Shown here piece by piece: positions 1-35,715 of a stretch of 35,715 nt of DNA (positions within the stretch are counted from its first letter, which is position 1; the number at the start of each line of letters is the position of its first letter). Position numbers and translations under genes: made by a program. The notes under the pieces were generated by a model. That model saw only the letters and a program-made list of their open reading frames with translations. It had not been told where the DNA came from and did no database searches. The stretch is from Bacteroidales bacterium. Lineage in GTDB: Bacteria; Bacteroidota; Bacteroidia; Bacteroidales; UBA7960. Where the stretch lies: the NCBI GenBank assembly GCA_007129945.1, contig SKUN01000164.1:1-35715 (forward strand). Reading direction: 5' to 3'.

Positions 1-332
1 GCAAGCTGGACATCCAGGTTCAGGTTTGCTGAGGCCAGGTTAAAACCTGCACCCAGAGGATAAAGGGCATTGACATCAGTGCCGTTGAAGATGTTTGCAC
101 TGGCTTCGTTTTCATGACTCAGACCCTGCATTTGCTGGGTAAAGTTACCTCCCAGGCGTACACCAAAGCCCTGATAAGGGACCGTGTCAGCCCTGAATGT
201 CTCAAACACATTCAGCCCCCTGGAATTAGCAGGCCGGTAGTAGCTTATTTCGGCGTTTTGCGCGATTAAAGGCATAGTGAAAATCAGTGCAAGTAGCGCA
301 GTTGGGATGATTCTGAAGAAAATATTTTTCAT
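1..332 (-). CDS. N-terminal part of a secreted/outer-membrane protein (truncated by window start)
   Basis: The reverse strand from ATG at 332 reads MKNIFFRIIPTALLALIFTMPLIAQNAEISYYRPANSRGLNVFETFRADTVPYQGFGVRLGGNFTQQMQG..., a signal peptide ending in AQN followed by beta-rich sequence. It stays open to the window edge. Confidence 0.6.
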   Translation of the reverse strand, partial: MKNIFFRIIPTALLALIFTMPLIAQNAEISYYRPANSRGLNVFETFRADTVPYQGFGVRLGGNFTQQMQGLSHENEASANIFNGTDVNALYPLGAGFNLASANLNLDVQL

Positions 333-403
333 AATTAATTTATTGAAAGCTTTTTCAGCTCGATTTTAAGGTTTAATGATCGGTTATTTTGGTAATGTTG
401 CCG

Positions 404-985
404 TTATTCAGGGCTTACCACTACCCTGTAGCTGAGCTCCACCTCCTTACCGGTGCGCAGTACGCCGAACATGGCTGTGGGGGGATCAATATTATAGTCT
501 GTCATATCAATAGTCTGTGTGCCGGTAAATTCAATATCCCCATTGCGTAGCACACGACCGACGGGTTCCAGTTCAATGACCCGGGACACTCCGGCAACAG
601 TGAGTACGCCCCTGGAGGTGATGCGGGCTGTTCCCGGATTCTCGTAAAGGGAAAGGATATCACGCAGTTCGTAGTTGATGAATGGATGGTCGCCGGTTTC
701 CAGGGATTCGTAAATTTTATCGTTCATCCGGCGGCCTTCCGAACCTTCAATGGATCTGGTATCCACCCTGATGCGCACATTCTCGATGGATGTGATCTTT
801 CCATCCTCAATGGCTATATCAAAATGGCCGCTGACTTGTTCCACTTCGGCAGACCAGGACATCACATTTGACGTTCCGTCTATGGCGATCTCGTGAGATT
901 TAACTGCATACCTGTTCTGGGTAGATCCCAAAAAAGGAATAAGGATCAACAGGATGATTGTGATTTGTTTTATGAAAGGCATCAT
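404..985 (-). CDS. YceI family protein (lipid/polyisoprenoid-binding-like)
   Basis: 193-aa ORF with a signal peptide and YceI-like motifs (YAVKSHEIAIDGTSNVMSW..., GHFD..., NDKIYESLETGDHPFINYEL, GTLTVAGVSR-like block). Confidence 0.85.
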   Translation of the reverse strand: MMPFIKQITIILLILIPFLGSTQNRYAVKSHEIAIDGTSNVMSWSAEVEQVSGHFDIAIEDGKITSIENVRIRVDTRSIEGSEGRRMNDKIYESLETGDHPFINYELRDILSLYENPGTARITSRGVLTVAGVSRVIELEPVGRVLRNGDIEFTGTQTIDMTDYNIDPPTAMFGVLRTGKEVELSYRVVVSPE

Positions 986-1056
986 TGTTTTGTGTTTTTT
1001 AGTTTTGCTTCTCCGGGTTGTCCGGATTGCGAATTATGCATTTTCACCTGGTTAAT

Positions 1057-1073
1057 AGCAATTGACCTGCCAA
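1057..1073 (-). promoter_or_regulatory. Sigma-54 (-24/-12) promoter upstream of the YceI gene
   Basis: The minus strand reads TTGGCAGGTCAATTGCT. This matches the consensus TTGGCA-N6-TTGCT with exact GG/GC spacing, about 72 nt upstream of the yceI ATG and just downstream of a sigma-54 activator gene. Confidence 0.65.
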
Positions 1074-1122
1074 AGAAAGCGTGTCTTATCCTGCGTGGCT
1101 TATAAAGCACTGAAGGTCAACT

Positions 1123-1158
1123 AAAAAAACCCTTCGAAACTTTTTTCAAAGGGCTTTT
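1123..1158 (-). terminator. Intrinsic terminator-like hairpin after the sigma-54 regulator gene
   Basis: AAAAAACCCTTCGAA-ACTTT-TTTCAAAGGGCTTTT: a stem flanked by A and T runs on either side, between the NtrC-type gene and yceI. Confidence 0.6.
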
Positions 1159-1214
1159 CAGGAAGGCCGGGATTGACGTGTTGTCGTCTGTTTCGACGGT
1201 ATTCCGACGGTCGG

Positions 1215-2567
1215 CTAAATTTTAAGCTGGAGTTTCTCTATACGGGTTTTGAGGGTGGAAGGTGGTAGCGACAACATCTTTGCTGCTTTGGCCTTGTTTC
1301 CTCCGGCCCGCACCAACGCCTCACGTATGGCATTTTCTTCGACTTCACGGAGGATATCGGCCAGTGGACGCTCCCCAAAGTAATAGCATGTATGAGGGTT
1401 GTCCGGGAACCGCACCTCCATCGGAAGCATTTCCTTCATGATTTTGCCATCCCGTGACATAATAACAAGTCGTTCCATCAGGTTTTTCAACTCCCTGACA
1501 TTGCCCGGGAAAGGATATTGTTTGAGGATTTTCAGGACCTCATCGGTTAATTCAATGGCCTGCCCGTCTGAAAATTCATCGGTGAAATGCCGGGCGAGCA
1601 GTTCAATATCATTTGGTCGTTCCCGCAAAGGAGGGATGCGGATGGGAAAAATATTAAGGCGATAAAATAAATCTTCCCTGAACTTTCCCTCTTCCACCAT
1701 TTTTCGCAGGTCTTTCTTCGTTGAAGCGATCACCCTGACATCAACCTTGATGGTTTCTGTGCCGCCAACCCGCTCAATCTCCCCTTCTTCGAGGACACGT
1801 AATAGTTTTACCTGCAGATCATATGGGATGTCGTCAATGTCATCCAAATATAAAGTGCCTTGATGGGCCCTTTCAAAACGGCCGGATTTGGCTGATTCCG
1901 CACCTGTAAATGCGCCCTTTACGTGGCCAAACAATTCGCTTTCAAGAATCTCTCGTGAAAGAATGGCGCAGCTGACCCTGACCAACGCTTCTTTGCTGCG
2001 TTTACTATTGTGGTGGATGATGTTGGTCAGCAACTCTTTGCCGGTGCCAGTTTCGCCGAATATCAGCACGGTGGTTGATTTTTCCGCTACGAGTTTTACC
2101 AGTTCAAAAATCTCGGATGTTTCCTCGCTGGTGCCAACAAACGAGGCCATTCCGTATCTGCGTTCAATATGTTTGCGCAATTCACGGTTCTCTTCCCTGA
2201 CTTTCTTGAATGCTCCGATTCGTCGGATGGTCAGTAGCAATTCTTCACTGTTGAAAGGTTTGGAAATATAATCATAGGCCCCTAGTTTCATGGCCTCCAC
2301 CGCGGTGTCAATGGTGGCATAAGCCGTCATCAGTAAAACATAAACCCCCGGTGCGGTCTTCATGATGTTTCTGGTGAGGGTCAACCCGTCCATTTCCGGC
2401 ATTTTCAGGTCAGTCAGTACAATATCCACCTCCCCTTTATGGTCATTCATATACTGAAGGGCTGCCCCGGCAGAGGAGAACTCCTGCACCTGGTGACCGG
2501 CATCCCTGAGGTCATCGGCCGTTGTTACCCGGATGATACGTTCGTCGTCTACAACCAGTATGTGCAT
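1215..2567 (-). CDS. Sigma-54-dependent response regulator (REC-AAA+-Fis; NtrC/AtoC family)
   Basis: N-terminal receiver (VVDDERIIRVTTADDLRDAG...VLTDLKMPEMDG), Walker A GETGTGKE, the sigma-54 contact motif ELFGHVKGAFTGA, LYLDDIDD, and a C-terminal Fis HTH (GGNKAKAAKMLSLPPSTLKTRIEKL). Confidence 0.95.
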   Translation of the reverse strand: MHILVVDDERIIRVTTADDLRDAGHQVQEFSSAGAALQYMNDHKGEVDIVLTDLKMPEMDGLTLTRNIMKTAPGVYVLLMTAYATIDTAVEAMKLGAYDYISKPFNSEELLLTIRRIGAFKKVREENRELRKHIERRYGMASFVGTSEETSEIFELVKLVAEKSTTVLIFGETGTGKELLTNIIHHNSKRSKEALVRVSCAILSREILESELFGHVKGAFTGAESAKSGRFERAHQGTLYLDDIDDIPYDLQVKLLRVLEEGEIERVGGTETIKVDVRVIASTKKDLRKMVEEGKFREDLFYRLNIFPIRIPPLRERPNDIELLARHFTDEFSDGQAIELTDEVLKILKQYPFPGNVRELKNLMERLVIMSRDGKIMKEMLPMEVRFPDNPHTCYYFGERPLADILREVEENAIREALVRAGGNKAKAAKMLSLPPSTLKTRIEKLQLKI

Positions 2568-2568
2568 G

Positions 2569-4071
2569 TCAATCTTTTTTTGGAATGATTACAATAAAGC
2601 GACTACCGCGCCCCGGCTCACTTTCAACCAGGATCTCCCCTCCGTGGTCCTGTATAATCTGGAATGACACGGAAAGCCCCAGACCTGTTCCTTTGCCTAC
2701 ACTTTTTGTGGTAAAGAAGGGGTCGAATATTTTATTCATTTCTTCTTGCGGGATGCCTGTTCCGTTATCAGAAAAAATGATCGAAACATGACCGGGTTCT
2801 TGTTCAATCGAAATGTGAATACGCCCTTTCAGGGAGGGTTGAATTGCCATTTTCTCAGAAATGGAATCAATGGCATTGATAATGATATTCAAAAACACCT
2901 GCTCCATGCGGTTGGGTGAGACATAAATTTGTGACCCGGAATCGCCAGGATGAACGATAAATTCTATTTTATTGCTCTTAACCCGGTATCGGGCAAGCTT
3001 GATTGTTTTCCGGATTAACTCAGTGGCATTAATCGTTTCGAACCGGAGGGTGTCTTTCCGGCTGAAAGTAAGCAGATCCTGAACAACCCTTTCAATTCTT
3101 TCCAGGGCTTCACTCATCAGGGCCGTATATGATTTTATCTGTTCCGCGTTCTCCGGGTTTTTCCCGATGCGTTTCAGGCCAATGCCAATGCCGGCCAGCG
3201 GATTATTGATTTCATGTGCGACCCCCGCCGTGAGTGTTCCGATGGACGCCAGTTTCTCGGAATGAAACAGAGACTGCTGCATACGGTTCATATTGTAATG
3301 CGCCTCTTCCAATCGCTGGAGCATATTTGTATAGTTTTCATATAATACGTCAATTTCGTCGGAGAGCCCAAACAACCGGCGCACCCGGAAATACGGCATG
3401 GTGGTGGAATTCCGGATTTTCTTCAGTCCGGCCTGAATGTTTTTAATGTCAATTAAAGCAGACTGCCTGCTAAGTACCCTGAGTGGGGTGGCAATGGTAT
3501 AGGAGAAAAACAATGCAGCAGAGATTCCCAGTACGAGGAATATCCCTACCATCAGCCAAAGAGACAGCAGGGTGCTCTCCACTTGTTCAATAATCTCGTT
3601 CTCAAGTATCCCAACCCGGGCGACTCCCATATTCCTGCTCATGGTTGCCATTGAGAAATCCCTTATGCGGGGGTGGGGTGTATTCTTGTCGCGGATGCTT
3701 ATAATGCCTGGCTGGTCATCTGCCGGCGGGAGGTTTAGCCCGAGTAATTCTTGTGGTACCCGCTGGCTGAAGGAATGCGCCAGAACTTCCCCCCTGTCAT
3801 CCACGATAAAAGCATAGTGAATGGTCGGATCAATGGCCATAATCTCATTGATCAGCATATTCAGCCCGGCAGGATCATTGGCCAGGATATAGGCAACAGA
3901 CTGTTCGGCCAGTGCCCTGGAAATGAAATATCCACGCCTTTCAAATTCATTATTCAGTGAGTTGCTTACTGAGTTACGTACAATCAATGCATTCAACAGG
4001 CCAAAAAAAATGACCATGAAACTGATCCCCAGGGCAAATTTGGTGAATAATGACCATCTGATTTTTTTCAT
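2569..4071 (-). CDS. Membrane sensor histidine kinase (NtrB-like)
   Basis: N-terminal TM, periplasmic region, second TM, H-box SIGTLTAGVAHEINNPLAGI, N-box NIIINAIDS, DNGTGIP and GKGTGLGLSV motifs. One nt separates its stop from the start of the downstream regulator. Confidence 0.95.
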   Translation of the reverse strand: MKKIRWSLFTKFALGISFMVIFFGLLNALIVRNSVSNSLNNEFERRGYFISRALAEQSVAYILANDPAGLNMLINEIMAIDPTIHYAFIVDDRGEVLAHSFSQRVPQELLGLNLPPADDQPGIISIRDKNTPHPRIRDFSMATMSRNMGVARVGILENEIIEQVESTLLSLWLMVGIFLVLGISAALFFSYTIATPLRVLSRQSALIDIKNIQAGLKKIRNSTTMPYFRVRRLFGLSDEIDVLYENYTNMLQRLEEAHYNMNRMQQSLFHSEKLASIGTLTAGVAHEINNPLAGIGIGLKRIGKNPENAEQIKSYTALMSEALERIERVVQDLLTFSRKDTLRFETINATELIRKTIKLARYRVKSNKIEFIVHPGDSGSQIYVSPNRMEQVFLNIIINAIDSISEKMAIQPSLKGRIHISIEQEPGHVSIIFSDNGTGIPQEEMNKIFDPFFTTKSVGKGTGLGLSVSFQIIQDHGGEILVESEPGRGSRFIVIIPKKD

Positions 4072-4970
4072 TGCCTTATTTCCTCAATGGTTTCCCGCAG
4101 GCTGTCGTAGAGTGTATCCCCGACAATGGTGAAGCGATCGATCATCAATTCATCGAGTATTTGACGGGTATGTTCTTCGTGGTGCATATTGGTGAAGAAC
4201 TCCTGTATCTGACTTCGCAATTCTCTTGACATCAGTAAGGAGTTGACCACCGGAGGGATGCCACCCGGCTCGGTTTTTTCAATTATGCGCAGATTTTCCA
4301 CATAGCCGGGCCGTGCATGATTCAGGTAGTCAAATATGAGGCCGTTAACCGCCGCCCCGTCAATCAAGTTACGTGATACCATCTGAATGGAGAGGTCATG
4401 CGACATTGAGTGAATCATTTCTCCAAAAAATTCCCCGGAATTTGTGCCTAATTCTTTGAGACGCTTGTTAACGAACAAACTGCCTGTAAAGCACATGGGG
4501 TCTGAATAGGTAAAGGATCGACCTTCAAAATCCCCAAAGCGGTGGATGTCGCTGTCGGTATTTGAAATAATATAACCCCGGTAATAGGGTTCGCCATACA
4601 CAATGGGGACGAACATCAGTTCCATGTAATCAGTTCCCTGTATGTAAGCACCCGAGCAGATAAAGGCCATGTCAACGAGGTTGCGTGCCAGCATTTGGTT
4701 TACCTCCTCATAGGTGGTACGTTGCTTGAATTCAACGGGCATATCCAGGTGTTCGGACAACACCTCAAACATCTCCTGATAATACACAAAACTTTCACGG
4801 GGGGAGATCACAGTTGCAATGGCTACCCTTAGAACGCTTTCGCTAATTGTGTCGGGCGGGGATGACTCGTTGTCGTTGAAATCAACCTCGTAAACTTCTT
4901 GCCGGGGTCCTTGGCAGGAAGCCAGCGTCATGATAATAATTGCGATGAAAAATAATGACCGGAGAAACAT
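4068..4970 (-). CDS. PhnD-like phosphate/phosphite/phosphonate-type periplasmic substrate-binding lipoprotein
   Basis: PhnD-type fold motifs (LRVAIATVISPRESFVYYQEMFEVLSEHLDMPVEFKQRTTYEEVNQMLARNLVDMAFICSGAYI...). Lipobox MTLASC. The 3' end overlaps the kinase start by 4 bp (ATGA). The ORF track start at 5006 is probably too long; ATG at 4970 fits the signal peptide. Confidence 0.88.
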   Translation of the reverse strand: MFLRSLFFIAIIIMTLASCQGPRQEVYEVDFNDNESSPPDTISESVLRVAIATVISPRESFVYYQEMFEVLSEHLDMPVEFKQRTTYEEVNQMLARNLVDMAFICSGAYIQGTDYMELMFVPIVYGEPYYRGYIISNTDSDIHRFGDFEGRSFTYSDPMCFTGSLFVNKRLKELGTNSGEFFGEMIHSMSHDLSIQMVSRNLIDGAAVNGLIFDYLNHARPGYVENLRIIEKTEPGGIPPVVNSLLMSRELRSQIQEFFTNMHHEEHTRQILDELMIDRFTIVGDTLYDSLRETIEEIRQ

Positions 4971-5122
4971 TTTTTTATTTTGATTAGATCTGAAACAGGG
5001 AAACAACCTTTGATGCTTTTGTGTTTAATTGCGGGGAATAAATATACTAATAAATTAAAAATATAAATATATATAGGTGAAACATTTGAGTTTGAATTAT
5101 CCACGCATACAAAAAAAGCCGT

Positions 5123-5130
5123 TATTTTTG
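5123..5130 (+). promoter_or_regulatory. Bacteroidota-type -7 box (TATTTTTG) just upstream of the ilvA-like gene
   Basis: TATTTTTG matches TAnnTTTG and ends 4 nt before the ATG at 5135. Confidence 0.45.
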
Positions 5131-5134
5131 CTGT

Positions 5135-6352
5135 ATGGCAAAACTACCCGATTACTCTGATATCATTAAGGCTCAGCGGAAACTGAAGGGCATCGTGAAA
5201 GTAACCCCGCTTGAACACTCCAAGTCATTTTCTGCCATGGCCGGCGCAAATGTATATATGAAGCTGGAGAACCTCCAGTCAACCGGTTCTTTCAAGGTCA
5301 GGGGTGCATACAATAAGATCAGCAACCTCCCTGAAAGTGAACTCCGCAAAGGTGTGGTTTGTGCCTCGGCGGGGAATCATGCCCAGGGGGTGGCCTTTGC
5401 AGCTAAGCTGCTGGGGGTGAAAGCACGGGTTTTTATGCCGGTATTTACCCCTCCGCTGAAGGTGATCGCTACCCGCAGCTATGGAGCGGAAGTGGTATTG
5501 GAGGGCGAAACCTTTGATGATGCTTTTGCTGCAGCCATGAAATACCAGGAAAAATCGGGTGCTGTATTTGTACATCCATTTGATGATCCGCATATTATTG
5601 CCGGACAGGGTACCATCGGGCTGGAATTGTTTCAGTCGATGGATTCTATTGAAGATGTGGTAGTACCCATCGGCGGAGGAGGTATGATTGCCGGGATTGC
5701 CATCGCTTTAAAAGAAATGAACCCGGATATTCGCATCATCGGGGTGGAGGCATCCGGGGCACAATCCATGAAAAACTCCTTAAAAGCGGGAAAGCCGGAG
5801 AAGCTGACCAATATGCAAACCATCGCTGACGGAATTGCGGTGAAAACCCCCGGAAACCTGACCTTTGAGGCAACAAAAAAGTATGTGGATGAATTGGTGG
5901 TGGTGGATGATGCGGAGATTGCCCATACAGCTTACCTTCTTTTGCAACGGGCAAAGATTCTGGCTGAACCTGCCGGGGTGGCTGCAATGGCCGCGGTTTT
6001 GCATAAAAAATCAGATTTTTCGGATCGCAATGTGATTCCTGTCATCAGTGGAGGAAACATCAATATGGGGATACTGGAACAGATCCTGGAAAAAGGAATG
6101 ATGGAAGAGGGGCTGCGGGCAAGGATTGCGGTGCTGATTCCTGATGTGGCAGGTGAACTTAAGTCCATTATAAGCATCCTGGAAAAGCTCCGGGCCAACA
6201 TCAATGAAATATCACACGAAAGGTCAATTACCACTGTTCCTGTGGGGTATGTGCTTGTAACCATTACGTTTAACCTGCAGGATTCGTCGCAGCTTGTTAC
6301 CATTCGCAAGGCCCTGGATGGTAAGATGAAAAAGTACGAGGTATTGACTTAG
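5135..6352 (+). CDS. ilvA: Threonine ammonia-lyase (PLP-dependent, with C-terminal ACT-like region)
   Basis: PLP lysine region ENLQSTGSFKVRGAYNKI, SAGNHAQGVAFAA, PIGGGGMIAGIA, PVISGGNINM, and a C-terminal regulatory-like region of about 80 aa. Confidence 0.93.
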   Translation: MAKLPDYSDIIKAQRKLKGIVKVTPLEHSKSFSAMAGANVYMKLENLQSTGSFKVRGAYNKISNLPESELRKGVVCASAGNHAQGVAFAAKLLGVKARVFMPVFTPPLKVIATRSYGAEVVLEGETFDDAFAAAMKYQEKSGAVFVHPFDDPHIIAGQGTIGLELFQSMDSIEDVVVPIGGGGMIAGIAIALKEMNPDIRIIGVEASGAQSMKNSLKAGKPEKLTNMQTIADGIAVKTPGNLTFEATKKYVDELVVVDDAEIAHTAYLLLQRAKILAEPAGVAAMAAVLHKKSDFSDRNVIPVISGGNINMGILEQILEKGMMEEGLRARIAVLIPDVAGELKSIISILEKLRANINEISHERSITTVPVGYVLVTITFNLQDSSQLVTIRKALDGKMKKYEVLT

Positions 6353-6504
6353 TTTAAATGAAAGACATCTGCTGATGGTCCGGTCTCAGCATAACCTGCC
6401 AGTGTGCGATAATGTACAACCGGTGACCGCCTTCGAACAACGATTATTTGGCCTGAGTTTTGTTTAGTCCTCTTGACTGCAGAGCCATAGGTCTTTGTGT
6501 AATC

Positions 6505-6520
6505 TGGCACATTTTTGGAA
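6505..6520 (+). promoter_or_regulatory. Possible sigma-54-like promoter upstream of the permease
   Basis: CTGGCACATTTTTGGAA: perfect TGGCAC -24 element and correct spacing, but an imperfect -12 (TGGA instead of TTGC). It lies about 30 nt upstream of the likely ATG at 6551. Confidence 0.4.
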
Positions 6521-6550
6521 CTTAATGCGGCTGAACGAAAACCCCGGGTT

Positions 6551-8944
6551 ATGCTGCGACATTATTTTACCACCACATGGCGCTTTCTCTTCAGGAATCT
6601 GTCGTTTACCGTAATCAATTTGATTGGTCTTACGGTAGGTATTGCGGCGTTTCTTTTGATTGCCCTATACCTTCAGCAAGAACTGTCTTATGACTCGCAC
6701 CTGCCGGATGATGCCAGGTTGTACCGTATGGTTGGCATACAGGAGCCGGCGGGGATAGATTTGCAGCATGTGGCCATAACCAGCGGTGCGTGGGCTCCCT
6801 ATATCAATGAGCAAATCCACGGGGCCGAAGAGGCCTTTCGCTTTTTGCATGCTTCCTTTTCAATGGAAGTGAATGATGAGGTGTTCCGTGAGCGTTCGTT
6901 TTATTCTGAGGGCAGGGTGTTGCAATACTTTGGATTGCCCCTGATATCTGGTCGTCGCCACGAAGAGGTCCTTTCAGAGCCGAATACTGCTGTAGTCAGT
7001 AAAGCCACAGCGATGCGTGTGTTCAATTCCACGGAGGTTATCGGTGAAACTTTCAGGCACGATCACCATTTGTACACCATTACAGGAGTTTTTGACAATG
7101 ATGATGTGCGTACACATTTCCGTTTTGATGTGCTGCTTGCTTTGTCTACAGTCGAAAACCAAACCCCCTACTTTGACCACCTGGGAAATAACAGTGTGAT
7201 TACATATGTGGCCCTGGCTCCGGATGCAGTTGTGGGAGAGGTGGAAACCCAGCTGAATAATCACTACAGGAGGGAAGCAGACCAGGAAACCAGGGGAAAC
7301 CTGATGAAAAACACCTTTTATTTGCAGGCTGCGGAGGATATTTACCTTAAATCAGGGAATGTGGATATTCAGGCTGTAACTGCCTCTGGAGACATCAGAG
7401 GGGTCTATGTATTTACATTGATCGCCATATTGGTTCTGGCCATAGCCTGTATCAACTTCATTAACCTTTCTACTGCCAATGCCGCCCGACGGGCCAGGGA
7501 AGTCGGAGTGCGAAAAGTGCTGGGAGCAGACAGAGGGAAACTGGCCCTTCAGTTTATCAGTGAGTCTGTGGCCCTGAGCTTCATTTCCGTGTTACTTTCG
7601 CTGGTGCTGCTCGAGCTGATAATCCCTGAATTCAATACACTGCTGGGTAGCGATCTTCATATTGATTTTGTCAGGAACCCGCTTTTCAACCTGGGCTTAT
7701 TGGGGGTATTACTGGTGGTGGGCTTTTTGTCCGGTTTATACCCGGGGTTGTTTATGTCGCGTTTTCAGCCTGCTGAGGCATTGAAATCAGAATCGGCCTC
7801 AGGGAAACCCAGGGCGGTTCTGTTGCGTAAGATACTGGTCATTTTTCAGTTTGTGATTTCCACCGGCCTTATTTTTTCCACCATTGTGGTAATGCACCAG
7901 GTAAGCTTTATGCAGGAAAAGGACAGGGGGTATGATCCGGAAAACACCCTTTATATGCATTTTGATGAGGGTACCGGCTATGAACACTTAACCGGGTTCT
8001 CCAATTTGCTCAGAGAATTACCGGAAGTACAGTCTGTCGGGCTTGCAAGTAATTACAACGGGGTGGCCGGAAGACAAAGTACCATGGAGGTGATGGATTC
8101 TTTGAATACCCGGCTTATGGTGCGATACGGTTATATAAATCCGGATTTTTTCCCCACAATGGGCATGGAAATTGCAGAGGGTCGGAACTTCAGCCATGAG
8201 TCCGCTACCGATCCCTATGAGGCAGCCATCGTGAATGAAGCAACCTGCCGGGCCCTGGGGTGGGAAGATCCCATAGGGAAAAGGATCAATAACCCTGATC
8301 CGGACAATGATGGTTTCTATACGGTTGTGGGGGTGGTAAAGGATTATAATTATTACAACGTTCGACTTCCGGTTCAACCTGCGCTCTACTTGTATGAGCG
8401 TGAAGGGATCAATGTATTGAGTCTGCGCTACCAGACCGACGACACCGCTCAACTGCTGGAGGATGTTGAAGGGTTATTTGTCAGCTATTTTCCCGGTCAT
8501 CCCTTCAGAAGCACTTTTGTCACCCAGGTACTTGCTGCCCAGACCAGGGAGGAAGAAAACGCCATGAAGCTGTTCCTGTGGTTTTCCGTGTTATGCATTG
8601 TGATTTCCTGCCTTGGTTTATTCGGGCTGACATCCTATATGATGAATCAGCGCAGGAAGGAGATCAGTATTCGCAAGGTGCTGGGTGCGACAACCGGCAG
8701 TATTAACGTAATGCTGGTGAGTGCATTTTTACGGGTGGTGTCGCTGGCGGTACTTATATCACTGCCGTTTGCATACCTGATCATGGGCAGGTGGCTGGAT
8801 AACTATCCTTACCGGATTGGCGTAGGAGCCACACATTTTGGCATTTCCATATCGCTTATTCTTGTGATTGCTACATTGACGGTTTTGTTTTACTCCACAA
8901 GGGCAGCCCGGCAGAATCCGGTGAAAAACCTGAATTACGAATAG
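6551..8944 (+). CDS. ABC transporter permease, FtsX/MacB-type (two MacB_PCD-FtsX modules)
   Basis: NLSFTVINLIGLTVGIAAFLLIALYLQQELSYD, ARRAREVGVRKVLGAD (first FtsX), a second copy RRKEISIRKVLGATTGSINVML, and a C-terminal AARQNPVKNLNYE. The ORF track's TTG start at 6515 is less likely than ATG 6551. Confidence 0.93.
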   Translation: MLRHYFTTTWRFLFRNLSFTVINLIGLTVGIAAFLLIALYLQQELSYDSHLPDDARLYRMVGIQEPAGIDLQHVAITSGAWAPYINEQIHGAEEAFRFLHASFSMEVNDEVFRERSFYSEGRVLQYFGLPLISGRRHEEVLSEPNTAVVSKATAMRVFNSTEVIGETFRHDHHLYTITGVFDNDDVRTHFRFDVLLALSTVENQTPYFDHLGNNSVITYVALAPDAVVGEVETQLNNHYRREADQETRGNLMKNTFYLQAAEDIYLKSGNVDIQAVTASGDIRGVYVFTLIAILVLAIACINFINLSTANAARRAREVGVRKVLGADRGKLALQFISESVALSFISVLLSLVLLELIIPEFNTLLGSDLHIDFVRNPLFNLGLLGVLLVVGFLSGLYPGLFMSRFQPAEALKSESASGKPRAVLLRKILVIFQFVISTGLIFSTIVVMHQVSFMQEKDRGYDPENTLYMHFDEGTGYEHLTGFSNLLRELPEVQSVGLASNYNGVAGRQSTMEVMDSLNTRLMVRYGYINPDFFPTMGMEIAEGRNFSHESATDPYEAAIVNEATCRALGWEDPIGKRINNPDPDNDGFYTVVGVVKDYNYYNVRLPVQPALYLYEREGINVLSLRYQTDDTAQLLEDVEGLFVSYFPGHPFRSTFVTQVLAAQTREEENAMKLFLWFSVLCIVISCLGLFGLTSYMMNQRRKEISIRKVLGATTGSINVMLVSAFLRVVSLAVLISLPFAYLIMGRWLDNYPYRIGVGATHFGISISLILVIATLTVLFYSTRAARQNPVKNLNYE

Positions 8945-8988
8945 GTGAACAGAGACTGATCTGTTTTCTGCACCGGCGACCGGAAAGG

Positions 8989-11082
8989 TTATTGCTGGCC
9001 GTTTTTTTCCTTGCCGATGTAATGATGGACTACCTGCAACAATGCTTTTCGGTTGATCGGCTTTGAAATGTAGTCGTTGCAACCGGCATCGATGGCTCTT
9101 TTCTTATCTCCCGAAAGGGCATGGGCGGTTTGTGCAATAACGGGAATTGTTTGATTGAATTCCCTGATCTTTTGCGTAGCCTTCAGCCCGTCAAAATCCG
9201 GCATTTTCAGATCCATCAGAACAAGTGATATATCGGGATTTTCCCTGACGGCTTTTACGGTTTGCTCCCCGTTTTTTGAACGTATCAGTTTAACGGGCTC
9301 ATCTTCCAGGATGGTTTTCAGATACAGGTAACTCATTTCATCGTCTTCGGCGATCAGTAAAACACTCCCGGGCTGCAGTGATTTTCCCCGGGTGACTGCT
9401 TCTTTCTTTTCCGTTTTTTTGGTTTTGACGGGGTTGTAGGGGATGGTGACGTAAAAGGTACTGCCTTCTCCGGGGGTGGAATCCACATGTATATGCCCAT
9501 GCAGCATTTCGATGTAAGCTTTAACAATGGGAAGCCCAAGCCCGGATCCTTCATGCTTCCTGGACAGGTTGAGGTCGGCCTGCACGAACCGCCGGAAAAT
9601 GGATTTCGTTTGGTCCGGCGTAATACCAATCCCCGTGTCTCTGACGAAAAACACGAACCCGTCATTGTTTATGTAATTACCGAATTCGATATACCCTTCA
9701 CTGGTAAACTTAATGGCGTTATTCAACAGGTTGGTAAGCATACCGTCCAGTTTATGCCTGTCGGAATATACCAGGGCTTTCTCCGCCGGAATTTGTTCGC
9801 TGATACTCAGTGCAAGGCCCCGGGCATCAGCTTTGGGTTTAAAAAAGGTGTAATGGTAGTTCAACAGTTCGAATACATCCACTTCTTCCTTTTTTACATC
9901 CATCTGACCGGATTCAATCCTGGATATTTCAATGATATCATTGATTGTATCAAGGAGTCTTTGTCCGCTTTGGTTGACGATCTCAATGTACTTGTCTTTT
10001 TCCGCTCCCTCGAGGCTGGGTGATTTCAGCAGATCAAGGAACCCCAGTATGCCGTTCATGGGAGTCCGTATTTCGTGACTCACATTGGCAAGAAATGCAG
10101 ACTTCAGCCTGTCGCTCTCTTCAGCCTTTTCCTTGGCCCGGAGGAGCGATCGCTCAGTGTTGACTTTAATAATGGCGTCTGCCAGGATGTTGGCCAGTAC
10201 CCGCAAAAAACCAATGTCGGTATCCTGCCAGCTTTTTTTATGCCGGACCATGTCAAAGCCAAAAAAACCATGAAGGCGCTCTTCACTGTATATGGGCACA
10301 TTCAATAAGGAATTGATTTCCAGTTTTTGGAATTCAGCTTGCTCGGAAGCAGCTTCTTCCGGCAATTGGTCGATATCCGGAATGTGCACGGGTTCTCTTT
10401 GAAACATCTTTGTTTTCAAAAAGGGCAGATAATCCGCAGGGAGGTTTTGTAACTGGTCAATCTGGGGAGCGATTCCTTCAGCGCACCATTCATGCGTATT
10501 CGTGTAGGTGGTGAAATCATCCGAGAAAAAAAACAGGTAAGTTCTGTCTACCTCGAAAAACAGTCCGATTTCCCGAAGCATCCGGTTGAACTTTTCGTCA
10601 ATGTTTTCGCTGCTGGCACTGATAAAACTGGAGGATAGTTCCGCCGTCAGTTGCTGGAATCGTAATTGATAATCAAGGGTCTCTTCGGCTTTTTTCCGCG
10701 GACTGATATCTTCCACCACGCCGATTCCCCCTTTAAAATTCTCTCCGGGAGTCATGACCGGGGCAAAAAAGGCACTTACCGCTGTGGTTTTATCTGCGGT
10801 AACTGACTGGTAAATCCCTTCATAAGATGACATATTGCCCTCAAGGGCTGATTGTACAGCCCGCACCACCTTCTGATCGGGCAGGTTCAGCATATTAATC
10901 CCAATAAGGGCATCTTTGGAAGACCCGACGATCTCGACAAAATTGCTGTTGCACTCAGTAATAACCCCGTTGTTGTCAAAATGAAGAATGCCCAGCGGAG
11001 CGTTTTCAAATATCAGACGGTATTTTCTGTCGCTGCCCGAATCAATATTCTTATTATTTAACTTATATGTGTTATCAGTCAT
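8989..11082 (-). CDS. Hybrid sensor histidine kinase (PAS-GAF-HisKA-HATPase-REC), no TM segments
   Basis: PAS (YRLIFENAPLGILHFDNNGVITECN), GAF region, H-box SAFLANVSHEIRTPMNGILG, DTGIGI, GSGLGLPIV, and a C-terminal receiver (LVLMDLKMPDFDGL...PVIAQTAHA...DYISKPI). Confidence 0.94.
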   Translation of the reverse strand: MTDNTYKLNNKNIDSGSDRKYRLIFENAPLGILHFDNNGVITECNSNFVEIVGSSKDALIGINMLNLPDQKVVRAVQSALEGNMSSYEGIYQSVTADKTTAVSAFFAPVMTPGENFKGGIGVVEDISPRKKAEETLDYQLRFQQLTAELSSSFISASSENIDEKFNRMLREIGLFFEVDRTYLFFFSDDFTTYTNTHEWCAEGIAPQIDQLQNLPADYLPFLKTKMFQREPVHIPDIDQLPEEAASEQAEFQKLEINSLLNVPIYSEERLHGFFGFDMVRHKKSWQDTDIGFLRVLANILADAIIKVNTERSLLRAKEKAEESDRLKSAFLANVSHEIRTPMNGILGFLDLLKSPSLEGAEKDKYIEIVNQSGQRLLDTINDIIEISRIESGQMDVKKEEVDVFELLNYHYTFFKPKADARGLALSISEQIPAEKALVYSDRHKLDGMLTNLLNNAIKFTSEGYIEFGNYINNDGFVFFVRDTGIGITPDQTKSIFRRFVQADLNLSRKHEGSGLGLPIVKAYIEMLHGHIHVDSTPGEGSTFYVTIPYNPVKTKKTEKKEAVTRGKSLQPGSVLLIAEDDEMSYLYLKTILEDEPVKLIRSKNGEQTVKAVRENPDISLVLMDLKMPDFDGLKATQKIREFNQTIPVIAQTAHALSGDKKRAIDAGCNDYISKPINRKALLQVVHHYIGKEKNGQQ

Positions 11083-11148
11083 TTAATATGGATTATACGG
11101 TCATCAATATACGGAATTAATGAATGCAGTATGCGAATTTTTGCACAT

Positions 11149-14100
11149 TTATTTCAGTATTCTCCGTAGAAAACTTTCCGTTTCCTGTAAATCCAAATTC
11201 AGGGCGGAGCAGAGAGCCTGCAATTGAACCATGATCTCTTCCATGGGAAGTGGGGCCTGGTCGTCAATGTAACCTTCCTCTTTCAGGAATGCCTCCAGTT
11301 CCTCCGTCTTATTGGATCTGAAACCGGGAATTTCTTTGTTCTGCAAAGACTCCAGCAGCTTTGCCGGGTCACCATGGTTTGCTTCAAGTTTCCTATATAC
11401 TTTCTCCCTGAAAGCCGGGCTGATCAACCCTGATTCATCCAGGGCCTCTATGTCTATCGGCCCTGGACGGCCCTTGCGGAAGAGTTCCCGGAAACGGCCG
11501 AGCAGTTTCATTTTTTTGTGAAGGGTTTCCTGCACGCTTTCCGTGACCCCTTCCAGTTGACCTCCGTGCTCAAGATAGCTGCTTAGCTGCCCCCAGCTGT
11601 TGATGTTTTTTCGAAGGCAATCATACAGCAGTTCTGTGTCGGTGATCAGGTACCAGAGATGAAGCCTCTCCGGCCGATCCTGCAAAATGCTGAATGCGGG
11701 TACATTGATTGCCCTGCCGTATTCATAATGATCCAGACCTGACCGGGAGGGGAGCTCCCTGTTCTCAAACCGCGGGAGTGAATCAGTCGCCTTCTCCTCA
11801 GGTTTTCGTCCGCTGGTATACAGCTTGTTTTCCAGGCGAAAGATTTTGGAGGAAGTGGCCGCATGGTCCTGGAGCTTCAATTTCCATTTGGCTACTTCAT
11901 CTTCCCGGGCGGTGAAGTAGAAAACCTGTCTTCCGTATTCGCTGAATGCAATGAGTGCCTGCATAATCGACCCGGCCCTTACATCGTCACTGTTTGCAAG
12001 CAATTCATCCGCCAGCAGCGGCAGGCGCAGTTGATTTTCACGGGTTTCAATAAAAGCGAGGCGAACCGACAACAACAGCTGCAGACGTGTGCCCGTCGAC
12101 AGTTCATCCAAAGGCTGTCCCTGTCGCGTGCTGGTGTCAAAGGCCAGAAAAGCCGCCTTATTGAGGTCACCGATCCGCAACTCATAACGCCCGTTGGTGA
12201 TGCGGCTGAATAGTTTCCCCGCGTCTCTGAAGACTTTTGATTTATTCTGTGTCTGGGTAGTTTCCCGGAGTTTGCTGACAAGGAGGTGGCCGGTCAGCGA
12301 GGTAAGGTTGTTTTCATAAAGAAATTGCAGATCATCCAGGGTCCTTTCTTTGACTGCCAATGCATTTTCCAGATCATCTCCCCGGGTGGTCAGTCCTATC
12401 TTCGTTTGAATTTCCGTGATCCTTTTATTAACCTCCCCGGAACGGGCTGCTTCAGCTTCATATTTGTCCTGAAATGCCTGAGCCTCATCCACGCTGAGTG
12501 CTTCAATCTCTTTTTCGTGCGCCCGGTAAAGGGAGTGGTTTTTCAAAATCTGTTCTTTGTTTATATAAAGAATATTCGCCTTTTCATGCGCAGAAACAGA
12601 CTCTTTGTAATCATTCAGCATTTCTGTCAGCTGCCAGACTTCTTCTTTTTCTCCGTAATTCAGCCCCAGAGTCGTGTATACTTTGTGCAACCTTTGATTC
12701 TTCACCTGCCGGATCTTCAGATTTTCCCGGATCCGTTGCTCCTGTCTTTTGATTTCCTCCAGTGACTGCTGCCTTGTATCCGCTTCCCGGGCGATTATTT
12801 TACAGGTGGCCCTGGCCTGATGTGCATCTTTTGCTTCATCCATGTTAAAATGCCGGAATCTGGTGTTCAGTTCATCCAGCAGTTTTCTCCTCTGATCATG
12901 TAAAGATTCCTGTTGTGATTCCAGGGTGTTTTTCCTGGTGTTATGTTCTTGCCACTCACGTATATTGGTCAGAAACCAGTAAAGTGAGCTGTGGCTTTTT
13001 AAATTATCTGACGGAATGCCGGGAGCGGTTCCCAGTACTTTCCTCAATTCCTGTTCTTTCTTCAGAATATCGTCCATCTGCCGGGAGACTTTTCCCAGTT
13101 CTTCCTGCCGGAACTTCAGCCTGGGAATAATATATTCCCTGTGTTTTGTTTCCTGTAAGGCAGCGGCAAGACTGTCCAAACGTTCGGATACAGCTTCAGT
13201 ATCCCATCTGCCTGGCAAAGGAAGACCGGTTTTTTTATAATCCGTTTCCCGGATGTTGTTTTTTGGTGCCGGGCGCAAACTCAGGGTGTAAAACGTAAGC
13301 AGCATAAGCAGCAGTATTCCGGTCAACCCGTACATCCCGGCAAAGAGTGTTACAATGGCCGTTATGCTTCCTGAGGCTGACAGGATAATCGCCCATTTAA
13401 CGGGAATCCCGTTATGGCTTTGTTCTTCCTGCAACCAGTTACTCAGTGCGGTGATCCCGGACTGTATTATTTCGGATGAGTGAGGCGGATCCGGAGCAAT
13501 TTCCTTTTCAAGTTCCCCGATTTCATGCTCCAGAAACTGTTTCTTACTTAATCGTTCCTGTACCGTTTGCAGGTATTCATCCAGTTCATTCACATCCTGT
13601 AAGTCCAGGCCTTTCCAGGGGGCTGTATCCAGGTTTTTGTCAATTGCATTCAGTGCAGCCCGGGTCCTTGCTTCGGCCTCTCTGAGGTGATGTCTGGTAT
13701 CTCTGAGTTCTTTTTCATAATCAGCCAGGTCCTCAGCTTTTTTCTCAAGCTCCTCAATGGTTTCCTTGCCAGTCCCTCCTGAAGGCATCTTCAGGGAGGC
13801 AATCATTTCCCGGCTGTTTTCGATGACCTTTTTGGCCTCATTCACTTTTTCGTCCGCCTGATCAATTTCCTCTCCCAGCTCTGTAATCCTGGAGAACTCA
13901 TCCCCTGAAAGTTTTTCCATCGGGCCGGGGAACCGGTTTAATTGTTTTCGGTTGATATCAACTGCCTGTCTGGCTTCGAGGTATTCTTTCGTAAGGGAAT
14001 AAAAGTCCCGCAGCCGGGCGGCCTGTCGGGTCTTTTCTTTTTCTTTACTGAGGGTTTCAAGGGTCTCTTCTTCTTTCTTTAACTGTTGTTGTTCCTGAGA

Positions 14101-14613
14101 AATTTTCCGGAGATCTTGCCTTGCTTTGATAAAACCGGAATACTCCCTGCTGCTTTTGTTTCTGACCTTGTCCGAATAACCTAATATTCTGGCCGCATTC
14201 TCGGGGTCATATCCGCCGATGGCTTCTTTTGCTATTTGTTTGGCAAGGTCCTTGTCTTCTGCATTGATCAGTTCTTGCAGGGCCAACAGATAGTGATCAC
14301 GTGACTCCGCCGGTGGAAGGCCTGTGAGTTCGTCAGGGACTCCGTTTCGCTCCGCTTTTGTCTGAAGGGGGTCTGTGCGGATTTGCCAGGGTTCATTGTC
14401 AATGTTTAATGAGGCGCTGGCTTCGCTGCTTCCATCATGATCCTGCCAGATCAGCTGCTGAATCAGTCTGGCCGTTGAACTTTTTCCGGATGCATTCGGG
14501 CCGGCAATGATGTTGAGCCGGTCGGCAAAATGAGTATAGGGTTCCATGCCCGAAGGAAACCCGGGAATCTTTCTGATGGATAAATCTTTTATTATCAGGG
14601 CCTTTTTATCCAT
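11149..14613 (-). CDS. YhaN-like SMC/SbcC-type AAA ATPase with central TM hairpin and C-terminal extension
   Basis: Walker A GPNASGKSSTARL, long coiled coils interrupted by a hydrophobic hairpin (VKWAIILSASGSITAIVTLFAGMYGLTGILLLMLLTFYTLSL), signature DELSTGTRLQLLLSVRLA, Walker B LPLLADELLANSD, then about 200 further residues. Start ATG 14613 overlaps the upstream nuclease gene by 8 bp. Confidence 0.85.
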   Translation of the reverse strand: MDKKALIIKDLSIRKIPGFPSGMEPYTHFADRLNIIAGPNASGKSSTARLIQQLIWQDHDGSSEASASLNIDNEPWQIRTDPLQTKAERNGVPDELTGLPPAESRDHYLLALQELINAEDKDLAKQIAKEAIGGYDPENAARILGYSDKVRNKSSREYSGFIKARQDLRKISQEQQQLKKEEETLETLSKEKEKTRQAARLRDFYSLTKEYLEARQAVDINRKQLNRFPGPMEKLSGDEFSRITELGEEIDQADEKVNEAKKVIENSREMIASLKMPSGGTGKETIEELEKKAEDLADYEKELRDTRHHLREAEARTRAALNAIDKNLDTAPWKGLDLQDVNELDEYLQTVQERLSKKQFLEHEIGELEKEIAPDPPHSSEIIQSGITALSNWLQEEQSHNGIPVKWAIILSASGSITAIVTLFAGMYGLTGILLLMLLTFYTLSLRPAPKNNIRETDYKKTGLPLPGRWDTEAVSERLDSLAAALQETKHREYIIPRLKFRQEELGKVSRQMDDILKKEQELRKVLGTAPGIPSDNLKSHSSLYWFLTNIREWQEHNTRKNTLESQQESLHDQRRKLLDELNTRFRHFNMDEAKDAHQARATCKIIAREADTRQQSLEEIKRQEQRIRENLKIRQVKNQRLHKVYTTLGLNYGEKEEVWQLTEMLNDYKESVSAHEKANILYINKEQILKNHSLYRAHEKEIEALSVDEAQAFQDKYEAEAARSGEVNKRITEIQTKIGLTTRGDDLENALAVKERTLDDLQFLYENNLTSLTGHLLVSKLRETTQTQNKSKVFRDAGKLFSRITNGRYELRIGDLNKAAFLAFDTSTRQGQPLDELSTGTRLQLLLSVRLAFIETRENQLRLPLLADELLANSDDVRAGSIMQALIAFSEYGRQVFYFTAREDEVAKWKLKLQDHAATSSKIFRLENKLYTSGRKPEEKATDSLPRFENRELPSRSGLDHYEYGRAINVPAFSILQDRPERLHLWYLITDTELLYDCLRKNINSWGQLSSYLEHGGQLEGVTESVQETLHKKMKLLGRFRELFRKGRPGPIDIEALDESGLISPAFREKVYRKLEANHGDPAKLLESLQNKEIPGFRSNKTEELEAFLKEEGYIDDQAPLPMEEIMVQLQALCSALNLDLQETESFLRRILK

Positions 14614-15910
14614 TGATGCGGTCTCCTTTTTCAGCCAGCAAGGTGCCCAGCAGTTGTCTGGACTCTTTGAGAATATATTGCCTGGCTTGTTTTTCAGTGA
14701 TATTTTCCAGTCTTTCTGAGGCATGTAAAGGGCCATAGACCCCGGCCTGTTGCAGTTCCTTTGCGTTGGTTTTCCACGCTGCAACCAGCTCCTCGATAAA
14801 GTTGCTGGATTGCCCCTTTTCAATGGCAAGGATGGTTTCTGCCAGTTTGCCCACCGGAGAAGGGTCATTGGCCCAGGCCGCCAGATCTTTTACGGCTGGC
14901 CTCACATTGGTGGAAGTTTTTCTTACAAGCAGTTGTGTGCCGCCGGCTGTTTCCCTTGCATAGTCTTCAATTTCATCTTCCGACCATGCCCGGATCTTGA
15001 CAGGATCAGTGTGTTCACCGGTTAACCCGATATCGAAAATCAAATATCCCTGTTGCCCCGGTTCGGAATCAAGGCTGGCAGAATGATCCATAATCCCTCC
15101 GGTTATTGTTTTGCGCAAATCGTCTCTGTTGCTCACATGTGATACATCGAGTTCAATATGCTCATAACGTACGGGAGATAAAGGGATGTGACTGATCTTT
15201 ATTTCTCCGTCATTATCGACAGTCAGCTGCATGACCCCGTGGGGACCTGTTTCTTTTGCACTTAAAGCCTGCGGTGATCCGGGGTAGAAAATAAGCGGGT
15301 CATTGCGGTGAAGAATCTGGGCCTTGTGCACATGGCCAAGTACCCAGGCTTGTATATTTGTCTTTATCAGGTGGTCAAGTGGTACCGGTGCGTAGTTGCT
15401 TTCTGCCATGTCTGCATCACCATGCAGCAGCCCGATGGTAAAAAGCTGATTATTGATCGGTGCCGTGTCAAAACCTGACAGGGGGTTACCGGTAACACTG
15501 CCGGCCGGAAATGACCATCCGGCAAATTGTATCTCCTGTCCGTTTTTAACAAAGGTTTTTGTTTCCCACCTGCCGTTGGTGCCTAACAGGTGTATATGGT
15601 TATTTGATTGATGCCTGAGGAGCTGTGGAAGCACATCGTGATCGTGATTGCCTCCGACAGCAAATACTTCTATGCCTGCCTGGCCCAGGGCGTCAAACCC
15701 CTGCTGCAGTGTCCCTGTGGCTTCGTAATACCGGTTATCCTGATCCACGATGTCACCTGCGAGCAATAATGCATCCACAGAATGCGTCACGGCATAATCG
15801 ACAATACGCTCCCAGCTGCAGCGGGTTGATGCTTCGGGAACATTTCCCGGTATGGAGGCGGATTTTCGCCCGAGGTGAAGGTCGGAGGTTGCGAGAAGTT
15901 TGATGGCCAT
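14606..15910 (-). CDS. YhaO/SbcD-like metallophosphoesterase (DNA repair exonuclease family)
   Basis: Calcineurin-like motifs: LLATSDLHLGRK, LLAGDIVDQDNR, GGNHDHD, IGLLHGDAD, WVLGHVHKAQIL, YPGSPQALSAKETG. Confidence 0.93.
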   Translation of the reverse strand: MAIKLLATSDLHLGRKSASIPGNVPEASTRCSWERIVDYAVTHSVDALLLAGDIVDQDNRYYEATGTLQQGFDALGQAGIEVFAVGGNHDHDVLPQLLRHQSNNHIHLLGTNGRWETKTFVKNGQEIQFAGWSFPAGSVTGNPLSGFDTAPINNQLFTIGLLHGDADMAESNYAPVPLDHLIKTNIQAWVLGHVHKAQILHRNDPLIFYPGSPQALSAKETGPHGVMQLTVDNDGEIKISHIPLSPVRYEHIELDVSHVSNRDDLRKTITGGIMDHSASLDSEPGQQGYLIFDIGLTGEHTDPVKIRAWSEDEIEDYARETAGGTQLLVRKTSTNVRPAVKDLAAWANDPSPVGKLAETILAIEKGQSSNFIEELVAAWKTNAKELQQAGVYGPLHASERLENITEKQARQYILKESRQLLGTLLAEKGDRING

Positions 15911-15921
15911 AAGGAAAATAA

Positions 15922-17178
15922 TTATTGATCTTGCTTCATGGCCGGATCCATCACACGGCCTGCAAAGAGAATACTCTGATGCTGATTGTCTTTGATAAAG
16001 AAGAGAAAAGGTCTGTTGGCGTTGAATACATGATATTCGTCCTGCCCGGGTGCTGTTTTGCGTATGGCCACCACGGCTGTGGCAGCAGCTGCTTCTGTTC
16101 CTTTTTCTGCCACTTCTATCATCGCCTGGTGGATCACCTTGTCAATCTTCAGATCCGCTTGCCCGGTCATCCCGGAAAAGTCAGCATAATCTGTAAAAGC
16201 GTTTTGCATTCCCATTGAAGCAAGTGTTTCTTCCAGGTCAACCCCCGAACGGGCTTCAAATCTGGGAAGGAGCAATTCAATCGCTGCCGGCCTGACCCGC
16301 CTTGTTAACCTGAAAAAACACAACGCATCCAGTGATTCTTCCAGCAAAGCCAGCTCAATGCCTTCTGAGGGCAGAATGACCATCATGGAAAATTTTCCGC
16401 CCGCATAGGGAATTTCCAATACCTGCATGTTTTCATCCTCAAAATAAGGGAAGGTATCTCTTTGAATCATATAGTTTACCTGCGACTGCTCTCCCGGTGA
16501 GGGAAAAAAGTTGTCTTCCCGGGTCAATTCAGGCTCAAATTCCTCCATCCATGGTCCGAAAAAGTGAATGGCATTGACCAGCACCAGGCGGGTATCTGCT
16601 GTCAGCACTCCCCTTCTGATTAAGTCATCAATGTTTTCTGCGGTCTCTTCATAGACCCAATGGTTGATATTTTGCCTGATTCCTTCCCGGTCAGCCATGA
16701 AATCCACCATGAAGGTGCGTGAATCATATGCAGATTCGATCAGGTCAAAAAAAGAATCCAGGAAATGATAGTCTTGTTGTGCCCATAAACCGTTGGCAAT
16801 ATTCAACGAAATACTGTCTCCGGCCATCAGGTCCAGTTCATCAAGATACTCCCCGTATTGTTTATGAAACCCGGAGTCCTCATCTTCAAAATGCATTACC
16901 CGTGCCATTTGTTCCCTGGTCTCTCCGCGGGCACCGGCATAGGTCATGGCCATGGCAGCGGAAATACTGAAAGGGGAAACTACAAAATTTTCCTTGTCGG
17001 GGGGGAGAACATGCAGCAAGTCAAAAGCAAACTGGTTGTTTCTTGCGGGAAAGGCCATGGCGGCTATGGCCATTTCACGCTGTTCATCTTCGGCGGCTGA
17101 TTGATGAATACGCCGGTTGCAGCCACCGGTAATCAAAATGAGTATCAAAATTAAAGAAACTTGTTTCTGTCCTGGCAT
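15922..17178 (-). CDS. Serpin family serine protease inhibitor, predicted lipoprotein
   Basis: Serpin motifs FVVSPFSISAAMAMTYAGARGETREQM, VLVNAIHFFGPW, hinge EVAEKGTEAAAATAVVAIRKTAP, and C-terminal NANRPFLFFIKDNQHQSILFAGRVMDP. N-terminal lipobox ITGGC. Confidence 0.95.
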   Translation of the reverse strand: MPGQKQVSLILILILITGGCNRRIHQSAAEDEQREMAIAAMAFPARNNQFAFDLLHVLPPDKENFVVSPFSISAAMAMTYAGARGETREQMARVMHFEDEDSGFHKQYGEYLDELDLMAGDSISLNIANGLWAQQDYHFLDSFFDLIESAYDSRTFMVDFMADREGIRQNINHWVYEETAENIDDLIRRGVLTADTRLVLVNAIHFFGPWMEEFEPELTREDNFFPSPGEQSQVNYMIQRDTFPYFEDENMQVLEIPYAGGKFSMMVILPSEGIELALLEESLDALCFFRLTRRVRPAAIELLLPRFEARSGVDLEETLASMGMQNAFTDYADFSGMTGQADLKIDKVIHQAMIEVAEKGTEAAAATAVVAIRKTAPGQDEYHVFNANRPFLFFIKDNQHQSILFAGRVMDPAMKQDQ

Positions 17179-17247
17179 ACCGGTGAAAATAGGTTATATC
17201 CGTATTACCACAAACTTACAATTTATTTGCTAAAATTAATCGGAGCT

Positions 17248-17281
17248 TTTGGGTACACGTGCAGCCATTTTCCTATTTTTG
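17248..17281 (+). promoter_or_regulatory. Bacteroidota sigma-ABfr-type promoter (TTTG-N22-TATTTTTG) upstream of trxB
   Basis: TTTG at 17248-17251 and TATTTTTG at 17274-17281 in the divergent intergenic region between the serpin gene and trxB. Confidence 0.55.
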
Positions 17282-17326
17282 TTCTGAAGATGACAGAGAC
17301 TATTAACGAAAAAATAATTGAGATTC

Positions 17327-18265
17327 ATGGGTGATCAAGCTGAAAAAATTAAGTGCCTTATCCTCGGGAGTGGCCCGGCAGGATACACAGCCGCCATTTA
17401 TGCGGCAAGAGCCGATCTGCAGCCGGTCCTTTATCAGGGCCTTCAACCTGGCGGGCAGCTAACCATCACCACAGATGTGGAAAATTACCCGGGCTACCCG
17501 GAAGGGGTAAAAGGCCCGGATATGATGATGGACTTTCAGAAACAGGCGGAACGCTTTAATTCGGATGTCCGCTTTGGGATGGCTACGGCGGCTGATCTTT
17601 CGAAAAGACCTTTCAGGGTGGTTATTGATGGGAAAAAGGAAGTGCTGGCTGAAACGCTGATCATTGCAACCGGCGCTTCTGCGCGATGGTTGGGGCTTGA
17701 GTCAGAGCAAAAATTCAATGGTCACGGCGTATCGGCCTGTGCCACCTGCGACGGTTTTTTTTACCGGGGTTTGACTGTGGCTGTGGTAGGTGGAGGAGAT
17801 ACCGCCTGTGAAGAGGCTTCATATCTTTCCAAATTGTGCAAAAAAGTATACCTGGTTCACCGGCGGGATGAGCTCAGGGCTTCCAAAGCCATGCAGCACC
17901 GGGTCATGAAAGCTCCCAATATTGAGATCGTGTGGGATCACGTCCCTAAAGAGATTGTGGGGGATCAGACCGTGAACGGGGTGTTGCTTGAAAACGTCAA
18001 AAATGGTGAGATCAAAAGGCTTGATGTGGAAGGTTTCTTCGTGGCCATTGGCCATAAGCCCAATAGCGGTGTATTTGAAGGACAACTGGAAATGGACGGG
18101 AACGGATACCTGAAAACCAGTCCCGATTCCACCCGGACCAACGTTCCGGGGGTATTTGCTGCGGGTGATGTGCAGGACCATGTGTACCGCCAGGCCGTTA
18201 CAGCTGCGGGGACAGGCTGTATGGCGGCTATTGAGGCAGAACGATTTCTTTCAGACCAGGATTAA
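17327..18265 (+). CDS. trxB: Thioredoxin-disulfide reductase
   Basis: GSGPAGYTAAIYAARA (FAD binding), ACATCDGFF redox motif, VVGGGDTACEEASYLS (NADPH), GVFAAGDVQDHVYRQAVTAAGTG. Confidence 0.96.
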   Translation: MGDQAEKIKCLILGSGPAGYTAAIYAARADLQPVLYQGLQPGGQLTITTDVENYPGYPEGVKGPDMMMDFQKQAERFNSDVRFGMATAADLSKRPFRVVIDGKKEVLAETLIIATGASARWLGLESEQKFNGHGVSACATCDGFFYRGLTVAVVGGGDTACEEASYLSKLCKKVYLVHRRDELRASKAMQHRVMKAPNIEIVWDHVPKEIVGDQTVNGVLLENVKNGEIKRLDVEGFFVAIGHKPNSGVFEGQLEMDGNGYLKTSPDSTRTNVPGVFAAGDVQDHVYRQAVTAAGTGCMAAIEAERFLSDQD

Positions 18266-18318
18266 GGCTTTGTTTCCGGGCCAGTCGGGTGACTCGCTGA
18301 TCATTATAGCAAGGGGCA

Positions 18319-20193
18319 ATGACATTATATGCTTTTTTTTCTTTTGTGGCCTTGCTGCTTTATCTTCAAGCGGCCATTTACGTTTGGAAGGCCATGCCTC
18401 CCGATAACGTGCATCGCTCTTTTGTGTTTCTTTCACTTTCGCTGGCCTGGATGAGTCTTTGCTATTTGCTTTTCAGCTTTTTTGATCAGTCCGGAGTGGT
18501 ATATCTTCTTGATCGTATGGCTGTTATAGCCAGGTATTTGTTTCCCGTACTATTGGTCTGGTTTTTTATGCATTTTACCCAGAACCAGTCCGCGTGGTGG
18601 AAGAGATTTGTTTTTTTCGGGATGCTTCCGCTGGCTGCCGGCCTTATTCTGACCTATTTGTGGGAAGCATCTTCCCTTAAACAGTTTTACCGGGGCGAGG
18701 ACAGCCTTTGGTATTTCAATCCGGCCGGATATGCCTGGTGGTTTCATCTTTCCGCATTGTACTTTGCAGGCGGTGCTTTTGCCTGTTTGTGGTTATTGTA
18801 TTCCAGGGCAAATAACCGACGGCCTTCTTTTTCCAATAAGGAAAAACTTCAGCGACTGATCATGGGGGTGTCTTTAATGCTGTTGATGGGTACTGCCATG
18901 ATCACTGAACTCACGCCGCTCCTGGCCTGGGGGGTTTTTGTTCCTGAAACCGGTCATCTTACCACGGTTCCACTGATGGCGGGTTTGTTCTTCCCGCTGA
19001 CCTTACTGAATCCCCGACGTTTTTTCCGTGACGAACTTGCCGACCAGTTTATCCGCAGGATACGGCAGTTTGTTTTTTACCTTGACCGCACCGGCCAGAT
19101 TTATGCCATGAACCGGTTTGCCCAGGATGTGTTGCAGTATCCCCGTCATCAGCTTGTTTATAAAAATGCGGAGGATCTGTTCTTCCGCCCTCCCATTGTC
19201 CGAAAACAGCTGGATAGGGCAAGGGGAAATCTGGACACCAAGGTAGTCGCATGTTCTCTTATTTCCGCTGAAGGAAATCTGATCCCGGTCAGGGTTTCCA
19301 TAATCAGGGTGCACGATACCTTTCGAAATATCGTCGGGTTTGTGTTGCTGGGGGTGGACAACAGACAAAAGCTTGAATTGCATATAGAGGTCAGAAAACG
19401 TAACCGGGTCAGGGCAGCTCTTGATGAACTTCGGGCAGGGCTGGAAAAACGTGTGGAACGAAGACGGGAGGAGCTGATTGAGGCCAATAAAAAACTTGAT
19501 GATGAGATTGCCCGCCGTGAAAGAATTGAGGAACAGCTCCGCAAAGAACTTTCGGTGAAAGATGAGATGCTGCGGGAGATCCATCACAGGGTAAAGAATA
19601 ATGTTCAGATGATTGTATCACTTGTGAATATGGCATACAGTCAGAAAAGGCTCCCTGACCACGAACATGAAAAATTCGGAAAAATTGTGAAACGGGTACG
19701 GGAAATATCCCAGATACATGAAAATCTGTATGATTCTCCGTACATCGGGAAGATTAAATTTGGCAATTTTATCCGTGCTACTGCCAGTGAGTTAAAGGGG
19801 CGTTTTATAAGGCGCAAAGATGTGTACTTCAGGGTTAAGCACGGGAAAGAGGAAATCTCTATTGACCTGGCCATCCCTTGCGGCATAATCGTTTATGAGT
19901 TGCTGACCAATGCACTGATTCACGCCTTTCCGGAAGAAAAAACCAGAGACCTTCCCGTATTTGCCTATTCGTTTGTGAATATAGAATTTTATAAAGAAGA
20001 GGAAGAATATCATTTGGTTGTCTGGGACAATGGCCGGGGGTTGCCCTTAACAGACGGCATGCCGGCTGAAACAGGAATCGGCCTTAACCTGGTTCATGCA
20101 TTGGTCAGTGATTACCTTAACGGAAGCATTTCTTATTCAACGCATAAAGGCACCAGGGTAATTGTCCGTTTCACCGATAATCATTTATCATAA
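18319..20193 (+). CDS. 7TM sensor histidine kinase with PAS and HisKA_2/HATPase domains
   Basis: Seven hydrophobic N-terminal helices, a PAS-like segment, coiled coil, DEMLREIHHRVKNNVQMIVSLVNMAYSQ (HisKA_2 H-box), N-box YELLTNALIHAFPEE, G1 VWDNGRGLP, and GIGLNLVHALV. Confidence 0.92.
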   Translation: MTLYAFFSFVALLLYLQAAIYVWKAMPPDNVHRSFVFLSLSLAWMSLCYLLFSFFDQSGVVYLLDRMAVIARYLFPVLLVWFFMHFTQNQSAWWKRFVFFGMLPLAAGLILTYLWEASSLKQFYRGEDSLWYFNPAGYAWWFHLSALYFAGGAFACLWLLYSRANNRRPSFSNKEKLQRLIMGVSLMLLMGTAMITELTPLLAWGVFVPETGHLTTVPLMAGLFFPLTLLNPRRFFRDELADQFIRRIRQFVFYLDRTGQIYAMNRFAQDVLQYPRHQLVYKNAEDLFFRPPIVRKQLDRARGNLDTKVVACSLISAEGNLIPVRVSIIRVHDTFRNIVGFVLLGVDNRQKLELHIEVRKRNRVRAALDELRAGLEKRVERRREELIEANKKLDDEIARRERIEEQLRKELSVKDEMLREIHHRVKNNVQMIVSLVNMAYSQKRLPDHEHEKFGKIVKRVREISQIHENLYDSPYIGKIKFGNFIRATASELKGRFIRRKDVYFRVKHGKEEISIDLAIPCGIIVYELLTNALIHAFPEEKTRDLPVFAYSFVNIEFYKEEEEYHLVVWDNGRGLPLTDGMPAETGIGLNLVHALVSDYLNGSISYSTHKGTRVIVRFTDNHLS

Positions 20194-20204
20194 TTAAGTC
20201 AATT

Positions 20205-22085
20205 ATGCAGTGGGTTTTGTTTTTTTCTTTGCTGGTGGCCCTGTTCTACTTTCAGGCAGGCCTTTACCTGCTTTGGAAAAATCCCGAAGCAAAATTTAAC
20301 CGTTGGTTTTTCGGCCTGACGGTGTATTTTGGTATCTGGTCACTGACCTTGTCTTTCACTTATTTGCCCGTATTTGAACCTCATGTTGCGTGCTGGGAAT
20401 TGATTGTACTCATAGGTTTGTCCTTACTTCCCTATATGTTGGTGCGTTTTTTTGCTTTGCTGACCACCCTGCCCGATAAAAACCACCGGCTTTGGAATCG
20501 CGGATTACTGCTGCCGGGCCTTGTTTTCCTGCTTGTGTTTGTTGTGGAGTTCCTGCTCCTTCTTCTGGCAGGTGATGATGGAGACCGGCATTTGGTTTTT
20601 GAGCTGGCCACTTACCTTTTATATCTGATGATGATAATTGCCGGTAGCAGGCTTTTTGGAATGCTGGGCCGCTGGCAGCGGGGGTTGCAGCGAACCGGCG
20701 AACGTAAACAGTATCAGCTTGCTTTTTACACATTGTTGCTGGCTATTTTCTTTATGCTTTGGTTTGACTATCTGCTTCCCGCATTTGCCGAATCGGCTCA
20801 CCTGAAACTGCCTCATATGTATTTTTTCCCGTTGTTTTTCGGACTGACATTCGGGTACCTGAAATATCATCTTTATTCTCCGCTTCCTTCTGAAAGCGCC
20901 CGGAGGCTAATGGAAGAATTGCAACAGCTTGTCTTTTTCTGTGATGAAGAAGGGAGGATTGTTTATGCAAACACATTTAGCATAGAGCTTATGAGGAGGG
21001 AACATGGTGAAGTAAGGGGAAGCAGCCTGGTTGATTTTTTTGAAAACGAAGTTGCCCTGGAAAAGCTTATACGCAGGGGGAGGCATACCGGTCATTCAGG
21101 GCCTTTGGAAATGCATATGCGGACTTCCGGCGGAGATGTTATTCCTGTCAATCTTTATTGTGCGGAATTATCAGACAAATTCGATGATTCTCACGGAATT
21201 GTGATCTATGGGGAAGATATGCGTTCAGCACTGGCGCTGGAAGAGGAAGTCAGGCAACGAATCCTGATGGAAGAAACCATTCGCAATGAAAGTAAAGCCC
21301 TTGAGGCAGAAACCGAAAATCGTACCCGGGAGGTTGCCCGATCGGTAAGGGAGGCACAGCAAAGAATGACTGAGAGGGTGCAAGCCGAGGAAGCCATTAA
21401 AATTGAAATTGCGGAAATGGAGGTGATGCTGGAGGAAATTCACCACCGTGTCAAAAAAAACCTGAGGATATTTCTTTCACTGATTGGCACCAGTGTCGAA
21501 CCGGAAAAGATTCCGCATGAATTCAATAGCCTGGCCGACTTGCATCAAAGGATTCATGCTCTTTTAATGGTTCATGAGCACGCTTCCCCTGAGATTAACT
21601 ACAGCAATGTGAACTTCAAGGGGTTTTTGTCAGGTCTGGCGGACCGGTTTGACCACCTTTTTGGGATCGACGCGAAAGGGGACTCCTGTTTCTCGATCCG
21701 GGCTGAGGAGATTTTGCTGCCGGCCGATCAGGCTTTGCCGCTGGGCCTTGTGATCAACGAACTATTCAGTTATATATGCAATTGCAATCATGCCACGAAC
21801 AAAAAAAGGGGGAAAGGGCATGGGCATAATTCGGAAATAGAGTTAAACCTCTGGAAGGATAAGAAAAATCAATGCTGTTTACTGATCTCTTTCCCAGAGT
21901 TCTCATGGCCGGAAATTCATCCGGAAACGGTCCATGGCTGCCAGGAGATACAGCTTGCGAGAATGTTGGTCGAGGAACAGCTCAGCGGAGAGTTCCATCT
22001 GGAAAAAGAGGCGGGGTTTCGGTTGCGCATTTCGTTTCCTTTCCATATTCCCCGGCGGGAGGTATATCATTACCATATCCATTAA
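20205..22085 (+). CDS. Paralogous 7TM-PAS-HisKA_2 protein with degenerate ATPase domain (candidate pseudokinase)
   Basis: Starts 11 bp after the preceding kinase with the same architecture. It keeps EIHHRVKKNLRIFLSLIG but has FSYICNC in place of the TNALIHA N-box and SFPEFSWPE in place of DNGRGLP. Confidence 0.85.
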   Translation: MQWVLFFSLLVALFYFQAGLYLLWKNPEAKFNRWFFGLTVYFGIWSLTLSFTYLPVFEPHVACWELIVLIGLSLLPYMLVRFFALLTTLPDKNHRLWNRGLLLPGLVFLLVFVVEFLLLLLAGDDGDRHLVFELATYLLYLMMIIAGSRLFGMLGRWQRGLQRTGERKQYQLAFYTLLLAIFFMLWFDYLLPAFAESAHLKLPHMYFFPLFFGLTFGYLKYHLYSPLPSESARRLMEELQQLVFFCDEEGRIVYANTFSIELMRREHGEVRGSSLVDFFENEVALEKLIRRGRHTGHSGPLEMHMRTSGGDVIPVNLYCAELSDKFDDSHGIVIYGEDMRSALALEEEVRQRILMEETIRNESKALEAETENRTREVARSVREAQQRMTERVQAEEAIKIEIAEMEVMLEEIHHRVKKNLRIFLSLIGTSVEPEKIPHEFNSLADLHQRIHALLMVHEHASPEINYSNVNFKGFLSGLADRFDHLFGIDAKGDSCFSIRAEEILLPADQALPLGLVINELFSYICNCNHATNKKRGKGHGHNSEIELNLWKDKKNQCCLLISFPEFSWPEIHPETVHGCQEIQLARMLVEEQLSGEFHLEKEAGFRLRISFPFHIPRREVYHYHIH

Positions 22086-22229
22086 GCTTTAAAGCCCACG
22101 GGCGTTTTACGCTGAAGTACCGGGGACTGGGATCGGTTATGACGATGTTTCTGATAATGGTAGAAAATAAAAACAATACCGGGCCTTTAAGCGTTAAAAA
22201 AATGTTGATGCAATTGACGGAAAAAATTG

Positions 22230-22237
22230 TACATTTG
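22230..22237 (+). promoter_or_regulatory. Bacteroidota -7 box (TACATTTG) upstream of the zapB-like/zapA genes
   Basis: TACATTTG matches TAnnTTTG. TTG elements lie upstream at 22205 and 22214. It is 27 nt before the ATG at 22264. Confidence 0.45.
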
Positions 22238-22263
22238 TATTAGGCTAAAATGTCTTTGACAGG

Positions 22264-22551
22264 ATGGATGAATTATCACTGATCGTTGAAGCGATCCGTA
22301 ACAAGGTTAAACGATTGCTGATCAGCAATACGAATTTGAAGGACCGGATAAGTGAGCTGGAGGGAGAAAAGAAGCAGCTGGAGGAAATGCTTTCCGATTC
22401 TGAAAATAGGATCAATCAGCTGGAGACAGCACTGACACGCGAACAGCTGGTAAAAGGTCTTGGTGATAGTAATTCCGTCAGAGCCGTGCAAAAAGTTGAT
22501 GAACTTTTGCGGGAAATCGAGAAATGTCATGTGCTTTTAAACAACAGGTAA
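22264..22551 (+). CDS. Small coiled-coil protein (ZapB-like) encoded directly upstream of zapA
   Basis: 95 aa, heptad-rich (NTNLKDRISELEGEKKQLEEMLSDSENRINQLETAL), 11 bp upstream of zapA. Confidence 0.7.
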   Translation: MDELSLIVEAIRNKVKRLLISNTNLKDRISELEGEKKQLEEMLSDSENRINQLETALTREQLVKGLGDSNSVRAVQKVDELLREIEKCHVLLNNR

Positions 22552-22562
22552 GCACAGTTTGT

Positions 22563-22862
22563 ATGAAAGATCAACTGATATCAGTTATAATTGCAGAACG
22601 TCCTTACAGGCTCGCTGTCAGCAGCCAGGCTGAAGAGGAGACCTTCAGAAGGGCAGCGAAGTTGGTAGATGAAAAGATGAAAGAATATGCCGGTAATTAC
22701 GCCTTCCGTGATACGCAGGACTTACTGGCAATGGTGAATCTGCAATTTGCTGTTGAATGTTTAAGTTTGTCTGATACGGCGGCACAACATGATAAATTGA
22801 AACAGGAACTGGAGGAGGTTGATCATCTGCTGGAAAGCAAATTGTTGGGAAAAAGCCAATAG
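22563..22862 (+). CDS. zapA: Cell division protein ZapA
   Basis: VIIAERPYRLAVSSQAEEETFRRAAKLVDEKMKEY...TQDLLAMVNLQFAVECL: ZapA N-terminal domain followed by a C-terminal coiled coil. Confidence 0.85.
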   Translation: MKDQLISVIIAERPYRLAVSSQAEEETFRRAAKLVDEKMKEYAGNYAFRDTQDLLAMVNLQFAVECLSLSDTAAQHDKLKQELEEVDHLLESKLLGKSQ

Positions 22863-22884
22863 CTCTTTGAAAATATTTCGATAC

Positions 22885-23090
22885 AACCCGCATTAATTCA
22901 AATGTACGTTTTAGAAACTCAACACTACTAAAATTTAGGGTAAGTTTCATGGTCTCTAGAACAGGCCTCAATATTACCGGGAAACCGGTAATACCCTGCA
23001 AAGGGCAGTGGAAGTTCGAAAGATCCTGACCCCCTAATCTTGTATTCAGGGGTTTCTCAAAACCTCATTGAATTCAATGCGGGTTTTTTT
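22885..23090 (+). ncRNA. ssrS: 6S RNA-like (ssrS / Bacteroidales-1 type) structured RNA
   Basis: About 205-nt noncoding gap between zapA and rny. The ends pair as a long rod: AACCCGCATTAATTCAAATG (22885-22904) with CATTGAATTCAATGCGGGTT (23066-23085), then TTTTAGAAACTC with GGGTTTCTCAAAA. An internal hairpin ATTACCGG-GAAA-CCGGTAAT and a 3' T-run are present. zapA-ssrS adjacency is also known in E. coli. Confidence 0.8.
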
Positions 23091-23118
23091 TATTCATTTA
23101 ACACAAACCAATTGTGAT

Positions 23119-24678
23119 ATGATCCTATTATTGAATGCCAACGTGATATTAATTGTTGTCATTTCGGCCATATCGCTGGGACTCGGGGTGCTGATCGCCG
23201 GCACTGTATTGCGTAAATCTGTTTTGCGCAAGAGTAACCAGATACTTAAAGAAGCCACCTCGGAGGCAGAGGTGCTGAAAAAGGAGAAAATACTTCAGGC
23301 AAAAGAAAAATTTTTGCAGCTGAAGGCCGAACATGAAAAGTATGTTGCCGAAAAGAACCATCAGCTATCCCAGGCTGAAAACAAACTCAAACAGAAAGAG
23401 TCTTCTTTTTCCCAAAAAATGGAAGAACTCAGTCGAAAGCAGAACGAGGTCAGTGCAATTCGCGAAAACCTGAACAATCAGCTTGAGATTCTCAATAACA
23501 AGCAGGCCGATCTGGATAAAACTTATAAACGGCAGCTTGAGGAACTGGAAAGCATCAGCGGAATGTCTGCGCAGGAAGCGAAACTGCAGCTTGTGGAAAC
23601 ACTCAAACAGGAAGCCCAGTCTGACGCACAGTCTTACATCAGGGAAGTAATGGAAGAGGCTAAGCTGACGTCCAATATGGAATCCAAAAAACTGGTCATT
23701 CAGTCTCTTCAACGGACCGCTACGGAGGTCGCTATTGAAAACTCCGTTTCTGTATTTCCGATTGAAAGCGATGAGATCAAGGGAAGGGTCATCGGGCGCG
23801 AAGGCCGAAATATTCGGGCACTGGAAGCTGCCACCGGTGTGGAGATCATTGTGGATGACACACCGGAAGCCATCATCCTGAGCGGATTTGACCCCGTCCG
23901 GCGTGAGATAGCCCGGTTATCCCTGCATAAACTGGTTACGGACGGACGCATTCATCCTGCACGGATTGAAGAAGTTGTTGCCAAAACCCAGAAACAAATT
24001 GAACAGGAGATCATCGATATCGGGAAGCGAACCACGATTGACCTTGGGATACACGGGATGCATCACGAGCTTATCAGGCTGGTGGGTCGGATGAAGTATC
24101 GTTCCTCTTACGGGCAGAATCTGCTCCAGCACTCCAAAGAAGTAGCCAACCTGGCTGCCACCATGGCCGCTGAACTTGGACTGAATCCAAAAGTAGCCAA
24201 ACGTGCGGCCCTGTTGCATGATATTGGAAAGGTGCCGGATAATGAGCCTGAATTGCCCCACGCTGTACTTGGAATGAAACTGGCCGAAAAGTATAAAGAG
24301 AAGCCTGAAGTATGTAATGCAATTGGTTCGCACCACGACGAAGTGGAGATGGAAAGCCTGATTTCACCCATTATCCAGATATGCGACTCCATTTCAGGCG
24401 CCCGCCCCGGAGCCCGCCGTGAAGTTGTAGAATCCTATATAAAGCGCCTCAATGACCTGGAAGAACTCGCTTTGTCTTATCCGGGGGTAGTGAAAACTTA
24501 TGCCATACAAGCTGGTCGTGAGTTGCGCGTAATTGTGGGAAGTGAGAAGATCTCCGATGCGGAGGCTGATCAGATCTCCCAGGATCTGAGCAAGAAAATT
24601 CAGACGGAGATGACCTATCCCGGTCAGATCAAGATTACCGTTATTCGTGAAACAAGGGCAGTGGCTTATGCCAAATAG
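23119..24678 (+). CDS. rny: Ribonuclease Y
   Basis: N-terminal TM, long coiled coil, KH domain ([55 protein letters not shown]), HD motif [12 protein letters not shown]-terminal [16 protein letters not shown]. The ORF track start at 23068 would lie inside the RNA closing stem, so ATG 23119 is preferred. Confidence 0.95.
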
Positions 24679-24750
24679 GGGATAAGCGTAAGAGAGCATA
24701 CCGGTATACTTCACCCCTTCTATATTACCGGGTTTCACAATGCATTCAGG

Positions 24751-24786
24751 AAAGGTAGAAGTCGGATATTCCGGTTTTTACCTTTT
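24751..24786 (+). terminator. Intrinsic terminator-like hairpin after rny
   Basis: AAAGGTAgaagtCGGatatTCCGgttttTACCTTTTC: stem AAAGGTA/TACCTTT with an inner CGG/CCG pairing, followed by T-rich sequence. Confidence 0.5.
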
Positions 24787-24937
24787 CTGTTTTCAGCCCG
24801 ATCATCATGAGTTGATTCCGGACTGTCAGTAAACAAATTCTCCTTTCTGCTGTTCTATTTTGGTGAATACGAGCAGTTTTGTCGGGTTTCAGACGTCTTT
24901 TCCGAAAATTGTGTATCTTTAAAAAGGATTATTGCCT

Positions 24938-25450
24938 ATGAAGTATATCGGAACAATCATAATAATGCTGGCGGTATTTGCAGGACTGAACTTTTTCCCG
25001 GTCTATGCCTCGCCCGTTTCAGCGGAAGACAAAGAAATTGAGGTTATGGACTTCGACACCTTTTCCCCGCGATTGGAAATGGACAACGACTCGGTTTACG
25101 TAATCAATTTCTGGGCGACCTGGTGCGCCCCATGTGTCAGGGAACTCCCGGCGTTTGAGCAACTGAATGAAACCTACAGCGACCGGAAGGTAAAGGTGAT
25201 TCTTGTGAGTCTCGACAATCCGGATCTGATTGATGACCGGGTTATTCCTTTTATGGAACGAATGGACCTTCAAAGCGAGGTGTTATTGCTTGATGATCCG
25301 AATTCTAACCGCTGGATCCCTTTAGTTAGTGAAGAGTGGAGCGGAGCCATTCCTGCAACGGTGATCTATTCTGCCGGCCACCGGAGCTTTCATGAAAGGG
25401 AGTTTGAATTTGATGAACTGGAAGAAATTGTGTTACCCTTAATCCAATAA
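24938..25450 (+). CDS. TlpA-like thioredoxin-fold protein (exported)
   Basis: Signal peptide and INFWATWCAPCVRELPAFEQLNETY (WCxxC). Confidence 0.9.
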   Translation: MKYIGTIIIMLAVFAGLNFFPVYASPVSAEDKEIEVMDFDTFSPRLEMDNDSVYVINFWATWCAPCVRELPAFEQLNETYSDRKVKVILVSLDNPDLIDDRVIPFMERMDLQSEVLLLDDPNSNRWIPLVSEEWSGAIPATVIYSAGHRSFHEREFEFDELEEIVLPLIQ

Positions 25451-25476
25451 ATCTTTATTAACCAAACTCGAAAACA

Positions 25477-26076
25477 ATGAAAAAGGTCTTTTTGCTTTTA
25501 TTGATTGGTATATATAGTACCGGGCTGTTCGCACAGGGGTACGAGGTTGGCGATATTGCCACAGATTTTCGCCTGTTGAATGTGGACGGCAATTATGTGT
25601 CCATGGCTGATTACGAAGATGCAAAAGGAATTGTCCTGATCTTTTCCTGTAATCATTGCCCCTATGTGGTTGCTTACGAAGACAGGATGATCGAACTGCA
25701 TAATACTTATGCACCCAAAGGCTTTCCTGTGGTCGCCGTAAACCCCAATGACTCCATTGCTGAACCAAGAGATTCCTACACCAAAATGATCGAAAGGGCA
25801 GAGGAAAAGAACTTCCCCTTTGATTACCTTGTGGATGCAGATCAGCTTATTTATCCCGAGTATGGCGCTACGCGCACACCTCACGTTTATCTTCTGAAAA
25901 AAGAAGGAGATCAGTTCAGGGTCGCCTATATCGGTGCCATTGATGACAATTACAGGGATGCGTCTGCGGTGGAAGAGCACTTCCTGGCCAATGCCATAGA
26001 TGCCTTGCTTGCCGGCGAGCACCCGGATCCTGATTATACCAGGGCCATTGGCTGTACCATTAAGGTTCAGGACTGA
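25477..26076 (+). CDS. Thioredoxin-like/AhpC-TSA-type redoxin (exported)
   Basis: Signal peptide (LLLIGIYSTGLFAQGY), DFRLLNVDGNYVSMADY, IFSCNHCPYVVAYEDRM (CNHC motif), GATRTPHVYLL. Confidence 0.88.
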   Translation: MKKVFLLLLIGIYSTGLFAQGYEVGDIATDFRLLNVDGNYVSMADYEDAKGIVLIFSCNHCPYVVAYEDRMIELHNTYAPKGFPVVAVNPNDSIAEPRDSYTKMIERAEEKNFPFDYLVDADQLIYPEYGATRTPHVYLLKKEGDQFRVAYIGAIDDNYRDASAVEEHFLANAIDALLAGEHPDPDYTRAIGCTIKVQD

Positions 26077-26143
26077 TTGGTGGAGGCATTTTCCTGTTGG
26101 ATACTGCCTCGTATGTCACTTTCCTGATGTCTGTGAAAATCTG

Positions 26144-26196
26144 AAAACCTGAAGCCCTGCCTGTCTGGATGTTTGCGGGTCTGGCTTCAGGTTTTT
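26144..26196 (+). terminator. Strong intrinsic terminator
   Basis: AAAACCTGAAGCC...GGCTTCAGGTTTTTATTTT: 13-bp perfect stem with a secondary CCTGC/GCGGG pairing inside, then a T-run. Confidence 0.8.
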
Positions 26197-26210
26197 ATTT
26201 TGAAATTATA

Positions 26211-26218
26211 TACCTTTG
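26211..26218 (+). promoter_or_regulatory. Bacteroidota -7 box (TACCTTTG) upstream of the ABC ATPase gene
   Basis: TACCTTTG matches TAnnTTTG, 42 nt before ATG 26260. No convincing -33 at the usual distance. Confidence 0.4.
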
Positions 26219-26259
26219 TCGCTCATGTAATAACTTGTTCACTAATTTTACTCCCTGCC

Positions 26260-27003
26260 ATGTCAGAAGAAATCATTCGCCTTACTTCCATCCACAAGAA
26301 TTATAAAGTTGGTATGGAAATCGTACGCGCACTGCGCGGTGTTTCCGTATCAATCCAACGCAATGAATATGTGGCACTGATGGGGCCTTCCGGATCCGGT
26401 AAATCCACACTGATGAATATCCTGGGTTGCCTTGACACCCCGACCAGTGGTGAATATTTTCTCAACGGCAAGGATGTCAGTAAATTACAGGACAATGAGC
26501 TGGCTGAGATCAGGAACAAGGAAATTGGTTTTGTGTTTCAGACCTTTAACCTGCTACCGAGAAGTACCGCCCTGGATAATGTAGCCTTGCCACTGGTTTA
26601 TGCGGGGCAGGCCAGGAGTGACCGATTTCGCCGTGCAGAGGAGGTTATGGAACAGGTAGGGCTCTCTGACCGGACGCATCATCGTCCCAATGAGTTATCA
26701 GGTGGGCAGCGGCAGCGTGTAGCTGTTGCCAGGGCTCTTGTAAACAATCCTTCCATCATTCTTGCCGATGAGCCCACCGGTAACCTTGATACAAAGACAT
26801 CCATTGAAATAATGGGATTGCTGCAGGATATCCATAATGCCGGGAATACGATTATCCTGGTAACACATGAAGAGGATATCGCATTGCATGCCCATCGTGT
26901 CATCCGTCTGCGCGACGGGGTGGTCGAATCAGACGAAGAAAACAAGGAGGTGGTTACCCTGGAGCAAACCAGGCCCGGAGTGCAATCAATGCCACCAATG
27001 TAG
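26260..27003 (+). CDS. ABC transporter ATP-binding protein (MacB/LolD type)
   Basis: Walker [27 protein letters not shown]-loop [52 protein letters not shown]. The ORF track start at 26173 runs through the promoter region; ATG 26260 is preferred. Confidence 0.95.
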
Positions 27004-27008
27004 TTCTT

Positions 27009-27048
27009 TTTCGCACGGAATATTTCTGTGCGAAATATTGATTTTTTT
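27009..27048 (+). terminator. Intrinsic terminator after the ABC ATPase gene
   Basis: TTTCGCACgGAAtatTTCtGTGCGAAA followed by tattgATTTTTTT. Confidence 0.65.
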
Positions 27049-27075
27049 CCGGAGACGGAAGAAACGGGAATGTGT

Positions 27076-27633
27076 ATGACTGAGTGGAAAATATATACCA
27101 AAACCGGCGACCGTGGGGAAACTTCGCTCCTTGGAGGACGCCGTGTGCCCAAATATCATCTGAAAATTGAAGCATATGGCACGGCCGACGAACTGAATTC
27201 CTTTATCGGTTTGTTGCGAGACCAGGGGATGAATGCATCATACAAACGGACTTTGCTGCGTATTCAGGAAAAGGTGTTTGTGGCAGAGTCACTTCTGGCT
27301 TGTGATCAAGGATGTAAACAGGACGAGTTGCCCGATATTACACAAGATGATATCCGTTTCCTGGAAAAGGAAATAGATGTCATGAATGAAGACCTGCCGG
27401 AGCTGAAGCATTTCATTCTTCCCGGGGGTAACCCAGCCGTATCCTATGCCCATGTTTGCCGTTGTGTATGCCGGCGCACGGAGCGAATTGTGATTCAACT
27501 CAGTGAACAGGAAGCCGTGAATGAAAAGGTGCTTCAGTTCTTTAACCGTTTGTCGGATTACTTTTTTGTACTGGCCAGAAAAATCGCTTATGATGCCGGT
27601 ATTGGCGACATTGAGTGGAAAGGAAAGCCGTAA
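27076..27633 (+). CDS. Cob(I)yrinic acid a,c-diamide / cob(I)alamin adenosyltransferase (PduO type)
   Basis: KIYTKTGDRGETSLLGGRRVPKYHLKIEAYGTADELNSFIGLLR, FILPGGNPAVSYAHVCRCVCRRTERIV, LQFFNRLSDYFFVLAR. The start is set to MTEWKIY because upstream in-frame codons overlap the terminator. Confidence 0.92.
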   Translation: MTEWKIYTKTGDRGETSLLGGRRVPKYHLKIEAYGTADELNSFIGLLRDQGMNASYKRTLLRIQEKVFVAESLLACDQGCKQDELPDITQDDIRFLEKEIDVMNEDLPELKHFILPGGNPAVSYAHVCRCVCRRTERIVIQLSEQEAVNEKVLQFFNRLSDYFFVLARKIAYDAGIGDIEWKGKP

Positions 27634-27650
27634 ACTTTTCCAAAAAAAGT

Positions 27651-27681
27651 TTTGTCCGGTAAGTGGAATGTGTTACTTTTG
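27651..27681 (+). promoter_or_regulatory. Bacteroidota promoter (TTTG-N19-TACTTTTG) for the tRNA gene
   Basis: TTTG at 27651-27654 and TACTTTTG at 27674-27681; the tRNA starts at 27693. Confidence 0.55.
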
Positions 27682-27692
27682 CAAAGCAAAAT

Positions 27693-27766
27693 CGGGGTGT
27701 GGCGCAGTTGGCTAGCGCACTTGCATGGGGTGCAAGGGGTCGGAAGTTCGAGTCTTCTCACCCCGA
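27693..27766 (+). tRNA. tRNA-Pro (anticodon GGG)
   Basis: Cloverleaf read by eye: acceptor CGGGGTG/CACCCCG, D-arm GCGC...GCGC, anticodon arm CTTGC-ATGGGGT-GCAAG (anticodon GGG), T-arm GGAAG-TTCGAGT-CTTCT, discriminator A. CCA is not encoded. Confidence 0.93.
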
Positions 27767-27772
27767 CAAAGC

Positions 27773-27821
27773 AAAACAGAAAACCGTTGTAAATCAGTAT
27801 TTTACAACGGTTTTCTGTTTT
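27773..27821. terminator. 21-bp perfect inverted repeat, likely bidirectional terminator between tRNA-Pro and the MFS gene
   Basis: AAAACAGAAAACCGTTGTAAA / TTTACAACGGTTTTCTGTTTT with a 7-nt loop, A/T-rich on both flanks. Confidence 0.75.
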
Positions 27822-27933
27822 TCCTGAATTGTTACCACCCCTGTTACCACAATATAGCAATATTATCTATTGCCAGGTTTGCGGACGTTTCAATTTTGCA
27901 TCCCCTTTCCCCTTTGTCCGGGCCTGCCTCGTA

Positions 27934-29520
27934 TTATTTCTCCTGCTTTTGTTCAGCCAGAACCGGGTTTTCCGTAAATACGTCTTTGGGTTCTCTTACA
28001 AAGAACCACAGGATTGCAGAAATGCCAACAGTGAGTGCACTCACAATAAAAATCACTCCTTTATTTTCTGCTTCCTGGACCAGTTCGCCGACGCCGAAAC
28101 TTGAAACAAACTGTGGCAGTACCACAGACAGGTTGAATAATCCCATGTATAAACCCATCCGTGATTGCGATATTTTCTGTGACATGATGGCGAAAGGCAG
28201 GCTTATGGTAGCGGCCCAGCCGATACCAACAATGGCCATCAGCATGTAGATAACTGCAGGAGCGTACCCGAACTGCAGGATGCTTAAATAGCCGAGTGCC
28301 ATGATGGCAATGCTGACGGCATGAGTTCTGACCCTGCCAAAACGGGCAGCCAGGGGTTCCAGGATCAGAACCGGGATAATGGCAGCCACCAGGTTGAGGG
28401 AGAAAAAACTCCAGTTGACGATCCGCCCGATGGTATCATCGATCTCCTGAAGTCGTGCCGATTCAAGTGCACCGTTTTCCAGGAGGAGTTCGGGGGCAAT
28501 GTCCACATCCGCCAGTTCCGGAACGCGGAAACGTACAAAGGCAAACAGGTAAATGAACATGGTCTGTACACCGATCCAGGTAAATGAATGGGCGGCAAGC
28601 ACTTTTCTGAACCCGATCAGGCCGTCTTTCTCCCTGGAAATCCCGGTTTCTTTCTGTGACATGGTGACAAGTACTACCACAATGGTCAGGAGGGAACAAA
28701 AGATTTCTAGTCCGTAATAAGGGATATCCGGGAACAATCCCAGTCTTCTGAAAATACCATAGAAGGCATAAAGGAGAAATCCCCATAGCGGGAGAATGGT
28801 TTTCATGATCTCATAAAGTGAGGCCTCATTGACGCTGTCTTTTTTGTTCTCAGCCTCGGATTTGCTTGCAGCTGCTGCTTCCTCCTCGTCTTTGCCGTAT
28901 TGTCCGAGGTGCCTGGGTTCTTTTATGAAAAAAGGCGGAATAACAGAGAACAGGAATACCAGCACAACACCAAAATAAATAAGCGCATAATTGCCCCAAA
29001 TGGCTCCGATCAGGTATGCCAGTACACCGAAAGTTCCTGATACGGTCTGCATCCAGGTATATCCCTTGGTTCTGGGGCGCCCTTCCGGGGTCACATCGGC
29101 AATAATGGCCCTGGTGGGGTTAAAGCTGATATTGATGGCCAAATCGATGCTCAGGGAAACAACGATCGCAATACCAAGAACCCCTTCCAGCCCCATGCCT
29201 GCCTGAATGACTCCGATATTTGGCAGGGCGAGCAAACCCAGTGCTGCCAGCACCCCGCCAACCAGGATAAAGGCCCGCCGCCGGCCGTTCATCACCCAGA
29301 CGTTGTCGCTGATGATACCGACCACCACCTGTCCGATGATTCCGGCCAGTGGCCCGGTGGCCCACACCAGGCCAATATCACTGATTTCCAGCCCGTATTT
29401 TGTACTTAAAAGCCAGCTTAGTGCGGCAATCTGGACAGCCAGGCCGAAACCCATGGCCGTGGCCGGGAGACTCAGCAAGGCATAGAATGTATTGGAAAGT
29501 TTCTTCTGAAAAGGAAGCAT
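27934..29520 (-). CDS. MFS transporter (SLC45/GPH-like sugar transporter family)
   Basis: 12-TM-like pattern: LSLPATAMGFGLAVQIAALSWLLSTKYGLEISDIGLVWATGPLAGIIGQVVVGIISD...GRRRAFILVGG, then GLYMGLFNLSVVLPQFVSSFGVG. Start ATG 29520 (MLPFQKKLSNTFY) is preferred to the track start. Confidence 0.88.
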   Translation of the reverse strand: MLPFQKKLSNTFYALLSLPATAMGFGLAVQIAALSWLLSTKYGLEISDIGLVWATGPLAGIIGQVVVGIISDNVWVMNGRRRAFILVGGVLAALGLLALPNIGVIQAGMGLEGVLGIAIVVSLSIDLAINISFNPTRAIIADVTPEGRPRTKGYTWMQTVSGTFGVLAYLIGAIWGNYALIYFGVVLVFLFSVIPPFFIKEPRHLGQYGKDEEEAAAASKSEAENKKDSVNEASLYEIMKTILPLWGFLLYAFYGIFRRLGLFPDIPYYGLEIFCSLLTIVVVLVTMSQKETGISREKDGLIGFRKVLAAHSFTWIGVQTMFIYLFAFVRFRVPELADVDIAPELLLENGALESARLQEIDDTIGRIVNWSFFSLNLVAAIIPVLILEPLAARFGRVRTHAVSIAIMALGYLSILQFGYAPAVIYMLMAIVGIGWAATISLPFAIMSQKISQSRMGLYMGLFNLSVVLPQFVSSFGVGELVQEAENKGVIFIVSALTVGISAILWFFVREPKDVFTENPVLAEQKQEK

Positions 29521-29592
29521 ATCGGTCTTTTTTTGGAGATAAAAATACGAATTTAAATAAGTTTGTTGCGCATCTTTTTCCTGGCCTCCGCT

Positions 29593-29627
29593 TTTTGCCC
29601 GATTCTTGCAGAAAAGCATTATTTTTG
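29593..29627 (+). promoter_or_regulatory. Bacteroidota promoter (TTTG-N23-TATTTTTG) upstream of tatA/B
   Basis: TTTG at 29593-29596 and TATTTTTG at 29620-29627, 20 nt before the ATG at 29647. Confidence 0.5.
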
Positions 29628-29646
29628 CCTTGTAAGCTGAAAGGTA

Positions 29647-30189
29647 ATGATACACCCCTATATTTTATTGTTCGGGATCAGCGGCGGGGAAATACTTATC
29701 CTGTTGTTGCTGGTTCTTTTGTTGTTCGGGCCGGGTAAAATACCGGAGATGGCCCGGATGGTAGGACGTGGAATGCGGGAAGTCAAGAAGGTGCAAAGGG
29801 AGATCAATACTGAAATACACAGATATTCTTCCGATATTGAAAAGGAGGCCCGGGAAATGCGTTCGGAGATCGAGGGCAAGCCGGGCGGGATTCATGGCAA
29901 CAAGAAAGGAGGGGTTGCTTCCGAACAGGGTAGTCCTGCTTCTGAACAAGGGAGTGCCGTTTCCGATCCAGGAGGGGCGTCTTCTGAAGAAGAGGGCGAA
30001 GATCTCCGCAAGGGAAGCATCGGTGATCATCAGGCAGGTGATAAAAGTAATCAGGAAGACCAAACAGATCAAGCAGAAGGCATGGATAAAGAGGTGCGCC
30101 AACCTGATACCCCTGCAGATAATGAGGATGATGACCTTCCTTATCCTTACGGGAAAAAGAAAGAGAATGACAGCTTAAATCACTCCTGA
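29647..30189 (+). CDS. Sec-independent translocase TatA/TatB-family protein with long hydrophilic tail
   Basis: GGEILILLLLVLLLFGPGKIPEMARMVGRGMREVKKVQREI is the classic TatA/B N-terminus. A charged tail of about 120 aa with repeats follows. Confidence 0.9.
   Translation: MIHPYILLFGISGGEILILLLLVLLLFGPGKIPEMARMVGRGMREVKKVQREINTEIHRYSSDIEKEAREMRSEIEGKPGGIHGNKKGGVASEQGSPASEQGSAVSDPGGASSEEEGEDLRKGSIGDHQAGDKSNQEDQTDQAEGMDKEVRQPDTPADNEDDDLPYPYGKKKENDSLNHS
29917..29997 (+). repeat. Four degenerate 21-bp coding repeats in the TatA/B tail
   Basis: GCTTCCGAACAGGGTAGTCCT / GCTTCTGAACAAGGGAGTGCC / GTTTCCGATCCAGGAGGGGCG / TCTTCTGAAGAAGAGGGC, encoding ASEQGSP ASEQGSA VSDPGGA SSEEEG. Confidence 0.8.
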
Positions 30190-30256
30190 AGAATAACAAT
30201 TAATTGGCTGATATGTCGTTTCATTATCAGTAATTTTCATCATGATTGTTTATTAA

Positions 30257-32359
30257 ATGGTTTTCCAGAATATGTTTTCGCTTTCCAGGCCAATCCTGAT
30301 ATTGCTGTTAGTGATTTTTGCGGGTGGTATGAACAGTTTGTCGGCCCAGGACAGGCGGGTGGAAAGGGCTGAAAAGGCTTTTGAGCTGCGCCAGTACCAT
30401 GAAGCGGTAGACCTCTACAGGCGGGCATATGAACGCGTCAGGCGCAATGACAGGGAAGAGGCTACGCGCCTGATGTACAAGGTGGCACTTAGTTACCGCT
30501 ATACCAACCAGCACCGCATGGCGGAGGCCTGGTTCAACAGGGCGGTCAGGGCGGGATATGATGATCCCAGGGCACTGCTTTATCTGGCAGATGCCATGAT
30601 GATGAATGAGAAGTACGAGGAGGCGAAGGAACGCTACCGGGAATACGCAGACCTGGTCCCGGATGACTGGCGTGGTCCCCGTGGGATGGCTTCTGTGGAA
30701 CTTGCCATGGAACTCCGGGAGAATCCGACACAATATGAAGTGGATGATATCAGAATCCTCAACTCACGCCAGGATGATTACACCCCTGCTTTCGGTGATC
30801 ACAGGGGCAGTACGCTGATTTTCGCCTCCTCAAGGGATAACGCCCTTGGAAGTCTTGAAGATCCCTGGACGGGTAACCAGCCCACCTCGTTTTTTGTGTC
30901 TCAGCAAGACAGGGCAGGGGACTGGAACCGGCCTGTGCTGCTGGATGAAGGCCCGGTCAACACAGAATTTAATGAGGGGGCACCCTCAGTTAACCTGGAT
31001 GCCACTGAAATGTTCTTTACAAGGTGTACAAGAAGTGACGGTGCTGATGTCGGTTGCCGGATATACCGGGCAAGCAGGGATGGAGCACAATGGAGTTCAC
31101 CACAGGAAGTGAGGCTGACCAATGACAGTATGGTTACCGTGGGCCATCCGGCCATCAGCCCGGATGGACTGGAGCTGTATTTTGCAGCTGATCTGCCCGG
31201 GAGTATGGGTGACAGGGATATATGGGTTGTCAGCCGAAGAGGACAGGGGGATGATTTCGGACCACCAAGAAACCTGGGTGAACCTGTGAATACCCGTGGA
31301 AATGAGATGTTTCCCTACGTCAGGGACGACGGAACCCTGTATTTTGCTTCAGACGGCCACCCCGGAATGGGCGGGCTCGATATCTTCAAAACAACCCATA
31401 CCCCTGAGGGGTGGAGCGAGCCTGAGAATGTCGGCACACCGGTAAACAGTTCTGCCGATGATTTTGGCATCATCTTCAAGCCCGGAGAAGAAAAGGGCTT
31501 TTTCTCTTCTAACCGTGGCCGTACCGGGGCTTATGATATTTATTCTTTCATGCTGCCTCCGCTGGAACTTTTTATAACCGGTGTGATTCTGGATGACAGC
31601 ACACAGACAGTTGTGCCCGGTGCCGAAGTACAACTTGTCGGCTCTGATGGATCTCTTCGCAGGGTTGAGTCAGACAGGGAAGGCAGGTATGTGTTTGATC
31701 CGTCAATTGTACGGGAGAATACCCGGTACGACATCGTGGTGAATAAACCCGGTTATTTTGCCGGCAGGGGAGAGGAGTCTACATTTGATGTGGAGCAGAG
31801 CCGGGAATTTGTGGTGGATATTGGTATTGCCCCCATCCCGGAAACGGCCATCGAGCTGCCGGAAATCCTTTATGGATTCGATAGCTGGGAATTGCAGGAA
31901 CAGTTCAGGGACTCACTGAACGGCCTGGTCCGGACCATGAATGACAATCCGAATTTTGTGATAGAACTGGCCTCTCATACTGACAGCCGGGGTACGCATG
32001 CTTATAATGATACCTTGTCTTACAGGCGGGCCCAGGCTGTGGTGGATTACCTGGTGGAACAGGGAATTGCCCGTGAAAGGCTGGAGGCGGCCGGATACGG
32101 AATGCGGGAACCCCGTGTGCTGGAGCATGATGTGGAACGGGAAGGATTTTTGTTCGAGGCAGGTACAGAGCTCACGGAAGAATTTATTGAAGGGCTTCCT
32201 TCTGAAGAGATACAGGATGCTGCACATCAGATGAACAGGCGCACTGAATTCAGGGTCCTGCACGAAGATTATGAGCCGCCTGAGGAAGAGGAGACGGATC
32301 CGGAGGTTCCGGTTCCGGAAGAGGGTCGGGAAGATGATGTGCGTTCAGGGGGCAGATAG
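30257..32359 (+). CDS. OmpA family protein with TPR, PD40/WD40-like propeller, carboxypeptidase-regulatory-like and OmpA domains (PorE-like architecture)
   Basis: Signal peptide (SLSAQD), TPR-like N-terminus, repeated propeller blades (SPDGLELYFAADLPGSMGDRDIW, DDGTLYFASDGHPGMGGLDIF, GFFSSNRGRTGAYDIY), CRD-like VIL...GAEVQLVGSDGSLRRVESDREGRYVF, and OmpA SHTDSRGTHAYNDTLSYRRAQAVVDYLVEQGI. Confidence 0.9.
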   Translation: MVFQNMFSLSRPILILLLVIFAGGMNSLSAQDRRVERAEKAFELRQYHEAVDLYRRAYERVRRNDREEATRLMYKVALSYRYTNQHRMAEAWFNRAVRAGYDDPRALLYLADAMMMNEKYEEAKERYREYADLVPDDWRGPRGMASVELAMELRENPTQYEVDDIRILNSRQDDYTPAFGDHRGSTLIFASSRDNALGSLEDPWTGNQPTSFFVSQQDRAGDWNRPVLLDEGPVNTEFNEGAPSVNLDATEMFFTRCTRSDGADVGCRIYRASRDGAQWSSPQEVRLTNDSMVTVGHPAISPDGLELYFAADLPGSMGDRDIWVVSRRGQGDDFGPPRNLGEPVNTRGNEMFPYVRDDGTLYFASDGHPGMGGLDIFKTTHTPEGWSEPENVGTPVNSSADDFGIIFKPGEEKGFFSSNRGRTGAYDIYSFMLPPLELFITGVILDDSTQTVVPGAEVQLVGSDGSLRRVESDREGRYVFDPSIVRENTRYDIVVNKPGYFAGRGEESTFDVEQSREFVVDIGIAPIPETAIELPEILYGFDSWELQEQFRDSLNGLVRTMNDNPNFVIELASHTDSRGTHAYNDTLSYRRAQAVVDYLVEQGIARERLEAAGYGMREPRVLEHDVEREGFLFEAGTELTEEFIEGLPSEEIQDAAHQMNRRTEFRVLHEDYEPPEEEETDPEVPVPEEGREDDVRSGGR

Positions 32360-32401
32360 TTTTTGCCGCGGGCTATTGGTAACTGATAAATAGATTTTTT
32401 G

Positions 32402-33562
32402 ATGAAGTATAACAAACGAGGCGTGTCTTCGTCCAAGGAAGATGTGCACAAGGCCATTCAGAATCTTGACAAAGGACTTTTTCCCAATGCTTTTTGCAAG
32501 GTGGTGCCGGATTTCCTGGGGGGCGACCCCGCATGGTGCAATGTGATGCATGCTGACGGTGCCGGGACCAAGTCTTCCCTGGCCTATATGTATTGGAAAG
32601 AAACCGGGGATCTGTCGGTCTGGAAAGGGATTGCACAGGATGCCGTGGTCATGAACCTGGACGATCTGTTATGTGCCGGTGTTACAGGCAATATGCTGGT
32701 TTCATCCACCATCGGAAGAAACAAAAAGAGAATTCCCGGAGAAGTTATTTCAGCCATCATACAAGGCACAGCGGCTTTCCTGGACCGGATGAATGAACTG
32801 GGTGTGGAAATGGTGCTCACCGGTGGAGAAACGGCTGATGTGGGAGATCTTGTGCAAACGGTGATTGTGGACTCTACGGTTACTGCCAGGGTCCCAAGAA
32901 ACGAGATCATTCCCAATGAGAAAATCGCTCCGGGTGATGTGATCGTCGGGCTGGCTTCTGACGGCCAGACAACCTATGAAGATGATTATAACGGCGGGAT
33001 GGGGAGCAACGGGCTGACGTCTGCGCGCCACGATGTGTTTCATCATGAGTATTCAGAAAAGTTTCCGGAAAGCTTTGATAACAGCCTGGACGACGAAGTG
33101 GTTTACACGGGGAAAGCCCGGCTGACTGATCCCATGGAAGGGGTTCCCCTGGATATCGGCCGGCTGGTATTAAGTCCCACACGGACTTATGCCCCGGTGG
33201 TCAAACAGATATTTGAGCAGGCGAAGCATCATATACATGGCATGATTCACTGCAGCGGAGGAGGACAGACAAAGGTCCTCCATTTTCTTAAAAACCAGCA
33301 CGTGGTAAAAGACCGCCTGTTTGAACCCCCGCCATTGTTTCGTTATATCGGGGAGGTTTCCGGTACACCACAGAAAGAGATGTACCAGGTATTCAATATG
33401 GGGCATCGTCTTGAGTTTTACGTAAAAGAGGAAGTCGCCAGGGATATCATTGCGATTTGTGATGCTTTTCAGCTGAAGGCCAAAATAGTCGGGGAGGTGT
33501 TGGATTCAGAGAAAAAACAGCTTACCATCAGGGATGGGGATGGAACTTATGTATATGGCTGA
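32402..33562 (+). CDS. purM: Phosphoribosylformylglycinamidine cyclo-ligase-like (AIR synthase)
   Basis: HADGAGTKSSLAYMYWKETGD, IAQDAVVMNLDDLLCAGVTGNMLVSSTIGRN, LTGGETADVGDLV, HCSGGGQTKVLHFL; PurM-superfamily motifs. Confidence 0.85.
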   Translation: MKYNKRGVSSSKEDVHKAIQNLDKGLFPNAFCKVVPDFLGGDPAWCNVMHADGAGTKSSLAYMYWKETGDLSVWKGIAQDAVVMNLDDLLCAGVTGNMLVSSTIGRNKKRIPGEVISAIIQGTAAFLDRMNELGVEMVLTGGETADVGDLVQTVIVDSTVTARVPRNEIIPNEKIAPGDVIVGLASDGQTTYEDDYNGGMGSNGLTSARHDVFHHEYSEKFPESFDNSLDDEVVYTGKARLTDPMEGVPLDIGRLVLSPTRTYAPVVKQIFEQAKHHIHGMIHCSGGGQTKVLHFLKNQHVVKDRLFEPPPLFRYIGEVSGTPQKEMYQVFNMGHRLEFYVKEEVARDIIAICDAFQLKAKIVGEVLDSEKKQLTIRDGDGTYVYG

Positions 33563-33585
33563 TTTTTATTGGCCTTGAAATTTTG

Positions 33586-33593
33586 TACCTTTG
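33586..33593 (+). promoter_or_regulatory. Bacteroidota -7 box (TACCTTTG) upstream of prfA
   Basis: TACCTTTG matches TAnnTTTG, 25 nt before ATG 33619. The -33 is weak. Confidence 0.4.
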
Positions 33594-33618
33594 CTGGCTT
33601 AAATAAATAGTACCCCGT

Positions 33619-34701
33619 ATGTTATTGGAGAAACTGGAAGCAATCAAGGAGCGGCACAACGAAGTTGGGCAATTGATCACAGACCCCGAGATCATTGCCG
33701 ATATGAAGCGCTATATCAGACTTAATAAGGAATACAAAGACCTCGAGCCCATTGTCGGGGCCTATGAAGAATATAAAAACATCCTTGATAACATCACATC
33801 AACCCGGGAACTGCTGGCCAATGAGAAAGACCAGGAGTTTAAGGAAATGGCCCACAATGAATTGGAATCACTGGAGGAGCGCAAGGGAAATCTGGAAGAG
33901 AAAATTCGTGTTTTACTGGTTCCCAAAGATCCGCAGGATGACAAAAACTCCATTGTGGAAATCCGTGCCGGTACCGGAGGTGACGAAGCAGCCATTTTTG
34001 CCGGCGACCTGTACCGCATGTATACTAAGTTCTGTGAAAGCCGCCGCTGGAAGACAGAGGTGGTGGAAATGAATGAAGGAACTTCCGGAGGCTTCAAGGA
34101 GGTGATCTTTAATGTGACCGGAGACGGGACGTATGGAGTATTGAAGTACGAATCCGGTGTCCACAGGGTGCAAAGGGTGCCGCAGACCGAAACCCAGGGA
34201 AGGGTGCATACTTCTGCAGCAACCGTAGCTGTTTTGCCGGAAGCCGATGAATTTGACATTGAGTTGAAGACCAGTGACATCAAAAAGGAAACCTTTTGTT
34301 CTTCCGGTCCGGGAGGACAGTCGGTAAATACCACCTATTCAGCTGTTCGCCTCACACATAATCCCACCGGAATTGTCGTTTCCTGCCAGGATCAGAAATC
34401 CCAGATCAAGAACATGGATAAAGCCATGAAAGTTCTGCGTAGCCGGATCTTTGACATGGAATACAAAAAATACCTGGATGAAATTGCATCCAGGAGGAAA
34501 ACCATGGTTTCCACCGGTGACCGCTCCGCAAAAATCCGCACCTACAATTTTCCGCAGGGCAGGGTGACCGAACACCGGATCGGATTGACTTTATATAACC
34601 TGTCGGCTATAATGGACGGTGACATTCACGAGATCATTGAAGCCCTGCAGGTGGCTGAAAATGCAGAAAAATTGAAAGAGGGAGTCTCCACCGAAACCTA
34701 A
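33619..34701 (+). CDS. prfA: Peptide chain release factor 1
   Basis: GGQ motif ([43 protein letters not shown]), [23 protein letters not shown] (PxT tripeptide region), C-terminal [22 protein letters not shown]. Confidence 0.96.
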
Positions 34702-34703
34702 TC

Positions 34704-35579
34704 ATGATGACCAGGTCAGCACTGACGGCACTGATACGCCGGAAGAAATCGTTTTTATGTGTCGGGCTGGATCCCGATATGAACCGTATTCCGGAATGTA
34801 TTTGCCAAAATTCCGAAGACCCTTTGTTTGAATTCAACCGCAGGATCATTGATGCCACCATCGGGGAAGCGGTTGCCTTTAAACCCAATATCGCATTTTT
34901 CGAAATGCATGGAAGCAAAGGCTGGGAGAGTCTTGAAAAGACAATGGCCTATATTGCCGGGCATAAGGCGGGGCCAGTTTTTACCATTGCCGATGCCAAA
35001 AGAGCTGATATCGGGAATTCTTCGGCGGCTTACGCACGAACTTTCCTGGAGTCAATGCCTTTTGACGCAGTTACTGTCAGCCCTTACATGGGGCATGATT
35101 CTGTCAAACCTTTTCTTTCGTACCCCGGGAAATGGGCGGCGATCCTGGCCCTTACTTCCAATCCGGGAGCGACTGACTTCCAGTTATTGCCGGTAGGAAC
35201 GGATCGGGCTGCCGGGACGGATATCCCCGGTGCCGGGAAACAGTTTTATGAGGTTGTGATGGCCAAATGCATGGACTGGGGATCACCTGATAACATGATG
35301 TTTGTGGTGGGTGCCACACATGCCGGTATGCTTGGCTCAGTCAGGCAGCTGGTCCCTGATCATTTCTTCCTGATTCCCGGGGTCGGTGCGCAGGGGGGTG
35401 ACTTATCAGCAATTGCCTCAGTTGCCATGAATAAAGATGTGGGGATTCTGGTGAACAGCTCACGTGGGATACTTTACGCCTCATCCGGCGAGGACTTTGA
35501 CATAAAAGCCGGAGAAGCAGCGGCATGGTTGCAGCAGGAAATGGAAGAGATATTAAGGCGGTTCTCATGGGCTGAGTGA
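34704..35579 (+). CDS. pyrF: Orotidine 5'-phosphate decarboxylase
   Basis: FLCVGLDPDMNRIP, AVAFKPNIAFFEMHG, FTIADAKRADIGNSSAAYARTF, FLIPGVGAQGGDLSAI, LVNSSRGILYA. Confidence 0.95.
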   Translation: MMTRSALTALIRRKKSFLCVGLDPDMNRIPECICQNSEDPLFEFNRRIIDATIGEAVAFKPNIAFFEMHGSKGWESLEKTMAYIAGHKAGPVFTIADAKRADIGNSSAAYARTFLESMPFDAVTVSPYMGHDSVKPFLSYPGKWAAILALTSNPGATDFQLLPVGTDRAAGTDIPGAGKQFYEVVMAKCMDWGSPDNMMFVVGATHAGMLGSVRQLVPDHFFLIPGVGAQGGDLSAIASVAMNKDVGILVNSSRGILYASSGEDFDIKAGEAAAWLQQEMEEILRRFSWAE

Positions 35580-35715
35580 TGGGGAAGCTGCCAGTAGTCT
35601 GGTAAACGGGCGGAGTGGTTGTTGGTTGTTGGTTCTCATGGGCTGAGTGATGGGGAAGCTGCCGGTGGGTTGGTAGACGGCCCAGGCGGTTGTTGGTTCG
35701 CACGGGCCATGGAAA
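35560..35715. repeat. 71-bp-period tandem repeat starting in the pyrF 3' end and running toward the window end
   Basis: GGTTCTCATGGGCTGAGTGATGGGGAAGCTGCC occurs identically at 35560-35592 and 35631-35663. Each is followed by a diverged segment ending in GGTTGTTGGTT. A degraded third start (GGTTCGCACGGGCCATGG) is visible at about 35695. Confidence 0.85.

Follow-up and report, generated by a model that had tools for sequence, protein, structure and literature searches.

An ArrX-like oxyanion-sensor system with a predicted sigma-54 enhancer and promoter for a YceI and porin-like operon in Bacteroidales

What would a sigma-54 promoter do in front of a gene for a YceI protein, and which signal would it answer? 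The question is raised by contig SKUN01000164.1 of a Bacteroidales bacterium (GCA_007129945.1), whose 35,715 nucleotides were analyzed as a whole and are called the window here. The YceI family is widespread and its role is poorly known. A first-pass annotation had read the locus as a self-contained circuit, in which a PhnD-type lipoprotein, a histidine kinase and an NtrC-type regulator act on a sigma-54 promoter for yceI and possibly for the outer-membrane protein gene downstream. Pfam matches bear out each of these protein assignments (Table 1), and the circuit, including the outer-membrane protein, is strongly supported by synteny, a dedicated enhancer and a rigid spacing between enhancer and promoter.

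Table 1. Predicted genes and regulatory elements of the locus, in window coordinates
Feature	Position	Strand	Basis or remark
Second output gene (5' part), outer-membrane beta-barrel	3..332	-	Cut by contig end
yceI, secreted lipocalin-like YceI protein, first output gene	404..985	-	Pfam YceI 38.7 bits (gathering 23.7)
Sigma-54 -24/-12 element, TTGGCAGGTCAATTGCT	1057..1073	-	71 nt from YceI ATG (985)
Intrinsic terminator of regulator operon	1123..1156	-	Fold -18.6 kcal/mol, z -4.4, then T7 tail
Tandem palindromic enhancer (upstream activator sequence)	1175..1208	-	GTCGGAATACCGTC-gaaaca-GACGACAACACGTC, centres 20 bp apart
NtrC/AtoC-type response regulator	1215..2567	-	Pfam, NCBIfam: receiver, sigma-54 AAA+ activator, Fis-type HTH
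Membrane histidine kinase	2569..4071	-	Pfam: sCache_3_2 sensor region, HisKA, HATPase_c; synteny
ArrX/AioX-like periplasmic oxyanion-sensor lipoprotein (PhnD superfamily)	4068..4973	-	Lipobox LASC; Pfam PF12974 E 2e-45; gene overlaps kinase gene by 4 nt

The element proposed as the promoter is present on the minus strand as described, with TGGCA and TTGC in -24/-12 arrangement and the GG-N10-GC spacing that sigma-54 requires, and its reported distance of about 72 nt from the YceI start codon agrees with our measurement to the nucleotide or so. Its description as ‘consensus-perfect’ holds for TGGCA-N6-TTGC and is slightly generous for the fuller consensus TGGCACG-N4-TTGCW, since position 6 in TTGGCAGGTCAATTGCT is G. 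The genome has one rpoN gene (Sigma54_DBD match, E 3.5e-53). An exact TGGCA-N6-TTGC match occurs once in the window against a chance expectation of 0.61, and 47 times in the whole genome. Because neither count is enriched over the dinucleotide expectation, motif counting was dropped as evidence in its own right, and the string by itself proves nothing; it becomes significant through its position, its conservation and its fixed distance to a tandem enhancer.

Conservation was assessed with a promoter score taken from the literature consensus, with weights set by hand rather than trained on the scored loci. In the search that the first-pass annotation had suggested, elements scoring at least 0.8 were found upstream of yceI in 15 of 22 loci in module context, in comparison with 9 of 109 other upstream regions (Fisher p 7e-9; the loci are related by descent, so that such p-values overstate independence and amount to strong evidence from trials that are not independent). 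In 19 of those 22 loci the contig also includes the regulator gene, the other three (G012, G026 and G810) lying at contig edges, and the control regions were drawn from the same set of loci after clearing them of yceI promoters listed under other locus names. Seven of the eight yceI genes without an adjoining module score below 0.8, the exception being G049, which has a weaker element (0.82) and no module seen nearby. The match is not uniform among relatives: the -12 half carries GA or GT in place of GC in several of them, and G041 reaches only 0.62.

The first-pass annotation described only half of the promoter; it overlooked a tandem enhancer between the ntrC stop codon and the terminator hairpin. 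It consists of GACG-N6-CGTC twice, with centres 20–21 bp apart across loci, and lies upstream within the range of about -80 to -200 expected for an NtrC-type activator. The pair in the window scores 15/16, a value not reached in 200 shuffles, and is the sole place in its genome that matches with two mismatches or fewer; a tandem pair is present at every GACG-type module examined and was never equalled in 200 shuffles per locus. The proximal palindrome, taken at its centre, lies 110 bp from the -24 G in the window, and at each of the 16 yceI loci measured this distance is 106–111 bp, although the promoters stand anywhere from 59 to 210 bp from the ATG. Identity between loci is 36% in the spacer versus 62–63% in the palindromes and promoter. 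The best-scoring site downstream of the enhancer sits at that distance in 14 of 15 loci; in the remaining one (G035) the two palindromes are identical and the distal copy was taken, the proximal measure being 106 bp. At one locus (G009, L054:3852-4080) GAACGAAA-type repeats lengthen the leader that runs from the promoter to the yceI ATG; the yceI start is displaced, yet the distance from enhancer to promoter stays at 110 bp.

Two genera (g4 and g5) possess the module and lack the GACG palindromes, having palindromes of TGCGGAATTTCGCA type (TGCGG..CCGCA) instead, and the recognition helix of their regulators reads STFRTKA versus STLKTRI, as in the window, or STLKSRI elsewhere. Palindrome and recognition helix thus change together, which ties the enhancer to the adjacent regulator rather than to other sigma-54 activators. 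About six other full AAA+ activators are encoded in the genome and cross-activation is possible, so one of these might control the promoter while the neighboring regulator serves other targets. We regard this as very unlikely, given that the palindrome pair exists only at this locus in the genome, is found wherever this type of regulator occurs and follows its recognition helix. Less probable still is a fortuitous -24/-12 match, with yceI transcribed by read-through or from a housekeeping promoter instead. The expectation of 0.61 matches per window speaks for a chance origin, as does a single sigma-70-like match overlapping the site, itself as frequent as chance predicts, but the conservation, the fixed enhancer spacing and the enrichment over control upstream regions all count against it. 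Read-through is opposed by the terminator separating the two operons. This hairpin, already noted in the first-pass annotation between the promoter and the activator gene, is confirmed by its folding energy and T-tract and lies between enhancer and promoter, although a dedicated terminator scan did not flag it. Taken together, the comparison among loci shows a putative promoter and enhancer paired with the adjacent regulator. No sigma-54 site or palindrome that would indicate autoregulation was found upstream of the sensor gene in the window.

The preferred reading, that the sensor system acts on yceI and the genes behind it, extends to relatives. The order phnD-HK-RR-yceI-OMP(-yceI2) is conserved not only within the genus and the family but also in further families of the order, and within the genus yceI is present in 8 of 8 genomes with the sensor and in 1 of 13 without it, that one at a contig edge (p 4e-5, subject to the same caution about descent). 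The predicted fold of YceI, a model of moderate confidence, has its best matches entirely within the YceI family (YceI/BcnA/TT1927b, E 5e-6 to 1e-3). The second output gene encodes about 445 amino acids in relatives, one of which weakly matches Porin_O_P. Its structure prediction is too poor for a fold search (mean pLDDT 38.6), and its C-terminal beta strands, ending in Phe, suggest a barrel. In most relatives a second yceI (yceI2) comes after this gene, at a position beyond the window. A PDB sequence search with the outer-membrane protein and YceI as queries gave no matches.

Several relatives carry additional genes near the output operon. A secreted methionine sulfoxide reductase of SelR/MsrB type is encoded after the outer-membrane protein gene in G004 (L049:6212-6793), and a similar gene lies near the second target in G008 (L096:2-430); these genes may hint at an oxidizing ligand. 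G008 also has a second palindrome pair and a TGGCATATGCTTTGCT site upstream of another outer-membrane protein gene. A second barrel gene, OMPb (L115:3077-3798, L116:2765-4081), has its own sigma-54 site, TGGCATATGCTTTGCT or TGGCATATGCCTTGCT.

Operons of three kinds are found behind orthologous modules across the order. Type A comprises yceI, the barrel of about 445 amino acids and the second yceI. Type B encodes EB_dh-type and multihaem cytochromes, DUF5777, an iron-sulfur protein and NrfD (G046, G100, G117, G158, G274, G333), and type C, in G148 and G117, has the order ArrA-ArrB-NrfD-TorD. In type C operons ArrA and ArrB are by far the best NCBIfam matches, yet they fall below the curated cut-offs, and in the PDB the large subunit is matched best by ArrA. 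Such Bacteroidales ArrA-ArrB-NrfD-TorD operons lie behind an ArrX-like module at L122:696-8595 and L124:1532-9828, whose AAA+ regulator sets them apart from Chrysiogenes with its CitB-like ArrR. Type B and C modules have sensors, kinases and regulators orthologous to those of the window, most of them with tandem palindromes and a downstream -24/-12-like site, and differ in the output operon and in the sensor residue considered below. At a single locus in G817 (L142:4983-12444), one palindrome pair precedes a cytochrome-lipoprotein/DUF5777/EB_dh operon and another precedes yceI-OMP-yceI2, and one regulator there appears to drive both operons. Upstream of type B operons (L120, L125, L121, L133), TTGAA replaces TTGC as the -12 half at the expected place and the distance between enhancer and promoter is about 116–130 bp, possibly reflecting variant sigma-54 recognition in those families. 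In G708 (L139:5584-11883), a distant module with a divergent pocket stands directly before an apparent molybdenum-cofactor gene cluster, as judged from protein starts only.

Which ligand would the system detect? The nearest solved relatives of the sensor are ArrX (6x6b, E 2e-44), the protein by which Chrysiogenes arsenatis binds arsenate, and then AioX (E 1e-26). The AioX subfamily is described as sensing arsenic oxyanions for molybdoenzymes. Among the seven AioX pocket residues (Tyr88, Cys106, Tyr131, Ser161, Ser163, His192 and Asp210; PMC5908839), the sensor in the window keeps Tyr88, Cys106, Tyr131 and His192 and has the changes S161C, S163T and D210N, a pocket that does not place it in the AioX/ArxX/ArrX arsenic-sensor subfamily. 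The same circuit could nevertheless respond to arsenate or arsenite, with the YceI and porin-like operon as an arsenic response. The kinship to ArrX and AioX, the retention of the arsenite-binding Cys106 with three further pocket residues, and the orthologous modules upstream of ArrA-ArrB-NrfD operons in G148 and G117 favor this possibility, which we consider unlikely on balance in view of the three altered positions, the lack of any arsenic gene seen beside the module, and a search at E<=1e-100 that detected no ArrA in the window's genome or in any of its 60 relatives, using a model that does find it in G148, G117 and G100. We regard some oxyanion other than arsenate as the probable ligand.

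The position equivalent to AioX 210 varies with the output: it is Asn in every type A locus read, His in the six type B loci and Asp in both type C loci. The tree gives good support to three clades of Asn-type sensors and does not resolve how these branch relative to one another. A strict rule equating Asp210 with arsenate reductase was tried and failed in G333 and G265. We therefore treat the residue 210 code as an association and not a rule, because two Asp-type genomes have no detectable ArrA and because G817, with an A operon as well as a B-like operon, has Asn. Tentatively, and with somewhat less than even confidence, we propose that the ArrX-like sensors of Bacteroidales belong to a family of three-component systems, each specific for an oxyanion, with residue 210 (Asp, His or Asn) helping to set the ligand and the sigma-54 output swapped to match; the outputs would be arsenate reductase, a multihaem-cytochrome pathway, and a YceI-porin-YceI envelope module for handling an oxyanion that such systems are not yet known to detect.

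The first-pass annotation regarded the arrangement as not previously described. This does not hold for the architecture, because AioXSR and ArxXSR are published three-component systems with PhnD-superfamily sensors that work through an RpoN promoter (PMC5908839, PMC6011840), and because the sensor is closest to ArrX; it does hold, as far as we found, for the YceI-porin-YceI output. As in Rhizobium NT-26 and Alkalilimnicola, a periplasmic PhnD-superfamily sensor, a histidine kinase and an NtrC/AtoC-type AAA+ regulator are encoded together, and the neighboring target operon has a sigma-54 promoter (TGGCACAACGATTGCA in NT-26; PMC5908839, PMC6011840). The systems differ in their output, which is an arsenic-metabolizing molybdoenzyme there and yceI, a porin-like outer-membrane protein and yceI2 here, in the pocket at S161, S163 and D210, and in the enhancer, here the tandem GACG-N6-CGTC palindrome. 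In comparison with ArrX-ArrS-ArrR of Chrysiogenes arsenatis, which provides the closest solved structure to the sensor, the regulator here is a sigma-54 activator and no arrA was found, whereas ArrR is CitB-like and without an AAA+ domain (PMC5908839). The output protein shares the Pfam domain and fold of YceI/BcnA lipocalin-like proteins and is distinguished by its sigma-54 enhancer control and by sharing its operon with genes for a porin-like barrel and another YceI. In a literature search limited to papers available without subscription, we found none joining YceI with sigma-54 in Bacteroidetes, none joining YceI with arsenate and response regulators, and none on YceI with a porin operon under a two-component system.

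Judging from the sequence comparisons, it is very probable that yceI and the porin-like gene are activated by this three-component system of oxyanion-binding lipoprotein, kinase and regulator, acting at the tandem enhancer and the sigma-54 site. From the behavior of the protein families we infer the phosphorelay, the looping and the start site. The lipoprotein would bind a periplasmic oxyanion and then engage the Cache-domain histidine kinase, which would phosphorylate the NtrC-type regulator; the phosphorylated regulator would bind the two palindromes and loop onto sigma-54 polymerase at the -24/-12 element, so that transcription would start near 1046 and continue through yceI, the porin-like outer-membrane barrel and, in relatives, the second yceI. 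Some YceI proteins bind isoprenoid-type lipids. Because of this property, the weak Porin_O_P match and the fold match to TT1927b, handling of an anion and of a lipid or quinone-like cofactor is suggested: the output would serve the passage of the oxyanion (or of its redox partner) across the outer membrane or its handling there, and the YceI pair would carry the cofactor. Such a role at the envelope is probable, and much less certain than the circuit.

If so, the same signalling hardware that serves arsenic metabolism elsewhere, with enhancer and promoter intact, would here be wired to envelope proteins. The YceI family gains a regulated context, a candidate class of inducer and a clean reporter promoter, and the choice of ligand by these sensors may be studied in the Bacteroidales modules, where naturally occurring pocket variants come with different outputs.

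Follow-up and report, generated by a model that had tools for sequence, protein, structure and literature searches.

A tandem HisKA_2 kinase pair of an uncultured Bacteroidales family, probably an asymmetric two-subunit histidine kinase, with a putative pseudokinase as its second member in one genus

A histidine kinase is generally taken to be a homodimer. Two adjacent genes in a 35,715-nucleotide stretch of Bacteroidales DNA, referred to here as the window, raise the question of whether such a kinase can be made from two gene products, one of which has lost its ATP site. The initial annotation of this region described tandem 7TM-PAS-HisKA_2 kinases, here called K1 and K2, of which the second appeared to be a pseudokinase that may serve as phospho-acceptor or allosteric partner of the first. 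The features of the locus are given in Table 1.

Table 1. Features of the kinase pair and its surroundings, in positions of the window.
Feature	Position	Strand	Basis
K1 gene, complete 7TM-PAS-HisKA_2-HATPase sensor histidine kinase, 624 aa	18319..20193	+	ORF, Pfam, AlphaFold2 model
K1 7TM sensor region, residues about 1-235	18319..19023	+	HisKA_7TM match below cut-off; helices in model
K1 PAS domain, residues 243-347	19045..19359	+	PAS_9/PAS match
K1 DHp (HisKA_2), residues 420-492; His423 codon 19585-19587	19576..19794	+	Pfam, EL346 alignment
K1 HATPase domain; N531 codon 19909-19911, D570 codon 20026-20028	19888..20172	+	Pfam, alignment
K2 gene, 7TM-PAS-HisKA_2 and degenerate HATPase, putative pseudokinase partner, 626 aa	20205..22085	+	ORF, Pfam, alignment, model
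K2 7TM region, residues about 1-221	20205..20867	+	N-terminal helices in model
K2 PAS domain, residues 243-338	20931..21218	+	Pfam
K2 DHp (HisKA_2), residues 411-482; His414 codon 21444-21446	21435..21650	+	Pfam, alignment
K2 degenerate CA domain; codons Y523 21771-21773, F563 21891-21893, E581 21945-21947	21687..22040	+	alignment
PAS-GAF-HisKA-HATPase-REC hybrid kinase, nearest receiver to the pair	8989-11082	-	domain search
trxB-like upstream neighbour, syntenic in the family, outside the kinase pair	17318..18265	+	synteny
Downstream syntenic block (context): coiled-coil (ZapB-like) ORF, ZapA, Rny-like ORF	22264..24678	+	synteny

The two genes are on the same strand with 11 bases between the K1 stop and the K2 start, and the open reading frames, the matching architecture and every motif quoted in the initial annotation were recovered. 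Despite this architecture the two sequences match at only 24% over 320 residues. Pfam matches in K1 are to HisKA_2 (PF07568, 2.2e-17), HATPase_c (1.8e-9) and PAS_9, with HisKA_7TM just below its cut-off (28.3 against 28.6 bits). K2 matches HisKA_2 (PF07568, 3.4e-11) and PAS_9 (3.8e-9), and there is no Pfam match to HATPase in K2 up to E=1. HisKA_7TM is matched by 15 out of 21 K1 orthologues and 11 out of 21 K2 orthologues. In single-chain AlphaFold2 models (mean pLDDT 79 for K1 and 80 for K2) both proteins begin with a bundle of about seven helices; each also has a PAS fold, a long signalling helix that leads into the DHp, and a CA-like fold, the ATP lid being poorly defined in the K2 model. 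Foldseek matches of the K2 model are histidine kinases, EL346 among them, with poor rmsd in the whole-chain superpositions.

The acceptor position was set by alignment of K1 to EL346 (4r39/4r3a) as the His preceding Arg in xHRVKN, which is H423 in K1 and H414 in K2. The first His of IHHRV was rejected as the acceptor, since it is not conserved in K2, where Y, E, I and L occur, and is Gln in EL346. By sequence, K1 has the features of an HWE/HisKA_2 kinase, namely the xHRVKN acceptor, the N-box Glu and Mg-binding Asn, a DxGxG G1 box and the G2 Gly, and its ATP site is complete (E527, N531, D570, G572, G574 and G588). K2 has a HisKA_2 DHp with the acceptor His and lacks a functional HATPase motif. 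Alignment with 31 relatives places Y523, F563, E565, S567 and E581 of K2 at the positions that are N, D, G, G and G in an active kinase; these are substitutions of the N-box Asn (Y523), the G1 Asp (F563) and Gly (E565 and S567), and the G2 Gly (E581), while E519, Q592 and G595 are retained. Mutation of the N-box Asn (N256A) in a related HWE/HisKA2 kinase abolishes autophosphorylation, which is restored by mixing with a His mutant (PMC12148442). The loss of the ATP-site residues, together with this effect, makes it very likely that K2 of the window is unable to use ATP. The K2 of G015, a relative that is approximately 82% identical in K1 and 70-77% in K2, likewise has Y, Y, E, S and E at these positions. 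This shared state, together with the purifying selection on K2 described below, indicates that the degeneration is neither chance nor sequencing noise. With the residues for ATP chemistry gone and the gene under selection, K2 falls within the definition of a histidine pseudokinase. Pfam HMM searches and alignment therefore agree with the initial annotation that K1 keeps its ATP site and that K2 has the acceptor His alongside a dead one.

No response regulator adjoins the kinase pair, as had been noted initially; the nearest receiver domain belongs to the opposite-strand hybrid kinase (8989-11082). The NtrC-type regulator at 1215-2567 comes with its own kinase. There are 28 receiver-domain matches in the genome of the window. 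The gene for a REC-HisKA_2-HATPase protein (G000:C189:23233-25035, L076) immediately follows that of a hybrid HisKA kinase, and another receiver match lies downstream; this is a separate HisKA_2 system that is also present in congeners. A 1239-aa ORF at 11149-14868 has no Pfam match and runs into the beginning of an ORF for a metallophosphoesterase (14606-15910). A serpin gene (15922-17178, Pfam 2.3e-112) adjoins trxB divergently and is found in the same place in several relatives.

Searches covered congeners, the family and the order. A scan of GTDB contigs with the single K2 sequence returned no relatives, which were found with a K2 alignment as query. There are 32 pair-bearing genomes, all within the uncultured Bacteroidales family of the window, and both kinase genes are present in every one of them. 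The initial annotation had suggested an obligate heteromer, and neither K1 without K2 nor K2 without K1 was seen among the genomes searched. Nor was the pair seen outside the family in 393 genomes drawn from the order. Two further genomes yielded only a contig-end fragment, which adjoins trxB (G001) or DUF2851 (G026). Most named records of the relatives' contigs belong to MAGs of uncultured Bacteroidales, and many of the isolate names refer to sediment. The conserved order is trxB-K1-K2-(OsmC/DUF2851)-zapB-zapA-rny, with stop/start overlaps in several genomes, and most of the 32 orthologous pairs adjoin trxB. In other genera the genes that we take to be OsmC-like and DUF2851-like separate K2 from the ZapB-like gene (L057:10939-12848); they are missing in the window (22085-22264). 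Eleven of the congeners searched have neither kinase gene. In six of them, a single contig has both trxB and rny and no kinase in the interval, a clean deletion. K1 and K2 are therefore inherited as an obligatory gene pair.

The acceptor His is present in all 32 K1 sequences and in three of the K2 sequences (window, G015 and G009). The remaining K2s have Asn (21), Thr (4), Asp (2), Tyr (1, in G002) or Ser (1) in this position, which is Asn (or Asp/Thr) in all other genera. The ATP residues of K1 are intact in 31 of the 32 pairs, each of which therefore has both the His and the ATP site in K1; the exception is G069. In K2 these residues are intact in every other genus where they are readable. 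They are lost in 6 of the 9 members of the window's genus, and G003 additionally has an Asp-to-Asn change. Since the K2 ATP site is intact in most K2s outside this genus, the active/degenerate pairing of the window is, as judged from these alignments, a derived state of its genus. Of the active/degenerate pair whose conservation was initially put forward as a check, the pair itself is found throughout the relatives, but the degenerate ATP site is not. No K2 has both an acceptor and an ATP site (0/32).

The window, G015 and G009 combine the acceptor His with a dead K2 ATP site. This would fit a K2 that acts as phospho-acceptor, with H414 trans-phosphorylated by the K1 ATP site in an obligate heteromer, in the arrangement of FasB to FasC. 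There is precedent in FasC, a proposed pseudokinase with H246 as the key site (PMC12675982), and trans-phosphorylation is known in HisKA_2-type kinases (PMC12148442). However, the His is absent from 29 of the 32 K2s, among them three whose ATP site is also dead (G002, G005 and G008), and K1 has kept its own acceptor in all 32 pairs, that of the window included. As an account of the pair this reading is unlikely. Phosphorylation of the K2 His by K1 may occur in the window and these two relatives, but is not the conserved role of the pair, so that the acceptor role initially suggested for K2 finds no support as a general mechanism; in G069 the route would be the reverse. The idea that a K2 His makes up for every loss of the K2 ATP site was also considered, and fails in G002, G005 and G008. 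With neither acceptor nor ATP site in these three, trans-phosphorylation cannot be the whole function of K2. In the K2 of G005 (L071:10383-11669) and G008 (L068:5799-7082) the 7TM region has given way to what seems to be just one membrane helix at the N terminus. A 7TM input from K2 is therefore not essential everywhere.

Retention of both the His and the ATP site in 31 of 32 K1s is equally expected if K1 is a self-sufficient homodimer and K2 a separate, non-catalytic homodimer that competes as regulator or decoy for the signal or the response regulator. The loss of both functions in several K2s would agree with this, as would histidine pseudokinases of other families that are sensors or modulators (DivL, PMC4211667; ChrS, PMC9491836). 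A pure decoy is however an odd fit to a K2 ATP site that is intact and slowly evolving in all other genera where it is readable, and no K1 has been found without K2 in the genomes searched. In addition, the K1 of G069 (L123:2013-5827) cannot be self-sufficient, having the acceptor His with the N-box Asn changed to Ile, the Asp to His and the G2 Gly to Ser. Its K2 has Asp at the acceptor position and an intact ATP site. The order of trxB, K1, K2 and DUF2851 is normal and on one contig in this single metagenome-assembled genome, and K1 and K2 overlap by four bases. With the K1 ATP site dead and Asp at the K2 acceptor, the sole remaining donor-acceptor route in G069 would be from the K2 ATP site to the K1 His. 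A separate K1 homodimer is, on this evidence, distinctly improbable.

K1 and K2 each form one clade in a full-length tree (100/100), and each is again recovered whole in a tree rooted with 12 other HisKA_2 kinases; the two are sister clades, indicating a single duplication before the family diversified. For the CA domain the K2/K1 ratio of tree lengths is 0.71 (bootstrap 0.46-1.01) among the other genera, where K2 is thus the slower by point estimate, against 1.75 (1.22-2.52) within that of the window, the PAS ratios being about 1 in both groupings. Constraint on the ATP domain is therefore at least as strong in K2 as in K1 in other genera, and K2 is relaxed in the window's genus. Asn (or Asp/Thr) at the K2 acceptor position in all other genera favours one early loss of the His and a later return, but the tree does not resolve the base of the family, and in one rooted tree the window's genus branches off against all the others; the His may have been either retained or regained. 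The mirror-tree correlation of K1 and K2 (r 0.95) was not taken as evidence, since correlation is expected of linked genes in any case and few species markers were available.

The repeated loss of the ATP site in the window's genus, and the absence of both genes from the 11 congeners with their six clean deletions, might suggest that the window's K2 is a decaying paralogue, functionless at present and heading to loss. This is already disfavoured and very improbable. The K2 reading frame is uninterrupted and of full length. Between the window and G015, pN is 0.22 and pS 0.75 in the K2 CA domain, a comparison that is safer than one with dS, which is near saturation in places; pN is well below pS in all K2 domains, as is typical of purifying selection. 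The DHp residues E411, R415 and N419 are invariant in 21 aligned K2s, and even the dead CA domains keep E519, Q592 and G595. Loss, where it occurs, always seems to take both genes. Q592 is specific to K2, the position usually being His in K1, and its retention in dead domains points to a role other than ATP chemistry of the K1 type.

Together these observations suggest that K1 and K2 are, with rather better than even probability, the subunits of an ancient asymmetric heterodimeric HisKA_2 kinase in which K1 carries the phosphoryl group and K2 is the trans ATP donor in most members and a pseudokinase in the window. One tandem duplication before the Bacteroidales family diversified would have given the two subunits of this membrane-bound kinase. 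They would pair through their DHp/coiled-coil regions, and each may read a signal via its own 7TM and PAS domains. H423 of K1 would be the phospho-site common to the family, from which the phosphoryl group presumably goes to a response regulator whose gene lies elsewhere. K2 of most family members, without an acceptor and with an intact-looking ATP site, would phosphorylate K1 in trans. The K2 ATP site was probably relaxed and then lost several times in the window's genus. In the window itself K1 would do the ATP chemistry, with K2 as a structural or allosteric pseudokinase that provides a second sensor input. A variant in which donor and acceptor roles are swapped between lineages of an obligate trans-phosphorylating heterodimer, from K2 ATP to K1 His in most (enforced in G069) and from K1 ATP to K2 His in the lineage of the window, is doubtful.

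A vertically inherited pair of a kinase and an incomplete kinase provides an evolutionary series in which the ATP site is live or dead and the acceptor present or absent. The split of functions in the G069 pair is such that only cross-phosphorylation between subunits could work. Whether phosphorylation is in cis or trans, and what a histidine pseudokinase partner contributes, are therefore testable with natural variants in place of designed mutants.

No description of a comparable HisKA_2 pair was found in the open-access literature, most subscription journals being outside the scope of the search. A Tyr acceptor of the DivL type is present only in the K2 of G002, that of the window having His. 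DivL itself has Tyr as the acceptor residue and is not known to be part of a tandem pair. This Caulobacter protein is like K2 in being a histidine kinase homologue turned pseudokinase, with a non-His acceptor residue as in G002, but differs in that it senses DivK~P, acts on CckA and belongs to another kinase family (PMC4211667, PMC5361649). RetS/GacS of Pseudomonas, as cited in PMC12675982, and the ChrS pseudokinase with HrrS (PMC9491836) resemble the arrangement proposed for K1 and K2 as histidine kinases that act on each other through hetero-association. Homodimers of the partners also occur in both cases, however, and neither is an obligate pair of tandem duplicates; the ChrS pseudokinase, unlike K2, was selected in the laboratory (PMC9491836).

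RT-HK and EL346 share with K1 and K2 the DHp/CA family, the xHRVKN motif and a Glu where the first N-box Asn would be, yet these are soluble light sensors encoded by single genes and are homodimeric or monomeric (PMC12148442, PMC10359499). RT-HK autophosphorylates in trans, as was seen when His and Asn mutants were mixed (PMC12148442), and the G069 pair resembles a natural version of this H152A/N256A mixing experiment.

The co-encoded FasB and FasC of group A Streptococcus are reported to form a heterodimer and not a homodimer, one of them being a proposed pseudokinase whose kinase domain is dispensable (PMC12675982). K1 and K2 are similar in being adjacent genes with one kinase domain non-functional by sequence. 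They differ in that FasBC is encoded with its regulator FasA, whereas no regulator adjoins K1 and K2, and in that the pseudokinase FasC holds the key His, whereas the acceptor is on K1 in all 32 pairs. K1 and K2 are also HisKA_2 proteins with 7TM and PAS domains, and the likeness to FasBC is one of description. Within these differences, K1 and K2 may work in the manner of heterodimeric kinase pairs such as FasBC.
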